DNA of 64,000 bases from Roseococcus sp. SDR (GTDB lineage: Bacteria > Pseudomonadota > Alphaproteobacteria > Acetobacterales > Acetobacteraceae), in contig NZ_JAHRCU010000004.1 of assembly GCF_019083995.1 (NCBI RefSeq), positions 186,001 through 250,000 of the forward strand, in the 5' to 3' direction. The stretch's first letter is position 1. Each line of letters opens with the position of its first letter. Both the position numbers and the translations under genes were made by a program. The notes below the pieces were generated by a model that did not search any database, was not told the origin of the DNA, and was given only the letters and a program-made list of their open reading frames with translations. Shown in pieces: positions 1 to 64,000 of the stretch.

Positions 1-449
1 GCGCGCGCCTCGTGCGGCAGGTCGCGGCGGCGGGTTATCCGCTCGCCTCCTTCGTCAGCCCGCACGCCTTCATCGCGCCCAGCGCGCGCCTGGGCCGGCA
101 TTGCTTCATCTTCGAGAACAACGTCGTGCAGTCCTTCACCGAGATCGGCGAGAATGTCGTCCTCTGGTCGGGCAATCATATCGGCCATCACAGCCGCGTG
201 GGGGACAATGTCTTCGTCTCCTCCCACGTCGTGGTCTCGGGCTTCTGCGAGATCGGCGCGAACAGTTTCCTCGGCGTGAATGTCGCGATCGGGAACAATC
301 TCAAGGTCGCGGCGGACAACTGGATCGGCCAGGGCGTCGTGATCTCGCGCGATACCGAGGAAGGGCAGATGTTCCGCCCTCCCGAGCAGGAGGCCGCGAA
401 GGTGGGGGCAAAGCGCTTCTTCCGCGTCAGGGACGAGCCGCCGGCATGA
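1..449 (+). CDS. NeuD/PglD-type sugar O/N-acyltransferase, 5'-truncated
   Basis: The reading frame is open to the window edge (in frame from base 3), so the N-terminus is missing; the first GTG at base 12 is internal. What remains is a left-handed parallel beta-helix with hexapeptide repeats, visible as evenly spaced small residues and isoleucine/valine (IAPSARLG, IGENVVLWSG, IGHHSRVGDNVFVSS, IGANSFLGVNVAIG). This is the acyl-CoA-dependent transferase fold of NeuD/PglD proteins, which acetylate amino sugars or sialic-acid-like sugars in the cytoplasm. The missing part would hold the nucleotide-binding subdomain. Its stop overlaps the next start (ATGA), so the two are translationally coupled. 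A second member of the family lies at 4765-5415. The acceptor sugar cannot be read from the sequence. Confidence 0.8.
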   Translation, partial: ARLVRQVAAAGYPLASFVSPHAFIAPSARLGRHCFIFENNVVQSFTEIGENVVLWSGNHIGHHSRVGDNVFVSSHVVVSGFCEIGANSFLGVNVAIGNNLKVAADNWIGQGVVISRDTEEGQMFRPPEQEAAKVGAKRFFRVRDEPPA

Positions 450-1366
450 AGTGGCGCAAGCTCGGCCTGCTCTGGGCGCCGGATGGAAGCCGGCCCTGGG
501 CGCAATCGCATGCGATGCTGGCGACGCCGGTCTATCTGGAGGATCGCATCCGCCTGCTGCTCGGCGTGTGTGACGCCAACACCGTCTCGCGCACGGGCTG
601 GATCGATGTGGATGCGCGCGACCCGAGCCGCGTGCTGGCCGTGGCGGAGAAGCCTGTGCTCGACATCGGCGAGCCCGGGCATTTCGACGACAATGGCGTG
701 AACCCGTGCAGCGCGGTCACCCTGCCCGATGGCTCGGTGCGGCTCTATTACAATGGCTACCAGCTGCAGACGAAGGTGCCCTATACGCTCTTCGCCGGCC
801 TTGCCACGGCACCGCGCGGGGATGCGGATTTCACGCGCTGGGCGGTGACGCCCGTGTTCGACCGCGGTCCGAAGGAGCCGATCTTCCGCACCGCGCCCTA
901 TGTACGGCAGCGCGACGACGCGCCGGGCTGGGAGGCCTGGTATATCGGCGGTGCGGGGTTCCATTTCGTCGAGGGCCGCAAGCAGCCGCGCTACAGCCTG
1001 CACTACGCGACCTCGGAGGACGGACTCCATTGGCCGTCCGAGGGCCGGGAACTGATGGCGCCGGAGGGCGAGGAAATCGGCTTCGGGCGGCCCTGGATCC
1101 AGCGCGTGGGCCCTGCCGACTGGCGCATGTGGTACGCAGTGCGCTCACCCCGCGGCTATGACATGGGCTATGCCACCTCGCCCGACGGCCAGGCCTGGAC
1201 GCGGCGGGATGCCGAGGCCGGCCTCGCGCTCTCACCCGGCGAATGGGATGGCGAGATGCTCTGCTACGGCGCCGTCGAACGCATCGGCGGCGAGCTCTAC
1301 ATGTTCTACAATGGCAATGGCTATGGCCGCTCCGGCCTCGGCCTCGCCGTGCTCGAAAACGACTGA
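446..1366 (+). CDS. Five-bladed beta-propeller glycosidase-like protein (GH43/GH32 clan)
   Basis: A 306-residue protein, with the start at the ATGA overlap with the preceding stop. It shows the repeated signatures of beta-propeller glycosidases: GVNPCSAVTLPDGSVRLYYNG, SLHYATSEDGLHW and MGYATSPDGQAW, each a strand ending in an Asp-Gly turn before an aromatic. No signal peptide is visible, so it probably works in the cytoplasm. Relatives are common inside polysaccharide and lipid-glycan loci, where they may trim, transfer or merely bind sugars. I could not assign the catalytic acids with confidence, so a hydrolase role is inferred from the fold. It sits between an acyltransferase and a GNAT-type gene in one transcription unit (446-2330). 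Confidence 0.65.
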   Translation: MKWRKLGLLWAPDGSRPWAQSHAMLATPVYLEDRIRLLLGVCDANTVSRTGWIDVDARDPSRVLAVAEKPVLDIGEPGHFDDNGVNPCSAVTLPDGSVRLYYNGYQLQTKVPYTLFAGLATAPRGDADFTRWAVTPVFDRGPKEPIFRTAPYVRQRDDAPGWEAWYIGGAGFHFVEGRKQPRYSLHYATSEDGLHWPSEGRELMAPEGEEIGFGRPWIQRVGPADWRMWYAVRSPRGYDMGYATSPDGQAWTRRDAEAGLALSPGEWDGEMLCYGAVERIGGELYMFYNGNGYGRSGLGLAVLEND

Positions 1367-1373
1367 GACCAGC

Positions 1374-2330
1374 ATGTCCGCCACTGTCCGTCCCCTCATC
1401 GTCGAACGCTACGCCGCCGAGCGGCAGGCGGAATGGGACGAGTTCGTCCGTGCCAGCAAGAACGGCACCTTCCTTCTGCTGCGCGGCTACATGGACTACC
1501 ACGCCGACCGCTTTGCCGACTGCTCCCTCATCATCCGCAGCGGCGATGAAATCGTCGCACTGCTGCCCGCGCATCGCGACGGCGACCTGGTGGCGAGCCA
1601 TAACGGCCTGACCTTCGGCGGCTTCATCGTCAATGCGCGGATGACGACGCCGATGATGCTGCGCGTCTTCGACGTGGTGCGGGCGCATCTGGCGGCGCAG
1701 GGGGCGAAGACGCTCATCTACAAGAGCATCCCGCACATCTACCACCGCCTGCCGGCCGAGGAGGACCGCTACGCGCTGTTCCGCCACGATGCCGAGCTCT
1801 ACCGGCGCGACCTGCTCAGCACCATCGACATGGCCCGCCGCCCCACCCCGCAGGAGCGGCGGCGCCGTGGCGCGGCCAAGGCGATGAAGGCGGGCATCAC
1901 CGTGAGCGAGGACACCGACTTCCCGCTCTTCTGGGACCTGCTCGATCGGCACCTGCAGGCGCGCTACGATGTGAAGCCGGTGCACAATGTGCAGGAGATC
2001 CAGTATCTCCATTCCGGCTTCCCGCAGAACATCCGTCTCTTCACCGCACGCGACCAGGCGGGCGGGCTCGTCGGGGGCGTCGTGATCTATGAGGCGGACG
2101 AAGTCGCGCACCTGCAATATGCGGCGAGCACGCCGGACGGCTTCGCCATGGGCTGCCTGGACCGCATCTTCCTGCATCTTCTGGATGAGGTCTTCGCGCA
2201 GAAGCGCTGGTTCGACTTCGGCAACTCGACCGAGCAGCAGGGCCGCTACCTGAATGACGGGCTGATCGAGCAGAAGGAAGGCTTCGGCGGGCGCGCGGTG
2301 GCGCACGACTATTTCCGGCTGAAGCTTTAG
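1374..2330 (+). CDS. FemAB/GNAT-like N-acyltransferase
   Basis: A 318-residue protein; I chose the ATG at 1374, 7 nt after the previous stop, because the open frame upstream only shadows the previous gene. The C-terminal half (RLFTARDQAGGLVGGVVIYE, then WFDFGNSTEQQGRYLNDGL and KEGFGGRAVAHDYFRL) is the typical end of the double-GNAT FemAB-like family found in exopolysaccharide and surface-glycan clusters. Such proteins transfer an amino-acid or acyl group to an amino sugar. It has no membrane segment. Last gene of the first plus-strand unit; it runs tail to tail into the acyltransferase at 2335. The substrate is unknown. Confidence 0.65.
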   Translation: MSATVRPLIVERYAAERQAEWDEFVRASKNGTFLLLRGYMDYHADRFADCSLIIRSGDEIVALLPAHRDGDLVASHNGLTFGGFIVNARMTTPMMLRVFDVVRAHLAAQGAKTLIYKSIPHIYHRLPAEEDRYALFRHDAELYRRDLLSTIDMARRPTPQERRRRGAAKAMKAGITVSEDTDFPLFWDLLDRHLQARYDVKPVHNVQEIQYLHSGFPQNIRLFTARDQAGGLVGGVVIYEADEVAHLQYAASTPDGFAMGCLDRIFLHLLDEVFAQKRWFDFGNSTEQQGRYLNDGLIEQKEGFGGRAVAHDYFRLKL

Positions 2331-2334
2331 CCGC

Positions 2335-3432
2335 TCAGGCGCCGCCGCGCGCCTGGAGGCGGGCCACGAGGCGGCGGCCCAGCGCGATGCCCGGCTGCTC
2401 GATCACGCGGTGTGCCAGGGCGCAAAGCAGCAGAAGCAGCAGCAAGGTGGCCAGCGCCGCCCATCCCCCCTCGCCCAGGCCCAGGCCGCGCACCGCGCCG
2501 TCCAGGTAGGACCACAGCCAGTTGTGGAAGAGATAGACCGCGTAGGTCAGGTTGGAGAGGAAGACGATCCAGGCCGCGCCGGTGAGCCGGGCCCGCACAA
2601 GCCAGAGAGCGAGCGAGAGCAGGCAGGCGAGCGTCAGGAAATGCGAGTTGGCCCCGCGCGGGCTGATGCCCGGCACGGCCAGCAGATAGCCCGCGTAGAT
2701 GATGCCGGCGCAGGCCAGCGCCGCGCCGCCGCCGATGAGCCGCCGCTCATGCAGGAAGGCGATCGAACCCACGAAGAGGAAGGGCAGGTAGAGGGTGATG
2801 AAGCCGTCGCTCCAGCCATAGGCGGTCGGCATCGGGCCGGCCCAGAGGCCGAGCGCGGAGAGGCCAAGATAGATCCAGGGCAGCAGCCGCGGCCGCTCGA
2901 TCAGGCCCGCCGCCTTCAGCACCGCCATGATGGCGTAGAACAGCACCTCGAGCCGCAGGGTCCATTCCACGCCAGCCAGCGCATAGGGCGTGCCGAAGAG
3001 ATCGCCGATCAGCAGCAGCCGCGGGATCATGACCGAAAGCGGCGGCACGGGCTGGCCGAGCAGCGCGGTCGCCAGCAGCGTCTCGATCAGCACGGCGGCG
3101 ATGTAGAGAGGATAGATGCGGAAGATGCGGCGCAGCACGAATTCGCCCGCGCCCTCGCGCTGCAGCACCTGGGTGATGATGTAGCCCGAGACCAGGAAAA
3201 AGACGATGACGCCCGCGCCGCCGGCCCAGACGAAGGGGGCCAGGATCTGTGCCATGAGGCGCACCGTTACGTGCAGGCCGGGGTCCTGCGCCGCGGCTTC
3301 GATCGCCGGGTAGAATTTGTGGCCAGCCAGCACGCTGGCGAAGGCGAAGATGCGCAGCAGGTCGAGGAAGACCACGCGGCCCTGCGCCGTCGCTGGCGCG
3401 GGCAGGGATTGGGGCTTCCCCGCGATTTGCAT
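2335..3432 (-). CDS. Membrane acyltransferase family 3 (OafA/YrhL-like)
   Basis: A 365-residue integral membrane protein starting at ATG 3432. The hallmark N-terminus FLDLLRIFAFASVLAGHKFY carries the family's conserved R and H in the first helix, followed by about ten hydrophobic helices, including FVWAGGAGVIVFFLVSGYII and a C-terminal Leu-rich helix before AHRVIEQPG, a typical family end. These enzymes acetylate or succinylate exported glycans at the cytoplasmic membrane. It is transcribed away from the GT2 gene at 3571 across an AT-rich gap. A GTG one codon upstream is a possible alternative start. Assignment to the family is firm; the acyl acceptor is unknown but presumably the glycan made by the neighbouring transferases. 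Confidence 0.88.
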   Translation of the reverse strand: MQIAGKPQSLPAPATAQGRVVFLDLLRIFAFASVLAGHKFYPAIEAAAQDPGLHVTVRLMAQILAPFVWAGGAGVIVFFLVSGYIITQVLQREGAGEFVLRRIFRIYPLYIAAVLIETLLATALLGQPVPPLSVMIPRLLLIGDLFGTPYALAGVEWTLRLEVLFYAIMAVLKAAGLIERPRLLPWIYLGLSALGLWAGPMPTAYGWSDGFITLYLPFLFVGSIAFLHERRLIGGGAALACAGIIYAGYLLAVPGISPRGANSHFLTLACLLSLALWLVRARLTGAAWIVFLSNLTYAVYLFHNWLWSYLDGAVRGLGLGEGGWAALATLLLLLLLCALAHRVIEQPGIALGRRLVARLQARGGA

Positions 3433-3570
3433 CACATGACAACCAATACTATTGCATTTACTTTGTCGGACATGCTCGCTATTTGCCGGATTGGATCCGA
3501 GGACATGCCTATTGCCCGCCCAGGGCAAATGCGCCAACCCTCCGCGCCAAATTTTCTGGAGCACGCCTGC
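3433..3570. promoter_or_regulatory. AT-rich divergent intergenic region, likely promoters
   Basis: This 138-bp gap separates two divergently transcribed glycan genes. The stretch 3440-3500 is distinctly AT-rich against the 70 percent GC background (ATACTATTGCATTTACTTTG at 3446-3465). TTGCAT can be picked as a -35-like hexamer for the plus strand, but no convincing -10 follows at 17 bp. Promoter function is inferred from position and base composition only. Confidence 0.35.
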
Positions 3571-4758
3571 ATGGCCACGGCGCCGATCGTTTCCGTCTGC
3601 ATCCCGTCCTACAACCACGCGAAATACGTGCGCGCGGCGCTGGAAAGCGTGCTGAGCCAGGATTTCGGGGATTTCGAGATCATCATCACCGATGACGCCT
3701 CCACCGACGGGACTGTGGAAGAGGTGCTGGCCGTGAAGGACGAGCGCATCCACTTCGAGCGCAATGAGCGCAATGTCGGCCCCAGCGTGACCGCCGCGCG
3801 CAACATGGCCCGCGCGCGCGGTCGCTTCTTCGCGTTCCTCCCCTCGGATGACATGTATCTGCCGGGGAAGCTCCGCCGCCAGGTCGAGGCCTTCGAGCGG
3901 CAACCCGAACTCGGCGCCGTCTTCTCCTGGATGACGCCGGTGGATGATGACGGCGCGCCCATCGCGGGTGACTTCCCCTATTACCGGCCAGCCGGCGTGA
4001 CGCGGGAATCGGCGCTGCGCCATTTCTTCTTCGAGGGGAACCTGCTCTCCGCCCCCACCGTCATGGTCCGGCGCGAGGGGTTCGAGAAGGTCGGCGTCTT
4101 CGACCCGTGCCTTTGGCAGACCCAGGATTACGACATGTGGGTGAAGCTCTGCCTCGCCTTCCCGATCCATGTCATCGAGGAGGCGCTGGTGGCGTACCGC
4201 CTGCGCGCGGGCGGCGCCAACATGCATGCGAGCAACCCCGGGACCGATGCGCGCGTCGCCTGGGAATTCGTGCAGGTTCTGCGCAACTATTTCGCGCTGG
4301 AGCAGGACCCCGCCCTCTTCCTGCGCGTCTTCCCGGAGGCGGCGGCGCATCTCGAGCAGGGCTTGGGCGTCACCGGGGCGCTTGCCCTGCTGGGCCTGGG
4401 CGCGCAGATGCCTTCGCCGCGCAACTTCGGGATCGAGGCCCTTTACCGCGCGCTGAACACGCCAGAGACGGCGGCGGCGATGGAGCGCTCAGGCCATGGC
4501 GCCGCGTATTTCTACCGTGCGCTCGCGGAGGTGGACCCGATGCGCACCGGCGCGCTACGCGCACTGGCCGCGAGCAGCCAGGAGATCGCGCGGCTGCAGA
4601 CCACAGCCGGCGGCTCGGAGCAAATGGCGCAGCTCCAGGCCACCTATGCCGAACTCGTCGCGTATCACCGCCAGGTGGAAGAGGCGAAGGAGTGGTGGCA
4701 GAAGCAGGCTGAGGCCTGGGAGGCGCAGGCCAAGGCGCTGATGGCGCAAAAAGGCTGA
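3571..4758 (+). CDS. GT2 glycosyltransferase with C-terminal coiled coil
   Basis: A 395-residue protein from ATG 3571; in-frame upstream ATGs exist, but homology to GT-A folds begins with VSVCIPSYNHAKYVRAALES. The nucleotide-binding motif IIITDDASTDGT (about residues 36-47), the metal-binding acidic triplet in FLPSDDMYLPGK (about 92) and the acceptor-side WQTQDYDMWVKL (about 185) are all present, so it should be active. After residue 260 an unusual C-terminal extension ends in a predicted coiled coil rich in W, Q and E (EEAKEWWQKQAEAWEAQAK). The same ending occurs in the GT2 at 6600-7880. Monocistronic between a divergent and a convergent neighbour. Donor and acceptor are not predictable. Confidence 0.85.
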   Translation: MATAPIVSVCIPSYNHAKYVRAALESVLSQDFGDFEIIITDDASTDGTVEEVLAVKDERIHFERNERNVGPSVTAARNMARARGRFFAFLPSDDMYLPGKLRRQVEAFERQPELGAVFSWMTPVDDDGAPIAGDFPYYRPAGVTRESALRHFFFEGNLLSAPTVMVRREGFEKVGVFDPCLWQTQDYDMWVKLCLAFPIHVIEEALVAYRLRAGGANMHASNPGTDARVAWEFVQVLRNYFALEQDPALFLRVFPEAAAHLEQGLGVTGALALLGLGAQMPSPRNFGIEALYRALNTPETAAAMERSGHGAAYFYRALAEVDPMRTGALRALAASSQEIARLQTTAGGSEQMAQLQATYAELVAYHRQVEEAKEWWQKQAEAWEAQAKALMAQKG

Positions 4759-4770
4759 CGCGCGTCAGCC
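4748..4770 (-). terminator. Rho-independent terminator nested over two stop codons
   Basis: GGCTGACGCGCGTCAGCC at 4753-4770 is a perfect 18-nt palindrome. Five A residues precede it at 4748-4752, so on the minus strand it reads as a hairpin followed by TTTTT, a standard intrinsic terminator for the minus-strand operon 4765-8983. The stop codons of both convergent genes (plus TGA 4756-4758, minus TGA 4767-4765) lie inside the stem. Confidence 0.7.
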
Positions 4771-5415
4771 CCGAAGGCGGCGCGCGGGCACGCCCACCAC
4801 CGTCACACCCGGCGGCACGTCGCGGATCACCACCGCGCCCGCGCCGACCACGGCGCCCTGTCCGATCCTCCGGCGGGGAATGACGCGGGCCCCGGTGCCG
4901 AGATCCGCGCCCGCCTCCACATGCACGCCGCCCGCCAGAGCCACGGCGGGGGCGAGTGTCGCGAAATCCTCCAGCACCACGTCATGCGCCAGGGTGCAGC
5001 CGGGATTGACCAGCACATGCCGGCCGATCGCGACATCGGTCGTGGCCGAGGCATGGCCGAAGACGATGCTGCCCTCGCCCAGCGTCACGCTCTGCCCCAT
5101 CCAGGCGGCGGGGTGGCGCAGCGTGGCGAAGCGGGCGCCGGCCAGCCGCGCGACGGTGGCGGCCCGAAGCGCCGGGTCACCCAGCGCGACCACCACCGAA
5201 AGCGTGGGGTCGGCGCGCAGCAGGGCCTCGGCGTCGTCATGCACGGGCAGCCCACCGAGCGTGGCCACGCTGCGATGCGCCGGGTCCACCGCGAAGCCGA
5301 CCGGCTCGGCCGGCAGGCCGCCGGCGGCGATGTCGCGCAGGATCTGCAGCACCTCCCGGCCGAGGCCCCCCGCGCCGAAGATCAGCACGCGCCCGGGGCC
5401 GGCGGCGGCACTCAT
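4765..5415 (-). CDS. PglD/NeuD-type acetyltransferase
   Basis: A full-length (216 residues) two-domain protein of the PglD/NeuD family. Residues 8-60 form a Rossmann-like sugar-nucleotide-binding subdomain beginning VLIFGAGGLGREVLQILRD. Residues 100-216 form the left-handed beta helix, with the catalytic-type histidine in NPGCTLAHDVVLEDFA, and end VVIRDVPPGVTVVGVPARR, the usual C-terminal coil. PglD uses acetyl-CoA to acetylate an NDP-4-amino-4,6-dideoxy sugar; the LegB-like dehydratase (15306) and DegT aminotransferase (7877) could supply exactly such a substrate. The start overlaps the stop of the upstream GT4 gene by 4 nt. The exact acceptor is inferred. Confidence 0.85.
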   Translation of the reverse strand: MSAAAGPGRVLIFGAGGLGREVLQILRDIAAGGLPAEPVGFAVDPAHRSVATLGGLPVHDDAEALLRADPTLSVVVALGDPALRAATVARLAGARFATLRHPAAWMGQSVTLGEGSIVFGHASATTDVAIGRHVLVNPGCTLAHDVVLEDFATLAPAVALAGGVHVEAGADLGTGARVIPRRRIGQGAVVGAGAVVIRDVPPGVTVVGVPARRLRG

Positions 5416-6527
5416 GCGAGATGCGGCAGGGGCCGCGCCGGGGCGGCCAGCGCGTCCATGTAAGCCGCCTCATAGGCGTCCATCATGCGGCGGCGGTCGA
5501 ACCGCGCCTCGGCCACCTGGCGCGCGCTCTCGCGCAGGGCGGCGAAGCGTGCGGGACCCTCCTGCAGGGCGGCGACGAGGCCGGCACAGCGCGCAGTGTC
5601 GCGCGGCGGGCAGAGGAAGCCGCTGCGGCCCTCCTCGATGAGTTCGGGAATGCCGCCGACCGGGGCTGCGATGACCGGCACGCCGCAGGCATTGGCCTCC
5701 ATGATCGCGGCCGGGCGGCCATCCAGCACCGAGGGCACGACCAGCACGTCGATGGCGGCGAGCGCCGTCGTCGGATGGTCGGCGAAACCGCGGAAATCGA
5801 TGGCCTCGCGCGCGGGGCTCGCGGCGATGCGCGCCTTCACCTCGCCCGACATGGCGCCCTCGCCATACATGACGAAGCGCAGGCCCGGGCGGGCGGCGTG
5901 CAGCGCCTCGGCCATGGTGACGAAGCCAAGCGGGTTCTTCTCGGCCGACATGCGGCCCACATAGCCCAGCACGAGCTCGGTGCCCGGCGGCTGCAGCGCC
6001 CGGCCGGCCGGCACGAAGCGGGAGATGTCCACGCCGCTTTCCACCTGCCGCACCCAGGCGCCGTGCGGCCCGCCCTCGAGCAGCGAGACCATCTCCCGGC
6101 TCTCGACGAGCACGCCATCGTAGCAGGGGCCGTAATGGGCGAAGGCGTGGAAATGCGGGCCGTTGTTGTAGAGCGTGTCCACCAGGCGCAGATCGGGGCG
6201 GCGCTCCTTCAGGCGGGCGAGCTGCGCATAGCCCCAGGGGCTGCCGATCTGCAGGATGAGCCCGATGTCGCGCTCGGCCACGATGGCCTCCAGCCGGTCC
6301 GGCCCATAGGGCCCGATCGCGTCGGAGAGGTCGATCAGCCGATCCTCGGCCGCGAAGTCGTCGAGCGGGTCCATGGTGTAGCCCTGCGCCAGCGGCAGGT
6401 AGCGCGCCACCGTCACGTCATGGCCGCGCGCGCGCATCTCGCGCATCACCGAGACCGGGAGGGAGCCGACGACCAGGAAGGGAAAGAGGGCCAGGATGCC
6501 GCGCGCGGCGGAAGCGGTTTCAGCCAT
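5412..6527 (-). CDS. GT4 glycosyltransferase
   Basis: A 371-residue retaining GT-B glycosyltransferase. The C-terminal donor domain is clear: GYVGRMSAEKNPLGF (about residue 190) followed by PSVLDGRPAAIMEANACGVP (about 270), the GT4 E-x7-E region, then FLCPPRD. The N-terminal acceptor domain opens with ILALFPFLVVGSLPVSVMREM. It is closely similar in arrangement to the GT4 half of the fusion at 9271-11502 (both have a W/M-S-x-EKNPLGF motif and a NTL/LFN...H stretch), suggesting a duplication. It lies between a GT2 gene and the PglD-like gene in one minus-strand operon. Sugar specificity is unknown. Confidence 0.87.
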   Translation of the reverse strand: MAETASAARGILALFPFLVVGSLPVSVMREMRARGHDVTVARYLPLAQGYTMDPLDDFAAEDRLIDLSDAIGPYGPDRLEAIVAERDIGLILQIGSPWGYAQLARLKERRPDLRLVDTLYNNGPHFHAFAHYGPCYDGVLVESREMVSLLEGGPHGAWVRQVESGVDISRFVPAGRALQPPGTELVLGYVGRMSAEKNPLGFVTMAEALHAARPGLRFVMYGEGAMSGEVKARIAASPAREAIDFRGFADHPTTALAAIDVLVVPSVLDGRPAAIMEANACGVPVIAAPVGGIPELIEEGRSGFLCPPRDTARCAGLVAALQEGPARFAALRESARQVAEARFDRRRMMDAYEAAYMDALAAPARPLPHLA

Positions 6528-6599
6528 GTCGTGTGTCTCGCAGGGCGCCCGGACGCCGGGTGGCGACGGGGCGGGTCATCGGTGTCCGGAGGGTGGGCG

Positions 6600-7880
6600 T
6601 CACGACCGGCCGCGCAGGGCTGCGAGCCGGGCCCTGAGGCGATGCAGCAGGCTTGCCTGGCGGGCGGCCTCGCCGGCCTCGGCGCGGAGCTTCCAGCGGT
6701 CACGATCCTCGAGATAGGCGTCGCGCTGTTCCCGCGCATGCGCCAGTTCCGCCTGCAGCACGCCGAGCCGGGCCAGGACGCTGCCCATGGAGTCGTCCCC
6801 GGCAGCGGCGGCCTGGCCGGACAGCAGCCTGGCCTCGCGCTCCCAGGCCTCGGCCTGGCTGCGCCAGTAGTCGCGCGCCTCGGTGAAGGCGTCGAGATCG
6901 GCGTAGAGCTTCTCCAGCAGGCCCGAGGGCACGTGCGCCTTGCCCTGCAGCAGGCCGAAGCGGCCGAGGCGATCGAGCACGCCCGTCGGGTCCTCCGCCT
7001 TCAGGCTCTCGCGGAAGGCCGGGAAATCGGTCTGCGCCGGCAGGGTGAGCATGTAGGCGGCGAGGCGCGAGGCCTCGCGCGGGGTGACGGAGATGATCTG
7101 CGGGTTTTTGGCGAGCCAGACCAGCATGTCGCTCAGTGCTTCGAACAGGCAACGGCGCTCGGCCAGCGGGGCCAGGTTGCGGATGGTGGCGTAGCTCATC
7201 TCGATGAGCGTGCCGACCGGGTCGGCATGGGTCACGCCCCGCGACTGCAAACGATAGAAGGTGTCCGGCTCGTGCAGCAGGCCGAAGCGGCAGCCCTGCG
7301 CCAGCGCGCGCGTCCAGAGCTCGTAGTCCGGCGCGCGCACCATGGCCGTGTCGTCCAGGCCGATGCGCAGATGCGCCTCGCGCCGCACCATGGTCGAGGA
7401 GCGGCAGAGCGGGTTGCGCCCGATCCATGTCTCGACGCGGTTGAGCTGCCAGTCCTGGTTGATCAGCGGCTCGATCTCCTCGGCCCGTGCATGCCGGCCG
7501 CCGGTCTCATCCACCAGCGAGATCCAGCCGCCCAGGATGTCGATCGAGGGGTCGCGGGCCAGTGCGGCCAGCTGCCGTTCGCACTTCTGCGGCGCGATCC
7601 AGTCATCGGCGTCGAGATTGACCAGCCATTCGCCGCGCGCGGCCTGCACCGCGACGTTGTAGCTGCCGGCACCGCCCAGGTTGCGCTCGTTCTCGATCAG
7701 CCGGATGCGCGGATCGCCATAGGAGCGGATCACATCGCGCGAGGCGTCGGTGGAGCAGTCATCCACCACCACCACCTCGAAGTCCTGGACCGTCTGGTCG
7801 AGGATGCTGCGCAGCGTCGTCCGGATGTAGTCCTGGTAGTTGTAGGACAGGACGATGAAGGAGAGCTTGGGCGCGCTCAC
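6600..7880 (-). CDS. GT2 glycosyltransferase with C-terminal coiled coil
   Basis: A 426-residue protein from the GTG at 7880; the open frame continues upstream but only shadows the aminotransferase gene, and the GTG overlaps that gene's stop by 4 nt. GT-A motifs: LSFIVLSYNYQDYI at the N-terminus, VVVDDCSTDASRD, NLDADDWIAPQKCE (metal site) and RAPDYELWTRAL. The last 120 residues are helical and rich in charged residues (EARDYWRSQAEAWEREARLL, then REQRDAYLEDRDRW), a probable coiled coil resembling the tail of the 3571-4758 enzyme. The pair may have arisen by duplication. The coiled coil could mediate dimerisation or docking; that is inference. Confidence 0.85.
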   Translation of the reverse strand: MSAPKLSFIVLSYNYQDYIRTTLRSILDQTVQDFEVVVVDDCSTDASRDVIRSYGDPRIRLIENERNLGGAGSYNVAVQAARGEWLVNLDADDWIAPQKCERQLAALARDPSIDILGGWISLVDETGGRHARAEEIEPLINQDWQLNRVETWIGRNPLCRSSTMVRREAHLRIGLDDTAMVRAPDYELWTRALAQGCRFGLLHEPDTFYRLQSRGVTHADPVGTLIEMSYATIRNLAPLAERRCLFEALSDMLVWLAKNPQIISVTPREASRLAAYMLTLPAQTDFPAFRESLKAEDPTGVLDRLGRFGLLQGKAHVPSGLLEKLYADLDAFTEARDYWRSQAEAWEREARLLSGQAAAAGDDSMGSVLARLGVLQAELAHAREQRDAYLEDRDRWKLRAEAGEAARQASLLHRLRARLAALRGRS

Positions 7881-8983
7881 CGCAGGGCCTCCGCCACGCG
7901 GGCGATCTCGCCCTCGGTCAGGCCCTCGTAGAAGGGCAGGCCGATCACGCGGGGGGCGAGTTCCTCGGTCACCGGCAGCGCTGTGCGGCGCAGGTCGCGG
8001 AAGGCTGGGTGGTGATGGGTGCCGAGGCCCCACCAGCGGCGCCATTGGATGCCGTCAGCATCAAGGCGGGCGAGGCTGCCCTCCAGCCGGTCGCGCGGGA
8101 TGACGACGTTGAGCGTCATGGTCGCCCATTCCGTGCCCGCGCCCTGCTGCAGGCGGCAAGGCGAATTGCGCAGCGCCTCGGCATAGAGCTGGCCCAGCCG
8201 CAGCAGGCGCTGCTCCTTCGCGTCGATGCCGGCGAGCACGGCGAGGCCGACCGCGGCCGCGTATTCCGAGATGCGGTAGTTGCCGGCGCGTTCGGCCGAG
8301 ACGCGCTCGGTGCCGGCAAAGCCGAAGCCGGTATTGGCCACCAGCCGGTCCGCCAGGGCATGGTCGGTCGTGATCACGGCCCCGCCCTCGCCGATGCCGA
8401 AGACCTTGGTGGCGTGCAGGCTGACGGCGAGTGGCTGGTGGCCAATGCGCCGCAGCGAGGTGACCGCGGCGGCGGCGTCGAAGACGACGGGGATGCCGTG
8501 CTTCGCCTCGAATGCCTCCCAACCCGCGACATCGGGCGGCGCGCCGAAGGCGCTGACCACGAGCACGGCGGCGGGCGGCTCCGGCAGTTCGGCCATTGCC
8601 GCCTCGGCCAGCGCGGGCGTCAGGGTGAAGCGCCCCTCTTCCACATCGGTCAGCACCGGCTCGAGGCCCGCATTGCAGACGGCATGCGCGCTGGCGATGA
8701 AGGTGAAAGAGGGCATCAGGCAGAAGCGGCGCCCCGGCAGGGCGCGGGCGCGCAGCGCGATCTCGATCGCCGTGGTGCCGCTGCTGGCGGTGACCACCCG
8801 CACGCCCTCGACGCCGGCCTTGGCACCCAGCCAGCGCGCCATGCCCTGCTGCATCTCCAGGCAGAGCGGGCCGTAATTGCTGTAGATCCGCGTCGCATCG
8901 ATGCGGTTCAGGAAGGGCAGCACCTCCGCCGATGTCGGCAGCAGGGGCCGCAGCACGACGATGGGCGCGGCGAGCCCGCTCAT
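7877..8983 (-). CDS. DegT/DnrJ/EryC1 sugar aminotransferase
   Basis: A 368-residue PLP-dependent aminotransferase of the DegT/EryC1 family, starting at ATG 8983. Seen: SSGTTAIEIALRA (PLP phosphate pocket, residues 68-80), VVFDAAAAV with the cofactor-ring Asp at residue 169, and SLHATKVFGIGEGGAV with the Schiff-base Lys at 193. Family members transfer an amino group from glutamate to a keto-deoxy-nucleotide sugar. Within this locus the likely substrate is the 4-keto product of the LegB-like dehydratase at 15306, and the product could go to the PglD-like acetyltransferase at 4765. First gene of the minus-strand operon ending at 4765; a 287-bp divergent gap follows. Confidence 0.87.
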   Translation of the reverse strand: MSGLAAPIVVLRPLLPTSAEVLPFLNRIDATRIYSNYGPLCLEMQQGMARWLGAKAGVEGVRVVTASSGTTAIEIALRARALPGRRFCLMPSFTFIASAHAVCNAGLEPVLTDVEEGRFTLTPALAEAAMAELPEPPAAVLVVSAFGAPPDVAGWEAFEAKHGIPVVFDAAAAVTSLRRIGHQPLAVSLHATKVFGIGEGGAVITTDHALADRLVANTGFGFAGTERVSAERAGNYRISEYAAAVGLAVLAGIDAKEQRLLRLGQLYAEALRNSPCRLQQGAGTEWATMTLNVVIPRDRLEGSLARLDADGIQWRRWWGLGTHHHPAFRDLRRTALPVTEELAPRVIGLPFYEGLTEGEIARVAEALR

Positions 8984-9270
8984 CGCGCCGCCTCCCCTCG
9001 CCCCGCGTCGGGAGCGGCCATCGATCGGCCTTGCCGCGGGGGCCGCGAAGGGTGGCGGGGCTGGGTGTTCACGTGAGGCTGTTCCTCGTCCTGGCAGGAG
9101 CGTCCTTGATCCGGAGGGATCCCCGGCGTGACGGCAACCGGGCCGCGTTCTCTGCGGTGGCGTGTCGGGCAAATCCGTTCCGAAATCAACCGGGCGCCCA
9201 CCATATCCGATCCGGAATGGCGGGCCTGCGCGCTTGTGATCGCACTGCGCCTCGGCCATAAGCCCGCGTG

Positions 9271-11502
9271 ATGGAATCGTCAGACAGGCCAGGGGCATCG
9301 TCCGCATCGGAAAGCCTCCGCCGCGTCTCAACCTTTGCCGCCCTGGCCGTGAGGCTCCGCTGGCTGGCGGGCGGCGTCCTCCGGCGCGCGCGGCGGCTGG
9401 CCGGCCGCCTCCTCCGCCGTGTGCAGAACGCCGGCGCCGTGCCGGGGCCTGACGGCTTCGCTCTCTTCGCCCCGTCCTCGAACCCGCAGGGGCTGGACGA
9501 TGCGGCGTCCTTCTTCCACGCCATCGGCAATACACGCCTGCTGAAGCCCGAGACCGGCCATCGGCCCCGCCCGCCCTTCGACCCGGCGACGGCGCCGCGC
9601 GTCAGCGTGGTCGTCGTCTCCTTCAATTACGGGCGCTTTCTGGCGGCAGCCGTCGAATCCGTGCTCGGGCAGACCTTCCAGGACCTGGAGGTCATCATCG
9701 TGGAGGGCGGCTCCACCGATGCCGCTTCGCGCGAGGCGGCACGCGCGCTGGAGGGCGGGCGCGTGCGCGTCCTCTTCCAGGACAGCCCCCACCCGGCCGG
9801 CGCCAACAGGAATTTCGGCATCAGCCAGGCGCGCGGCGCGCTGATCTGCTGCCTCGATGCCGACGACACGCTGGCGCCGTCCTATCTGGAACATGCGGTC
9901 TATCTGATCGATCGCCAGGGCTATGATGTGGTCTCCTGCGGGCTCACCATGGTGGGCGAGGGACAGGGCGAGTACTTCCCGATCGAGCGCCCCGAGCTGC
10001 AGGACCTTCTGGCGGGCAACCAGGTTCTGACCTGCGCGGTGTTCCGCCGCGCGCTCTGGGAAGCGAGCGGCGGGTTCCGCGACATCGAGCGCGACGCGAT
10101 CGGGCATGTGCACGAGGACTGGCTGTTCTGGGTCCGGCTCGCGGCGCTCGGCGCGCGCATCCGCAACCTGCCGCGCGCGCCCTGGCTGCGCTATCGCGTG
10201 CATCCGACCAGCCTCAGCAACGCAAAGGACGTGCTGCCCGCCTGGCAGCAGCGCATCCTCGTTCAGCGCGCGAACATGGATCTGCTCTGGCCGCTCGCCT
10301 CCACGCGTGGCGTGTCCAATTCCGCCCATGCCGGGCGGGGCACGCCCCACCGGCGCCGCAAGCCCATTTCCCCGGCCGGGCCTCGCCCGCCGACGCTCCT
10401 TCTCGCCCTGCCCTGGCTCGTGATGGGCGGCGCGGAGCGGCTTCTGAGCGCCGTCGTGGGCCATCTCACGGCCGCGGACTGGCGTGTCGTCATCGTGACG
10501 ACCCTGATGCCGGACCCGGCGCTGGGCGACAGCACGCCATGGTTCGCCGAGCACACGCGCGAGATCTTCGACCTGCCACGCGCCGTTCCGCCCGAGTTCC
10601 AGGACGACTTCCTGCTGCACCTGGCCGAGACCCGCGCGCCCGACCTCGTCTGGGTGGTGGGAAGCGCCCTGACCTACGACCTGCTGCCCCGCCTCCGGCA
10701 GTCCCTGCCCGGGCTTCGGGTGCTTGACCTGCTGTTCAACACCGTGGGGCATGTCGCGAACAATGCGCGGCAGCGCCGAATGATCGACCTCAACCTGGTC
10801 GAGAGCCGGGCGGTGCGCGACTACCTGCTCGCGACCGGCGAGAGCGAGGAGCGCATCCGCCTCATCGAGAGCGGCGTGGATGTCGATGCGCTGCGGCCGG
10901 GCGATGGGCGCGAAGGTTTCCGGGCGCAGCTGGGTGTGCCTGCCGAGAGCCTGGTCGTCGGCTTCATGGGCCGCTGGTCGGAGGAGAAGAACCCGCTCGG
11001 CTTCATCGAGATCGCCCGCCGGGTGGATGCAGGCCTGCCGGTCACCTTCGTGATGACCGGCACGGGGCCGCAGCGCGCCGAGATCGAGGCTGCCATCGCC
11101 CAGGCCGGTTTCCCGCCCGGCCGCTTCCACCTTCTGGGCGAGGTGCCCGAAGTGGCGCCGGTGCTGGGCGCGCTCGACCTCCTGGTCCTGCCCTCCCGCC
11201 TCGACGGCCGGCCGACCGTGGTGATGGAGGCCGCGGCCATGGGCGTTCCCGTCCTCGCCTCGCGGCTGGGGGGCCTGCCCGACATGCTGCGCGAGGGAGA
11301 AACCGGCTGGCTCTGCGACGCGGAGGATCTTGCCGGCTTCGCCGCGCGAATCGCCGCCGCGGCGGGCGATCCGGCCGGTCTCGATCAGATGCGCCGCGCG
11401 GCGCGCCGCCATGCGGAGGAGCGTTTCGACCGGCGGGCCATGCTGGCGGGGTACGAGGCGGCCCTGGCGGGGCTGCTCGCTCCGGAGAAGGCCCATGGAT
11501 AG
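9271..11502 (+). CDS. GT2-GT4 fused bifunctional glycosyltransferase
   Basis: A 743-residue two-domain enzyme; I use ATG 9271, with a GTG immediately before it as the alternative. After a basic, Arg-rich N-terminus (residues 25-55) a GT2 domain runs from RVSVVVVSFNYGRFL (about 110) through IIVEGGSTDAAS and CLDADDTLAP to DWLFWVRLAALG (about 290). A linker rich in Gly, Arg and Pro leads to a GT4 domain from LLLALPWLVMGGAERLL (about 375), with GFMGRWSEEKNPLGF and PSRLDGRPTVVMEAAAMG. Both domains keep their catalytic motifs, so two successive sugar additions by one chain are plausible. Its end overlaps the next gene by 8 nt. The basic N-terminus may contact membrane lipid; that is inference. Confidence 0.85.
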   Translation: MESSDRPGASSASESLRRVSTFAALAVRLRWLAGGVLRRARRLAGRLLRRVQNAGAVPGPDGFALFAPSSNPQGLDDAASFFHAIGNTRLLKPETGHRPRPPFDPATAPRVSVVVVSFNYGRFLAAAVESVLGQTFQDLEVIIVEGGSTDAASREAARALEGGRVRVLFQDSPHPAGANRNFGISQARGALICCLDADDTLAPSYLEHAVYLIDRQGYDVVSCGLTMVGEGQGEYFPIERPELQDLLAGNQVLTCAVFRRALWEASGGFRDIERDAIGHVHEDWLFWVRLAALGARIRNLPRAPWLRYRVHPTSLSNAKDVLPAWQQRILVQRANMDLLWPLASTRGVSNSAHAGRGTPHRRRKPISPAGPRPPTLLLALPWLVMGGAERLLSAVVGHLTAADWRVVIVTTLMPDPALGDSTPWFAEHTREIFDLPRAVPPEFQDDFLLHLAETRAPDLVWVVGSALTYDLLPRLRQSLPGLRVLDLLFNTVGHVANNARQRRMIDLNLVESRAVRDYLLATGESEERIRLIESGVDVDALRPGDGREGFRAQLGVPAESLVVGFMGRWSEEKNPLGFIEIARRVDAGLPVTFVMTGTGPQRAEIEAAIAQAGFPPGRFHLLGEVPEVAPVLGALDLLVLPSRLDGRPTVVMEAAAMGVPVLASRLGGLPDMLREGETGWLCDAEDLAGFAARIAAAAGDPAGLDQMRRAARRHAEERFDRRAMLAGYEAALAGLLAPEKAHG

Positions 11503-12931
11503 GCTGAAGATCGCGGAGTTGCTGGTGGACCCGGACTGGTACCGGGTGCGGCATGGCGATGCGGCGATGGGCGACCCCGTGCTGCATTTCGCCGAGCAGG
11601 GCATGGACGAGGGCCTCGACCCGAACGCGATGTTCGATGCGGCCTGGTACCGCACGACCCATGGCGCGGCCATGGCCGAGGGCATCTCCGTCTTCGAGGA
11701 TTTCTGCGAGAACGCCCTGACCGCCCATCGCGATCCGGGTCCGCTCTTCGACACCGCCTGGTATTGCCGCACCTATCCGGACATCGCGGCCGCCGGCGTC
11801 AACCCGCTGCACCACTACCTGCATTTCGGCCGGCCGGAGCGGCGCGACGCCTCGCCGCTGTTCCACAACAAATGGTACTTCGCCGCCTATCCCTTTGCGG
11901 ATTCGCCCGGGATGGACGCGCCCACGCATTTCATGAACCACGGCGCCGCGCTCGGCCTCTCGCCCTCGCCCTTCTTCGACGTGGCCTGGTACGGCACGCA
12001 GTATCCCGAGGTGGCCCGGCGCGGGATGAACCCGCTTCTGCACTACCTGCTGGAGGGCGAGGCGAAAGGCTACCAGCCGGCCCCGGGCTTCGACCCCAGG
12101 CGCCACGCGGCGCGTCATCGACTGGCCCTGCCCGATGGGCGTGGCGCGCTGAGGCACTTCGCGGCGCAGCCGGAGCGCCGGCGCGCGGCCGACCTTCAGG
12201 CCAAGGACATGCCATCGCGCTTCGTCCGCCCCGGGGTGGCCGCGGAAGCCCGGGCGATGATCGCGCTGGTCGGCGGCATCGAAGCCGACCTGGCCGACCT
12301 GCCGGGGGCGCTGGAGCAGCTGCCCGTCACATCCCTCGCCCTGGGCCCGGCGGAACTGGCCTGGCGCTCGCTCTTCCTCTCGCTCGAGACGGTGCCGCGC
12401 CGCATCCTGCTGGCCGGCCATCTGGACGATGTGCCCGAACTGGCCGACCTGCCGGAAGACCCCACCCTGCTGGTCCTGGAGACGGATGGCAGCGCGGTCT
12501 CGGTGGGGCGCCACCTGCGGCCAGGCATCACCTGGCGCTCGCTGCCGGCCATCAACCCGGGGCTGGACGAAGCAGGGCGCGCGCGGGTGGTCACCGCCCT
12601 GCTGAACGCCTTCCGGCCCTTGGCCATCATGGCCTGGGGCAGCCATGCGGGCGGCGAAGCGTTCGCCCGCCATGGCGCGAATCTGCGGGTGGATGCCCGG
12701 CTCTTCATCGCCTGGGCCGATGGGCCGATGCGCGACGTGGCCGACCTGATGCGGCGCCATTTCCGCCGCAGCCTGCCCTTCGTCTCCCTGAGCTACGCGG
12801 CCGACCTTGCCGCCCTCAATACCCTGGCCGACGGCTTCGGCCTGCCCGAGGGCGCGCGCGGGCATTTCCGGCCGCTCGACGCCTGGCGCACGGCGGAGGG
12901 CTTCCTCGGCGCGGAGCCGCCTGACCGATGA
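11495..12931 (+). CDS. WY-repeat protein of glycosyltransferase loci
   Basis: A 478-residue protein (ATG 11495, 8-nt overlap with the fusion gene). Residues 12-200 consist of five tandem 36-38-residue units, each with a Trp-Tyr pair (WY at 15-16, 51-52, 89-90, 127-128, 165-166) followed by YPD/YPE, N-P-L-x-H-Y-x-x-x-G and a P-x-F-D joint; a sixth unit from residue 200 is eroded. Such repeats accompany rhamnan- and capsule-type glycosyltransferases. Residues 240-478 resemble no family I recognise; they contain phrases such as LVGGIEADLADLPGAL and LLVLETDGSAVSVG but no GT-A DXD motif. Between two GT genes, it probably helps assembly of the glycan; its own catalysis is unproven. Confidence 0.6.
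   Translation: MDRLKIAELLVDPDWYRVRHGDAAMGDPVLHFAEQGMDEGLDPNAMFDAAWYRTTHGAAMAEGISVFEDFCENALTAHRDPGPLFDTAWYCRTYPDIAAAGVNPLHHYLHFGRPERRDASPLFHNKWYFAAYPFADSPGMDAPTHFMNHGAALGLSPSPFFDVAWYGTQYPEVARRGMNPLLHYLLEGEAKGYQPAPGFDPRRHAARHRLALPDGRGALRHFAAQPERRRAADLQAKDMPSRFVRPGVAAEARAMIALVGGIEADLADLPGALEQLPVTSLALGPAELAWRSLFLSLETVPRRILLAGHLDDVPELADLPEDPTLLVLETDGSAVSVGRHLRPGITWRSLPAINPGLDEAGRARVVTALLNAFRPLAIMAWGSHAGGEAFARHGANLRVDARLFIAWADGPMRDVADLMRRHFRRSLPFVSLSYAADLAALNTLADGFGLPEGARGHFRPLDAWRTAEGFLGAEPPDR
11528..12103 (+). repeat. Five-plus-one tandem WY protein repeats
   Basis: The coding stretch encodes five repeats with Trp-Tyr spacing of 36, 38, 38 and 38 residues, plus a degenerate sixth with Arg-His in place of the pair. 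Each carries W-Y, then H/Y-G/P-D, then P-L-x-H-Y/F-x-x-x-G and a short Pro-Phe joint. Units three and five are closest to the consensus (CRTYPDIAAAGVNPLHHYL and GTQYPEVARRGMNPLLHYL); DNA identity between units has decayed, so the array is old. Confidence 0.75.
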
Positions 12932-13665
12932 CCGATGTCACCGCCATCCTGAACCTGCATCGCGAGGGCGTCCTCGCCCAGGCCTCGCTCCTCAGCATGA
13001 AGCACGCCGCCGAGCAGGCGCGCGCGGCCGGCCTCGCCGTCGAGATCATCGCCATGGCCGACTGCACGGACCAGGCGACGCTCGACGTCCTGGCCCGCCA
13101 TCCCGGCGTGCGCGTGGTCCAGACCGAGGTGAACGACCTCGGCCTCGCGCGCAACGAGGGGGTGCGCGAGGCGCAGGGCCGCTATGTCACCTTCCTCGAT
13201 GGGGATGACCTCTGGGGTCCGGGCTGGATCCTGCGCGCCCATGGCGCCGCCATCCGCTCGGCCGAACCGGCCGTCTGGCACCCGGAGGCGAGCCTGCTCT
13301 TCGGCCAGGACGTGGCGCCGAGCTGGCTGCCGCATCCGGATGGCGAGGAAGCGGAAGGGGACTGGGTCGTGCTCGGCATGCGCAACCACTGGACCTCCCC
13401 GAGCTTCGCCGAGCGCAGCGTCTATGAGCGCGTGCCCTATCGCCGGACCAATCTCGACCAGCAGTTCGGCTACGAGGATTGGAACTGGAACTGCGAGACG
13501 ACGGCGGCCGGGCTGATCCATCGCGTGGTGCCCGACACGGCCCATCTGATTCGCGTGCGGCCGGATTCCATGGTGCGCCGGACGATCAGCGCGCAGTCGC
13601 TGATGACGCCCTCCCGCCTCTTCCGCGACCGGATCGGCTGGCTGCGGCCCGAAGAGGCCGGCTGA
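12928..13665 (+). CDS. Small GT2 glycosyltransferase
   Basis: A 245-residue compact GT-A transferase overlapping the WY-repeat gene by 4 nt. Motifs: DVTAILNLHREGVLAQASL at the N-terminus, GLARNEGVREAQGRYVTFLD leading into DGDDLWGPGW (metal-binding DD about residue 95) and a C-terminal QFGYEDWNWNCET, the ED-W acceptor motif. It is shorter than the other GT2 proteins here and lacks their coiled-coil tail. It ends the 9271-13665 plus-strand unit and faces the epimerase tail to tail with only 4 nt between the stop codons. Substrate unknown. Confidence 0.8.
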   Translation: MTDVTAILNLHREGVLAQASLLSMKHAAEQARAAGLAVEIIAMADCTDQATLDVLARHPGVRVVQTEVNDLGLARNEGVREAQGRYVTFLDGDDLWGPGWILRAHGAAIRSAEPAVWHPEASLLFGQDVAPSWLPHPDGEEAEGDWVVLGMRNHWTSPSFAERSVYERVPYRRTNLDQQFGYEDWNWNCETTAAGLIHRVVPDTAHLIRVRPDSMVRRTISAQSLMTPSRLFRDRIGWLRPEEAG

Positions 13666-13675
13666 GGGCTCAGCC
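13660..13675. terminator. Hairpin spanning convergent stop codons, no U-tract
   Basis: GGCTGAGGGCTCAGCC is a perfect palindrome with 7-bp arms over the two convergent stop codons (plus TGA 13663-13665, minus TGA 13672-13670). Neither side has a T-run, so intrinsic termination is doubtful; it may only stabilise 3' ends, or arise partly because TGA facing TCA is itself complementary. Confidence 0.3.
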
Positions 13676-14566
13676 CAGAAGCTGCGCCGCGACGCGCCCC
13701 GCATCGGGCGGCGCCAGGCGATAGCCCCAGGATTGCAGCAGCGCCGCCGAGCCCCAGTGGCGGATCATGTCGGAATTGCCGGCCCGGCCCGGTGCCTCCT
13801 GGATCTCGACGGGGCGGCGCGCGGCGTGCAACAGCGCTGCGGTGAGATCGGCGAGGCTGGTGGGCACGCCGGAGCAGATGTTCACCACGCGCCCCTCGGC
13901 GCGCGGGTCACGCAGCAGGTCGAGCAGCAGGGTGGCGGCGGGCGCGGCCTCCACGAAGTCGCGCTCGCGCGCCAGCGGGCCGGTGCGCAGCACGCCGCCC
14001 GTCTCCGGCATGGCGCGGATCTGCGCGGCGAAGGCGCCGAGTGCCAGATGCCCCGGCATGGCGCCGCCGATCACGTTGAAGAGCCGGGCGATCACCACCG
14101 GCAGGTCCGCTGCGGCGGCGAGGCCATGCAGCGTCTGCGCGAGCTTGGTGATGCCATAGACCGAGACGGGGCGGCAGGCGGCGTCCTCGGCCACCGGCAA
14201 TTGGGCCTCCTCCATCGGGCCGTATTCGGCGGCGCTGCCGGCAAGCAGGATGCGCGGCGGCGCGGGCAGGCGGCGGGCGGCCGCCAGCAGGCGCGCGGCG
14301 AAGAGGACATTGACGCGATAGGCCTCCTCCAGCGGCTCGGCGGCGGCAGTACCGGCGAGGTGGAAGATCAGGCCCGGCTGGATCTCGCGCAGCACGCCGG
14401 CGATGGCGGCCTCGTCGCCAAGGTCGGGGAGGCGGTAGGCCCGGCCTGGGATGGAAGCCGCCGGATCGCCGCGGCCGAGCGTCACCGCCTCGATGCCACG
14501 GGTGGCGAGTTCGGCCAGCATATGCCGGCCCACGAAGCCCCCGGCCCCGGTGACCAGCGCCCTCAC
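13670..14566 (-). CDS. NAD-dependent epimerase/dehydratase (RmlD/RMD-like SDR)
   Basis: A 298-residue extended SDR. The nucleotide-binding GAGGFVG (residues 7-13), FHLAGTAAAEPL, the active-site GSAAEYG (S111) and YGITK (Y137, K141) are all intact. Size and order fit NDP-4-keto-6-deoxy-sugar reductases of the GDP-rhamnose (RMD) type or related epimerases. It overlaps the nucleotidyltransferase gene by 4 nt, and with the LegB-like gene forms a three-gene unit (16328 to 13670) that activates, dehydrates and reduces or epimerises a sugar. The precise nucleotide sugar cannot be set from sequence alone. Confidence 0.82.
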   Translation of the reverse strand: MRALVTGAGGFVGRHMLAELATRGIEAVTLGRGDPAASIPGRAYRLPDLGDEAAIAGVLREIQPGLIFHLAGTAAAEPLEEAYRVNVLFAARLLAAARRLPAPPRILLAGSAAEYGPMEEAQLPVAEDAACRPVSVYGITKLAQTLHGLAAAADLPVVIARLFNVIGGAMPGHLALGAFAAQIRAMPETGGVLRTGPLARERDFVEAAPAATLLLDLLRDPRAEGRVVNICSGVPTSLADLTAALLHAARRPVEIQEAPGRAGNSDMIRHWGSAALLQSWGYRLAPPDAGRVAAQLLG

Positions 14567-15282
14567 TGGTCGTCAGGCAGGAAGCGGCCGCGATCCGTGT
14601 CGAACAGGGCCTGGGCCTGGGCGTAGTCGTCGGGGCGGCCGATATCGAGCCAGAAGCATTCGGGCGCGTGGCAGAGGACGCTGCGCCCCTCGGCCACCAG
14701 CGCGCGCATCAGGTCGGGCATGTCGAGCCGCGCGCCGGGTGTGACATGCGGCACCACCGCATCGCGCTGCAGGACGTAGAGGCCCATGCTGACGAGATGC
14801 GTCTGCACCGGCTTCTCAAGATAGCCCGTCATGCGCATCTCGGCGTCGGTCTCGAGCACGCCGAATTCCGACTTCATCTCGCGCCGGAAGCTCGCGATGG
14901 TCGCATCCGCCCCGGCCGCGCGATGGGCGGCCAGCATGGTCGCGAAATCGAGCGTGGTCAGCAGGTCCCCGTTGCTGACGAAGAAGGTCTCCTGCAGCTC
15001 ATCGCGCACCAGGCCGATGGGCCCCGCGGTGCCGAGCGGCGAATCTTCCAGGCTGTAGGAGATCTTCATGCCGAGCCGCTCGCCCTCGCCGAAAAAGGCG
15101 CGCAGCAGGTGGTGCAGGTGGTTGACGGCCAGGATCACCTCGGTCACGCCGGCCGCCTTGAACTGCCGCAGCAGCAATTCGAGGATCGGCATGTCGCCGA
15201 TCGGCACCAGCGGCTTCGGGAAGGTGGCCGTATAGGGGCCGAGGCGCGTGCCGCGGCCGCCCGCCATCACCAGGACCTGCAT
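14563..15282 (-). CDS. Sugar-1-phosphate nucleotidyltransferase
   Basis: A 239-residue single-domain nucleotidyltransferase. It begins QVLVMAGGRGTRLGPYTATF followed by PKPLVPIGDMPI, the nucleotide-binding signature of RmlA, ManC and RfbF-like enzymes, and contains ILAVNHLHHLLRAFFGEG and SNGDLLTTLDF (metal Asp). Lacking the C-terminal beta-helix domain of ManC/GlmU, it is closest to the short mannose- or glucose-1-phosphate NTP transferases seen with SDR enzymes. It should make the NDP-sugar used by the genes on either side. NTP and sugar specificity are not determinable here. Confidence 0.85.
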   Translation of the reverse strand: MQVLVMAGGRGTRLGPYTATFPKPLVPIGDMPILELLLRQFKAAGVTEVILAVNHLHHLLRAFFGEGERLGMKISYSLEDSPLGTAGPIGLVRDELQETFFVSNGDLLTTLDFATMLAAHRAAGADATIASFRREMKSEFGVLETDAEMRMTGYLEKPVQTHLVSMGLYVLQRDAVVPHVTPGARLDMPDLMRALVAEGRSVLCHAPECFWLDIGRPDDYAQAQALFDTDRGRFLPDDQ

Positions 15283-15305
15283 CGTCGTCTCCCCTGCGCC
15301 CTGCT

Positions 15306-16328
15306 TCAGACCGTATAGGTGTTGGTGCGGAACAGGTGGCGATGCGCGCCGACGAACGCGATGGTCTGGCTCAGGCCGTCATCGAGCGAGACCTGCGGCG
15401 ACCATCCCATGAGGCGCTTCGCCTTGCTGTTGTCAGAGACGAGCTTTCCCACCTCGCTCTGCGCCGGGCGCATGCGGGCGGCCTCCTGCACGATGGGCTT
15501 GTCCATGCCCATCAGCTTCAGGATGCGTGCGGCGAAATCACCGATGGAATAGGTGGCGCCGGTGCCGAGATTGATCGTCTCGCCCGAGATGCCGGGCGTG
15601 GTGGCCGCCGCGAGGTAGCCGGCCACCGTGTCCGAGACGAAGGTCATGTCGCGCAGCGGGTCCAGCGAGCCCAGGCGGATCTCGTCGCGCGTGAAGGCCT
15701 GGGAGATGATGGTGGGGATGAAGGCGCGGGCCGACTGGCGGGGCCCGAAGGTGTTGAAGGGGCGCAGGGTGACCACCTCGGTCTCGAAGCTGCGCCAGTA
15801 GCTCTCGGCGATCTTGTCGGCGCCGATCTTGCTCGCCGAATAGGGCGACTGGCCCTGCAGCGGGTGCTCCTCGTCAATCGGTTCGCGCAGCGCGGTGCCG
15901 TAGACCTCCGACGTGCTGGTGTGGATGACGCGGCCCACGCCCAGTTGGCGCGCGGCCTCCAGCACGTTCAGCGTGCCCTCGACATTGGCGCGGACATAGC
16001 TGCGGGGGGCGACATAGGAATAGGGAATGGCGATGAGGGCGGCGAGATGGAAGACCACGTCCATGCCCTTGCAGGCGCGGGCCACGTAGTCGCTGTCCTC
16101 GATGTTGCCGAGCGTCACGCGCAGTTCGGGCTTCACCTCGGCCGCCACGAGGTCGAGATTCCCCCAGCTGGAGAGGGCGTTGTAGTGCACCATGGCGTGC
16201 ACCTCCGCCCCTTCGCGGACCAGGCGCTCAGCCAGGTGGCTGCCGATGAAGCCTCCGGCGCCGGTCACCAGCACGCGCTTGCCGCGCAGAGTCGCGCCGG
16301 CGGCCGGGGGCTGGGCAAAGTGGCTCAC
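15306..16328 (-). CDS. NDP-sugar 4,6-dehydratase (LegB-like SDR)
   Basis: A 340-residue extended SDR starting at GTG 16328, chosen because an AGGAG lies 6 nt upstream; the longer frame has no such signal. GAGGFIG (23-29), HLAALIAIPYSYVAP, TSTSEVYGTA and YSASK (Y163, K167) are those of 4,6-dehydratases. The phrase PYSYVAPRSYVRANVEGTLN and NTFGPRQSARAFIPTII closely recall LegB (UDP-N-acetylglucosamine 4,6-dehydratase of legionaminic acid synthesis). It would form the 4-keto-6-deoxy sugar for the DegT aminotransferase at 7877. First gene of its minus-strand unit. Confidence 0.85.
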   Translation of the reverse strand: MSHFAQPPAAGATLRGKRVLVTGAGGFIGSHLAERLVREGAEVHAMVHYNALSSWGNLDLVAAEVKPELRVTLGNIEDSDYVARACKGMDVVFHLAALIAIPYSYVAPRSYVRANVEGTLNVLEAARQLGVGRVIHTSTSEVYGTALREPIDEEHPLQGQSPYSASKIGADKIAESYWRSFETEVVTLRPFNTFGPRQSARAFIPTIISQAFTRDEIRLGSLDPLRDMTFVSDTVAGYLAAATTPGISGETINLGTGATYSIGDFAARILKLMGMDKPIVQEAARMRPAQSEVGKLVSDNSKAKRLMGWSPQVSLDDGLSQTIAFVGAHRHLFRTNTYTV

Positions 16329-16462
16329 GTGTATCTCCTGGTGCAAAATGTAACGGCGCTTTAGCGCGAAGCCGCCGGAAGGCCAACCGCCGGTGGTGGT
16401 GGCGAAGCCTCCCACACCGACAATCCGTGACGCGGCCGGCGGTGCGCTGCTAGCCTCTTGCG
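16329..16462. promoter_or_regulatory. Divergent promoter region between glycan and glycogen loci
   Basis: A 134-bp gap between divergent starts. On the minus strand TACATT lies about 20 nt upstream of the AGGAG site and could be a -10 for the dehydratase operon. A small palindrome, GCGCTTTAGCGC, sits just upstream of it. On the plus strand TAGCCT (16452-16457) just before the kinase start is a weak -10 candidate. Assignments rest on position and hexamer similarity only. Confidence 0.3.
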
Positions 16463-17380
16463 ATGCAGCAAAGCCCCCCGCCCCTGGTGATCTGCCTCGG
16501 CAATGTCGTGGCGGACCATGTGTTCCGCGTGGATGACGTGCCGCAGCCGCCGGCCAAGGCCCAGGCGCGCGGCTACAAGCTCTCGATCGGCGGCATGGCG
16601 GCCAATGCGGCCATCGCGGTGGCGCGGCTCGGCGGGCGGGCCGCCTTCTGGGGTCGCGTGGGCGATGACCCGAATGCGGAGCTGCTGACCGACGGGCTCC
16701 GGGAGGAGGGCGTGGACCTCACCGGCCTGCACGTCTTCCCCGGCGCACGCAGCCCGGTCTCGGCCGTGCTGGTGGACCGCTTCGGCGAGCGCGCCATCCT
16801 GGGCTTCCGCGGCGAGGGCCTTGGCACCGACCCCTCCTGGCTGCCGCTCGCCATGATGAGGGAGGCGCGCGCCTTCCTCTGCGACCCGCGCTGGCCCGAG
16901 GGGGCGGCAGCGGCACTCACCGCGGCCGAAGCCGCAGACATCCCAACCGTGCTGGATGGAGAGCGCAGCGAGACACGCCTGCTGCTCGATCTCGTGCCCC
17001 GCGTCCGCTACGCGATCTTCTCGGCGACGGGGCTCAACAATTATGCGCCCGGCCAGCGCATCCCCGAGGCGCTGCGCCGCGCCGTCTCGGAGGGTGTCAC
17101 GCGCATGGCGGCGGTGACGCGGGGCGAGGACAGCACGCTCTGGCTGATGCGCGGCGAAACGCAGCCCCGCGAGATGAAGGCCTTCCGGATCGAGGCGCGG
17201 GACACGACCGGCGCGGGCGATGTCTTCCACGGCGCCTTCGCGCTGGGCATGGCCGAGGGCATGGCGGTGGAGGACGCGCTGCGCCTAGCCAGCGCCTCGG
17301 GCGCCCTGCGCGCCCGCGATGCCGCGACCGCCCACCGGGCCGAGGTGGAGCGCTTCATCGCGGAATATCCCAGCGGCTGA
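16463..17380 (+). CDS. PfkB/ribokinase-family sugar kinase
   Basis: A 305-residue PfkB-family kinase. Both family signatures are present: the N-terminal glycine-rich substrate lid (SIGGMAANAAIAVARLGGRA, residues 41-60) and the C-terminal DTTGAGDVFHGAFALGMAEG holding the catalytic Asp of GAGD. Members phosphorylate fructose, ribose, nucleosides or keto-sugar derivatives with ATP. Lying 29 bp upstream of glgP in the same direction, it may be co-transcribed with the glycogen genes and feed hexose phosphate into the pool, but the substrate is unassigned. Confidence 0.85.
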   Translation: MQQSPPPLVICLGNVVADHVFRVDDVPQPPAKAQARGYKLSIGGMAANAAIAVARLGGRAAFWGRVGDDPNAELLTDGLREEGVDLTGLHVFPGARSPVSAVLVDRFGERAILGFRGEGLGTDPSWLPLAMMREARAFLCDPRWPEGAAAALTAAEAADIPTVLDGERSETRLLLDLVPRVRYAIFSATGLNNYAPGQRIPEALRRAVSEGVTRMAAVTRGEDSTLWLMRGETQPREMKAFRIEARDTTGAGDVFHGAFALGMAEGMAVEDALRLASASGALRARDAATAHRAEVERFIAEYPSG

Positions 17381-17409
17381 GATGTCCGCTTCCGGCCGGG
17401 CGCGCATCC

Positions 17410-19923
17410 GTGCAAAACTTCGATCCCGCCCACGGAACCAGGATTGCGACCCACGTGAACGACGCCCCGCTTCCCCCCGAGGACATCACGACGCCGCGCC
17501 CCGATGGCCAGGCGATGCGCGACGCCATCCTGCGCAAGCTGACCTACGACCTCGGCAAAAGCCGGGCGGGCGCGCTGGATCGCGACTGGTTCATGGCGAC
17601 CGCGCTTGCCGTCCGGGATCGCGTGGTCGAGCCCTGGCTGAACGACATGCGGGCCACCTACAACACCGGCCAGAAGCAGGTCTATTACCTCTCGCTCGAG
17701 TTCCTGATCGGCCGGCTGCTGCGGGACAACATCACGAATTTCGGGCTGATGGCCGAGGTGCGGGCCGCGCTGGCCTCGCTCGACGTGGATGCCTTCAAGG
17801 TCGCCGCCTGCGAGCCGGATGCCGCACTCGGCAATGGCGGCCTGGGGCGGCTCGCCGCCTGCTTCATGGACAGCCTGGCCAGCCTCTCCATCCCGGCCTT
17901 CGGCTACGGCATCCGCTACGATCACGGCCTGTTCCGGCAGGTGATCCGCCAGGGCTGGCAGGAGGAATATCCGGAGGACTGGCTGCAGTTCCAGAACCCC
18001 TGGGAATTCGCCCGGCCCGAGATTTGCCACAGCATCGGCTTCGGCGGCACGGTCGAGGAGATCGTGGATGATGACGGCGAGACGCATCACGTCTGGAAGC
18101 CGGCCGAGACGGTGCTGGCCGTGGCTTACGACACGCCCATCGTGGGCTGGCGCGGCAAGCATGTGAACACGCTGCGCCTGTGGTCCGCCCGCGCGGCCGA
18201 CCCGCTGAAGATCGACGTCTTCAACCGCGGCGACCATATCGGCGCGCTCTCCGAACGCGTCCGCGCCGAGGCGATCTCGCGCTTCCTCTACCCTTCCGAT
18301 GACAGCCCCGAGGGGCAGGAGCTGCGCCTCAAGCAGGAATTCTTCTTCAGCTCGGCCGCGCTGCAGGACCTGATCCGGCGGCATCTGCGCGTCTATGGCG
18401 GCATCGAGAGCCTGCCCGAGCGCGTCGCCATCCAGCTGAACGACACGCACCCCGCCATCGTGGTGGCGGAGCTGATGCGCATCCTGCTGGATGACCACAA
18501 GCTGCCCTGGCCCGAGGCCTGGCGCGTCAGCCAGGGCACCATCGCGTACACCAACCATACCCTGCTGCCCGAGGCGCTGGAGACCTGGCCCGTCTCGCTG
18601 ATGGAGCGGCTGCTGCCGCGCCACATGCAGATCATCTACATGATCAACGCCGTGCATCTCGATGCGGTGGCGGCGGCGCATCCGGGCGATCTCGGCCTGC
18701 TCGCCTCCGTCTCGCTGATCGAGGAGCATCACGGCCGCAAGGTGCGGATGGGCAACCTGGCCTTCATCGGCTCGCACAAGGTGAACGGCGTCTCGGCCCT
18801 GCACTCGGACCTCTTGAAGAAGACGGTCTTCCACGACCTCAACCGGCTCTATCCGGGGCGGATCACGAACAAGACGAACGGCATCACCTTCCGGCGCTGG
18901 CTGCAGCAGTGCAACCCGTGCCTGACGGAGCTGCTGACCGAGACGATCGGGGCCGAGTTCCTCGACCGGCCGGAGGCGCTGACGGCGCTCAAGCCCTATG
19001 CGGGCGATGCCGGCTTCCAGGGCCGCTTCGCCGAGGTGAAGCGCACGAACAAGGAGGCGCTGGCCAAGCTCGTGCGGCAGCAGATGGGCATCCGCATCGA
19101 TCCGGCAGCACTCTTCGACGTGCAGATCAAGCGCATCCACGAATACAAGCGCCAGCTGCTGAACCTGCTGGAGACGGTGGCGCTCTACAACGAGATCCGC
19201 GCGCAGCCGCACAACAACTGGGCGCCGCGCGTGAAGATCTTCGCCGGCAAGGCGGCGGCGAGCTATCACCGCGCCAAGCTCATCATCAAGCTCGCGCATG
19301 ACGTGGCGCGCACCATCAACCGTGACCCCACCATCCGGGACCGGCTGAAGGTGGTGTTCCTGCCGAACTACAATGTCTCGCTGGCGGAAGTGCTGGTGCC
19401 GGCCTGCGACCTCTCCGAGCAGATTTCGACGGCGGGGATGGAGGCTTCGGGCACCGGCAACATGAAGCTCGCGCTGAACGGGGCGCTCACCATCGGCACG
19501 CTGGACGGCGCCAATGTCGAGATCCTGGAGCATGTGGGCCAGGAGAACATTTTCATCTTCGGCCTGACGACGGAGCAGGTGGCGGCCCGCCGGCGCGAGG
19601 GCTGGCGCGGGCAGGATTCCATCAACGCCTCGCCGCGGTTGCAGCAAGCGCTGGAATCCATCGCCTCGGGCGTCTTCTCCTCCGATGATCCGCACCGTTA
19701 TGGCGAGCTGGTGCACATGCTGCGCGAGCATGACCACTTCCTCGTCACCGCTGATTTCGACGCCTATTTCGACATGCAGCGCCAGGTGGAGCGGCGCTGG
19801 GCGGACCAGTCCGCCTGGCAGAAATCCGCCATCCTCAATACCGCCCAGATGGGCTGGTTCTCGTCCGATCGGACCATCGCGGAATACGCGCAGGAGATCT
19901 GGCGGGTGCCTGTACCGGGATAG
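17410..19923 (+). CDS. glgP: Glycogen/starch alpha-glucan phosphorylase
   Basis: Full-length (837 residues) GT35 phosphorylase, which releases glucose-1-phosphate from alpha-1,4-glucan using PLP. Visible blocks: YYLSLEFLIGRLLRDN, ALGNGGLGRLAACFMDS, VAIQLNDTHPAIVVAELMRI and the PLP-site EASGTGNMKLALNGALTIG with the Schiff-base Lys at 686. The GTG at 17410 is used; a GTG at 17455, preceded by AGGA, is an alternative that would drop 15 residues without touching the core. It opens the glycogen operon, with only 5 nt before glgB. No regulatory N-terminal phosphorylation segment is evident. Confidence 0.96.
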   Translation: MQNFDPAHGTRIATHVNDAPLPPEDITTPRPDGQAMRDAILRKLTYDLGKSRAGALDRDWFMATALAVRDRVVEPWLNDMRATYNTGQKQVYYLSLEFLIGRLLRDNITNFGLMAEVRAALASLDVDAFKVAACEPDAALGNGGLGRLAACFMDSLASLSIPAFGYGIRYDHGLFRQVIRQGWQEEYPEDWLQFQNPWEFARPEICHSIGFGGTVEEIVDDDGETHHVWKPAETVLAVAYDTPIVGWRGKHVNTLRLWSARAADPLKIDVFNRGDHIGALSERVRAEAISRFLYPSDDSPEGQELRLKQEFFFSSAALQDLIRRHLRVYGGIESLPERVAIQLNDTHPAIVVAELMRILLDDHKLPWPEAWRVSQGTIAYTNHTLLPEALETWPVSLMERLLPRHMQIIYMINAVHLDAVAAAHPGDLGLLASVSLIEEHHGRKVRMGNLAFIGSHKVNGVSALHSDLLKKTVFHDLNRLYPGRITNKTNGITFRRWLQQCNPCLTELLTETIGAEFLDRPEALTALKPYAGDAGFQGRFAEVKRTNKEALAKLVRQQMGIRIDPAALFDVQIKRIHEYKRQLLNLLETVALYNEIRAQPHNNWAPRVKIFAGKAAASYHRAKLIIKLAHDVARTINRDPTIRDRLKVVFLPNYNVSLAEVLVPACDLSEQISTAGMEASGTGNMKLALNGALTIGTLDGANVEILEHVGQENIFIFGLTTEQVAARRREGWRGQDSINASPRLQQALESIASGVFSSDDPHRYGELVHMLREHDHFLVTADFDAYFDMQRQVERRWADQSAWQKSAILNTAQMGWFSSDRTIAEYAQEIWRVPVPG

Positions 19924-19928
19924 AGGTG

Positions 19929-22163
19929 ATGCACGCCAGCGAAGGCGATGTCGCGGCGCTGCTGGCCGGCCGGCACGCCGATCCCTTCGCGGTGCTGGGC
20001 CCGCATGGCGCACCGGGCGGGCTGATCCTGCGCGTGCTGCGGCCGGGGGCGGCCAGCGTGGAGGCGAGCTTCACCGGGCTCGTCCAGCGGCTCGAAGCGC
20101 GCGATCCGAATGGCTTCTTCGAGGGGTTCATTCCCGGCGTCCGCCTGGGCGAGGCCTATCGGCTGCGGATCACCGAGGGCGGCACCACAAGCGAGGTGCT
20201 GGACCCCTATGCCTTTGGCCCCGGCCTCGGCCCGCTCGACGACCATCTCCTGATCGAGGGCACGCATCACCGGCTGCATGACCGGCTGGGGGCCCATCTC
20301 GTCACGCAGGAGGGGGTGGCCGGCGTGCGCTTCGCCGTCTGGGCGCCGCATGCGCGCCGCGTCTCGGTGGTGGGGGAGTTCAACCGTTGGGACGGGCGCT
20401 GGCACCCGATGCGCCGACGCGTGGATTCCGGAATCTGGGAGATCTTCCTGCCCGGCATCACCGAGGGCACGGCCTACAAGTATGAGCTGCTCGGCCCGGA
20501 TGGCGCGCTGCTGCCGCTCAAGGCCGACCCTTTCGGCTTCGCCGCCGAACTGCGCCCCGCGAACGCCAGCGTGGTGGCCCGGATCGACGACTTCACCTGG
20601 ACCGATGAGGCCTGGATGGAAGCGCGCGCGAAGCGCGACCCGCGCGCCGCGCCCATGGCCATCTATGAGGTCCACGCCCCCTCCTGGAAGCGCCACCCGG
20701 ATGGCCGTTTCTGGAACTGGGACGAACTGGCTGCCGACCTCATCCCCTATGTCGCGGATCTGGGCTTCACCCATATCGAGCTGATGCCCGTCATGGAGCA
20801 CCCCTTCGACGGCTCCTGGGGTTACCAGCCGATCGGCATGCATGCGGTCACCGCGCGGATGGGCCACCCGTCCGGCCTCGCGCGCTTCATCAATGCGGCG
20901 CATATGGCAGGGATCGGCGTCATCCTCGACTGGGTGCCGGCGCATTTCCCGGATGACGCGCATGGCCTCGCGCGCTTCGACGGCACCTGCCTCTACGAAC
21001 ATCCCGACCCGCGGCGCGGCTGGCACCCGGACTGGCAGACCGCGATCTATGATTACGGCCGCAAGGAGGTGCAGGCCTTCCTCGCCTCCAACGCGCTGTT
21101 CTGGCTGGAGCGCTACCACGCCGATGGGCTGCGGGTGGATGCCGTCTCCTCGATGATCCACCTCGACTACTCGCGCGGCCCCGGCGAATGGGCGCCGAAC
21201 GAGGATGGCGGGAACGACAATCGCGACGCGGTGGGTTTCCTGCGCCGCACCAACGCCATGCTGGCGCGGGAGGCGCCGGGGGCGATGATCATCGCGGAGG
21301 AGGCGACGAACTGGAGCGGCGTCTCGGCGCCTGTCTCCAAGGGCGGGCTCGGCTTCGCCTTCAAGTGGAACATGGGCTGGATGAACGACACGCTGCGCTA
21401 TGTGGCGAAGGACCCGCTGTTCCGCGTGCATCATCACCAGCTGATGAATTTCGGCCTGATGTATGCCTTCAACGAGCGCTTCATCCTGCCGCTCAGCCAT
21501 GACGAGGTGGTGCATGGCAAGGGCACGATCGGCGGGCGCATGCCGGGCGACACCTGGCAGAAGCTCGCGGGGCTGCGCGCCTATCTCGGCTTCATGTGGG
21601 GGCATCCGGGCAAGAAGCTGCTCTTCATGGGCCAGGAATTCGCCCCCTGGGCCGAATGGTCCGAGGCGCGGGAGCTGGATTGGTGGCTGCTGCAATATGC
21701 GCCGCACCAGGGGGTGCAGGCCTTCGTGCGGGAGCTGAACCGCCTGCACCGCGAGGCCCCTGCCCTGCATGCCGCCGATGCGCGGCCGGAGGGCTTCTGC
21801 TGGATCGATGCGAACGACGCGGAGCACTCGCTCTTCACCTGGCTGCGCTTCGACGGCAAAGGCGGGCCGCCGGTGGCCGTGCTCTGCAACTTCACCCCCA
21901 TCCCGCGCGAGGGTGTGCTGATCGGCCTGCCGCAGGCGGGCGGCTGGCTCGAGGTGCTGAACAGCGACGCGGCGGAGTTCGGCGGCTCGGGCCGGGGCAA
22001 TCTCGGCCGCGTGGAGGCGGTGCCGGTCCCGGCCTTCGGCCAGCCGGCCTCGGCCCGCGTCTTCCTGCCGCCGCTCTGCACAATCCATCTGGCGCCCGAG
22101 GCATGGGAAATGCCAAAACCGACCACAGTCGCAACGACGTCCGGGAAAACCCATGCCTCCTGA
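19929..22163 (+). CDS. glgB: 1,4-alpha-glucan branching enzyme
   Basis: A 744-residue GH13_9 branching enzyme with the long N-terminal module (residues 1-100) seen in proteobacterial GlgB, then a CBM48 ([22 protein letters not shown]) and the catalytic barrel. Catalytic residues are readable: nucleophile D404 in [11 protein letters not shown] and acid E457 in IIAEEATNW, with [13 protein letters not shown] supplying the third carboxylate. It transfers cut alpha-1,4 chains to form alpha-1,6 branches. A GTG abuts the ATG at 19926. The 3' end overlaps glgC by 11 nt. Confidence 0.97.
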
Positions 22164-23433
22164 TCGCGCGCAGAATGCCGCCCCAAGCAGTGCCCCCTTG
22201 GCCCGCACTGCCATGGCCTTCGTGCTGGCCGGGGGCCGCGGCTCGCGCCTCATGGAGCTGACGGACCGGCGCGCGAAGCCCGCCGTGTTTTTCGGCGGCA
22301 AGTCGCGCATCGTGGATTTCGCGCTGTCCAACGCCATCAATTCGGGCATCCGCCGCGTGGCCGTCGCCACGCAATACAAGGCGCACAGCCTGATCCGCCA
22401 TCTGCAGCGCGGGTGGAACTTCCTGCGGCACGAGCGCAACGAGAGCTTCGACATCCTGCCGGCCTCGCAGCGCGTCTCGGAGAACAACTGGTACATGGGC
22501 ACCGCGGATGCGGTGTACCAGAACATCGACATCATCGAGGATCTGGCGCCGCGCCACATCGTGCTGCTGGCCGGCGACCACATCTACAAGATGGATTACG
22601 AGCGCATGCTGCAGCAGCATGTGGACCAGGGGGCCGATGTCACCGTCTCCTGCATGGCGGTGCCACGCGAGGAGGCCAAGGGCTTCGGCGTGATGGCCGT
22701 CAACGCCGAGGCCTGGATCACCGATTTCGTCGAGAAGCCGGCCGACCCGCCCGGCATTCCGGACCGGCCGGAGCTCTCGCTGGCCTCCATGGGCATCTAT
22801 GTCTTCGAGACCCGCTTCCTGATCGAGCAGCTGAAGCGCGACGCGGCGGACCCGGAGTCCAGCCATGACTTCGGCAAGGACATCATCCCCTACATCGTGA
22901 GGCACGGCCGTGCCGCGGCGCATCGCTTCGAGCGCTCCTGCGTGCGCTCCTCCCAGGAATTCACGCCCTATTGGCGCGATGTCGGCACGGTGGACGCCTA
23001 TTGGGAGGCGAATATCGACCTCACGGACGTGGTGCCGCCGCTCGACCTCTTCGACCAGGAATGGCCCATCTGGACCTATGGCGAGGTCGTGCCGCCGGCC
23101 AAGTTCGTGCATGACCAGGAAGGCCGGCGGGGCGAGGCGATCTCCTCCCTCGTCTCGGGCGGCTGCATCATCTCGGGCGCCTCGGCGCGGCGCTCGCTGC
23201 TCTTCACCGGCGTGCACCTGCACTCCTATGCGCGGGTGGAGGGCGCCGTGCTGCTGCCGCGCGTGGATGTGGGCCAGGGCGCGCGGCTCTCGAAGGTGGT
23301 GGTGGACCGCAATGTGCGCATCCCGCCCGGCCTCGTCGTGGGCGAGGACCCGGTCGAGGATGCGCGCCGCTTCCGCCGCACGGAGAAGGGCGTCTGCCTG
23401 ATCACCCAGGCGATGCTCGACAAGCTCGCATGA
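22153..23433 (+). CDS. glgC: Glucose-1-phosphate adenylyltransferase
   Basis: A 426-residue ADP-glucose pyrophosphorylase. The nucleotide-binding [20 protein letters not shown] (23-42), the [20 protein letters not shown] block, GTADAVYQN and the sugar-phosphate loop FVEKP are intact. A C-terminal beta-helix domain follows from about residue 300 ([20 protein letters not shown]). It commits glucose-1-phosphate to glycogen synthesis and in most bacteria is the allosterically regulated step. The start overlaps glgB and its stop overlaps glgA by 4 nt, pointing to coupled translation. Confidence 0.97.
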
Positions 23434-24863
23434 AGGTCCTCGCCGTCGCTTCCGAGGGGTTTCCCTTCATCAAGACGGGCGGGCTTGCCGATGTGGTGGG
23501 CGCGCTGCCGGCAGCCTTGGCACCCGAGGGTGTCGCCGTCACCACGCTGCTGCCGGGCTATCCGGCGGTGATGGCCGCACTCGGCCCCGTGCAGCAGGTG
23601 GAGCCGCTGGCGGACCTGTTCGGCGCGCCGGCGCGGCTGGTGCGGGCCGAGGCGGCGGGACGGGACATCCTGGCGCTGGACGCCCCGCATTTCTTCGCGC
23701 GCGCGGGCTCGCCCTATCTGGCGCCGGGGGGCATGGACTGGCCGGATAATGCGATCCGCTTCGCGGCCCTGGGCCGTGCGGCGGCGCATGCGGCCGATGC
23801 GATGGGCTTCGATGCACTGCACGCGCATGACTGGCAGGCGGGGCTGGCGCCGGCCTATCTGCGCTTCGCGCAAAGCCGCGTGCCCACGCTCTTCACCATC
23901 CACAACCTCGCCTTCCAGGGGCAGTTCCGCGCCGATCTCTTCGGCCTGCTGGGCCTGCCGTCCGCAGCTTTCGCGACCGCCGGCCTCGAGTATTTCGGCC
24001 AGGTCGGCTACCTGAAATCGGGCCTCTGGTTCAGCGACCGCATCAGCACCGTCTCGCCCGGCTATGCGGCCGAGATCCGCACGCCCGCCTGGGGCATGGG
24101 CCTGGATGGCCTGCTGCGTGGGCGGGGCTCCGATGTCAGCGGCATCCTGAACGGGCTCGACACCGAGGAATGGAACCCGGCGACGGACCCGCATCTGGCC
24201 GCGCGCTACGATGCCGGCTCCATCGCGCAGCGGGCGTTGAACAAGGCGGAGCTGCAGGCGCGCATGGGCCTCGCGATCGAGCCGGATGCGCCGCTTTTCT
24301 GCTTCGTGGGGCGGCTGGCCTGGCAGAAGGGCATGGACCTGATCCTGGAGGCGCTGCCGGCCATCCTGGAAAATGGCGCGCAGCTTGCCATCCTCGGCAG
24401 CGGCGAGGCGGCGCTGGAGGAGCGCGTGCATGGCGCGACCGGCGCGCAGCCCGGGCGCGTGGGCAGCTTCATCGGCTTCGACGAGGGCCTGGCCCGGCTC
24501 TGCTATGGGGGCGCGGATACGATGCTCATGCCCTCGCGCTTCGAGCCCTGCGGCCTCGGGCAATTATGCGCGCTGCGCTACGGCGCGCCGCCCATCGTGG
24601 CGCGCGTGGGCGGCCTTGCCGACACCGTGATCGACGCGAATGAGATGGCGGTCGCCGCCGGCACCGGCACCGGGCTGAACTTCGCGCCCGTGAGCCAGGA
24701 GATGCTGGCCGCCGCCATCACGCGCGCCATCGGGCTCTATCGCGAAGCGGGCACATGGGCGCGCATCCAGGCCAATGCGATGGAGAGCGATGTCTCCTGG
24801 GCGCGCTCCGCCGGGCGCTACGCGGCGCTCTTCCGGGGCATGATCGCTGACCGCGCCCGCTGA
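23430..24863 (+). CDS. glgA: Glycogen synthase (ADP-glucose)
   Basis: A 477-residue GT5 glycogen synthase that extends alpha-1,4-glucan from ADP-glucose. The ADP-glucose-binding [16 protein letters not shown] (residues 15-30) and the C-terminal twin KTGGL-like site ([19 protein letters not shown], with the conserved Glu) are present, as are HDWQAGLAP and TIHNLAFQG. Length matches bacterial GlgA. It overlaps glgC by 4 nt and is followed closely by the glgX-malQ fusion. Confidence 0.97.
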
Positions 24864-24891
24864 GCTTGGCGTTCACCTCCATGCCGATGGC

Positions 24892-27800
24892 GTGGAGGTG
24901 GCGATCCCGGCGCCGGGCGCGGAACGGCTCTTCTTCTGCAGCTTCGACGGCGCCTGCGAAGCGGCGCGGACCCTGCTGCCGCATCGGCAGGGCGATGTCT
25001 TCCATGGCGTGATCCCCAGCATCGCGGCCGGCACGGCTTACGGCCTGCGGGCGGAAGGCCCCGGCTTCGATCCGGACAAGCTGCTGCTCGACCCCTGGGC
25101 GCGGGCGCTGGAAGCTCCGCTCAGGCTGCACCCGACGGCCTTCGGCGCCGGGGATTCCGGCCCGCACGTGACCCGCGCGCTGGTGCAGGCCCCCTTGCCC
25201 GTCCAACCCTGGACCCCGCTGCCCGCCCGGCCCGCCATCATCTACGAGATGCATGTGAAGGGCTTCACCGCCCTGCACCCCGAGGTCCCGGCGGCGCTGC
25301 GCGGCACCTTCGCGGGCCTCGCGCATCCGGCTGCCATCGCGCATCTGCGACGCCTGGGGGTGACGCATGTCGAGTTGCTGCCCGTCGCCGCCTGGGTGGA
25401 TGAGCGGCATCTGCCGCCGCTCGGGCTGACCAATTACTGGGGCTACAATCCCGTCGCCTTCCTGGCGCCCGATCCACGCCTCGCCCCCGGCGGCATGGCG
25501 GAGGTGCGCGCCGCCGTCGCCACGCTGCGCGCGGCGGGCATCGGCGTGATCCTCGATGTGGTGTTCAACCACACGGGCGAGGGTGATGCGTTGGGGCCCA
25601 CGCTCAGCCTGCGCGGCCTCGGCGAGCCGCATTGGTATCGCATGGGCCATAACGAAAGCGGCTGCGGCAATGTGCTGGCGCTCGATCGCCCCTGGCCGCT
25701 GCGGCTCGTCATGGATGCGCTGCGCCATTGGGCGGAGCAGGCGGGCGTGGATGGCTTCCGGCTCGACCTCGCGACGACCTTGGGCCGAACCGCGCACGGG
25801 TTTGATCCCAACGCCCCCCTGCTCGCCGCCCTCCGGCAGGACCCGGTGCTGCGCCATCGCCGGATCATCGCCGAGCCCTGGGATATCGGGCCCGACGGCT
25901 ATCAGCTCGGTCGCTTTCCGGCTGGCTGGGGCGAGTGGAATGACCGATTCCGCGACGATGTTCGCCGCTTCTGGCGCGGCGATGCAGGGATGCTGGGGCC
26001 GCTCGCCACCCGCCTCGCGGGCTCCAGCGACGCCTTCCCGGAGCGCATCGCGGACAGCGTGAACTTCATCACCGCGCATGACGGCTTCACCCTCGCCGAC
26101 CTCGTGACCTACGCGCGGCGCCACAACCTCGCCAATGGCGAGGAGGGGCGCGACGGGGCGGGCGAGAATTTCTCCTGGAACCACGGCACCGAGGGGCCGG
26201 ACCCGGTGCTGGCGGAGCGCCGCCAGGCCGATATCCGCGCGCTGCTGGCCACGCTGCTGACCGCACGCGGCACGCCCATGCTGGCGATGGGCGATGAGGG
26301 CGGGCGCAGCCAGGGCGGCAACAACAACGCCTATGCGCAGGACAACGCGACCTCCTGGCTCGACTGGCGAGAGCTTGACCAGGAGCTGGTGGATTTCACC
26401 TCCGTGCTGATCGCCGCGCGGCTGGCCCATGCGGCGCTGCACGCCGCGACACCGCTGACGGGCAAGCCATGCCCCGAGACAGGCCTGCCCGATGTGGAGT
26501 GGCGACACCCCGAGGGCCATGCGCTGCGTCCGGAAGATTGGGGCGGATCCCGTGCGCTGGTGGCCGTGCTCGCGGTGCGCGGGGACCGCGTGGCCATCGC
26601 GATCAATGGCGGAGACGAGGCGCGGGAACTCCGCCCGCCCCGTGCGCGCTGGGGGTTCCGCTGGCAGGTGATGGCGGCCAGCCGCCCCGGAGCCTCTGAC
26701 GCGCTGCCGCCGCGCAGCGTGCTGCTGCTGGCCGAGCAGCCCGCCCTGCCCCGCCGGACCGAGGCGCCGGATGCGATGCTGCTCGGACGGCTCGCCACGG
26801 CCGCCGGCATCGCGCCGCATTGGCATGACCTGACCGGGCGTGAGCATGAGGTGCCGGAGGCGACGCTGCGCGCGGTGCTGGCCGCGCTTCGCCTCCCCGC
26901 CGAGACCGCCGCGCAGGCGCGGGACAGCCTCGCCCGGCGGATGCAGCGCCCGCTGCTTCCGCCGCATGTCCCCGCCCGGGCGGGCGCGGCGATGCGCCTG
27001 CCCGTCGGCCCCGGCCTGCCTGAACGGGCCATGCTGCATCTCTCGCTGGAGGATGGCGGCGCGCGGGATTTCCAGGGGCAGGTCGAAGCCGGGCACATCA
27101 CCCTGCCGCCCCTGCCGGAAGGCCGGCACGAATTGCGCTGGCGCGACGCGCTCTGCCGCATCACCGCCGCGCCCGCACGGTGCTTCCTGCCGATCCATGC
27201 GCCCCGTTTCGGCATCACGGCGCAGAGCTATGCGCTGCGCCACGCGGCGGATCAGGGCATCGGCGACTTCACCGCCATCGCCGATCTCGCCCGCGGCGCG
27301 GCGCAGGCGGGAGCGCTCTGGCTCGGCATCAGCCCGCCGCACGCGCTGATGCCGGTGGAGCGTGAGCGCGCCAGCCCCTATCAGCCCTCCGACCGGCGCT
27401 TCCTGGAGCCGCTGCTGATCGATGTCATGCGCCTGCCGGAGGCCGCGGGGGCGGCTGGGCTCTTCGCCGCGCTGCGCGAGGGGGGTGATGTGGACTACCC
27501 CGCAGCCTGGGCAGCCAAGCGCCGCGTGCTGGCCGCCGCCTGGGCGCGCTTCGACCGGATGACCCCGGATTTCCTGCGCTTCCGCGCGGAGGGCGGCGCG
27601 GCGCTGGCCCGCTTCGCCACCTTCAACGCGCTGGCCGAGCGGCATGGCACAAGCGATTCGCGGCGCTGGCCCGCCGGGCTGCGGCATGGGCGGGATGCGG
27701 GCATCGCCGCCTGGCAGGCGACGGAGGCCGAGGCGGTGGGCTTCCACGCCTGGCTGCAGTTCCTGGCGGACCGCCAGATGGCGGAGGCGGCGGCGGCCGG

Positions 27801-28734
27801 CGCCGGGCTCTATCGCGACCTTGCCGTCGGCATGGCGGGGGATGGGGCGGAGGCTTGGTCGGGCGATATGGAGTTCCTGCCCGGGCTTTCCATCGGCGCG
27901 CCGCCCGACCCACTGGGGCCTCTCGGCCAGGTCTGGGGCATTCCGCCGCCCGATCCGCTCGCCGCCGAAGCCTCGGGCCATGCCGGATTCGCGGCCCTCA
28001 TCCGGGCGAATATGCGCCACGCGGCGGCACTGCGCATCGACCATGTGCTGGGGTTGAAGCGCCTCTTCCTGGTTCCGGACGGCGCCACCGCCGCCGAAGG
28101 ATGCTACCTCGCCCAGCCCTTCGAGGCGGCGCTGGGCGAGATCACGCTGGAGAGCCAGCGCGCCCGCTGCACCGTGGTGGGAGAGGATCTCGGAACAGTG
28201 CCGGAGGGGTTGGGCGAGGCGCTGCAGGAAGCGCGCATCCTCTCTTACCGGGTGCTCTGGTTCGAGCGGGAAGGCGCGGCGTTCCGCCCGCCGCCGCAAT
28301 ATCCGGAATTGGCGGCCGCCTGTGTGGCCACGCATGACATCCCGACGCTGGCCGGCTGGTGGGAGGGGGCGGATATCGCGGAGCGCAGGGCGCTCGGGCT
28401 GCTCGATGCGGCCGGCGCCGCCGCGGCACAGGCGGAGCGCGCGGCGGAGCGCTCCACCCTGCTGGCGGCGCTTGGCCTGCCGGAGCCGGCGGAAGCGGCA
28501 CTGCCTGCATCGGTGGCCGCGGCGATCCATGGCTTTGTCGCGGCGAGCCCCTCCCTGATGCTGCTGCTCCAGGCGGAGGATCTGGCTGGCGAGCGCGTGG
28601 GCGTAAACCTGCCGGGGACGGATCGCGAGCGGCCCAATTGGCGTCACCGCATGGCGCCCGATGCGGCGGCGCTGTGCGGGCTGCCGCTGGCGCGGGCGAT
28701 CCTGGCGGCGGTGGCCGGGCGCGTCCCCCCCTGA
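24892..28734 (+). CDS. GlgX-MalQ fusion: glycogen debranching enzyme plus 4-alpha-glucanotransferase
   Basis: About 1280 residues. The N-terminal half is a GlgX-type GH13_11 debranching enzyme: NYWGYNPVAFLAPDPRLAPG, VILDVVFNHTGEG, nucleophile D292 in GFRLDLATT, acid E328 in IIAEPWDIG, and FITAHDGFTLADL. From about residue 625 a GH77 amylomaltase follows, with SPYQPSDRRFLEPLLID, nucleophile D1050 in RIDHVLGL, acid E1098 in VGEDLGTVP and ATHDIPTLAGWW. Both sites look complete. The start is uncertain: homology (LGVHLHADGVEVAI) begins some nine codons before the GTG at 24892, where only CTG 24847 could serve as a rarer start. It would shorten and reshuffle chains freed by glgP. A plus-strand terminator was not seen. 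Confidence 0.9.
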   Translation: MEVAIPAPGAERLFFCSFDGACEAARTLLPHRQGDVFHGVIPSIAAGTAYGLRAEGPGFDPDKLLLDPWARALEAPLRLHPTAFGAGDSGPHVTRALVQAPLPVQPWTPLPARPAIIYEMHVKGFTALHPEVPAALRGTFAGLAHPAAIAHLRRLGVTHVELLPVAAWVDERHLPPLGLTNYWGYNPVAFLAPDPRLAPGGMAEVRAAVATLRAAGIGVILDVVFNHTGEGDALGPTLSLRGLGEPHWYRMGHNESGCGNVLALDRPWPLRLVMDALRHWAEQAGVDGFRLDLATTLGRTAHGFDPNAPLLAALRQDPVLRHRRIIAEPWDIGPDGYQLGRFPAGWGEWNDRFRDDVRRFWRGDAGMLGPLATRLAGSSDAFPERIADSVNFITAHDGFTLADLVTYARRHNLANGEEGRDGAGENFSWNHGTEGPDPVLAERRQADIRALLATLLTARGTPMLAMGDEGGRSQGGNNNAYAQDNATSWLDWRELDQELVDFTSVLIAARLAHAALHAATPLTGKPCPETGLPDVEWRHPEGHALRPEDWGGSRALVAVLAVRGDRVAIAINGGDEARELRPPRARWGFRWQVMAASRPGASDALPPRSVLLLAEQPALPRRTEAPDAMLLGRLATAAGIAPHWHDLTGREHEVPEATLRAVLAALRLPAETAAQARDSLARRMQRPLLPPHVPARAGAAMRLPVGPGLPERAMLHLSLEDGGARDFQGQVEAGHITLPPLPEGRHELRWRDALCRITAAPARCFLPIHAPRFGITAQSYALRHAADQGIGDFTAIADLARGAAQAGALWLGISPPHALMPVERERASPYQPSDRRFLEPLLIDVMRLPEAAGAAGLFAALREGGDVDYPAAWAAKRRVLAAAWARFDRMTPDFLRFRAEGGAALARFATFNALAERHGTSDSRRWPAGLRHGRDAGIAAWQATEAEAVGFHAWLQFLADRQMAEAAAAGAGLYRDLAVGMAGDGAEAWSGDMEFLPGLSIGAPPDPLGPLGQVWGIPPPDPLAAEASGHAGFAALIRANMRHAAALRIDHVLGLKRLFLVPDGATAAEGCYLAQPFEAALGEITLESQRARCTVVGEDLGTVPEGLGEALQEARILSYRVLWFEREGAAFRPPPQYPELAAACVATHDIPTLAGWWEGADIAERRALGLLDAAGAAAAQAERAAERSTLLAALGLPEPAEAALPASVAAAIHGFVAASPSLMLLLQAEDLAGERVGVNLPGTDRERPNWRHRMAPDAAALCGLPLARAILAAVAGRVPP

Positions 28735-28737
28735 ACG

Positions 28738-28770
28738 AAAAAAACCGCCTGCCCCGCGAGGGACAGGCGG
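28738..28770 (-). terminator. Rho-independent terminator
   Basis: Read on the minus strand, CCGCCTGTCC-loop-GGCAGGCGG (28770-28745) forms a GC-rich hairpin followed at once by seven T (28744-28738). It sits 44 nt past the stop of the lipoprotein gene at 28814 and should end that transcript. The plus-strand glgX-malQ stop is 4 nt on the other side. Confidence 0.85.
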
Positions 28771-28813
28771 CCCGGAGCCGTGGCGCGGCCCCGAGGGACC
28801 GCGCCTGGTTTCC

Positions 28814-29350
28814 TTACCGGCCGATGGTGGTGCCGGGGATGTTCTGGTTCACAACCGGCGAGACGCCGGGCTGCAGCGTGCCGGGGGCCACGGCCGGGCC
28901 ACGGCGGTTGCCGCGCGGACCGGCAACGGTGCCCGTCGGAGCCTGCTGGCCGGGCTGCACGAAGGTCACGATCGGGCGGCCCTGGCCGTCCGTGCCGGTG
29001 ATGACCGGCGTGCCTTCGGGCGCGAAGCTGCCGCTCGCCGGGCCGATGTGATCGACGATCGGGCGGCCCTGGCCGTCCGTGCCGGTGATGATGGCCGTAC
29101 CGGCCGAGACGCCGGCCGAGACGCGCGGACCGAGGGTCACGAGCTGGTCCATGCCGTTGATGTTCGCGCGCACGGCGGTGCCGGGCGGCGTGTTGCGGAC
29201 GACCGAGGCGCGCACCATGGCGACCGTGGCCCCGGTCGAGTCGACCAGCGGGAACATTTCCTCCGGCGGGCCGCTGGGCGCACAGGCGGCGAGGCCAGCA
29301 ACCGCGACGAGCGCGAGGAACTTGTTGGCTTTCTTCATTTCTCTCATCAT
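28814..29350 (-). CDS. Putative lipoprotein with internal GTDGQGRPIV repeats
   Basis: A 178-residue secreted protein of no family I recognise. I chose ATG 29350 because AGGGG lies 5 nt upstream; ATG 29338 is an alternative. The N-terminus FLALVAVAGLAACAPSG is a type II signal peptide with lipobox LAAC, so it should be lipid-anchored. The mature part has a conserved-looking core (MFPLVDSTGATVAMVRASVV), then two near-identical segments ITGTDGQGRPIV 29 residues apart, and a Pro/Gly-rich tail. It shares its core with the adjacent lipoprotein at 29547 (Y/F-x-L-x-D-S-x-G-x-x-V-A-M). It is followed by a strong terminator. Confidence 0.75.
   Translation of the reverse strand: MMREMKKANKFLALVAVAGLAACAPSGPPEEMFPLVDSTGATVAMVRASVVRNTPPGTAVRANINGMDQLVTLGPRVSAGVSAGTAIITGTDGQGRPIVDHIGPASGSFAPEGTPVITGTDGQGRPIVTFVQPGQQAPTGTVAGPRGNRRGPAVAPGTLQPGVSPVVNQNIPGTTIGR
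28969..29091. repeat. 36-bp perfect direct repeats within a lipoprotein gene
   Basis: The 36-bp segments 28969-29004 and 29056-29091 are identical and lie 87 bp apart, keeping the reading frame (29 codons). They encode the ITGTDGQGRPIV motif twice. Perfect DNA identity implies a recent tandem duplication or gene conversion. Confidence 0.85.
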
Positions 29351-29546
29351 CCCAACCCCTGGCAATTCATCTCCGGGAAAAGGCCAGCTGCAGGGTCTTC
29401 CAGCCTACCATCCCAAACCTTGCGGAAGCCTAGCACCAAGTTCCGCGGCAGCAATAGCGCCGAATCAAGGTGGAAGCCGGTATCACCCTGTCACCGTTGC
29501 AATTTGGCCGCAACCGCGACTTTCGGGCCACAGTTGCCGCGCCAAG

Positions 29547-30098
29547 CTACATCACGGAGCGCGAGACGGAGCGTGGCGGCGGGCCGCGCCGGCGGCCTGT
29601 GGGGTTCTCGCCGGCAGCGACGGCCCGCTGCGCGCGCCGATTCGCGGCGGTGCCGCCGGCGGGCGCGGCCGATGGCGGGTCGAGGGGCGCGGATGTCACG
29701 CCGCTCATGATCGGAAGCTCGGCCACGGGCGGCAGGGCCGGAGCCGGGGCCGTTGCCTCCGGCGATGCGGGGGGGAGCGACTGCGCCGGCGAGGCGTCCG
29801 CCGCCTGCACGGGCGAGGCGCCGGCCGTGCCCGACCTGATGACCGGGCCCAGCCCCACGCGCTCGCCCACCATCACGGATTGTTCGACGCCGCCCAGGTT
29901 CACGTTGAGCCTCGTGCCAGGCGCCGCCCCGCCCAATTGCGAAGCGCCCGCCATCGCGACCGAGCGGCCCATCGAATCGCGCAGCACGTAAAGCGGCTCC
30001 TCCCCGTAATGGCCTGCGCAGGCGGTGCTCACGAGCAAGGCGGAGAGCGCCAGCAGGCGGGTCCATCGGGTCTGTGGGTGGCGCATCGGCGATCTCAT
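29547..30098 (-). CDS. Putative lipoprotein, paralogue of the downstream gene
   Basis: A 183-residue protein with a lipoprotein signal (LLALSALLVSTACAGHYGEE, lipobox STAC). The first 70 mature residues (LYVLRDSMGRSVAMAGASQL, then PGTRLNVNLGGVEQSVMVGE) align by eye with the gene at 28814, giving a shared envelope domain; both then diverge into low-complexity Pro/Ala-rich tails, here ending in an Arg-rich segment. The likely start is ATG 30098, or ATG 30086 which has GAGA upstream. No function can be named. The two genes are separated by 196 bp and appear to be transcribed in the same direction. Confidence 0.7.
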   Translation of the reverse strand: MRSPMRHPQTRWTRLLALSALLVSTACAGHYGEEPLYVLRDSMGRSVAMAGASQLGGAAPGTRLNVNLGGVEQSVMVGERVGLGPVIRSGTAGASPVQAADASPAQSLPPASPEATAPAPALPPVAELPIMSGVTSAPLDPPSAAPAGGTAANRRAQRAVAAGENPTGRRRGPPPRSVSRSVM

Positions 30099-30122
30099 TT
30101 CGGCAAGAGGCGGGCGGAGGCT

Positions 30123-30249
30123 AGAGCATGATGGGCCGAGGCGGAACGCCGAGGCGCTGAATCATCCTCTCACCAAAGGCTGGATCCGGCGAAGCGACCA
30201 GAGGGAGCGCAGCAGGATCCAGAGCATGATGGGCCGAGGCGGAACGCCG
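30123..30249. repeat. Two copies of a dispersed palindrome-derived repeat
   Basis: A 29-bp unit starting AGAGCATGATGGGCCGAGGC occurs at 30123 and again, identically, at 30221. The first copy continues into a 3' part (GCGCTGAATCATCCTCTCA, 30155-30173) that the second lacks. Between them, TGGATCC at 30181 and GGATCCA at 30215 face each other as an inverted repeat. A related complete copy is at 41468. The copies lie between genes and look like REP-type elements. Confidence 0.75.
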
Positions 30250-30250
30250 C

Positions 30251-30877
30251 CTATTCGCGGCGCAGCACCGAATCGGTGAACCAGGCGGCGATGGGCTGCG
30301 GCTTGAAGCCCGCGCGCAGCGCCGCTTCATCATATTCCGTGGCAAGCCAGGTCTCGAAGTCGAGCCCCCGCGCCTCGGCCTCGGCATATTCGGCGAAGAA
30401 GGCGTCCAGGATGCCGGTGCGCGCGGCCGCGATATGGCCATAGCGCAGCGAGAGCTCAGACATGGCGGCCGCAGCCCCCCTGCCCTGCAGCAGATGCCAG
30501 ACGCCGGCCGCAAGCCCGGTGCGGTCCGCCCCCGACTTGCAATGGATCAGGATGGGCTGCGGCAGGCTGCGATAGAGCGCGATCAGGTTCAGCAGCCGGT
30601 CCTTGTGCGGCGCCCCCCGGCTTTCGAAGGGCTGGTCGGCATGGACGAGGCCGAGCTCCGCCGCCGCCGCCCGGCCCAGCGCATCCGAGCCGCAGGTGGT
30701 GCGGTGGCCGCGCAGATTGATCATGCTGCGGATGCCATGGCGCTTGACCGCCTCACGGATCTGCCAGGGCAGCGGATGGTTCGAGCGATACAGACGCCCG
30801 CTGTCCACGACACCCCAGTTGCGCCAGGAGATGCGCAGGAAGGCGTGATCCACGAAGAGCGAGTTCAGCCAGGCCAT
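30251..30877 (-). CDS. Dual-specificity/tyrosine phosphatase-like protein
   Basis: A 208-residue protein with the Cys-based phosphatase loop HCKSGADRTG (C113, R119), preceded by SMINLRGHR and GRLYRSNHPLPWQI, the layout of the DSP-like family that includes bacterial homologues of plant and fungal DSP proteins. A general-acid Asp is likely in LVHADQPFES. No signal peptide, so probably cytoplasmic. It lies 8 nt downstream of the formaldehyde dehydrogenase gene and may be co-transcribed. The natural substrate (protein, phosphoinositide or sugar phosphate) is unknown. Confidence 0.8.
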   Translation of the reverse strand: MAWLNSLFVDHAFLRISWRNWGVVDSGRLYRSNHPLPWQIREAVKRHGIRSMINLRGHRTTCGSDALGRAAAAELGLVHADQPFESRGAPHKDRLLNLIALYRSLPQPILIHCKSGADRTGLAAGVWHLLQGRGAAAAMSELSLRYGHIAAARTGILDAFFAEYAEAEARGLDFETWLATEYDEAALRAGFKPQPIAAWFTDSVLRRE

Positions 30878-30885
30878 GGAGCCGC

Positions 30886-31998
30886 TCAATAAACGACGAC
30901 GCTGCGGATGCTCTCGCCCTTGTGCATCAGGTCGAAGGCGTCGTTGATCTTGTCGAGCGGCATGACGTGGGTGATGAGCGGGTCGATCTCGATCTTCCCT
31001 TCCATGTACCAGTCCACGATCTTCGGCACGTCGGTGCGGCCGCGGGCGCCGCCGAAGGCCGTGCCGCGCCAGTTGCGCCCGGTGACGAGCTGGAAGGGGC
31101 GCGTGCTGATCTCCTGCCCCGAAGCCGCCACGCCGATGATGATGGAGGTGCCCCAGCCGCGATGCGTGCATTCCAGGGCCTGGCGCATCAGCGTGGTGTT
31201 GCCCACGCATTCGAAGCTGAAATCGGCGCCGCCATCGGTCAGGTCCTGGATGGCCTGGATCACCTTGTCGCGGCCGACCGCGTCGGGGTTCACGAAATGC
31301 GTCATGCCGAAGCGGCGGGCCATTTCCTCGCGCGCGGGGTTGATGTCCACGCCGATGATCTTGTCGGCGCCCACCATCCGGGCGCCCTGGATCACGTTGA
31401 GCCCGATGCCGCCGAGGCCGAAAACCGCGACGGTCGCACCGGGCCAGACCTTGGCCGTGTTGATGACCGCGCCGATGCCCGTGGTGACGCCGCAGCCGAT
31501 ATAGCAGATCTTCTCGAAGGGCGCGTCGGGGCGGACCTTGGCGAGCGCGATCTCGGGCAGGACGGTGAAGTTCGCGAAGGTGCTGCAGCCCATGTAGTGC
31601 ATCACCTGCGTGCCCTCGCAGGTGAAGCGGCTGGTGCCGTCCGGCATCACGCCCTTGCCCTGGGTGCCACGGATGGCGGTGCAGAGGTTGCTGCGCTGGC
31701 TGAGGCAGGTTTTGCACTGCCGGCATTCGGGCGTGTAGAGCGGGATCACGTGGTCGCCCGGCTTCAGCGTGGTGACGCCGGCCCCCACCTCACGCACGAT
31801 GCCCGCCCCCTCATGGCCGAGGATGGCGGGGAACAGCCCCTCCGGGTCGGCGCCGGAGAGCGTGTAGGCGTCGGTGTGGCAGATGCCGGTGGCCATCACC
31901 TCGACCAGCACCTCGCCCGCCTTGGGGCCGCCGATCTCCACCTCGCCGATGCTGAGCGGCTGCCCAGCGGCCCAGGCGATGGCTGCGCGTGATTTCAT
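30886..31998 (-). CDS. adhC: S-(hydroxymethyl)glutathione dehydrogenase / class III alcohol dehydrogenase
   Basis: A 370-residue zinc MDR enzyme oxidising S-hydroxymethylglutathione with NAD, the main route of formaldehyde removal. Start at ATG 31998 with GAGG upstream. Catalytic zinc ligands C40 and H61-E62 ([15 protein letters not shown]), the structural zinc loop [15 protein letters not shown] and the class III signature [18 protein letters not shown] are present, followed by the cofactor site [15 protein letters not shown]. Length and identity of motifs are standard. The formyl-glutathione hydrolase partner is not in this window. Confidence 0.95.
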
Positions 31999-32164
31999 AT
32001 TCTTGCCCTCAAGCGCCGGGCGCGCGCTCCGCGCGCTTGGCTCGCGCGCCGCAGGGATGGCGGGCTGGCGAAGCGGGTGGTCGCCGCGCGCCGCGGCTAT
32101 TCGCCGCGGATTCGGCGTGGGGTCGAGTGTGCCTGGAGACGGGACACGGCGCCAGATGTGGCCC

Positions 32165-32470
32165 TCAACCGCTCTCGCCGCCGCCACCGCCCTCGTTGCC
32201 GCCGCTTCCGCCACCGCTGTGACCGGACGTGCCGGCGCCGGTATCGCCGCCGCCGTCATAGCGTGGCGGCACGGGGCCCGCCGGCGCATTGGGGTCCACC
32301 TGCGGCGGTGGGGGCTCATAGCCGAAGCCCGCGGCCAGCGCACCGCCGCCGAAGACCATGACGACCACCATCAGCGTGATCCCCAGCGCGCCCATGGCGA
32401 AATACCAGATGGCCGCCACGGGGCCGGCCAGCAGCACGACCCCGATGGCCAGCAAGGCGATGCGTTCCAT
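32165..32470 (-). CDS. Small membrane protein with Gly-rich tail
   Basis: A 101-residue protein of unknown function. Two hydrophobic segments cover residues 5-25 ([20 protein letters not shown]) and 28-48 ([20 protein letters not shown]). They are followed by a Pro-rich stretch and an extremely Gly/Ser-rich tail (from about residue 72) that is likely disordered. The ATG at 32470 is the only sensible start. Codon third positions are strongly GC-biased as in its neighbours, supporting a real gene. It sits alone between the dehydrogenase and the TctC gene. Confidence 0.6.
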
Positions 32471-32533
32471 GGCCCGTCCTCCCGTCCCACATCATGGGAC
32501 AGTCGGCGCCGCACCGCCAAGCGTCGCGGCGCG

Positions 32534-33514
32534 CTACTCGAGGCGCGCGCCCGAGATCCGCACCATCTCCTGCCAGAGCGGGCGCTCACGCCGCGCGCGT
32601 TCCCACACCCCGTCGGGCGAGGAGCCGATCGCATGGGCGCCGGTGCGCAGGAAACGCTCCTTCGTCGCCGGCTCGTTGGCGACCTGCTGCATGAGTTCGC
32701 TGGCACGGGCGACGATGGGCGCGGGCACACCGGCGGGCATGCCGAAGGCGCACCAGGATTGCACGGTGAAGTTGGGGATGCCGGCCTCGGCCATGGTCGG
32801 CACGTCCGGCAGGGCCGGATGGCGGGTCGCGCTGGTGACGGCGAGCGCGCGCATGCGCCCCTCCTGGATCACCGGCACGTAGCTGGCGAGGTTGTCGATC
32901 GCGAAGGTCACATCGCCCGACAGCATGGCCGGAATGGTCTGCGCCGCGCCGCGGAAGGGCACATGGACGCCGTCAATCCCGTTGCGCGCCACGAAGAGCG
33001 ACCCGCAGAGATGCGCGGTGGTGCCGATGCCGGGGGAGCCGTAGGAGACGCCGCCCTGGCGCGCCTTGGCGAAGGTGACGAATTCCTGGGCCGTGCGGGC
33101 CGGCGTATGGGCGGTGGAGACCACGAAGACATTGGGCAGTTCCCAATGCAGCGAGACCGGCTGGAAATCGCGATCCGTGTCGAAGGGCAGGCGCGCGTAG
33201 AGGAACTGCGCGATGGACCAGACGGTGAGCGTCAGCGGCCCCATGGTGTAGCCATCGGGCGTGGCCTTCGCCACCGCATCGGCGCCGATATTGCCGCCCG
33301 CGCCCGGCCGGTTCTCGATGACGAAGGACTGCCCGGTGATGGCCTGCAGGCGTTCGCACATGATGCGGCAGAGCACGTCGGTGCTGCCGCCCGGAGGCCA
33401 GGGCACGATCACGCGGACCGGCCGCTCGGGCCAGGCGGATTGGGCGAGGCTGCCGGCAGGTGCCAGGGCGGGCGCGGCGAGGCCGGCGGCCAGAAGGGTG
33501 CGGCGGGTCGTCAT
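32534..33514 (-). CDS. TctC/Bug-family periplasmic solute-binding protein
   Basis: A 326-residue protein starting at ATG 33514, chosen because it gives an immediate twin-Arg-like signal peptide (MTTRRTLLAAGLAAPALAPA, then SLAQSAWP). The mature N-terminus PVRVIVPWPPGGSTDVLCR and the core FVIENRPGAGGNIGADAVAK are diagnostic of Bug proteins, which bind carboxylates or aromatic acids for tripartite TctABC import. No TctA or TctB membrane genes are nearby, the usual situation for the many orphan Bug proteins in Acetobacteraceae and Burkholderiales. The ligand is unknown. Confidence 0.9.
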   Translation of the reverse strand: MTTRRTLLAAGLAAPALAPAGSLAQSAWPERPVRVIVPWPPGGSTDVLCRIMCERLQAITGQSFVIENRPGAGGNIGADAVAKATPDGYTMGPLTLTVWSIAQFLYARLPFDTDRDFQPVSLHWELPNVFVVSTAHTPARTAQEFVTFAKARQGGVSYGSPGIGTTAHLCGSLFVARNGIDGVHVPFRGAAQTIPAMLSGDVTFAIDNLASYVPVIQEGRMRALAVTSATRHPALPDVPTMAEAGIPNFTVQSWCAFGMPAGVPAPIVARASELMQQVANEPATKERFLRTGAHAIGSSPDGVWERARRERPLWQEMVRISGARLE

Positions 33515-33704
33515 CTCGGTCGGGGTTCCTCGGATTGTTGATCTTCTGTCACGCAACATGGGGCAGGCGCGCGCAAAGGGCGAGAGGGGCCGATCAGGCC
33601 GGCAGGCCCTTCTTTACCATTTTGCCACAAAACCGCCCCGGAGCGGGCCAAGAGCCGCCGCATCCCCTGGCCAGAACGGCGATGTTCGACAGGAAGCCTT
33701 CGCC

Positions 33705-33788
33705 ATGTTCGCCGCCTGGATGCAAAAATTCCGCCGCTGGATCGGCTACCGGCCCGAGCGCCGCTACATGCGCGGCGGCGCGCGCTGA
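33705..33788 (+). CDS. Candidate 27-residue basic peptide
   Basis: A very short ORF encoding 27 residues with six Arg in the second half (RRWIGYRPERRYMRGGAR) after an aromatic, amphipathic start (MFAAWMQKF). AGGAAG lies 8 nt upstream of ATG 33705, a good ribosome-binding site. It stands alone in a 293-bp gap between TctC and the dGTPase gene, on the opposite strand from both. Arg density and aromatic content suggest nucleic-acid, ribosome or membrane contact, but this is guesswork. It may be a real small protein or chance. Confidence 0.4.
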   Translation: MFAAWMQKFRRWIGYRPERRYMRGGAR

Positions 33789-33807
33789 ATTTCTCCTCCC
33801 CCTTCGC

Positions 33808-34962
33808 CTACCCGCCCACATGGGGGTCGGTCAGGCGCCGGTGCTCTTCCAGCGCGAAGCGGTCCGTCATGCCGGCGATGTAGTCGCAGACCACCTCCGC
33901 CGCGCCCGGCGTGCCGGATTCGCCGGCCCGCCACCTCCATTCATCGGGCAGCATCTGCGTCCCGCCATGCAGCAGTTGGAACAGCATCTGCAGCGCGCGC
34001 TTGGATTTCTGCGTGGCCCGGTTCACCCGGAAATGGCGGTACATCCGCTCGAACAGAAAGCCACGCACCTCGGCATTGGCCTCCGCCATGCGCGGGCTGA
34101 AGGCCACCACGGGCGCCGCCGCGGCACGGATATCGGCGGCTGAGCGCGGCGCCAGCGCCGCGACGCGCCGCCCCGTCTCCTCCGCCACGTCATTGATCAT
34201 CGCGGAGATCACCCGGCGCACCATCTCGGGCGCGGCGCGGCCGGGCGGAAGCCCGGGATGGGCGGCGCGGGCATCGGCCAGGGCGGCGCCGGGCATGGGC
34301 AACGCGGCCACCTCCTCCACGGTGAAGAGGCCGGCGCGGATCCCATCCTCCAGATCATGGTTGTTGTAGGCGATGTCGTCGGCGATCGCGGCGACCTGCG
34401 CCTCGGCACTCGCGTGGCTCGTCAGTTCCAGGTCATGCCGCGCGTTGTATTCCGCGAGGTAGCGGGCCGGGCGGCGGACCGGGCCATTGTGCTTGGCGAG
34501 GCCTTCCAGCGTCTCCCAGGTCAGGTTGAGGCCGTCGAAGCCGGCATAGCGGCGCTCCAGCAGGGTCACGTGCTTCAGGCTCTGCGCGTTGTGGTCGAAG
34601 CCGCCATGGGGCCGCATGGCGGCATCCAGCGCCTCCTCGCCCGCATGGCCGAAGGGCGGATGGCCGAGGTCATGGGCCAGCGCCAGCGCCTCGGCCAGGT
34701 CCTCGTCGAGGCCGAGGCGGCGGGCCAGGCTGCGGGCGATCTGCGCGACCTCGATGCTGTGCGTCAGTCGCGTGCGGAAATGGTCGCCCTCATGGAAGAC
34801 GAAGACCTGCGTCTTGTATTGCAGCCGGCGGAAGGCGCGGGAGTGGATGATGCGGTCCCGGTCTCGCTGCCAGGGGCTGCGCTGGGAATCCTCGGGCTCG
34901 GCATGGAGGCGGCCGCGCGAGGAGGACACCGCCCACGGGGCTGGCACAGGTTGCATGGGCAA
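33808..34962 (-). CDS. dgt: dGTPase-like HD-domain triphosphohydrolase
   Basis: A 384-residue member of the dGTP triphosphohydrolase family. The N-terminus SQRSPWQRDRDRIIHSRAFR and RLQYKTQVFVFHEGDHFRTR precede the HD metal site: RLTHSIEVAQIARSL (His), ALAHDLGHPPFGHAGEEAL (HD) and AAIADDIAYNNHDLEDG (distal Asp). The fit is to the shorter type 2 (dGTPase-like) branch common in alphaproteobacteria. It hydrolyses dNTP to nucleoside and triphosphate, helping control dNTP pools. Divergent from the A-type Fe-S gene, with a 71-bp shared promoter gap. Confidence 0.92.
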   Translation of the reverse strand: MPMQPVPAPWAVSSSRGRLHAEPEDSQRSPWQRDRDRIIHSRAFRRLQYKTQVFVFHEGDHFRTRLTHSIEVAQIARSLARRLGLDEDLAEALALAHDLGHPPFGHAGEEALDAAMRPHGGFDHNAQSLKHVTLLERRYAGFDGLNLTWETLEGLAKHNGPVRRPARYLAEYNARHDLELTSHASAEAQVAAIADDIAYNNHDLEDGIRAGLFTVEEVAALPMPGAALADARAAHPGLPPGRAAPEMVRRVISAMINDVAEETGRRVAALAPRSAADIRAAAAPVVAFSPRMAEANAEVRGFLFERMYRHFRVNRATQKSKRALQMLFQLLHGGTQMLPDEWRWRAGESGTPGAAEVVCDYIAGMTDRFALEEHRRLTDPHVGG

Positions 34963-35033
34963 GCCGTATCAGGCCCCGGCGGTGGTGGAAATCCTGAACC
35001 CGCAGCCCTAGATTGGGAGGCAGGAGATTTCCC

Positions 35034-35384
35034 ATGCCCGATGGCCAGCCCGCCCGCGCCTTCCACGTCACCCCCCGCGCCGCCGAGGAGATCGCGGCCA
35101 TCGCCGAGCGCGAAGGCCGCCCTGCGGCCGGCCTGCGCGTGACAGTCTCGGCCGGCGGGTGCTCCGGGCTGCAATACGGCTTCGCCCTGGAAGAGGCGGT
35201 GGGCGAGGATGACCTGGTCGTGACGCAAGGCGGCACGCGCGTCTTCGTGGACGCCGTCTCGCTCGACTTCCTCGATGGCTCGCAGCTTGACTGGCACGAA
35301 GCACTGATCGGCTCGCATTTCGTGGTGCGCAACCCGCAGGCGGTGAGCGGTTGCGGCTGCGGCGTCAGCTTCGCGGTCGCCTGA
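35034..35384 (+). CDS. A-type iron-sulfur cluster carrier (HesB/IscA/ErpA family)
   Basis: A 116-residue A-type carrier. ATG 35034 is set by a strong AGGAG 7 nt upstream. The three cluster-binding cysteines are in place: C43 in SAGGCSGLQYGF, and C107 and C109 in SGCGCGVSFAVA. It begins FHVTPRAAEEIAAIAE as usual. These proteins accept Fe-S clusters from the scaffold and pass them to apo-targets. The pairing with a divergent dGTPase-like gene and exonuclease III is a familiar alphaproteobacterial neighbourhood. ErpA and IscA cannot be told apart here with certainty. Confidence 0.93.
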   Translation: MPDGQPARAFHVTPRAAEEIAAIAEREGRPAAGLRVTVSAGGCSGLQYGFALEEAVGEDDLVVTQGGTRVFVDAVSLDFLDGSQLDWHEALIGSHFVVRNPQAVSGCGCGVSFAVA

Positions 35385-35559
35385 GGGCAAACCCGCTGGA
35401 GGTTGCCGGCACGGCGGTCGTCAGGGCCGGGCTGTCATGGACGAGGCCCAGAAGGATCGCTGCTGCAAAGCCGAAGCTGCAGAAGGCGGAGGCCAGCGCC
35501 ATGGCCACCCAAAGACCGCCGCTCGACCGCGCAGCCAGTGCGGAGGAGCGCCCTGCCAT
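35365..35559 (-). CDS. Candidate small single-helix membrane protein
   Basis: A minus-strand frame of 64 residues from ATG 35559 containing one convincing hydrophobic helix (GLWVAMALASAFCSFGFAAA). It ends inside the 3' end of the Fe-S carrier gene (20-nt antisense overlap). A GAGGGGG touches the ATG, too close for an ideal ribosome-binding site. It occupies a 282-bp gap that otherwise has no gene. The hydrophobic stretch is the only support; it could be fortuitous. Confidence 0.3.
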   Translation of the reverse strand: MAGRSSALAARSSGGLWVAMALASAFCSFGFAAAILLGLVHDSPALTTAVPATSSGFALRRPRS

Positions 35560-35666
35560 CCCCCTCAAATTTCACGCTTTGCCTCATGGGATGAGGCCAT
35601 CCCATCATTGAAGACGACGGAAAGGGCCATGCTTGCCCCCGTCGCCGCGGCCGGCCACAAGAGGAT

Positions 35667-36437
35667 ATGCGCCTCGCCAGCTTCAACGTGAACTCGATCC
35701 GCCGTCGCGTGCCGCATCTGGCGCGCTTCCTGGCGCGGCATGAGCCGGACCTCGTCTTCCTCCAGGAACTGAAGTGCAAGACCGAGGAATTCCCGGCTTT
35801 GGAGCTGGCCGGCACCGGCTATCGCATGCATGCCGTGGGGCAGCCCGGCGGGCGCAATGGCGTGGCGGTGCTGGGGCGCGTCGAATTCGAAGTGATCGCG
35901 GAGGCCCTGCCTGGCGAGGCCGAGGATGCGCAGGCGCGCTTCGTCGCGGTGCGCGCCGGGGGGCTCACGGCGGCCGGCATCTACCTGCCCAACGGCAATA
36001 GCGGCGGCGCCGAGGGCATGGCCTATAAATGGCGCTGGATGGATCGCCTGCGCGCCTGGGCGGCTGCGGAGCTCGACGCCTTCACGCCGCTTGCGATCCT
36101 CGGCGACTTCAACGTCTGCCCGACCGAGCGCGACCTCGCCCCCGGCGCCCTGCCGCCCATGGATGCGCTGGTGCATCCGGAAAGCCGCGCCCGCTGGCGG
36201 GCGCTCGAGCATCTGGGCCTGACCGATGCGCTGCGCGCGCTGCACCCGGCGGATGCGCCCTACACCTACTGGGATTACGGCGCGGCCTTCGAGACCAATC
36301 GCGGCCTGCGCATCGACCATGCCCTGCTCTCGGCGGAGCTGGCCGAGCGGCTGACCGCGTCGGCGGTGGATGTCGCCGCGCGGGCGGAGGACCAGCCTTC
36401 GGACCACGCGCCCGTCTGGATCGAACTCGCGGACTGA
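35667..36437 (+). CDS. xth: Exodeoxyribonuclease III (AP endonuclease)
   Basis: A 256-residue EEP-family nuclease for base-excision repair of abasic sites. All blocks are present: MRLASFNVNSIRRR, LVFLQELKCKTEEFP (metal Glu), GYRMHAVGQPGGRNGVAV, YLPNGNSGG (Tyr-Asn), ILGDFNVCPTERDL (catalytic Asp-Asn), LRIDHALLS and PSDHAPVWIEL (terminal Asp-His). Length is standard for alphaproteobacterial XthA. It faces the frameshifted GH8 gene tail to tail with 4 nt between. Confidence 0.95.
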   Translation: MRLASFNVNSIRRRVPHLARFLARHEPDLVFLQELKCKTEEFPALELAGTGYRMHAVGQPGGRNGVAVLGRVEFEVIAEALPGEAEDAQARFVAVRAGGLTAAGIYLPNGNSGGAEGMAYKWRWMDRLRAWAAAELDAFTPLAILGDFNVCPTERDLAPGALPPMDALVHPESRARWRALEHLGLTDALRALHPADAPYTYWDYGAAFETNRGLRIDHALLSAELAERLTASAVDVAARAEDQPSDHAPVWIELAD

Positions 36438-36441
36438 CCTC

Positions 36442-37496
36442 TCAGGGCGCGGCGAGGTTCAGCGAGAGGTCGTTCCAGGCGAGGCGCGCCTGGAGGATCA
36501 GCGCGGCGGAATAGTAATCCTGCGCCGCTTCCACCCGCGGCATGCGCGTGAGGTTCCCCTGCCCCGCCTGCGCCGCCTCCGACAGGCGGGCGATGGCGGT
36601 GATGCCGGGCGGCGCCGGGTAGCCGGGCGTCACATTCGTCATCAGGTCCACCCAGGCGGGCATGCCGCGCTGCGTCGGCGTGGCCCAGAAGCGGATCGCC
36701 GCGCTGACCGCCGATTCCTGCGCGAGCCCCGCCCAGACGAGGTTGAGCGGGATGCGGATGGCATCGAAGGAGAAGCGCTTGGGCCAGCCCTCGGCCATGA
36801 CAGAGCGCCCGCCATCCATGGGCAGTTCCAGCCAGTCGGGCGGGAGCTGGTACATGCCGAAGCGGCTGTCACGGATCAGGGCCAGCCCGTCCCGCTCCAC
36901 GCGCTCCCAGCGGGGTCGGGCAGATGCTGGGCGATCACGCGCATGGCGGCGAAGGCGTAGTAGGAGAGGTTCACCACGACGCGTGACCGGCTCTGGAAGC
37001 CGAAGGCGCCGGGCAGCAGCACCCAGCGCGGGCCGACCTGCACGACGCAGCGGCGCAGCAGGTCGCGCCCGATGGACTGGCCGATCCGCCGATAGACCGG
37101 GTTGGCCCAGACGCGGCTGCCCTCGAGCAGCGCCCAGGCGATGTAGATGTCGCCGTCGCTCGCGTTGTTCAGGTCGGTCACGGCGGGCTGGGTGTCGGGC
37201 TGCCAGCGCCAGGCGAAGAGGTTGTCCGAGGGGCGCTTCAGGTTGTTCATCGTCCAGGTGAGGATGCGATCGAAGGTCGGCTGGTCACCGGCGCGCAGCG
37301 CGGCGAGCAGGCCGTAGCCCTGGCCCTCGGAGTGGGAGACGTTGCGGTTGCCATTGTCCACGATCCGGCCTTCGGGCAGCACGAAGCGCCGCTCGAAGGC
37401 ATGCCAATCCTCCAGCGGGCCGGTCATCGCCGCCCTGCCGAGCAGGGCGCCGGCCAGCGCAACAGGAATCACCCCGCGGCGTGGCAGAAGCGGCAC
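36442..37496 (-). pseudogene. GH8 endo-beta-1,4-glucanase (BcsZ-like), frameshifted
   Basis: Two adjacent frames make one GH8 enzyme. The first (from GTG 37496, preceded by GGAGGG, with a signal-like PVALAGALLGRAAM) carries the catalytic-acid motif SHSEGQGYGLLAAL and NASDGDIYIAWALLEG, and reaches HLPDP near 36912. There the homologous text jumps to another frame, WERVERDGLALIRDSRFG, which continues PPDWLEL and SFDAIRIPLNLVWAG to 36442. One missing base in the CCCCGC run around 36909-36914 accounts for it. GH8 enzymes cut cellulose or related glucans, often beside bcsAB, which is absent here. The frameshift could be real inactivation or a sequencing error. Confidence 0.82.
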
Positions 37497-37628
37497 GGTG
37501 GCATGACCCTCCAAAAATCAGTAACTTTGTTCACGTTTGCGATACATCACGGAAACGCTTCGTTCCCTATGCTAAGGTTAGCCCAACGGTGCAAATGCGC
37601 TACCGTTCAAGCTGTTATGGAGGCCGTC
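37497..37628. promoter_or_regulatory. AT-rich divergent region with inverted repeat
   Basis: Between the divergent GH8 and secreted-protein starts lies an AT-rich stretch (37510-37580). AACGGT at 37585-37590 and ACCGTT at 37602-37607 form an inverted repeat with an 11-bp spacer, about 21 bp before the plus-strand ATG and downstream of a possible -10 TATGCT at 37568-37573. An operator is possible; no regulator can be named. Confidence 0.3.
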
Positions 37629-38297
37629 ATGCGCCTTGCTGCTCTTGCCCTCTTCGGTCTTGCCGCCGTTCTTGCCGCGCCAGCCATGGCGCAACCCGCC
37701 CCCCATGACCTGCTGGGCCTCGCACGGCAGATCGAGCTCGACGACTCTGAGGAGGAGGTGCTGCGCGAACTCGGCGCGGCTGATTGGCTGACCATCGAGG
37801 CACCGCGCGCCCTGCCCAACGGCGTGAGCCGGCTGATCCTGGCCGTGCCGACGGATGATCCCTGCATGCCGAGCGGCGCGCCGCTGATCTGCCCCGCCAT
37901 CCGTGTCGTGCTGGTCATGGACCCGAGCCGTGGCGCGCGCGTCAGCCGGATCGAGGCCTTCACGCCGCTGCCGGGCACGCAGAACGTGATCGAGGTGTTC
38001 CGCAACGCTTCCGACGGGCTGGGCCCGCCGCTGCAGACCGAAAGCTGGGCCGACCAGATCCGGGGCATGCCGCGGCATGTCTGGCGCCAGCGCTGGCGGC
38101 CGGACGCGAGTGCCGGCAGCTTCATGGAAGTGGTGGTGACGGCCGACCCCGAGCCGGGCAACAGCTTCGGCCTCGCCAATCCGGGCGTACCCGCGCTCGG
38201 CATCGGCTTCGTGCTGACCGACCCGGCCATCGAGGATTCGACCATGGCCGCGCGGCGGCGCCTGATCTGCCGGCCCGGCTCGGCGGATTGCGGCTGA
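37629..38297 (+). CDS. Secreted protein of unknown function
   Basis: A 222-residue exported protein. ATG 37629 is set by GGAGG 5 nt upstream and gives a clean signal peptide (RLAALALFGLAAVLAAPAMA, cleavage after AMA). The mature chain contains LLGLARQIELDDSEEEVLRE and two Cys pairs (DDPCMPSGAPLICPAIR; RLICRPGSADCG at the C-terminus) that could form disulfides in the periplasm. I recognise no domain. Divergent from the GH8 gene and convergent with a solute-binding-protein gene. Confidence 0.65.
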   Translation: MRLAALALFGLAAVLAAPAMAQPAPHDLLGLARQIELDDSEEEVLRELGAADWLTIEAPRALPNGVSRLILAVPTDDPCMPSGAPLICPAIRVVLVMDPSRGARVSRIEAFTPLPGTQNVIEVFRNASDGLGPPLQTESWADQIRGMPRHVWRQRWRPDASAGSFMEVVVTADPEPGNSFGLANPGVPALGIGFVLTDPAIEDSTMAARRRLICRPGSADCG

Positions 38298-38310
38298 CGG
38301 CGGGCGCCGC

Positions 38311-39138
38311 TCACAACCGGCTGACGTCCGGGCGCGGGCCGCCCATGAAGGTCTCGTAGAGGCTGGCGAAGGTCTCATCCTGCTCGCGCAGGAAGACCCA
38401 GGTGTTCAGGAAGCGCAGCAGGTCCGGCTCGCCCTGCGGCAGGGCGACGGCGTAGCGGAACTCGCCGAGCGGCGCCAGGATGCGAAGCTCCTCCTCGGGA
38501 TGCGCGAGAGCGAGACGCCGGAAGGTGTTGAGGCCGAGCACCACGGCCGCAGCGTGCTCGGCATGCAGCAGGGCGATCGCCTCGTCATAACTCGCGATGA
38601 ACTGGAATTGAACGCCCGGAGGCAACCCCGGATCATCGCCCAGCATGTCGTTGGACAGGGTGAGGATGCGCCGGCCATCGAGCTCCGCCAGCGAGGTCAG
38701 CTGCAGGTGCCGCGTGGTGGCAAGGACGGTGGTGAATTCCCCATGCGGCGCGGCGAAGGCCACCTGGCGCAGGCGCGCGGGCGTGATCAGCATCAGCGCG
38801 CAGGCGATGTCCACGTGGCCACGCTGCACCATCGGGAAACGCTCGCTGAAGGGCAGAGGGACGAGCTCGGCCGTGACACCCAGGAAACGGGCGATGTCGC
38901 GCGCCGTCTCGACCTCCATGCCGGAGAGGGTGCCATCCGGCCGGCGGAAGCCATAGGGCCCACCCTCGAGCCAGACGCCGATGCGGATGCGCCCCCGGGC
39001 GAGGATCCGGCCCAGCGCGCCGCCCGGCGGGTTCGCGCGTGCATGCAACGCCGGGACGGCGGCGCCGACCAGAGCAGGAAGGGCACGACGGGCAAGCAGC
39101 ATCACCTTGACCTTACGCAGGATTGTATCGGCCACCAA
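38311..39138 (-). CDS. Family-3 periplasmic solute-binding protein
   Basis: A 275-residue SBP_bac_3 protein. It opens with an export signal (ATG 39102, MLLARRALPALVGAAVPAL, is the likelier start than 39138), then GRILARGRIRIGVWLEGGPY, GTLSGMEVETARDIARFLGV, and RFPMVQRGHVDIACALMLIT, the first lobe of amino-acid-binding proteins. The second lobe has LDGRRILTLSNDM and the hinge return FRYAVALPQGEPDLLRFLN. No ABC permease or ATPase is adjacent. It follows a paralogous gene (39157-40017), 18 nt downstream, so the two are probably co-transcribed. The ligand is unknown. Confidence 0.85.
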   Translation of the reverse strand: MVADTILRKVKVMLLARRALPALVGAAVPALHARANPPGGALGRILARGRIRIGVWLEGGPYGFRRPDGTLSGMEVETARDIARFLGVTAELVPLPFSERFPMVQRGHVDIACALMLITPARLRQVAFAAPHGEFTTVLATTRHLQLTSLAELDGRRILTLSNDMLGDDPGLPPGVQFQFIASYDEAIALLHAEHAAAVVLGLNTFRRLALAHPEEELRILAPLGEFRYAVALPQGEPDLLRFLNTWVFLREQDETFASLYETFMGGPRPDVSRL

Positions 39139-39156
39139 ACGAAAACCGCGCCGCTC

Positions 39157-40017
39157 TCAGAAACTCGGCAAATCGGGCTGCGGGGTCCCGAGCAGGATGT
39201 CGGACAACGCGGCCAGCCGGCCGCTCGTGCGGGCGAGGAAGATGAGGCTGTTGAGGGCGCGGAGCACGTCGTGCTCACCAAAGCGGACACCGACGGACAT
39301 CCAGCGGCGAGTGAGGGTGAAGCGATGCGTGAGGCCGAGGCGCGGATAATCCGTGAGGAAGCGGGTCATGACCGGGCGGCGCAGGACCACGGCCTCGACC
39401 AGCCCCTGCTCGCAGGCGGCGGCCAGCTCGGCGCGGCTGTCATAGACCAGCAGGCGCGCGGCGGCGGGGAGCGTCTCCGCGACCGAGCCTTCGAGCCCGG
39501 CGCCGCCGAGCACGCCCACGGCGTGGCCCTCCAGCTCCGCCGGCCGGCGCATGACGTGTCGGACGGCGGAAGCGAGGACAATGTCGGCCCGTGTGACGGG
39601 CGAGGTGAGCAGCACGAGGCGCGCGGCCTCGGGGCTGACGGCGACATTCGCGCTCACATCGCCCTCGCCCGCGCGCAACCGCCCGATGCGCTCACTGGGC
39701 GGCACGTTGCGGAAGACAGGCCGGACGCCCAGGCCCTCGGCGAGGAGGCGGCCAATGGCGACGTCGAACCCCGCCGGTTCGCCCGTGCCGTCGAAGAAGC
39801 CGAAGGGCGGGACGCCCAGGCTGACGAAGACCTCGAGCCGGCCGCGTTCGAGGATGCGGCGCAAGCCTTGGTCCGCCCCTTCCGCGCATGCGCGCCGAAG
39901 CGGCAGTGCCGCGATGCAGGGAGCGGCAAGCAGCATGCGGCGGCTGGCCAGGAATTCCCCCCCCGGCCGGCTGGAGGCCGCTTCAGGGAGGACAGGTTTC
40001 TTCGGCCTGTTGAGCAT
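39157..40017 (-). CDS. Family-3 periplasmic solute-binding protein (paralogue)
   Basis: A 286-residue SBP_bac_3 protein. After a 27-residue lead it has a signal of twin-arginine flavour (SRRMLLAAPCIAALPLRRA), so the real start may be ATG 40017 or an internal one. Blocks: GLRRILERGRLEVFVSLGVP, GEPAGFDVAIGRLLAEGLGV, RIGRLRAGEGDVSANVAVSP and LNSLIFLARTSGRLAALSDI. The order and many positions match the next gene downstream, so the pair is a tandem duplication that has diverged. Like its partner it lacks transporter genes. A near-perfect palindrome overlaps its likely promoter. Confidence 0.85.
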   Translation of the reverse strand: MLNRPKKPVLPEAASSRPGGEFLASRRMLLAAPCIAALPLRRACAEGADQGLRRILERGRLEVFVSLGVPPFGFFDGTGEPAGFDVAIGRLLAEGLGVRPVFRNVPPSERIGRLRAGEGDVSANVAVSPEAARLVLLTSPVTRADIVLASAVRHVMRRPAELEGHAVGVLGGAGLEGSVAETLPAAARLLVYDSRAELAAACEQGLVEAVVLRRPVMTRFLTDYPRLGLTHRFTLTRRWMSVGVRFGEHDVLRALNSLIFLARTSGRLAALSDILLGTPQPDLPSF

Positions 40018-40053
40018 TTTGAGATGGTGCAGCCGACCGCGCGACAGATCAAT

Positions 40054-40071
40054 TGTAAATCTGGATTTACA
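40054..40071. promoter_or_regulatory. 18-bp perfect palindromic operator TGTAAA-N6-TTTACA
   Basis: TGTAAATCTGGATTTACA has 8-bp perfect arms and a 2-bp centre, in an AT-rich island. On the minus strand TACAAT (40057-40052) is a good -10 and overlaps the palindrome, placing the site over the -10 and spacer of the promoter for the gene starting at 40017, about 37 nt downstream. The half-site layout equals the TyrR/PhhR box consensus, although other regulators bind similar sites. Repression by occlusion is the likely mode. Confidence 0.6.
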
Positions 40072-40094
40072 TCGAAACCTTAAGCTTCATGCCA

Positions 40095-40247
40095 TCAGGA
40101 CCTTGGCCCGATCCAGGGCAGGTAGCGCGGCAGCTGGGCCGGTGCCGGATAGACGACCGGGTCGGGCGCCACGGCGATCTCGGGCGCACCCCGGATATAG
40201 GCGCAGCCGGGCAGCAGCAGCATCAGGACCAGAAAGCAGCATCGCAT
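40095..40247 (-). CDS. 50-residue putative lipoprotein
   Basis: A small gene that a length cutoff hides. From ATG 40247 it encodes 50 residues: a hydrophobic signal (RCCFLVLMLLLPGC) with lipobox LPGC, then AYIRGAPEIAVAPDPVVYPA and a Pro-rich end LPRYLPWIGPRS. The lipobox spacing is canonical and the mature part is proline-rich, like other tiny envelope lipoproteins. No strong ribosome-binding site is seen. It lies upstream of the palindrome at 40054, on the same strand as the solute-binding proteins. Function unknown. Confidence 0.55.
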   Translation of the reverse strand: MRCCFLVLMLLLPGCAYIRGAPEIAVAPDPVVYPAPAQLPRYLPWIGPRS

Positions 40248-40283
40248 GCGGGGCAGTCCAGCATGGCGCGGCGCGCCGGTCCA

Positions 40284-40454
40284 TCAGCCGATGATGAGGT
40301 GGCTCAGGAGCCAGGCGAGGGCGAAGGCCGCGGCGGCGGAGACGGCCATTTGCAGGACCGGCTGCAAGGCTGCGGCATGGGCCGGCCGGGCGCGGGCCAT
40401 GCGCGGCTTGGGCGGGATGCGGAGGCTGTCGGCGTCGGGATAGGTCGTGCTCAT
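40284..40454 (-). CDS. 56-residue tail-anchored membrane protein
   Basis: From ATG 40454 this frame encodes 56 residues: a Pro/Arg-rich cytoplasmic-looking first half (SLRIPPKPRMARARPAHAAA) and one C-terminal transmembrane helix (LQMAVSAAAAFALAWLLSHL) ending IIG. The layout is that of a small tail-anchored inner-membrane protein. Upstream, 40455-40500 is AT-rich (AAACACGAACAAACC), fitting a promoter, and its start is 74 nt from the stop of the dehydrogenase gene at 40529. No family recognised. Confidence 0.5.
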   Translation of the reverse strand: MSTTYPDADSLRIPPKPRMARARPAHAAALQPVLQMAVSAAAAFALAWLLSHLIIG

Positions 40455-40528
40455 GGGCGAAAGCAAACACGAACAAACCGGAAACGCAAGCCTAATTTTC
40501 TTGCTTTGTTCCGTTCTGCCCAGGGGCC

Positions 40529-41443
40529 TCACCCCTCGGGCTTGCGTGCCTCGGCACCCCCCGGCTCGCCGGGCAGGGCAAAGCCCGCGATGGCCTGCCA
40601 GACGCGCAGCACGAAGGCATCGTCCCGCCCGCCCTGGCCGATGGCGCGCTGCGCCACGAAGAGCTGCAAGGCCTGGGCGGCAAGCGGCACGGGCAGCTGC
40701 GACTCGCGCGCCATGGCCTCCACCAGGCCGAGATCCTTCACGAAGATGTCGCCCGCGCTGAGCGGCGTGTCGTCGCCCGCCAGGACATGCGCCATGCGAT
40801 TTTTGAACATCCAGGAAGCGCCGGCGGCACCGTTCACCACGCCATAGACGGTGTGCGGATCGAGCCCCGCGCGCAGCGCCAGCGCCATGGCTTCCGCGGC
40901 GGCGGCGATGTGCACGCCGGCGAGGAGCTGGTGCACGACCTTCATCGCCGCCCCCTGCCCCGGCTCGGCGCCCAGGTTCCAGACCTGGCCGGCCACAGCA
41001 TCGAGCATGGGCTTGGCGGCGGCGAAGGCGGCTTCGCTGCCGGAGGCCATCACCGTCATCCGCCCCTCGCGCGCCGCGACGGCGCCGCCGGAGACGGGGG
41101 CATCGAGGTAGAGCAGGCCGAGCGATGCGGCCTCGGCGGCGAGGCGCTTCGCATCGGCCGGCGCCATGGTGGCCGAGCAGATGACGACGCCGCCGGGGGC
41201 TAGGCGCTGGGCCGCACCTTCTTCGCCGTAAAGCGCGCGCTCGGCCTGGGCGGCGTTCACCGTCAGCACGAGGACGGCATCCTGGCCGGCATCGAGATCG
41301 GCGCCGCGCGCCACGGCGCGGTTGCCGAAGGCGGTGCGTGCCTTCTCGCTCGGGTCCACGCCCGTGACATCGAGCCCGGCGCGCAGCGCGCTCGTCGCGG
41401 CGCCGCCCCCCATGCTGCCCAGGCCGATCACCGCCACCTTCAT
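40529..41443 (-). CDS. 3-hydroxyisobutyrate dehydrogenase-family enzyme (LtnD-like)
   Basis: A 304-residue beta-hydroxyacid dehydrogenase. The N-terminal NAD(P) motif VAVIGLGSMGGGAA, the substrate-binding YLDAPVSGGAVAAREG, and the catalytic-Lys block GAAMKVVHQLLAGVHIAAAA are clear. The last one, with VVNGAAGASWMFKNRMAHVL, most resembles L-threonate dehydrogenase (LtnD) among the family, rather than mmsB or glxR. LtnD oxidises 4-carbon acid sugars. No ltnK or ltnI-type partner genes are adjacent, so the substrate is a suggestion. It is preceded by a dispersed palindromic repeat. Confidence 0.85.
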   Translation of the reverse strand: MKVAVIGLGSMGGGAATSALRAGLDVTGVDPSEKARTAFGNRAVARGADLDAGQDAVLVLTVNAAQAERALYGEEGAAQRLAPGGVVICSATMAPADAKRLAAEAASLGLLYLDAPVSGGAVAAREGRMTVMASGSEAAFAAAKPMLDAVAGQVWNLGAEPGQGAAMKVVHQLLAGVHIAAAAEAMALALRAGLDPHTVYGVVNGAAGASWMFKNRMAHVLAGDDTPLSAGDIFVKDLGLVEAMARESQLPVPLAAQALQLFVAQRAIGQGGRDDAFVLRVWQAIAGFALPGEPGGAEARKPEG

Positions 41444-41467
41444 GCTGCCGCTCCCTCTCGCATTCCC

Positions 41468-41521
41468 AGAGCATGATGCGTTGAGGCGGGATCGCCGAAA
41501 CGCTGAATCATCCTCTCAACA
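41468..41521. repeat. Dispersed palindrome-derived intergenic repeat
   Basis: AGAGCATGATGCGTTGAGGC followed by GGGATCGCCGAAACGCTGAA and TCATCCTCTCAA parallels the copy at 30123-30173, with the same outer ends and substitutions in the middle. The element is an imperfect inverted repeat: AGAGCATGATGCGTT against AACGCTGAATCATCCTCT. It lies in the 153-bp gap upstream of the dehydrogenase gene. Confidence 0.75.
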
Positions 41522-41596
41522 CTGGTCAGGCCGCGCGGCGTGAACGCATGTGAACGTCGCGCGGTCTGGCAGCCTTGGGCCGGGCGGCGGGCAGCG

Positions 41597-42910
41597 TCAA
41601 CCGGTGGCGCGGGCCCAGACGGCGGCGGCGGCGGCCGCACCGTCGCGCATCACCTCCGCCAGGTCGCAGCGGGTGGGGCGGCCGTCCTCGACCACCACTT
41701 CGCCCTCGACGATGACGTGGCTGACATCGCGCCCCTGGCCCGTATGCACCAGCGTGCCGAGCGGGTCGTTGTGCGGCACGAGATGCGGGCGGGCGAGGTT
41801 GATGATCGTGAGGTCCGCCAGGAAGCCTGGCGCCACGCGGCCCAACTCATGGCCGAGGCCCATGGCATTGGCGCCCGCCTGCGTCGCGGCATGCAGCATG
41901 TGCTCGGGCTGCCACGAATCCTCGACGCGGCCGGTCTGGATGCGGCCCATGCAGAGGCCCCAGCGCATCGCCTCCACCATGTCGCCATGGCGGTTGTCGG
42001 TGGACAGCGTGATCCTGGCACCTGCTTCGGCCAGCGCGCGAGTCGGCGCATAGCGGCCGGATGCGGCGTTGTTCTTGGGGATATGGGCGACATGGACGCC
42101 GGCCGCGCCCAGGGCCGCGATGTCGCTCTCCGTCACATGGATGCAGTGTGCCGCCACCAGACGGTCATGCAGCATGCCGAGGCGGGCCAGCAATTCCACG
42201 GGCGTGCAGCCCTCACGCTCGGCCACGCGCTTCAATTCGGCCGGGCTCTGGCAGAGATGCGTCTGCAGCCGCAGGTCATGCCGGGCCGCGAGCTCGCGCA
42301 GCTGTTCCAGATAGGGCGTGGAGCAGGTGTCGGGTGCGTGGGGGGCGAGCTGGATGCCCATGCGGGGCTTTCCGTGGAAGCGGGCGATCATCTCCTCCGC
42401 CTCCTCGATCATGGCCGCGCCGATCGCCTCCTTGTGCTCCCAGCTTCCTTCCAGCACGGCGTCGAAATCCACGTCATGCAGCCGGTTGCAGCCCCAGACG
42501 CGCAGGCCGAGATCGGCGATGGCGGGCATGCTGTGCCGCGCATGCACATAGACATCGTTGATCATGGTGCAGCCGCCGAGCAGCGCCTCCAGCGCGCCGA
42601 GCCTCGCCAGCGCCACCGTCTCATCGGGGGTGAGCATCTGCGCCTGGGGCACGCCCTTCGTGTAGGAGGGGGCGAAGCCCATATCCTCCGCCGTGCCGCG
42701 CACCATCACCAGCGCGCTGTGCAGATGCGTGTTGATCAGCCCGGGCACGGCGAGATGGCCCGCGAGGTTCAGGCGGCGATCCGCCGTCATGCCGGGTTCG
42801 GCCGCGACGAAGCGGCCGTCGCGGATGGCGATGCGCGCATCCGTTACCGGCGCCTCGAAGCCGGAGGGGATGAGCGTCACGCCCTCGATCAGCAGGTCAC
42901 AATGCGGCAT
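41597..42910 (-). CDS. Amidohydrolase (cytosine deaminase/TrzA/SsnA-like)
   Basis: A 437-residue metal-dependent amidohydrolase of the ATZ/TRZ/SsnA group. Metal ligands are visible: NTHLHSAL (H62, H64), LQTHLCQS, AAHCIHVTE, and Asp in LSTDNRHGDMVE. The C-terminal beta-sandwich ends GFLADLTIINLARPHLVPHN and DVSHVIVEGEVVVEDG, typical of the family. Relatives deaminate guanine, S-adenosylhomocysteine, melamine-like triazines or hydroxyatrazine. The conserved Trp/Glu pairs that separate them cannot be judged by eye, so substrate is open. Gene order suggests co-transcription with the LtnD-like gene is possible. Confidence 0.85.
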   Translation of the reverse strand: MPHCDLLIEGVTLIPSGFEAPVTDARIAIRDGRFVAAEPGMTADRRLNLAGHLAVPGLINTHLHSALVMVRGTAEDMGFAPSYTKGVPQAQMLTPDETVALARLGALEALLGGCTMINDVYVHARHSMPAIADLGLRVWGCNRLHDVDFDAVLEGSWEHKEAIGAAMIEEAEEMIARFHGKPRMGIQLAPHAPDTCSTPYLEQLRELAARHDLRLQTHLCQSPAELKRVAEREGCTPVELLARLGMLHDRLVAAHCIHVTESDIAALGAAGVHVAHIPKNNAASGRYAPTRALAEAGARITLSTDNRHGDMVEAMRWGLCMGRIQTGRVEDSWQPEHMLHAATQAGANAMGLGHELGRVAPGFLADLTIINLARPHLVPHNDPLGTLVHTGQGRDVSHVIVEGEVVVEDGRPTRCDLAEVMRDGAAAAAAVWARATG

Positions 42911-43078
42911 GCGCTCCCTCTCCCGGCTTGCTGGGGTGAGACAAGCGCGCCCGCCCGTGGGCGTCCAGGGCCGGGTCGCGGCCTGGAGACCCCGCTTTCC
43001 GCGGTATCGTCGGCTTTCCGCAAACTCACCGGAGGTGCAGGAACCTGAGGTTCCTGCCGGGGTGCTCGAGGGGCTGGT

Positions 43079-43165
43079 CTTTACTATACCGTCAACCTAC
43101 CCAACGAAGCTCGCAGGTTCAAATTGGGGACGCGCAGACAGCTTGATTTGCTGCTGGTCGCCTGA
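43079..43165 (+). pseudogene. C-terminal coding remnant containing repeat copy A
   Basis: From 43079 an open frame reads LYYTVNLPNEARRFKLGTRR, then QLDLLLVA and TGA (43163-43165). It looks like the natural C-terminus of a protein whose upstream part is gone: a stop (TGA 43046-43048) interrupts the frame. The last 12 codons, GTRRQLDLLLVA, recur as GTRRHLDLLLVA with stop at 50173. No family is recognised. Confidence 0.35.
43126..43158 (+). repeat. 33-bp direct repeat, copy A
   Basis: GGGGACGCGCAGACAGCTTG followed by ATTTGCTGCTGGT matches 50136-50168 with one difference (G versus C at 43141). Weaker similarity continues about 12 bp further, through the stop codon. The two copies are exactly 7,010 bp apart in the same orientation. 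Confidence 0.85.
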
Positions 43166-43658
43166 CCGAGACAGGGACAGGCGCATCAGGAATGGGAGGC
43201 GTGCGGCCCCAGCAGTTCCATGTGCCTCGCTAACCTTCCCATCAGGGATCAACCACCGCGCATCATGGGCCTGTGCGTAAGCCCCAATCCCGGAACGACC
43301 TCACGCCGGGCAGCCGCGCGACCCCGATCATCGAGCGCGGAGTGCTCGACCACCGCATCCACATGCGCCAGGTGGTGCCGGACGGCGGCGGCGAAGCACC
43401 TGGACGGTCGTCGCGCCGTAGAAGCGGGCCTTGCCGAAGGCGACAGCGGGATACGCGGCCAGCCGCGCCTGCAAGGTGCAAGCGACATGTCCCTGCCGTG
43501 GCTGCCGGACGCGGGCGAGCGACCTCCGGGCGCCGACGTGCGCCGGCACAGCGACGTGACGATCAAGCCGAAGCAGGACATGGCCGCGCCCTCCGGCACC
43601 AAGGCCGGTGCGCGGCACACCGGGATGGCGTTGGCGCTGGCAGGGCCCTCGAGCGGTC

Positions 43659-46109
43659 TCAGGGCGAGTTGGAGCGCGGCGATGTCGCGCGTGAGGTGAT
43701 CTCGGCCAGCAGGGCCGCCGCTTCCCGGTCGCGCGGGTCCAAGGCCAGCGCGGCCCGCGCATGCGCCTCGGCTTGCACCAGGCGCCCCCGGTCGCGCTCA
43801 AGCGCAGCCGCCGCGATGAGGCTCTCGCGATGCCGCGGGTTGCGGGCGAGCACGCCGATCGCCTCCTCGGTGCGTCCCTGGCGATGCAGCGCAAGCGCAT
43901 GGGCATAGGCATAGTGCGGCCGCTCTGGCGCGAGCCTGGCCGCGGCCGCCAAGGCCTCGGTCGCCTCGCCCAGCCGGCCCCGCCGGACCTGCAGAAGCGC
44001 CAGCGCATAGATCGGTTCGGCATCAGCCGGGTGCGCGGCCACGGCGCGCCGCAGCAGGGCTTCCGCCGCGTCCGGCTGGCCGCGCGCTTCCTCGAAGGCC
44101 GCCTGGTTCACGAGTGCGGGCAGGAACGCAGGGTCGCGCGCCAGGGCGGCGCGATACGCGGCCTCGGCCCCGGCGCGATCGCCGCGCTGGGCGAGCAGTG
44201 CCGCGATGTTCACATGCGCCTCCGGTCGCTCCGCTGATACGGCCTCGCTGGCCAGCAGTTCCGCCCAGGCGCGTGCGAAGGCCGGACGCGCCGCTTCGGG
44301 CAGCGCGTCGGGCGGCACCGGTGCGAGCGCGCGCGCGGCCTCGATGCGCACCAGCCGTACGTCGTCGGACAGGAGCCGCACGGCGTGCAGACGATTCTGC
44401 GGCGGCAGCCCCTCAAGGGCGCGCAAGGCCGCCGCGCGCACCAGGGGCTCGGGGTCCAGCAGCGTGCCGCCCACCGCCTCGCCCACCGCGCGGCTCGGCC
44501 GGGCAGGCAGCAGCGAGAGCGCCGTGGCGCGCAGGATGGCCGGGTGCGCGCGGTCGAGCGCGAGCCGGGCCAGGGCCTGGTCGGCGCCTGGCGCGGCTTC
44601 CCGGCCCGCATGGATCGCCAGCGCCGGATGCGCCGGGCCGCGCGGGGGACCGTGCCAGGCAGCGAGTTGCGCCGCCGCCCAGGCCTGGGTCTGACCCGCA
44701 TGGCAGGTCGTGCAGACATCGGGCGCCCCGATCGCCGCCGAGACATCGGGCCGCGGGATGCTGAAGGCGTGGTCGCGCCGCCGGTCCACGCCCATGTAGG
44801 TGACGGCAGGCATGTGGCATGCGACGCATTGAGCCCCTGCCCCACCCGAGGCGTGGCGATGATGCTCTGTCGCCTCGAAGCGGCTGGGCAGGTGGCATTG
44901 CGTGCAGACCGCGTTGCCCTCGGCGCGCAGCCGCCCGGTATGCGGCTGGTGGCAATCCGCGCAGACCACGCCGGCGCGCTGCATCCGGCTCTGCGCGAAG
45001 CTGCCCCATTCGAAGACTTCGCCCTGGATCTGGCCATCGGCGTGGTACTCGCCGCGCGCCAGCAGCAGCGGCGCATGGGTGTCCAGGAAGCGCTGCCCGG
45101 GCGGCGGATCGGGCACCAGCGGGCGCGCGCGGGCATGGCAGGGCGCGCAGGTCTCGGTGCCCGCCTGGGTCGCTTGCCGCGGCGGCCCTTCCCAGCGCGC
45201 GATCCCGCGCGCGTCGCCCTCCGCGAAGCGCCAGCCGCCGCCGGATCGGTCGCGCAGCATGACCTCAAGCCCATGATGCGCCACGCCTGGGCGCGCGCCG
45301 TCGCGCGCCCAGGCGACATGGGCGGCGCCGCGGCCGTGGCAGGATTCGCAGCCGACGCTGATCTCGGTCCAGCGCGTATCGTAGCGATCGCGCGCCGCGT
45401 CGTAGCCGCGCACCAGGCCGGTCGAATGGCAGGAGGCGCACATGAAGTTCCAGTTCTGGTCGCGTCCGGTCCAATGCAGCGGATCACCGGCGCGCAGCGG
45501 CTCGTCCGGCAGGAGGTGATACCAGCGTTGCCCACCCTCCTCGCGCGGCCGGCTGTCCCAGGCCCAGGGCAGGACCTGGCGGCGCCCATCGGGCATCAGG
45601 ACAAGATACTGCTGCAGCGGATCGGCGCCGAAGGTCTCGGTGACCGCGAAATCCGCAACGGCGCCGCCCGGGCCGTCGGTCCGGACCAGCCTGCGGTCGC
45701 CGTCGCGCAGGAAGGTGGCGTTGTGCCGTCCATCGGTCACGCTGAGGCCGGAGAAGTCGCCCAGCACGGTCTCCGGCGCGGCCGCCGCCATGGCGCGCGC
45801 ATGATCGCTCGCCTGCCAATCCGCGTATTCCCGCGCATGGCACGCGCCGCATGTGGCCGAGCCGACGAATCCTGCGCGCGCCGCCTCGCGGGCCCTGGGC
45901 TCAGCCGGCGCGGTGACCAGCGCCGCGATGAGGAAGGGCAGCAGGATCATGGCGAGCAAGGCCAGGGAGCCAGCCAGGCGCCGCGCCATCGTCGGCGGGG
46001 GCGACGCGTCGGGAAGCCTGGGCGCCATTGTCGGATCCGGCGTCAGGACCGAAGGGGCAGAAGGCATCGCCCGCCGGACGGGGCCGCCGACATCCTCGCG
46101 GGCGGCCAC
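43659..46109 (-). CDS. Octaheme c-type cytochrome with HEAT/TPR-like repeats
   Basis: An 816-residue protein. A membrane anchor or signal (residues 43-66, AGSLALLAMILLPFLIAALV) precedes eight CXXCH heme sites: CGACH, CASCH, CESCH, CAPCH, CADCH, CTQCH, CVACH and CTTCH. From about residue 500 the chain is all-helical: HEAT-like segments (DPEPLVRAAALRALEGLPPQ), then at least four TPR-like units (GDRAGAEAAYRAALARDPAF; GQPDAAEALLRRAVAAHPAD). The GTG at 46109, with GAGG upstream, is 11 nt past the sulfatase stop; an ATG at residue 41 is the alternative. It probably sits on the periplasmic face and moves electrons; its partner reductase is not evident. Same operon as the sulfatase. Confidence 0.85.
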   Translation of the reverse strand: MAAREDVGGPVRRAMPSAPSVLTPDPTMAPRLPDASPPPTMARRLAGSLALLAMILLPFLIAALVTAPAEPRAREAARAGFVGSATCGACHAREYADWQASDHARAMAAAAPETVLGDFSGLSVTDGRHNATFLRDGDRRLVRTDGPGGAVADFAVTETFGADPLQQYLVLMPDGRRQVLPWAWDSRPREEGGQRWYHLLPDEPLRAGDPLHWTGRDQNWNFMCASCHSTGLVRGYDAARDRYDTRWTEISVGCESCHGRGAAHVAWARDGARPGVAHHGLEVMLRDRSGGGWRFAEGDARGIARWEGPPRQATQAGTETCAPCHARARPLVPDPPPGQRFLDTHAPLLLARGEYHADGQIQGEVFEWGSFAQSRMQRAGVVCADCHQPHTGRLRAEGNAVCTQCHLPSRFEATEHHRHASGGAGAQCVACHMPAVTYMGVDRRRDHAFSIPRPDVSAAIGAPDVCTTCHAGQTQAWAAAQLAAWHGPPRGPAHPALAIHAGREAAPGADQALARLALDRAHPAILRATALSLLPARPSRAVGEAVGGTLLDPEPLVRAAALRALEGLPPQNRLHAVRLLSDDVRLVRIEAARALAPVPPDALPEAARPAFARAWAELLASEAVSAERPEAHVNIAALLAQRGDRAGAEAAYRAALARDPAFLPALVNQAAFEEARGQPDAAEALLRRAVAAHPADAEPIYALALLQVRRGRLGEATEALAAAARLAPERPHYAYAHALALHRQGRTEEAIGVLARNPRHRESLIAAAALERDRGRLVQAEAHARAALALDPRDREAAALLAEITSRATSPRSNSP

Positions 46110-46119
46110 GGCTCCCCTC

Positions 46120-48603
46120 TCAGTTCGCCCGCCGCTGGCGCCGGGCCATCTCCTCCTCCAGCGCCCTGAGCGAGGCCGGCGTGATGGTGCTCTCGCCCAG
46201 GTCGATGGTCAGCCGGCGGATCCGCCCCGTGAAGGGGTTGGGCGAGGTGTAGTCGCGGTCATCGACCGAGGTGCCGGTGTCGAGGCCGACGTCGAAGGTC
46301 TCATCCCAGGCGACGGTGAAGGGCAGCGTGTTCGGCAGCGCGCGCTGCGCCACCTGCGTGCCGTTGACCGTCAGCGTGCCGGTGCCGCCGCGCCCGAAGG
46401 GCAACCCCTGCGGCTCCATCTGCCAGTCGAAGACCAGCGTGTGCCGGCCCGGGGGCAGCGCCGCCGGCGCCTCCCAGCGGTGGTTCCGCGTGCCGAGGAA
46501 GTTCCAGTTGAACACTGGGCGCCCCTGAACGAGGTAGAAGGCATAGCCGGAGAAGCGGCCGCCCTGCGTCACGAGCACGCCATTTGCCCCGCCTTGCGGC
46601 ACCTCGATCTCGGCGGTGACGCGGTAGGAGCGATTGAGCAGGCTCGGCGCCGCGCTGCCCTGGATCGAGTTCACTGGGCCGCTGTAGGTGAACTGGCGAC
46701 GCCCGGCCGCGGGGCCGGGCCGCGCCGAGATGAGCCGCGTCAGGGTGGAGTTGTCGAGCGGCAGCACCTGGTAGCGCGTCGCCTCCGCCAGAAACAGGTC
46801 CTGCAACGCGCGCAGCCGTGCCGGTTCCCGCGCGGCAAGGTTGTTCATCTGCGTCGGGTCCTCGGCGAGGTTGTAGAGTTCCCACGTGTAGCCGTTCATC
46901 ACGTCCGCCGGCTTGGGCGACTGCGAATCCCAGGGCGGGACGGGCGGCGTGGTGCTGGCCATCCAGCCGTCATGATAGATGGCGCGGTTGCCCATGATCT
47001 CGAAATACTGCGTGCGCCGGCGGGACGGCGCATCGCGGTTCGCCGCGTCGAAGGTGTAGGCCATGCTGACGCCCTCGATGGGCCGCTGCGTGACGCCGTT
47101 CACCATGTTGGGCGCCTGGATGCCGACGGCCTCCAGGATGGTCGGCACCACGTCGATGACGTGGTGGAACTGGTGGCGAATGCCGCCACGCTCCGCGATG
47201 CGGCGGGGCCAGGAGATGGCCATGCCATTGCGCGTGCCGCCGAGATGCGAGGCGATCTGCTTCGTCCAGCGGTAGGGCGTATTGAGCGCGAAGGTCCAGC
47301 CGATCGACATGTGGTTGTAGGTGCGGTCATTCCCCCAGTCATCGAGGAAGGGCATCATCTGGTCGACCGTGAAGAATGTGCCGTTGAACCAGGCCACCTC
47401 GTTCACCGTGCCGTCGGGCCCGCCTTCCGCGCTGCCGCCATTGTCGCCGCTGATGTAGATGATCAGGGTGTTGTCGATCTGGCCGGCATCCTCCACCGCC
47501 TGGATCACCCGCCCGATCTCATGGTCGGTATAGGCGAGGTAGGCGGCATAGACCTCCATCTGCCGGGCGTAGAGCCGCCGCTGGTTGTCCGAGAGGCTCT
47601 CCCAGCGCGGAACGTATTCGGGCAGGGGCGGCAATTGCGCATTGGCCGGGATCACCCCCAGGCGGCGCTGGTTCTCGAAGATGCGCTGCCGCAGGACTTC
47701 CCACCCACCGTCGAACTGCCCGCGGAACCGGGCGATCCATTCGGGCGTGGCATGGTGCGGCGCATGCGCGCCGCCCGGGGCGTAGTGGATGAACCAGGGG
47801 CGGTTGGGCGCCACCGAGGTGGTGAGACGAATGTGGTTGATGGCGTCATCGGCCATGGCCGTCGTCAGGTTCCAGCCAGGAACGCCGACATTCGGATGGA
47901 TGGGTGTGGTGTTGCGGAACAGGTTGCCGGGCTGCCACTGGCTCGTGTCGCCACCGACGAAGCCGTAGAAATAGTCATAGCCCTGCCCGGTCGGCCAGTT
48001 GCGGAACGGACCGGCCGGCGTCGACTCCCAGGTCGGCACATTGTGGTTCTTGCCGAACCACGAGGTGGCGTAGCCGACCTCGCGCAGCACCGCCGCGACA
48101 TGGGCGGTCTCGGGCGGGACGATCGAGTTGTAGCCGGGGAAGCCGGTCGTCAGCTCGGAGATCACGCCGGCGCCGACCGAATGGTGGTTGCGGCCCGTCA
48201 GCAGGGCCGCCCGCGTGGGCGAGCACAGCGCCGTGGTGTGGAACTGGGTGTAGCGCAGCCCCGCCTGCGCCACGCGCTCCAGCGCGGGCGTGGGAACGAC
48301 GCCGCCGAAGGTGGAGGGCGCGCCGAAGCCGACATCATCGGTCAGGATGACGAGGACATTGGGCGCGCCTTCCGGCGCGGCGATCTGGGGCGGCCAGGCG
48401 ACCTGGCTGTCGCCCACATTGGGCATGATCGCGCCGGTGAAGGGGGGTGTGGGCGCCGGCAGGCTGAAGCTGTTCGGCGTCATCACGGCGTCGGGGGCGC
48501 CGGGCGCGCCGCGAATTTCCTGCGCGACCGCCCCTGTGGTCATGGCGACCATCGCCAGCCCGCCCAACAACAGGCCGCGGAGTTTCGTGCTCAACCTGGT
48601 CAT
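46120..48603 (-). CDS. Type I arylsulfatase (periplasmic)
   Basis: An 827-residue type I sulfatase. ATG 48603 gives a clean signal peptide (RGLLLGGLAMVAMTTGAVAQ). The metal-binding NVLVILTDDVGFGAPSTFGG (D89, D90) and the active-site C127-S-P-T-R131 followed by AALLTGR are intact, so the cysteine should be converted to formylglycine, which needs a separate FGE not seen here. HYAPGGAHAPHHATPEWIAR and SGDNGGSAEGGPDGTVNE complete the site. The C-terminal 200 residues form an extra beta-rich domain, as in large AtsA-type enzymes. It hydrolyses aryl or other sulfate esters, probably for sulfur supply. Between AraC regulator and octaheme gene. Confidence 0.92.
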   Translation of the reverse strand: MTRLSTKLRGLLLGGLAMVAMTTGAVAQEIRGAPGAPDAVMTPNSFSLPAPTPPFTGAIMPNVGDSQVAWPPQIAAPEGAPNVLVILTDDVGFGAPSTFGGVVPTPALERVAQAGLRYTQFHTTALCSPTRAALLTGRNHHSVGAGVISELTTGFPGYNSIVPPETAHVAAVLREVGYATSWFGKNHNVPTWESTPAGPFRNWPTGQGYDYFYGFVGGDTSQWQPGNLFRNTTPIHPNVGVPGWNLTTAMADDAINHIRLTTSVAPNRPWFIHYAPGGAHAPHHATPEWIARFRGQFDGGWEVLRQRIFENQRRLGVIPANAQLPPLPEYVPRWESLSDNQRRLYARQMEVYAAYLAYTDHEIGRVIQAVEDAGQIDNTLIIYISGDNGGSAEGGPDGTVNEVAWFNGTFFTVDQMMPFLDDWGNDRTYNHMSIGWTFALNTPYRWTKQIASHLGGTRNGMAISWPRRIAERGGIRHQFHHVIDVVPTILEAVGIQAPNMVNGVTQRPIEGVSMAYTFDAANRDAPSRRRTQYFEIMGNRAIYHDGWMASTTPPVPPWDSQSPKPADVMNGYTWELYNLAEDPTQMNNLAAREPARLRALQDLFLAEATRYQVLPLDNSTLTRLISARPGPAAGRRQFTYSGPVNSIQGSAAPSLLNRSYRVTAEIEVPQGGANGVLVTQGGRFSGYAFYLVQGRPVFNWNFLGTRNHRWEAPAALPPGRHTLVFDWQMEPQGLPFGRGGTGTLTVNGTQVAQRALPNTLPFTVAWDETFDVGLDTGTSVDDRDYTSPNPFTGRIRRLTIDLGESTITPASLRALEEEMARRQRRAN

Positions 48604-48731
48604 CCGTTCTGGCTCCACTGGGACACGCCCGGCGACCAAATCGATTGGCGGAGACGTCGCCCGGCTCTCCAAAACTGTCCCACACCGCTTGCGCGGTCGG
48701 TAGAAGCTCTCACTATCCAGATCGGGCAAAC

Positions 48732-49712
48732 TCAGGCGGCCCGGGGGCCATGCCGGCGCGCCAGGGTCTGGGACGGTGTCTCGCCGAAGAGCGCGCGATA
48801 ATCCCGCGCAAAATAGCCGAAGTGCCAGAAGCCGTGCGACAGCGCGACCGACTTCACCTGGCGCTTGGCCCCCTCATCCTCCTGGAGGGCACGACGGGCC
48901 AGCACGAGGCGGCGCATCTTCAGGTAGGCGACAGGACTGAGACCCAGGACGGCGACGAACGCGTCCTGCAGCTTCCGCCGCGACACAGCCAGCGCCTCGC
49001 AGAGCTCGTCGCGGGTGATGGGCCTGGCAAGGTGAGCGCGAAGGAACTCCTCGGCGCCGCGCACCACGCGCAGAGCCTCGCGCGTTGCACGCCCCGGGGT
49101 GAGGGCCACGGCATCGCCGGTCAGGGCGGAGGCGACCATCTCGCGCATGGACAGCGCAAGGATCCTCGCACAATCCGGGCGCCCCAGGACGTCCGGCGGG
49201 GCATCCACCAGCGCGGCCGCCCCTGCATAGGCCGCGGCCAGTGCCGCAGCCGCGGCCGGATCGAGCGCCAGAAGGCGGACCGAACCCGTGACGTGCCCGG
49301 GCATGGGCGCCAATTCGGCCAATTCCTCCAAATAGCCCGCCGGAAAAGCGATCGCCCCCCATTCGAGGGGATCGGGAGCGTAGGCCAGGAACTCAGCGCC
49401 GCCGGGTGCCAGGAGGACGTCCGTCGGCTTGAGCATGGTGCCGTTCAAGCTTGGCGGAACGCCATCGCAGCGGCGCGGAAAGACCAGTCCGACGATGCCG
49501 GGGTCAAAGGCGGCCCGAGCGATGTGGGCCCCGTCCTCGGCGAGTTGGATCACCGTATCGCCCAGACAAACGACCCGAAGTGTGCCCGAGAAAGGCTGGC
49601 CCGGGATGGGCAGATACTCGAACTGCCCGCCGAGCAGGTCCGCCGCGAAATCCTCCGGCTGGGCGAAGCGGCGAAACCCGACAGCGGTCCCTTCTCCGAC
49701 TGCATGCAGCAT
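48732..49712 (-). CDS. AraC-family transcriptional regulator
   Basis: A 326-residue regulator starting at ATG 49712, with GGAGGGGGGAAG upstream. The N-terminal 200 residues are an AraC-binding-like sensor domain (DPGIVGLVFPRRCDGVPPSL and so on). The C-terminal double helix-turn-helix includes RPITRDELCEALAVSRRKLQ and VALSHGFWHFGYFARDYRAL then FGETPSQTL, the classical AraC ending. It lies 128 bp upstream of the arylsulfatase on the same strand and is its likely controller, perhaps activating on a sulfate ester or sulfur limitation (inference). Confidence 0.88.
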   Translation of the reverse strand: MLHAVGEGTAVGFRRFAQPEDFAADLLGGQFEYLPIPGQPFSGTLRVVCLGDTVIQLAEDGAHIARAAFDPGIVGLVFPRRCDGVPPSLNGTMLKPTDVLLAPGGAEFLAYAPDPLEWGAIAFPAGYLEELAELAPMPGHVTGSVRLLALDPAAAAALAAAYAGAAALVDAPPDVLGRPDCARILALSMREMVASALTGDAVALTPGRATREALRVVRGAEEFLRAHLARPITRDELCEALAVSRRKLQDAFVAVLGLSPVAYLKMRRLVLARRALQEDEGAKRQVKSVALSHGFWHFGYFARDYRALFGETPSQTLARRHGPRAA

Positions 49713-50096
49713 GCGGCTTCCCCCCTCCCCGCTTTCGTCGCGGCAGCGCGGCCCTCGACGCGCCTGCGTGAAGCTGCGCGCTTCACGCTCTGCAATTCTG
49801 GCACAGGGTGTGTTCGACCCGATACGGGATTGATCGCATGCGTTAATGTTTCCTGCCGCTGTCGCGACAGCCGCCTTGCGTAAGGTCGAGGTGAGGCAGG
49901 CGCGGGTCCGTGAGCATGCTCGGCGGTCCCTCTCGCACACGCTACGGGGCTTGGCGGCCTGGAGCCAAGACGGACGAAGAGCGCCCCCTCATGCGGCGTG
50001 ACGGAACCAAGCTGCTGCAGGGCGTCAATGACCCGCGCTCGTGGGGGTCCCGCTCGCTTCCGCAACCGCTCCTGCTCCGGGGGTTCAGGGCAAAAG

Positions 50097-50128
50097 GCCG
50101 CTGACCTGTTCGGTCGGCTGCGTTTTTT
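50097..50128 (+). terminator. Probable rho-independent terminator
   Basis: GGCCGCTGACC-TGTTC-GGTCGGCTGC forms a stem of seven pairs (one G-T wobble), a mismatch and two more pairs, followed by six T at 50123-50128. It points along the plus strand, yet no intact plus-strand gene precedes it, so it may be left from a lost gene or insulate the efflux operon from upstream transcription. Confidence 0.5.
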
Positions 50129-50135
50129 GGGATGC

Positions 50136-50168
50136 GGGGACGCGCAGACACCTTGATTTGCTGCTGGT
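50136..50168 (+). repeat. 33-bp direct repeat, copy B
   Basis: Identical to 43126-43158 but for one base (C at 50151). Like copy A it codes for GTRR-x-LDLLLVA ending in a stop codon (TAA 50173-50175). Upstream sequence differs completely from copy A, so only the very 3' end of the ancestral unit is shared. Confidence 0.85.
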
Positions 50169-50347
50169 GGCATAACGAGGTGCGTACACGCCACTACACC
50201 CTTACGTCACCATCCTGCGCTGAGATGCCAAGGGCGGCGCCTATCCAAAGACCAAGAGCCACCCCCTCCCTCGGACATACTTTGTCATGTTCCAGAGGGG
50301 CCCCGTCGCACAGCCATGGCTAAACCGGGACTCTGCGGAGTTCCCTG

Positions 50348-52015
50348 ATGCGCCTTCTGCTGCTTCTCATCCTCTCGTTCGGCCTCGCCGCGCCTCTCCA
50401 GGCCCATCCGGGCCATGATGAGCAGGCACCGCCCGTTGCCGCCGCCCTGCCCCGCACCGAGGCGCATAGCGAGGCCTTCGAGATCGTTGCCGTCCTTGGG
50501 CCTGGCGGCGTGCTAACCCTCTGGCTCGACCGCTGGGCGGACAATGCGCCGGTGGATGGTGCCATCTCGCTGACCATCGAGGGGCGGGAGGCCGCGGCCC
50601 AACGCCAGGGCATCGGCATCTTTGTCGCCCGGCACCCGGCGCTGGCCCAGGCCGGGCGGCGGGACATCGTCTTCACCGTGACCGCGGGCGATGAGATGGA
50701 CCTGCTCACCGCGACACTGGACGTTCCGACGCCCCCTGGCCTTGCCGGTGGGAATGCGAGCCTGGCCGAATGGATCCAGGGCGCTCCCGTGCAGATCGGT
50801 GGCGGGATCGCGCTGCTACTGCTGGGCGTGCTGCTCGGCCGGGGTTCCGTTCGGCGCCCGCTCCCGCCCATGGTGGACCAGACGACCACGAGCGAGCCCG
50901 CCCCGTCACCGCAGCCGGCTCTCCCGCGCCGCGTCGCCGCCTTGGCCACGGCCTCCCTCCTAGTCGGCCTGGGTGCACCGGCCTGGTCGGAGACGGCATC
51001 GCCCGCATCGGCTCCGGCCGAAGCGCCCCGCCGGCTAGAGGATGGGGCGATCTTCCTGCCAAAGGCCTCCCAGCGCCTGCTGGCCATCCGCACGCAGTTG
51101 GCCGAGGCGGGCGAGGCTTCGGCCGCCGTCCGCATGGTGGGAACCCTGGTGCCGGACCCCAACGCCTCCGGGCGCGTCCAGCCGAGCCAAACCGGGCGGC
51201 TGGAACCAGGCGACCAAGGCTTCCCCACGCTCGGCCAGCGGGTGGAGCGCGGCCAGGTCCTCGCCTATGTCACGCCCACCTACACCGCGGCCGAGCGCGG
51301 CGGCCTGATCCAGAATGCCGCCGAACTGGACGCCCAGATCACCATCCTGGAGGCCCGGGTTCGGCGCCTGACCTCGCTGCGCGGCACCGTTGCCGAGCGC
51401 GAGATCCAGGATGCCCAGGCCGAGCTCGCCGGAGCCAGGCAGCGCCGCACGGCCATCCAGCCTGCGCTCTCCGGGCGCGAGCCGCTGGTGGCCCCCGTCG
51501 CCGGCATCGTCTCCACCGTGCGCGGCGCGGTCGGCCAGCTCGTGGACAGCGCCGTCACTGTCTTCGACATCGTGGACCCCTCGCGCCTCTGGGTGGAGGC
51601 GCTGGCCTTTGACCGCGCAGCGGTGGAGCGCGTCACGGGCGCCACCGCGACCCTCGCCGATGGCCGGGTGCTGGAACTCGGCTTCGTGGGCCGCGGCCTC
51701 ACCGTCCGGCAACAGGCGATCCCGATGAACTTCCGCGTCGAGGCGCCGCCGGCGGATGCGCCCATCGGCGCCTCCGTCCTCGTCACGCTGCGCACGGCGC
51801 GCGGCGTGCAGGGGCTGGTGCTGCCGGCCGACGCCGTGGTGCGCTCAGCCGAAGGGCCGCCCGTCGTCTTCGAGCATGCCACGGCGGAACGCTTCCTGCC
51901 GCGCCAGGTGCGCGTGCAGCCGCTGGACGGCAGCCGTGTCGTGGTGACGGCCGGGCTCGAACCCGGGCGGCGCGTCGTGATCCAGGGTGCCGCGCTGATC
52001 GCGCAGGTGCGCTGA
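50348..52015 (+). CDS. RND efflux periplasmic adaptor (CzcB/CusB-like) with extra N-terminal module
   Basis: A 555-residue membrane-fusion protein; ATG 50348 has GGAG 7 nt upstream. The C-terminal two-thirds is a normal adaptor: lipoyl half GRLEPGDQGFPTLGQRVERG, an alpha-hairpin (about 318-372, with AAELDAQITILEARVRRLTS), and the beta-barrel part VFDIVDPSRLWVEALAFDRA. Before it stands something extra: a signal peptide (residues 1-19) and HPGHDEQ, a small beta domain, a transmembrane helix (152-167, GGGIALLLLGVLLGRG) and a second signal-like hydrophobic stretch (195-217, RRVAALATASLLVGLGAPAW). This looks like two exported proteins joined. It is 3 nt from the pump gene. Confidence 0.88.
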   Translation: MRLLLLLILSFGLAAPLQAHPGHDEQAPPVAAALPRTEAHSEAFEIVAVLGPGGVLTLWLDRWADNAPVDGAISLTIEGREAAAQRQGIGIFVARHPALAQAGRRDIVFTVTAGDEMDLLTATLDVPTPPGLAGGNASLAEWIQGAPVQIGGGIALLLLGVLLGRGSVRRPLPPMVDQTTTSEPAPSPQPALPRRVAALATASLLVGLGAPAWSETASPASAPAEAPRRLEDGAIFLPKASQRLLAIRTQLAEAGEASAAVRMVGTLVPDPNASGRVQPSQTGRLEPGDQGFPTLGQRVERGQVLAYVTPTYTAAERGGLIQNAAELDAQITILEARVRRLTSLRGTVAEREIQDAQAELAGARQRRTAIQPALSGREPLVAPVAGIVSTVRGAVGQLVDSAVTVFDIVDPSRLWVEALAFDRAAVERVTGATATLADGRVLELGFVGRGLTVRQQAIPMNFRVEAPPADAPIGASVLVTLRTARGVQGLVLPADAVVRSAEGPPVVFEHATAERFLPRQVRVQPLDGSRVVVTAGLEPGRRVVIQGAALIAQVR

Positions 52016-52018
52016 GCC

Positions 52019-55000
52019 ATGTTCTTCAACGCCATCATCGGCTTCTCGCTGCGCAACCGGATCTTCGTGCTGGTCGCGGCCCTGCTGGTCACGGGCTACG
52101 GGCTCTTCACCGCCGCCCGCATGCCGGTGGATGTCTTCCCCGATCTCAACAAGCCCACCGTGACCCTGATGACCGAGGCGGAAGGCTACGCCCCGGAGGA
52201 GGTGGAGCAGCTCGTCTCCTTCCCGATCGAGACGGCGGTGAACGGCCTGCCGGGGGTGACGCGCGTGCGCTCCGTCTCCTCCGTCGGGCTCTCCATCGTC
52301 TATGTCGAGTTCGACTGGGGCGTGGACATCTGGCGCGCCCGGCAGCAGGTCAGTGAAAGGCTGAACCAGATCCAGTCCCAGCTGCCGCCGCGCGTCCTGC
52401 CGGCCATGGCGCCCGTCTCCTCCATCATGGGCGAGATCATGCTGGTGGCCGTCACGGCGCCCCCCGATGGCAGCGTGAACCCGATGCAGCTGCGCGAGCT
52501 GGCGGATTGGGTGATGCGCCCGCGCCTGCTCACCATTCCCGGCATCAGCCAGGTGATCCCGATGGGCGGCGAGGTGCGGCAGTTCCGCGTCATGCCTGAC
52601 CTCGACCGCGTGCAGGCGCTGGCGCTCACGCATGTCGAGCTTCTGACGGCGCTCCGGCAATTCGGCGTGAATGCCGGTGGCGGCTATGTGGACCAGGCGG
52701 GGCGCGAGTTCCTGATCCGCAACATCGGTCGCACCACCGCCCTCGAGGATCTTCGCAACGCCACCGTCGCCTTCCGCGAGGGGCAGCCCATCGCGCTGCG
52801 CCAGGTGGCGAATGTGGACTACGCCCCCCGCGCCAAGCGCGGCGAGGCGGGGGTGGATGGCATGCCCGCGGTGATCCTCGCCATCTCGAAGCAGCCCGGC
52901 GCCGACACCATCCGCCTCACGCGCGCGGTGGAAGCGGCATTGCGCGAGTTGCAGGCCGGCATGCCCCGTGGTGTCACGGCCGACCGCGTGAAGTTCCGTC
53001 AGGCCGACTTCATCGAGCAATCCATCGCCAACCTGCAGCAGGTGCTGAAGGAGGCCTTCCTGGTCGTGGCGCTCGTCCTCTTCGCCTTCCTGCTGAATGT
53101 GAGGACGACCTTCATCTCGCTGACCGCGATCCCGCTTTCCATCCTGCTGACGGCGATCGTCTTCGCGGCCTTCGGGCTTTCCATCAACACCATGACACTG
53201 GGCGGCATCGCCATCGCGGTGGGCGAGCTGGTGGATGACGCCGTGGTGGATGTGGAGAACATCTTCCGCCGCCTGCGCGAGAACGCGGCGGCCCCTGCCC
53301 CGCGTCCGGCCATCGAGGTGGTGGCGACGGCCTCAGCCGAAGTGCGCTCGGGCATCGTCTATGCGACCTTCATCATCGTCCTGGTCTTCCTGCCACTCTT
53401 CGCGCTTTCGGGCATCGAGGGGCGGCTCTTCGCGCCGCTTGGCATCGCCTACATCGTCTCCATCCTCGCCTCGCTGCTGGTGGCGGTGACGGTGACGCCC
53501 GTCCTCTCCTATTGGCTCCTGCCGGGCCTGCGCGGGGCGGCGGGGCATGAGAGCTGGTTGGTGCGGGCACTGAAGCGCGGCAATGACGCCGCGCTGCGCT
53601 GGGCCTTCGGCCATCACGGGCTGGTGCTGGGCCTGGCTGGCGGCGGCGTGGCGCTGGCCGCGGCCAGCGCGCCCTTCCTGCCCCGCACCTTCCTGCCCCC
53701 CTTCAATGAAGGCACGGTGGTGGTCAGCCTGACCTACCAGCCCGGCATTTCGCTTGCGCAGAGCGATGCGCTGGGCCGCGTGGCCGAGCACCTGCTGCTC
53801 GCCATCCCCGAGGTGAAGGGCGTGGGCCGCCGCACCGGCCGCGCCGAACTCGACGAGCATGCCGAGGGCGTCCACTCCTCCGAGCTGGACCTCGACCTGC
53901 GCGAAGGCGGGCGACCGCGTGGGGAAGTCCTGGCCGAGATCCGCGCGCGCCTCTCCGCGCTGCCCGCCGCGGTCAATCTCGGCCAGCCCATCAGCCACCG
54001 GCTGGACCACATGCTCTCCGGCGTGCGGGCGCAGATCGCGCTCAAGGTCTTCGGCGACGATCTCGACACGCTGCGCACCCTGTCGGAGACGCTGCGCGCG
54101 CGCCTCGCCGCCCAAGTGCCGGGCCTGGCCGACCTCCAACTCGAACGCCAGGTACGCGTGCCGCAGTTGCGCATCGCCGTCGATCATGAGCGCGCGGCGC
54201 TCTACGGCGTCTCGGCCGCGACGCTGATGGAGGTGCTGCAATCGCTCACCAGCGGCACCGTCGTCAGCCAGATCACCGACGGCGTGCGCCGCTTCGACGT
54301 GGTGCTGCGCCTGGCTGATGAGGATCGCACCACCGCCCGCCTCGCCGAGGCGCTGGTCGAGACGCCGGGCGGGCGCGTGCCGCTGCGCATGCTGGCGCGC
54401 GTCGAGGAATCGGACGGCCCCAACCAGATCCTGCGCGAGGGTGCGCGCCGCCGCATGGTGGTGCTGGCCAACACCGCGCCGGGCGCCGACATGGCGGCCG
54501 TCATCGCAGGCATCCGCGCCGAACTCGCCCGCATGCCCCTGCCGCCGGGCTACGCCACCAGCCTGGAGGGCACCTTCCAGGCGCAGGAAGAGGCGATGCG
54601 GACCATCGCGGTGCTGGCCGCCATCTCGCTCTCGCTCATCTTCGTGGTGCTCTATTCACGCTACCGCTCGGCGGCGCTGGCGGCGATCATCATGGGCAAT
54701 GTGCCGCTCGCCCTGATCGGCGCCGTGGCCGCCCTCTGGATCGCAGAGCAGCCGCTCTCGGTCGCGACGCTGGTGGGCTTCGTGACGCTGACCGGCATCA
54801 CCACGCGCAACGGCATCCTGAAGGTCAGCCACTACCTCAACCTCGCCCTGCATGAGGGCGAGCGCTGGGGCCTGGCACTCATCCTGCGCGGCAGCGCCGA
54901 GCGGCTGACGCCGGTGCTGATGACGGCGCTCTCAGCCGGGCTAGCACTCATCCCGCTCGCCATCGGTGCGGATGCGCCGGGCAAGGAGATCCTGCATCCG

Positions 55001-55162
55001 GTCGCCATCACCATCCTGGGCGGGCTGGTGAGTGCGACGCTGCTCGACACCTTCGTCACGCCGCTCCTCTTCCACCGCTACGGCCGGCCCGCATTGGAGC
55101 GTCTGCGCCTGGAGACCGCCGCACCTGGGCCGAATGGCCGGGTGGCGGCCGAAACCTTCTGA
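52019..55162 (+). CDS. HME-RND heavy-metal efflux pump (CzcA/CusA family)
   Basis: Full length at 1047 residues. The N-terminal helix [40 protein letters not shown] and [20 protein letters not shown] are standard for HME-RND pumps. The proton-relay helix TM4 carries [18 protein letters not shown]. Twelve membrane segments and two large periplasmic loops fit the length. It moves metal ions from periplasm to outside with the adaptor at 50348; no outer-membrane channel gene is in the window, so it probably borrows a TolC-like protein. The metal is not certain; CopZ, DUF411 and Met-rich neighbours point to copper or silver. Confidence 0.93.
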
Positions 55163-55171
55163 TAGGATAGG

Positions 55172-55582
55172 ATGAAAGCCATGTTCCGTCGTCGCAGCCT
55201 CCCGCTTCTTGCCGCCGCCCTCGCCCCGCTTCCGGCCCTGGCGCATCTCCCGGCCGGCAGTCGTGGGCCCAACGGCGGGCAGGTGCAGGATATCGGCCCC
55301 TATCACGGCGAGATGCTGGCGAAGGATGGCGAGCTCACGCTGTTCCTTTTCGATCACAACGACCGGCCCGTGGCGGCCGCGGGCGCCTCGGGCAGCGCGG
55401 TCCTGCTGGCGGAGGGGCGCCAGCAGACGCTGCCCCTCACCCCACGTGCCGACGGCGCGGCGCTGGTGGCGACCGGCGAGTTCCGCGCGGCGCCCGGCCT
55501 GAGAGTCGTGGTGCAGCTTGTCCCCGGGCCCGGCCAGGCCCGCGCCCAGGCCCGGTTCACCCCGGCCGACCCGCCGCGATGA
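55172..55582 (+). CDS. Small periplasmic protein of the efflux operon
   Basis: A 136-residue protein with signal peptide (LPLLAAALAPLPALA). AGGATAGG lies just before ATG 55172. The mature N-terminus reads GPNGGQVQDIGPYHGEMLAK, then LTLFLFDHNDRPVAAAGASG. This Gly-Gly and His pattern resembles the small metal-binding domain found in some CusB/CzcB adaptors. It may bind metal and hand it to the pump, as CusF does. It has no Met clusters, so this is inferred from context. Its stop overlaps the response-regulator start by 4 nt. Confidence 0.7.
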   Translation: MKAMFRRRSLPLLAAALAPLPALAHLPAGSRGPNGGQVQDIGPYHGEMLAKDGELTLFLFDHNDRPVAAAGASGSAVLLAEGRQQTLPLTPRADGAALVATGEFRAAPGLRVVVQLVPGPGQARAQARFTPADPPR

Positions 55583-56331
55583 ACGAGGCGGCGGAGCGGC
55601 GCCTGCTCGACCCCGAGGCGCATCTCCTCGTCGTCGAGGATGATGGCGAGATGCGCAACCTCGTCGCGCGCCTGCTGCGCGAGGCGGGCTTCCGCGTCTC
55701 TACCGCCCGCGATGGCCGCGCGATGTGGGAGGTGCTGGAGAGTCCGGCCGGTGCCCCAGACCTGATCCTGCTCGACGTGATGCTGCCCGGCCCCTCGGGG
55801 CTCGACCTTCTTCGCCGCCTGCGCGAGCGGCACCGCACGCCGGTGCTGATGCTCACCGCGCGCGGCGAGGAGATGGACCGCGTGTTGGGGCTCGAACTGG
55901 GTGCCGACGACTACGTCGCCAAGCCCTTCGCGCCGCGTGAGCTGGTGGCGCGCGTACGCGCCCTGCTGCGCCGCGCCGCCCCCGCCGATGCGACGCCGGC
56001 CGAGCGCACCCGCAGGATCGCCTTCGCGGGCTGGATGCTGGACACCGCGCGGCGGGAGCTGACCGCGCCCGATGGCGCCGCGGTGGACCTCTCGGGCGCG
56101 GAATATGACCTGCTGCTGGCCTTCCTGGAGCATCCCGGGCGCGTGCTCTCGCGCGAGCAGTTGCTGGAGGTCGCGCGGCGTCGGGTCAGCGTGGATCCTT
56201 TCGACCGCACGGTGGATGTGCAGGTCAGCCGCCTGCGCCGCAAGATCGAGCCGGAGGAGGGCAGCCCGGCCCTGATCAAGACCATCCGCGGCGCGGGCTA
56301 TGTCCTCGTGGCCGAGGTGACGCGCGCATGA
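55579..56331 (+). CDS. OmpR/PhoB-family response regulator
   Basis: A 250-residue response regulator. The receiver domain has acidic E20-D21-D22, phospho-acceptor D66 in LILLDVMLPGPSG and K115 in DDYVAKPFAP; a winged-helix DNA-binding domain follows, with the ending RTVDVQVSRLRRKIEPEEG and TIRGAGYVLV. It overlaps genes on both sides by 4 nt, so it is translated together with the efflux genes and its kinase. Most likely it controls this operon in response to metal. Confidence 0.93.
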   Translation: MNEAAERRLLDPEAHLLVVEDDGEMRNLVARLLREAGFRVSTARDGRAMWEVLESPAGAPDLILLDVMLPGPSGLDLLRRLRERHRTPVLMLTARGEEMDRVLGLELGADDYVAKPFAPRELVARVRALLRRAAPADATPAERTRRIAFAGWMLDTARRELTAPDGAAVDLSGAEYDLLLAFLEHPGRVLSREQLLEVARRRVSVDPFDRTVDVQVSRLRRKIEPEEGSPALIKTIRGAGYVLVAEVTRA

Positions 56332-57629
56332 GGCGCCTGCGGCTCTGGCCCCGCACCCTGGCCGGACGCATCACGCTGCTGCTGATCGGCGGGCTGACGC
56401 TGCTGCATATCGGCAGCATGCTCGTGCATGAACGCGCTTTGCATGGCGCCGAGGCGGGCGCACGGGTGGAACGCCTGGCCGAGCGGCTTTCGGCCGCCGC
56501 CGCCGCCATCGCCCCGTTGCCCGAGGCGGCGCGCGATGCCGCCGCGCATGCGCTCTCGCTTCCGGGCGTCGAGCTGCATTGGGACCGTATGGCGCCGCTG
56601 CCGGACACGCCACCGCCCGAGGCGCTGGCCCGCGCCGCCAGCCGCATCGGGCCCGGCACGCGCATCGCCTGGGACCCGAAGGCGGAGCTAGGCCATCGCG
56701 CGGTCGGCGCCGTTCCGCTGGGCGGCGAGGGCTGGCTCAGCTTCTCCGCCTCCTGGATCGGGCCGGCCAGCCATGCGGCAGATGCCGGCAACGCCCTTGC
56801 TTCCATGCTCGCCATGGCGCTCGGCATCGCCCTCGCCTCGGTGCTCGTCGTGCGCTGGATCACGCGGCCGTTGCGGCGCCTGGCGGATGCGGCGGATGCC
56901 ATCGGCCGTGACCTGCGCGCGCATCCGCTGCCGGAGGACGGCCCGCAGGAGGTGCGCCACGCGGCGCTCGCCTTCAACGCGATGCAGGGCCGCATCCGCC
57001 GCCTCGTCGAGGACCGGACGGAGGCCCTGGCCGCGATGAGCCACGACCTCCGCACGCCGCTGGCGCGGCTCAGGCTGCGCGCCGGCTTCCTGCCCGACAG
57101 CGAGGATCGCGCGCGAATGGAGGCCGACATCGCCGAGATGGAGGCGATGGTCGAACGCACGCTGGACTACATCCGCGAGGGGCGGGACGCCGAGCCGGCA
57201 CGGCCGGCGGATCTCTCGGCCATCCTGCACACCCTGGCCGCAGATGCGGCGGATCTCGGCCATGATGTGATCTGCGAGGCGCCGGCGCGCGTCGTCCTGC
57301 CGCTGCGGCGGCTCGCGGCGAAGCGGGCGCTCTCCAACCTGCTGGACAATGCGCTGAACCATGGCGCGCCGCCCATCGGCCTGACGCTGCGCGACCATGG
57401 TGCGGAGGTGGTGGTGGAGATTTCCGATGCGGGGCCGGGCATCGCGGAGGCAGATCGCGCGCGGGCCCTCGCCCCCTTCAGCCAGTTGGATGCGGCGCGC
57501 GGCAAGGGCGGATCGGGCCTGGGGCTCGCCATCGCGGCGCGCTTCGCGGAGGCGAGCGGCGGCCGATTGGAGCTGGACGATGCGCCCGGCGGCGGGCTGC
57601 TCGCGCGGCTGGTTCTGCCGCGCGGATAA
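56328..57629 (+). CDS. Sensor histidine kinase of the efflux operon
   Basis: A 433-residue membrane kinase. Two transmembrane helices (about 12-33 and 154-178) bracket a roughly 120-residue periplasmic sensor domain. HAMP follows (RWITRPLRRLADAADAIGRD), then the H-box AAMSHDLRTPLARLRL with H239. The catalytic core has the N-box SNLLDNALNH, G1 VEISDAGPGIAEADRA and G2 GGSGLGLAIAARFAEA. It pairs with the overlapping OmpR-type regulator. The sensed ligand is probably a periplasmic metal ion; no metal-site residues can be assigned. Confidence 0.93.
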   Translation: MRRLRLWPRTLAGRITLLLIGGLTLLHIGSMLVHERALHGAEAGARVERLAERLSAAAAAIAPLPEAARDAAAHALSLPGVELHWDRMAPLPDTPPPEALARAASRIGPGTRIAWDPKAELGHRAVGAVPLGGEGWLSFSASWIGPASHAADAGNALASMLAMALGIALASVLVVRWITRPLRRLADAADAIGRDLRAHPLPEDGPQEVRHAALAFNAMQGRIRRLVEDRTEALAAMSHDLRTPLARLRLRAGFLPDSEDRARMEADIAEMEAMVERTLDYIREGRDAEPARPADLSAILHTLAADAADLGHDVICEAPARVVLPLRRLAAKRALSNLLDNALNHGAPPIGLTLRDHGAEVVVEISDAGPGIAEADRARALAPFSQLDAARGKGGSGLGLAIAARFAEASGGRLELDDAPGGGLLARLVLPRG

Positions 57630-57640
57630 CGCACCGGGGC

Positions 57641-57675
57641 CCCCTTGAACCTCCCACAAGGGGAAGCCCCAGCTT
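57641..57675 (+). promoter_or_regulatory. Candidate MerR/CueR-type promoter-operator
   Basis: TTGAAC (57645-57650) and CAGCTT (57670-57675) are separated by 19 bp, the long spacer typical of MerR-family promoters. CCCCTTG (57641-57647) and CAAGGGG (57657-57663) form a perfect inverted repeat across the -35. The layout resembles copper-responsive CueR sites, and the gene it serves is a CopZ-like chaperone. No merR-type gene is in the window, and the -10 match is weak. Confidence 0.4.
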
Positions 57676-57703
57676 CCGGGGGACGGCGAAGGAGGCCGCA
57701 CCC

Positions 57704-57901
57704 ATGGTGACCATCTCGATCCCCAACATGACCTGCGGCGGCTGCGCGAAGGGCGTGCGGGCCACACTCCGGCAGGCGGCGCCGGATCTCGAGCTCGCGA
57801 TTGATCTCGACCGCCGCGAGATCACCCTTGCCAGCGATGAACCCGCGGCCCTGGTCGCGGCGCTGCGGGCCGATGGCTGGCAGGCGGAGGCGCGCGGCTG
57901 A
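57704..57901 (+). CDS. copZ: Heavy-metal-associated domain protein (CopZ-like chaperone)
   Basis: A 65-residue HMA-domain protein with MTCGGC (C11, C14) in the first loop, which binds Cu(I) or a similar soft metal in the cytoplasm. AAGGAGG lies 8 nt upstream of ATG 57704. The domain is otherwise alone, as in CopZ/CopP, and no P-type ATPase is next to it. It sits 74 bp after the kinase gene, behind its own possible promoter. It is probably a shuttle for copper to an exporter; the metal is inferred. Confidence 0.8.
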   Translation: MVTISIPNMTCGGCAKGVRATLRQAAPDLELAIDLDRREITLASDEPAALVAALRADGWQAEARG

Positions 57902-57984
57902 GGCCCCGGCTGCAACGCTATGTCATGCGCCTGCGCGGCAATGACGCACGCGAGGCGGCATCTTCGGCGATGGAAGGAACGCTC

Positions 57985-58485
57985 ATGACCCATCACCCCA
58001 CGGCGCCAGGCCTCGGCATGCTGGCGATTGGCCGGCGCTCCCTGGGTGGCGCGCTCGGCCTTTTGCTCGCGGGCGGGGCCACGGCGCAGAGCTTGCGCGT
58101 CGAAGTCTGGCGCGATCCGCATTGCGGCTGCTGCGGGGCCTGGGTCAAGCATCTGCGCGACGAGGGCTTCGCGGTGGATGACCGCATCGTCCCCTCGGTC
58201 GCGCCCATCCGCCGCATGCTCGGCACGCCGGGCGACCTGCTCTCCTGCCACGCTGCGCGCATCGCCGGCTTCGCGCTGGAGGGGCATGTGCCTGCCCTAG
58301 CGGTCCGCCGCCTCCTGGCGACGCGGCCCGAGGGCATCGTGGGCCTCGCCGTCCCGGCCATGCCCATCGGCTCACCCGGGATGGAGGTGCCGGGCCAGCC
58401 GCCCGAGACCTATGACGTCATCGGCTGGCGGGCGGATGGCTCGCACGCCCCGTTCATGCGCTTCACCGGCGCGCGCCCGGCGTGA
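57985..58485 (+). CDS. DUF411 periplasmic metal-related protein
   Basis: A 166-residue protein; ATG 57985 is set by AAGGAA 7 nt upstream. It has a hydrophobic export segment (RRSLGGALGLLLAGGATAQS, about 15-34) and the DUF411 core: VWRDPHCGCCGAWVKHL with three Cys, LLSCHAARIAGFALEGHVPA, and GMEVPGQPPETYDVIGWRAD. DUF411 proteins are linked to copper and other metal resistance. The Cys-rich motif resembles thioredoxin-fold metal sites. It lies 84 nt past copZ in the same direction. Confidence 0.85.
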   Translation: MTHHPTAPGLGMLAIGRRSLGGALGLLLAGGATAQSLRVEVWRDPHCGCCGAWVKHLRDEGFAVDDRIVPSVAPIRRMLGTPGDLLSCHAARIAGFALEGHVPALAVRRLLATRPEGIVGLAVPAMPIGSPGMEVPGQPPETYDVIGWRADGSHAPFMRFTGARPA

Positions 58486-58525
58486 GACCGCACGCCATCA
58501 TCAACAACCACGCTGGAGACTCGAC

Positions 58526-59113
58526 ATGGCACGCATGATTCGCTTCACCGCCGCCGCCCTCCTGGCCATGGGCCTGACGGGCGGCGCCATCGCGCAAACC
58601 CCCTCCGCGACCGGCACGGATCATGGGGCACACCATCCCGCTGCCCCGGCACCAGCGGCGCCCGCCCCTGCGCCTGGGGGGATGATGGGACAACGCGGCA
58701 TGATGGGCGCCCATGCCGGGATGATGGGCCAGGGCGGCATGATGCATCATCACCGCATGGGCGGGGCCAGCATGCAGCCCTTCCGGCGCATCGAGGGACA
58801 AATCGCCTTCTTCCGCGCGGAGCTGCGCATCACCGAAGTCCAGGCGCCGCAATGGAACGGCTTCGCCGATGCCGTGCGCGCCCAGGCCGAGCGGCTGCGC
58901 GGCGCGATGGAGGCGGCGATGCCCAGCACGCCCGCCCCGCTCTCCGCCCCGCAGCAGATGGAACGCCGCATCGCGCTCGCCACGGCGCATCTCGATGCGA
59001 TGCGCGCCGTCAGCGCCGCCGCCGGCCCGCTCTACGCGGCGCTCACCGAGGAGCAGCGGCGCACGGCCGATGAGCTGATGGCCGAGCATATGCGGCCCAT
59101 GCGGATGCGCTGA
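58526..59113 (+). CDS. Spy/CpxP-like periplasmic protein with Met/His-rich segment
   Basis: A 195-residue exported protein; GGAGA lies 8 nt before ATG 58526. After the signal peptide (LLAMGLTGGAIAQ) comes DHGAHHPAAPAPAAP and a Met/Gly/His-rich stretch (GGMMGQRGMMGAHAGMMGQG and MMHHHRMGG, about 50-85). The helical C-terminal half (EGQIAFFRAELRITEVQAPQ; YAALTEEQRRTADELM) matches the LTxxQ-type Spy/CpxP fold. Met and His clusters of this kind bind Cu(I)/Ag(I), so it may buffer metal in the periplasm as well as chaperone. Last gene of the metal operon. Confidence 0.8.
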   Translation: MARMIRFTAAALLAMGLTGGAIAQTPSATGTDHGAHHPAAPAPAAPAPAPGGMMGQRGMMGAHAGMMGQGGMMHHHRMGGASMQPFRRIEGQIAFFRAELRITEVQAPQWNGFADAVRAQAERLRGAMEAAMPSTPAPLSAPQQMERRIALATAHLDAMRAVSAAAGPLYAALTEEQRRTADELMAEHMRPMRMR

Positions 59114-59457
59114 GGCCAGCGCCATTCGGCCGTTGCGGGAGCATCGCGCGACCGCCCCCGCCCCATGAACGCCTGCCCTGGCGACACGATCCCCCGGATG
59201 GCGAAGCCCGGGACAGCAAGGTCACTCCACCCCTTGCGCCCGCCAGACCGAGCTGCCGTTGGTCTTTGCCGTCACTGCCGCGTGGGTAAGCCTGGCCGTG
59301 CCCGCCACGTTCACCGGCACGGCCGGCTGCAAAGGCGCGACACGCCTTGGGCCTGCTGCGCGGTCAGCATCCGAAGAACACGTCCAGCCGCGTGATCCTG
59401 CGCGAACTCGCGCGAACACAGACCACGGCAGCCATGCCACGGCAGGCAGGCCCCATG
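59114..59457. other. 344-bp convergent gap with a long hairpin
   Basis: No gene recognised between two convergent genes. GGCCGTGCC (59294-59302) and GGCACGGCC (59316-59324) are perfect 9-bp inverted arms with a 13-bp loop and no T-run, so it may be a 3'-end stabiliser or a rho-linked pause. Short frames on both strands (for example LTHAAVTAKTNGSSVWRAQG on the minus strand) resemble a protein end but lack a start. Confidence 0.5.
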
Positions 59458-61617
59458 TTAGGCCCGGTCTTGGTTCAGGGAGGTCTCCACGGCATCGAGC
59501 AGGCTCCGGCGCGTGAAGGGCTTGGCGACGACGCTGATCTTCAGGTCATCCAGCCGCTCCAGCCCGGGCGCATAGCCCGACATGAGCAGGATCCGCAGCG
59601 ATGGATCCATGGACCGCAACACACGAGCGAGGCTGAGCCCATCCACATTGTCCGGCATCATCACATCCGAGAGCACGAGATCGAAGTCACGATCCTCATT
59701 GAAGATCCGCAGCGCCTCGTCGCCGCCGGACGCCACCACGACGGAAAACCCCGCCCGCGTCAGGAAGTGTTCGACGAGGTGGCGGATCTCGGCCTCGTCA
59801 TCCACGACGAGGATGCGGGCCGGCCGGCCGGTGGGCGCAGCATCATCCACGCGGCCCGTCCGGCTCCGCTCGCTTGCGGGCGCCGCCTCGATTCGGGCCA
59901 ACGCGGCGAGGACCGGCAGGAAGAGGTTGACCGTCGTCCCCGCGCCCGGGGCGGTATCGATCGTCACATGGCCGCGCAATTGCCGCATGAGGCCAAAGAC
60001 CTGGGACAGACCGAGGCCCGAGCCCTCGCCCTCCGCCTTGGTGGTGAAGAACGGCTCGAAGACGCGTGCGGCGACCTCGCGCGTCATGCCGGTTCCGTTG
60101 TCCCGCAGGGAAATCACGATGAAGGGGCCGGGCCGGGCCGCGGGGTTCTCCACCAGCTCCGTGGCGCTGAGCTCGGTCAGCGCGGCCGAGAGCAGCAGGG
60201 AACCGCCAGGTTCCGTCGCATCCCGCGCATTGGCCACGAGATTGCCAAGACAGGCCGTCAACTGCGCGACATCCGCCTCGCAATCCGGCAGGCCGGGGGC
60301 GATGTCGAAGCGCAGGTGACGCGCCGGCGTGGCGATCTGCTGCAGCAGTTCGGCCAGGTTGCGGAGGAAGGGCTCGACCCGGATCGTCTCGATCTGCAGC
60401 ACCTGCGTCCGCGCATAGGTCAGCAGGCTCGCGGCAAGATGCGCGCCCGCCTCGGTCGCCTTGCGGGCCGCCGCCAGGGCGCGGAGGCTGGCCGCGTCAT
60501 GCCGCTCGCGGCTGAGCGTCTCGAGATTGCCCATGACCACGGTGAGCAGGTTGTTAAAGTCATGCGCGATGCCGCGCGCCATGCGGCCCAGCGCTTCCAG
60601 GGACCGCGCCTCCTGCAGCCTCTGCTGCATCGCTTCGCGCAGCTCGCTTTCCTCCCGCAGCCGGTTCAGCGCCGCCTGGCGGTCGGCCAGGCTGCGGGAG
60701 ATCAGCCAGGTGATGCCGCAGAGCAGCAGGATGACCACGAGCGTTGCGAGCCCCTGCTGCAGCATCCGCAGGCGCCAGGCGGCGAGATGCATGGGCATGT
60801 TCGCGCCATAGCCTACATAGACGTCGAAATCGCCGATGCGCCGATAGGCATAGACGCGCCGGACGCCGTCGAGCGAAGAGACCCCCTGGAAGCGCCCGCC
60901 CGCCGGCTCCTCCGCGATGGCTAGCAGCGTGGGGCTGGAGGGCGAGAGACGGTTGGGCAAGGGGGCCACCGGGAAGCGGGCCAGCATCGTGCCGTCGCTC
61001 CGGAAGATCGAGGCGGCACCGGCCCGCTCGCGATCCACCAGTTCGAAATATTGCTCGAAATAGCGTGGGCTGATGGCCACGTGGATGATGCCGGCGAAGC
61101 TTCCATCCGCTGAGAGCCGGCGGCGGCTCAGCGCGAAGGAGGGCTGCCCGGTGGACCGGCCGATGTAGCGGGCGCTGACGAATTTCGGGCGGTCCGCGTC
61201 GCGCTGCGCCTCGAAATACTCGAAGCCGGTGACGTTCAGGCCGGGCGGCCATGCGATGCTGCCGGCAGCGACCGTGCCATCCGCATCGGTGATCCAGATA
61301 GACACGGTCTGCGCGAGGCGTTCGGCCAGGGTCGCAAGCCGGCGATTCATGGCGGGCGAGCTGATCTCCGCCGCCGCCGTCTCCCGGACCATGTCGTTCA
61401 CCAGGTCCAGGACGAGCTCCTGCGTCTCGAAGACCTTCTGCGCATGCTCGTGCATCACGGCGATGGTGCCATCCACATGGCGCTCCGCGTCATTCCAGAC
61501 ACGCCGGTGGCTCTCGATGCCGTTCGCGACGAACACGGCCGCCGGCAGGAGCACCGACAGGGCGAAGAGCAGGCGGAGATAGCCCTGGACGGTCATGCGC
61601 GGGCCGCCGCGAGCCAT
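59458..61617 (-). CDS. Hybrid sensor histidine kinase with dCache-like sensor
   Basis: A 719-residue hybrid kinase. TM1 (14-34, LRLLFALSVLLPAAVFVANG) and TM2 (286-307) frame a large periplasmic Cache-type sensor (VSIWITDADGTVAAGSIAWP). The H-box is GRMARGIAHDFNNLLTVVMG (H352), with N-box LGNLVANARDA, G1 SLRDNGTGMTREVA and G2 GEGSGLGLSQVFGL. A C-terminal receiver starts near 596 (ARILVVDDEAEIRHL) and has Asp in LVLSDVMMPDNVDG. It likely senses a small extracellular molecule and passes phosphate through its receiver. ATG 61617 or 61596 is the start. No Hpt or output regulator is adjacent. Confidence 0.9.
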   Translation of the reverse strand: MARGGPRMTVQGYLRLLFALSVLLPAAVFVANGIESHRRVWNDAERHVDGTIAVMHEHAQKVFETQELVLDLVNDMVRETAAAEISSPAMNRRLATLAERLAQTVSIWITDADGTVAAGSIAWPPGLNVTGFEYFEAQRDADRPKFVSARYIGRSTGQPSFALSRRRLSADGSFAGIIHVAISPRYFEQYFELVDRERAGAASIFRSDGTMLARFPVAPLPNRLSPSSPTLLAIAEEPAGGRFQGVSSLDGVRRVYAYRRIGDFDVYVGYGANMPMHLAAWRLRMLQQGLATLVVILLLCGITWLISRSLADRQAALNRLREESELREAMQQRLQEARSLEALGRMARGIAHDFNNLLTVVMGNLETLSRERHDAASLRALAAARKATEAGAHLAASLLTYARTQVLQIETIRVEPFLRNLAELLQQIATPARHLRFDIAPGLPDCEADVAQLTACLGNLVANARDATEPGGSLLLSAALTELSATELVENPAARPGPFIVISLRDNGTGMTREVAARVFEPFFTTKAEGEGSGLGLSQVFGLMRQLRGHVTIDTAPGAGTTVNLFLPVLAALARIEAAPASERSRTGRVDDAAPTGRPARILVVDDEAEIRHLVEHFLTRAGFSVVVASGGDEALRIFNEDRDFDLVLSDVMMPDNVDGLSLARVLRSMDPSLRILLMSGYAPGLERLDDLKISVVAKPFTRRSLLDAVETSLNQDRA

Positions 61618-61722
61618 GGAGGCCCGTCCCGCCCGACCTTCAGGGCATGGCAGGGTTTCGGGAGGGTGAAGGGGATGGAGGCGGCGTTCGGGGCGGTGGA
61701 GCGAAAGCGGGGGAAAGTCGGT

Positions 61723-62823
61723 CTAGTCACCCCATGGCCTCTGCTCGCGCGTGCCGGCCCGCGCGGCCATGGCCGCGGCCGCGAGCGCGGCGGCGAGGCT
61801 GCCCCGCCGGTAGGGCTTGGGCAGCAGCGTGGCACCCCGGCTGAGCATGATCCGGCTGACGCGATGATCCGCATTGTGCCCGCTGGTGAAGACGATGGGT
61901 ATGCTGGGCCGGATGCGCTGCACATGCTCGGCCAGCTCGCCGCCGCTCATCCCGCCCGGCAGGATCACATCGGTGAAGAGGATGTCCACCTGGCCGCCGC
62001 CATCCACCACGCTCAGGGCCGCCTCGGCACTGGGGACGGCGATGATGTCATACCCAAGACCGCTGATCACCCGTTCCGCATGCTGCCGCACCGGCTCATC
62101 ATCCTCGACCACGAGCACGCGGACCGGCGTGGGCGCCGGTGCCTCCGGGGGTGCCGGCGACGGCATCGGGTAGCCCGGCAGGCAGAGGCGGATGACCATG
62201 GGCTGGCCCGGCGGGCCGCCCTCCAGAAGGGCGTCGCCACCCGCGGCGCGGCAGAAGCGTTGCAGCGCGCTCCGCCAGCTCTCGCCCAGCGCGCGCTCGC
62301 GCCAATCGGGCTCGGCGCAGGGCAGGCCGCCGGTGATCCGCAGCTCGGCGAAGCTGCCGCCCGGCAGGTCGCCGCACGGTCCCTCGAGCATGGCGCACCG
62401 CAGCCGGATCGGCTCACCCGGCCGGGGCGTGAGGGCATCGAGGACATTGCCGATCAGATCCGAGAGCGCGACCGGATCGCAGAGCAGCGCCGGCCCCTCC
62501 CCCGGCCCGTCGAGCGCGATCGGCGTCAGGCCCGGGGCGCGGCGCATGGCCTGGATGCCGCGCAGCACCTGGCCGCTGTCACAGCGGCCCGCGCGGAAGA
62601 TCTCGCCGTTCAGGCTCGCCATCATGCCGCGCATCAGGCGCGCGGCACGCTCGGTCGCGAGCAGGCCCAGGGCCGCAGCCTCGCGCGCCTGGGTGGGGTC
62701 GGGCGCGGCCTCGTGGATGTCGTCCAGACGGCCCGCGATGATGGCGAGCAGGTTGTTCATCGCATGGGCGATGGCGAAGGCCTGGTCGAACGGGATGGAG
62801 ACGTCGGGGCGCGTCGCGGTCAT
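61723..62823 (-). CDS. Kinase-like protein with degenerate catalytic domain and receiver
   Basis: A 366-residue soluble protein. Residues 12-75 form a HisKA-like dimerisation helix pair (AFAIAHAMNNLLAIIAGRLD, H20). The middle (80-215) resembles an ATPase core with an N-box-like DLIGNVLDAL (N126), but I see no G1 or G2 glycine motif. A receiver domain begins at 235 (VRVLVVEDDEPVRQ), with D285 in LFTDVILPGGMSG and K338 in LLPKPYRRG. It may be a phosphotransfer or phosphatase partner of a real kinase. It overlaps the next gene upstream by 4 nt. Confidence 0.75.
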   Translation of the reverse strand: MTATRPDVSIPFDQAFAIAHAMNNLLAIIAGRLDDIHEAAPDPTQAREAAALGLLATERAARLMRGMMASLNGEIFRAGRCDSGQVLRGIQAMRRAPGLTPIALDGPGEGPALLCDPVALSDLIGNVLDALTPRPGEPIRLRCAMLEGPCGDLPGGSFAELRITGGLPCAEPDWRERALGESWRSALQRFCRAAGGDALLEGGPPGQPMVIRLCLPGYPMPSPAPPEAPAPTPVRVLVVEDDEPVRQHAERVISGLGYDIIAVPSAEAALSVVDGGGQVDILFTDVILPGGMSGGELAEHVQRIRPSIPIVFTSGHNADHRVSRIMLSRGATLLPKPYRRGSLAAALAAAAMAARAGTREQRPWGD

Positions 62824-63872
62824 GGCGCGGCAGCCTGCACATCCTGAACCGGCAGGCGCAGGGTCAGCCTTGCGCCACCGCGGGCACTGCGGCCGGCCTC
62901 CAGATGGCCGCCCAGCGCGGTGGCGAAGGCGCGGACGCTGGCGAGGCCGAGCGGCTGCCGCCCGCCCGAACGGCCAGGCGCCAGAAACCCGCCACCGGGG
63001 AAGGCGAGCTCGGCGGCGGGCAGGCCCGGCCCATCATCCTCCACCGTCACCCGCAGCCAGGCGAAGCCGGGCCAGGCCGGGGTGCCCTCGCGCTCGGCGC
63101 GCAACGCCACGGTCCCGCCGGGCGGGGCGGCGGCCAGGGCATTGTCCAGCAGCTGCGCGATCGCGGCGTCGAAGGCCCCCGGATCCACCAGCGGCGTGCC
63201 GAGATCGGGCGCGAGCGACAGCTCCAGCCGCGCGGCCTCCGCCCCGGATGGCGCGGCCTTCCGGACGAGCCGCGTGAGCTGGGCATGGGGGTCGCAGCGC
63301 CCCGGCCCCGGGCGACGCGCGCGACCCAGCCGCAGGGTCTTGCGGGTCAGGCCATCGAGCCGCTCCGCCGCGCGTAGGATCAGCTGGGCGGAGACCTGGG
63401 CATCCGCCGGCAGACCTTCCGTCTCGAGCAGCATCTCCGCATTGCCCAGCACCGCGGTCAGCGCGTTGTTGACGGCGTGACACACCGCGCCGGCGGTGCC
63501 GATCATCGCATCGAGCCGGGCCGCGGCCAGGCGCTCGGCGACACGCGCCGCGGACCCGCAACGCGCGATGGAGAGCAGCGCGTGGCATTCGCGCGCGCCA
63601 TCATCCAGCAGGGTGAGGCAGATGGAGGCCACCCCTGCGTCGGTCATGACGTCGTGCCAGGAGGTGCCGCCCGCGCGCAGCGCCTCCACGATCCAGCTGG
63701 CGCAGCAGCGCGCCGCCTCCGGCCCCAGGGCGGCCTGGAGCACGGCCTGGACAAGCGCCGCGCCTTCGACCGCGGCGCGGTCCTCCGCGCCCAGGGCCGG
63801 CCGGCCGGGCAGCCTGACGCTGTGGCGTTCAGGAATGTCGCTTGGCGCGCGATCAGCGATGCGGTTGCTCAT
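62820..63872 (-). CDS. Soluble sensor histidine kinase
   Basis: A 350-residue kinase without membrane segments, starting at ATG 63872 (GAAGG just upstream; ATG 63875 is adjacent). The N-terminal 120 residues are a possible sensor with several Cys (RCCASW, ICLTLL, ARECHALLSIARC). H132 lies in GAVCHAVNNALTAVLG, followed by N-box AAIAQLLDNALAAA, G1 VEDDGPGLPAAELA and a G2 near LGLASVRAFATALGG. It shares the H-A-x-N-N-x-L box with the downstream gene, which suggests a common origin. Its stop overlaps that gene's start, so they are coupled. The first Cys cluster may sense redox state (inference). Confidence 0.82.
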   Translation of the reverse strand: MSNRIADRAPSDIPERHSVRLPGRPALGAEDRAAVEGAALVQAVLQAALGPEAARCCASWIVEALRAGGTSWHDVMTDAGVASICLTLLDDGARECHALLSIARCGSAARVAERLAAARLDAMIGTAGAVCHAVNNALTAVLGNAEMLLETEGLPADAQVSAQLILRAAERLDGLTRKTLRLGRARRPGPGRCDPHAQLTRLVRKAAPSGAEAARLELSLAPDLGTPLVDPGAFDAAIAQLLDNALAAAPPGGTVALRAEREGTPAWPGFAWLRVTVEDDGPGLPAAELAFPGGGFLAPGRSGGRQPLGLASVRAFATALGGHLEAGRSARGGARLTLRLPVQDVQAAAP

Positions 63873-64000
63873 CATGCCTTCACAGGATTGCGCGACCCGG
63901 GGAAGGTAGCGGCGCGGCATTCTGGGCCCGCGGGCTGCCAAACATGTGTCACGAAGGGCCATGATTTGTAGGGCAGTGTAGGGGCAGGGTCTGCCCCTGT

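Follow-up and report, generated by a model that had tools for sequence, protein, structure and literature searches.

A predicted exported formylglycine-type sulfatase and an octaheme c-type cytochrome with HEAT-like and TPR repeats are encoded side by side in Roseococcus sp. SDR, and the pair recurs so widely among other genomes that the two proteins very probably work together, a reading to which we give a probability of about 85%. Known folds and a known enzyme are here joined in a conserved partnership for which no description was found in the open-access literature, in agreement with the original prediction that no described system contains this pairing.

Within the window (the whole 64,000-nucleotide stretch analysed), the locus reads on the minus strand in the order AraC-family regulator, sulfatase, cytochrome. 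The regulator (326 aa, 48732..49712, minus strand; PF12833, E 1.5e-20) starts at ATG 49712, shortly 5′ of which lies a GGAGG-like stretch, and its stop codon ends at 48732. The sulfatase frame is open over 46120-48729, and its likelier start is ATG 48603, which would open a Sec-type signal peptide and place the gene at 46120..48603 on the minus strand. The cytochrome (816 aa, 43659..46109, minus strand) begins with a GTG at 46109, just upstream of which an AGGGGA stretch is found, although an internal ATG at 46067, 46028 or 45989 could possibly serve as its start; the N-termini of its relatives differ, and residues 6-36 have pLDDT values below 50 in the structural model. The 11-nt spacing between the two genes first reported therefore holds in essence, as 10 nt, if translation starts at GTG 46109, and is lost if one of the internal ATG codons is used.

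Recurrence of the pair was followed at two depths of sampling, with genes at the other loci called by a home-made codon-usage caller rather than an annotation pipeline. A first scan of genome contigs yielded 101 cytochrome relatives, the best 80 of which were kept, and it leans towards close relatives. In the group that we call Acetobacteraceae-like (our own grouping of loci L012, L014-L041 and the window), 25 of 30 loci, including the window and a second copy in the same genome, have a sulfatase within 6 kb, and all 29 nearby sulfatases (29/29) lie on the cytochrome's strand; in all five misses, the cytochrome is located within 2 kb of the locus start, with little upstream sequence seen. Among the other first-scan loci, a sulfatase was detected within 6 kb in 25 of 52, on the same strand as the cytochrome in 15 of 25 cases, and none was found within that distance in the remaining 27. 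The mixed strands outside the Acetobacteraceae-like group imply that a single transcript is not the rule.

Because of the bias of the first scan, an even draw of 398 genomes from the phylum was used, in which the cytochrome was detected at E 1e-60 in 35 genomes, with two candidates scored per genome, so that further copies may be missed. Of the 39 loci outside the window's genome, all of which were analysed, 24 have a sulfatase within 6 kb (counting the contig-edge locus L133 as a miss, and likewise L123, where a CTAGR-type sulfatase frame is slightly more than 6 kb away), 19 of the 29 sulfatases are on the cytochrome's strand, and no gene intervenes between cytochrome and sulfatase in 18 of 39. 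With L133 omitted, positives number 24 of 38 loci, spread over 15 of 20 genera, whereas 0.9 loci would be expected, a figure derived from 245 PF00884 matches in 34 genomes (33 of the phylum sample plus G067), while the locus matches themselves came from a profile iterated from the window sulfatase. Chance adjacency, for which nothing speaks beyond the loci that carry no sulfatase within 6 kb (14 of 38), is practically negligible: the largest of 200000 simulations gave 8 positives, and the explanation was rejected at this sampling. The earlier claim that sulfatase and cytochrome belong together is thereby strengthened.

Co-occurrence points in the same direction. In a sample of 120 genomes from the window's own family, the cytochrome was found in 12, a sulfatase scoring above 600 bits in 12, and both in 9 (p 4e-9), the 600-bit line having been picked after the scores were known; at E 1e-60, the sulfatase is present in 18 genomes and both proteins in 9. 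The two genes share a contig in seven of the nine genomes with both and lie on different contigs in two. Across the 398 genomes, PF00884, which also takes in enzymes other than sulfatases, was matched at E 1e-35 in 35/35 cytochrome genomes and in 212/363 others (p 4e-8). For the window's sulfatase class, cytochrome and sulfatase distances are correlated over 31 loci (Mantel r 0.83, to which shared species history contributes; maximum of 2000 shuffles 0.47). The nearest relatives by cytochrome and by sulfatase sometimes disagree, as at L016 and in the window itself, so partners may have been exchanged in some loci, judging from sequence comparison. The Roseococcus genome carries a second side-by-side pair on contig C15, whose cytochrome and sulfatase are each 69% identical to those of the window; contig C3, on which no cytochrome was found, carries a third sulfatase that is broadly of this type (39% identical).

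The assignment of the first partner as a formylglycine-type sulfatase is supported by a PF00884 match well over the cut-off (E 1.1e-55, 189.5 bits, cut-off 25) and by a CSPTR motif at 48211..48225 on the minus strand, computed as residues 169-173 of the frame from 48729. Its best solved relatives are the Pseudomonas aeruginosa arylsulfatases 4cxk (1.8e-59) and 1hdh (2.5e-59). The CSPTR, TDD, GKNH, GAH, GDN and TK elements all align with 4cxk, which has another residue in place of the motif Cys (its sequence there is printed as SAASPTR), and the aligned residues presumably have the metal-binding and catalytic roles generally known for them. The window sulfatase shares the core and the aligned catalytic positions with these enzymes but differs in its signal peptide and in about 225 extra residues past the aligned core, a C-terminal region only weakly similar to Laminin_G_3 (E 0.011, below the cut-off). 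The genome has seven PF00884 matches and one strong match to the formylglycine-generating enzyme (FGE; 4.3e-81), inside which a single TAG is present.

The sulfatases next to the cytochrome are diverse. Clustering of the 83 neighbouring sulfatases at 38% identity gives six classes, a number that is approximate since single linkage was used, with 35 loci in the window's class, 25 in a CTAGR class, and 7, 4, 2 and 1 in the others. Since six classes adjoin the cytochrome, an aryl-specific role for the pair is less likely. The Cys motif is present in 80 of the 83; the three exceptions are contig-edge fragments at L021 and L074 and a 347-residue frame at L088. Other neighbours were counted within 7 kb at 122 loci (including L134, which was drawn from the family sample and is not one of the 39 phylum loci) by searches with single proteins. 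The three-gene unit first proposed, with the AraC-family regulator as a member, did not hold up: an AraC homologue occurs in 15 of the 122 loci, in only 11 of the 35 with the window's sulfatase class (class 0; upstream in nine), and none was found at the second pair of the same genome. The regulator is a lineage-limited accessory outside the conserved unit. An apparent gene fusion at L078 (a 1187 aa frame) is artefactual: the frame is open from the contig edge onwards, and its first 400 residues seem to be translated antisense. At L071, a link to SoxB was also discarded; the neighbour matches 5′-nucleotidase models as well as SoxB models, in each case below the cut-off.

That the Cys motif is common to the sulfatase classes would suit a cytochrome that takes electrons in the making, repairing or checking of the formylglycine of exported sulfatases, as would a TPR/HEAT arm suggestive of a protein partner and the 9 of 35 cytochrome genomes with neither an FGE-like (PF03781, E 1e-33) nor an anSME (TIGR03942, E 1e-60) match at these author-set thresholds. 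We nevertheless regard this as quite improbable: the window's own genome has the strong FGE match, genomes G352 and G484 have many Cys-type sulfatases at loci remote from the cytochrome, and maturases are not rarer in the company of the cytochrome, with FGE-like or anSME matches in 26/35 cytochrome genomes and 139/212 other PF00884-bearing genomes of the 398 (p 0.34; the maturase and PF00884 scans scored four to six candidates per genome, so further copies may be missed). The cytochrome as a substitute maturase was rejected on this comparison. Slightly more improbable still is the idea of a cytochrome that uses its HEAT/TPR arm to bind exported sulfatases of the formylglycine type, whatever their class, and that oxidises, repairs or regulates their active-site residue; if the cytochrome did act on the sulfatases themselves, sulfatase activation would be coupled to the periplasmic redox state.

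The cytochrome contains eight CXXCH motifs, as originally reported and now counted in frame, at residues 87, 224, 254, 321, 383, 402, 428 and 466; all heme motifs found are of this type, with no CXXCK. The AlphaFold2 model (mean pLDDT 89.8) comprises a heme domain (residues 75-500; 44610..45887, minus strand), whose predicted fold resembles that of OcwA and perhaps MccA and has strands that separate hemes 1 and 2, followed by HEAT-like helices and TPR repeats (residues 501-809; 43683..44609, minus strand). A single hydrophobic helix at residues 41-65 could be a membrane anchor or a signal peptide. Regarding the HEAT/TPR-like region described at the outset, the TPR repeats are clear (TPR_2, E 2.3e-8), while HEAT stays below the Pfam cut-off (E 0.0013, 19.2 versus 23.5 bits), yet the model is helical throughout residues 475-809. 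Across 118 cytochrome sequences, eight CXXCH motifs occur in 111, seven in six and six in one, some of which may be undercounts from frames called with late starts.

Tests against known families support the expectation that the cytochrome lies outside them. It passes generic Pfam heme-motif and TPR models, and its heme domain scanned alone passes an NCBIfam doubled-CXXCH domain, but no full-length NCBIfam model was reached (best 62 bits versus a cut-off of 312). It differs from the DmsE-like decaheme cytochromes in having eight hemes rather than ten and in remaining below the cut-off of TIGR03508 (32.6 versus 192.2 bits). When the whole cytochrome served as the query for a fold search, TPR matches took up the list, so the heme domain was folded and searched alone; on the resulting model, it is related to the NrfA/MccA/OcwA superfamily, with OcwA as the closest fold among the matches listed. 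HAO and OTR do not appear among the 50 matches listed, which by itself excludes neither. In most NrfA proteins, the catalytic heme is bound by CXXCK, according to PMC6703420, and the window cytochrome differs in carrying no such heme. Freshwater Verrucomicrobia provide a partial parallel, the one related case met in the open-access literature: their sulfatase genes are often located near genes for planctomycete-type (PSCyt) cytochromes c, for which carbohydrate degradation is discussed as a role (PMC5615132). The likeness is limited to a sulfatase near a cytochrome, as the cytochrome family differs, with no PSCyt model among the 22 Pfam families matched by the window cytochrome at E 0.1.

Copper in MccA is held by Cys ligands, and sulfatases release sulfate, not sulfite. 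Both points bear on the proposal that the octaheme enzyme acts in an MccA-like manner on sulfite or another sulfur oxyanion made near the sulfatase. MccA, an octaheme sulfite reductase (PDB 4rkm/4rkn), contains copper according to PMC6703420, but in the 118 cytochrome sequences Cys outside CXXCH is never the commonest residue at any position, and with no conserved Cys beyond the heme motifs an MccA-type copper site is absent, given those ligands. The HEAT/TPR arm further distinguishes the window cytochrome from MccA. We consider a sulfur-oxyanion role unlikely.

The comparison with OcwA, the nonaheme surface cytochrome of Thermincola potens (PDB 6i5b), is closer. The heme-domain fold is common to both, but the window cytochrome has eight hemes instead of nine, with no equivalent of heme 5 in the profile alignment, adjoins a sulfatase gene, and bears its HEAT/TPR arm where OcwA has a three-helix bundle. 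In OcwA, hemes 1, 3, 4, 6, 7 and 8 are bis-His coordinated, heme 9 is His/Met coordinated and heme 2 is open (PMC6703420). The 118 cytochrome sequences contain six invariant or nearly invariant His outside CXXCH and three invariant Met, the number expected if coordination is as in OcwA; here, coordination is read from residue counts and one profile alignment. A nearly invariant stretch with E364, Q373, S374 and M376 falls at the pocket of the open heme 2 of OcwA, whose HH aligns with residues 375-376 (R/K, M), in a weak profile alignment that scores only 4.4 bits over the heme 2 pocket and heme 4.

Besides reducing nitrite, OcwA exchanges electrons with electrodes and with shuttles, as reported in PMC6703420 and PMC7911101, and its proximity in fold lends some weight to a reading in which the cytochrome serves generally as an electron carrier, in the periplasm or at the surface, or as a terminal reductase, as has been proposed for OcwA. 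It would then share organic sulfate- and phosphate-ester scavenging islands with sulfatases but have no direct dealings with them. The neighbour counts are compatible with such islands: MoxR plus DUF58 occur in 17 of the 122 loci (the cluster of MoxR, DUF58, DUF4381, two vWA proteins and BatD was Pfam-checked at one locus, L119, and 11 of the 17 also have a CTAGR sulfatase nearby), a HAD hydrolase in 11 and DUF1254 in six, the latter two hinting that the association may extend to exported hydrolases at large, and outside the Acetobacteraceae-like group at least a third of nearby sulfatases are on the opposite strand. However, a sulfatase is commoner than any other neighbour counted, the phylum loci with no intervening gene and the uniform strand in Acetobacteraceae-like loci suggest a closer tie, and the arm replaces the three-helix bundle. 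A shared neighbourhood alone is a possible but somewhat doubtful explanation. Putative outer-membrane barrel proteins, which speak instead for a joint module, are present in 26 of the 122 loci, with Pfam support for two of the four scanned.

Under the favoured reading of joint function, the cytochrome is most likely a redox enzyme tied to organosulfate processing, and the pair would form a conserved exported organosulfate-processing module. From family knowledge, both proteins would be exported; the FGE-like enzyme encoded in the genome would mature the sulfatase in the cytoplasm, and the sulfatase would cleave a sulfate ester in the periplasm. The cytochrome would act as an oxidoreductase rather than only as a wire, with seven hemes carrying electrons and heme 2 (CXXCH at 224) probably binding substrate, because only six invariant or nearly invariant non-CXXCH His are available and E364, Q373, S374 and M376 align with the pocket. 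In the weakest steps of the scheme, the cytochrome might oxidise the product unmasked by desulfation, much as in the original suggestion that it takes electrons from a released phenol, the electrons might pass to the respiratory chain, and the HEAT/TPR arm might dock the sulfatase, as also first suggested, or a shared partner. It would be surprising for a single type of cytochrome to stand next to six sulfatase classes if its substrate were the organic product. Three further observations sit uneasily with this mechanism: some loci carry no sulfatase, in many distant ones the two genes are on opposite strands, and among the examined neighbours no electron acceptor was seen to recur. The full scheme is far less certain than joint function and ranks marginally below a shared neighbourhood, as a tentative and rather doubtful proposal, because of the weak heme 2 pocket alignment and the mixed strands outside the Acetobacteraceae-like group.

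Sulfatases are usually viewed as plain hydrolases. The cytochrome examined here always occurs with sulfatase-family genes in the 398-genome sample and stands beside six sulfatase classes, a recurrence pointing to frequent coupling of organosulfate use with electron transfer. The pairing hints at a link, so far undescribed, of sulfate-ester breakdown with redox chemistry in many bacteria.

The Roseococcus genome carries a second sulfatase-cytochrome pair on contig C15 (locus L012), in which each protein is 69% identical to its counterpart in the window, and no AraC homologue was found within 7 kb of this pair. In the window, divergent genes on the forward strand (50348-55162) appear from their sequence to encode a membrane-fusion protein of the metal-efflux type together with an RND pump. 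Within the cytochrome itself, heme 5 of OcwA, the nonaheme cytochrome of Thermincola potens, is absent, yet the HH pair over it is partly retained (residues 416-417), with H416 present in 118/118 cytochrome sequences and H417 in 89/118.

Two other genomes carrying the cytochrome are rich in PF00884 matches, with 17 in G352 and 11 in G484 (loci L135-L141), many of which are of the Cys type. Searches of G352 for the maturase families PF03781 (FGE-like) and TIGR03942 (anSME) at E 0.001 returned zero matches, while in G484 the sole PF03781 match (1.5e-8) lies within a 1024-residue frame and the anSME search gave nothing over the cut-off.

Several further gene types recur near the cytochrome. DUF1254/DUF1214-type proteins are found at L030, L037, L050, L088, L091, and L102, loci whose labels include Roseomonas, Gammaproteobacteria, and Planctomycetes. 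A HAD hydrolase of ~340 aa, apparently exported, occurs at 11 loci (L031, L043, L066, L078, L081, L085, L089, L106, L116, L124, and L129), 9 of which also hold the CTAGR sulfatase, the second-largest class of neighbouring sulfatases. MoxR and DUF58 genes lie near the cytochrome at 17 of the 122 loci compared (L065, L073, L093, L105, L106, L109-L114, L117-L121, and L127), including some that have no sulfatase within 6 kb, such as L110 and L118, and L119 contains the complete cluster MoxR-DUF58-DUF4381-vWA-vWA-BatD.
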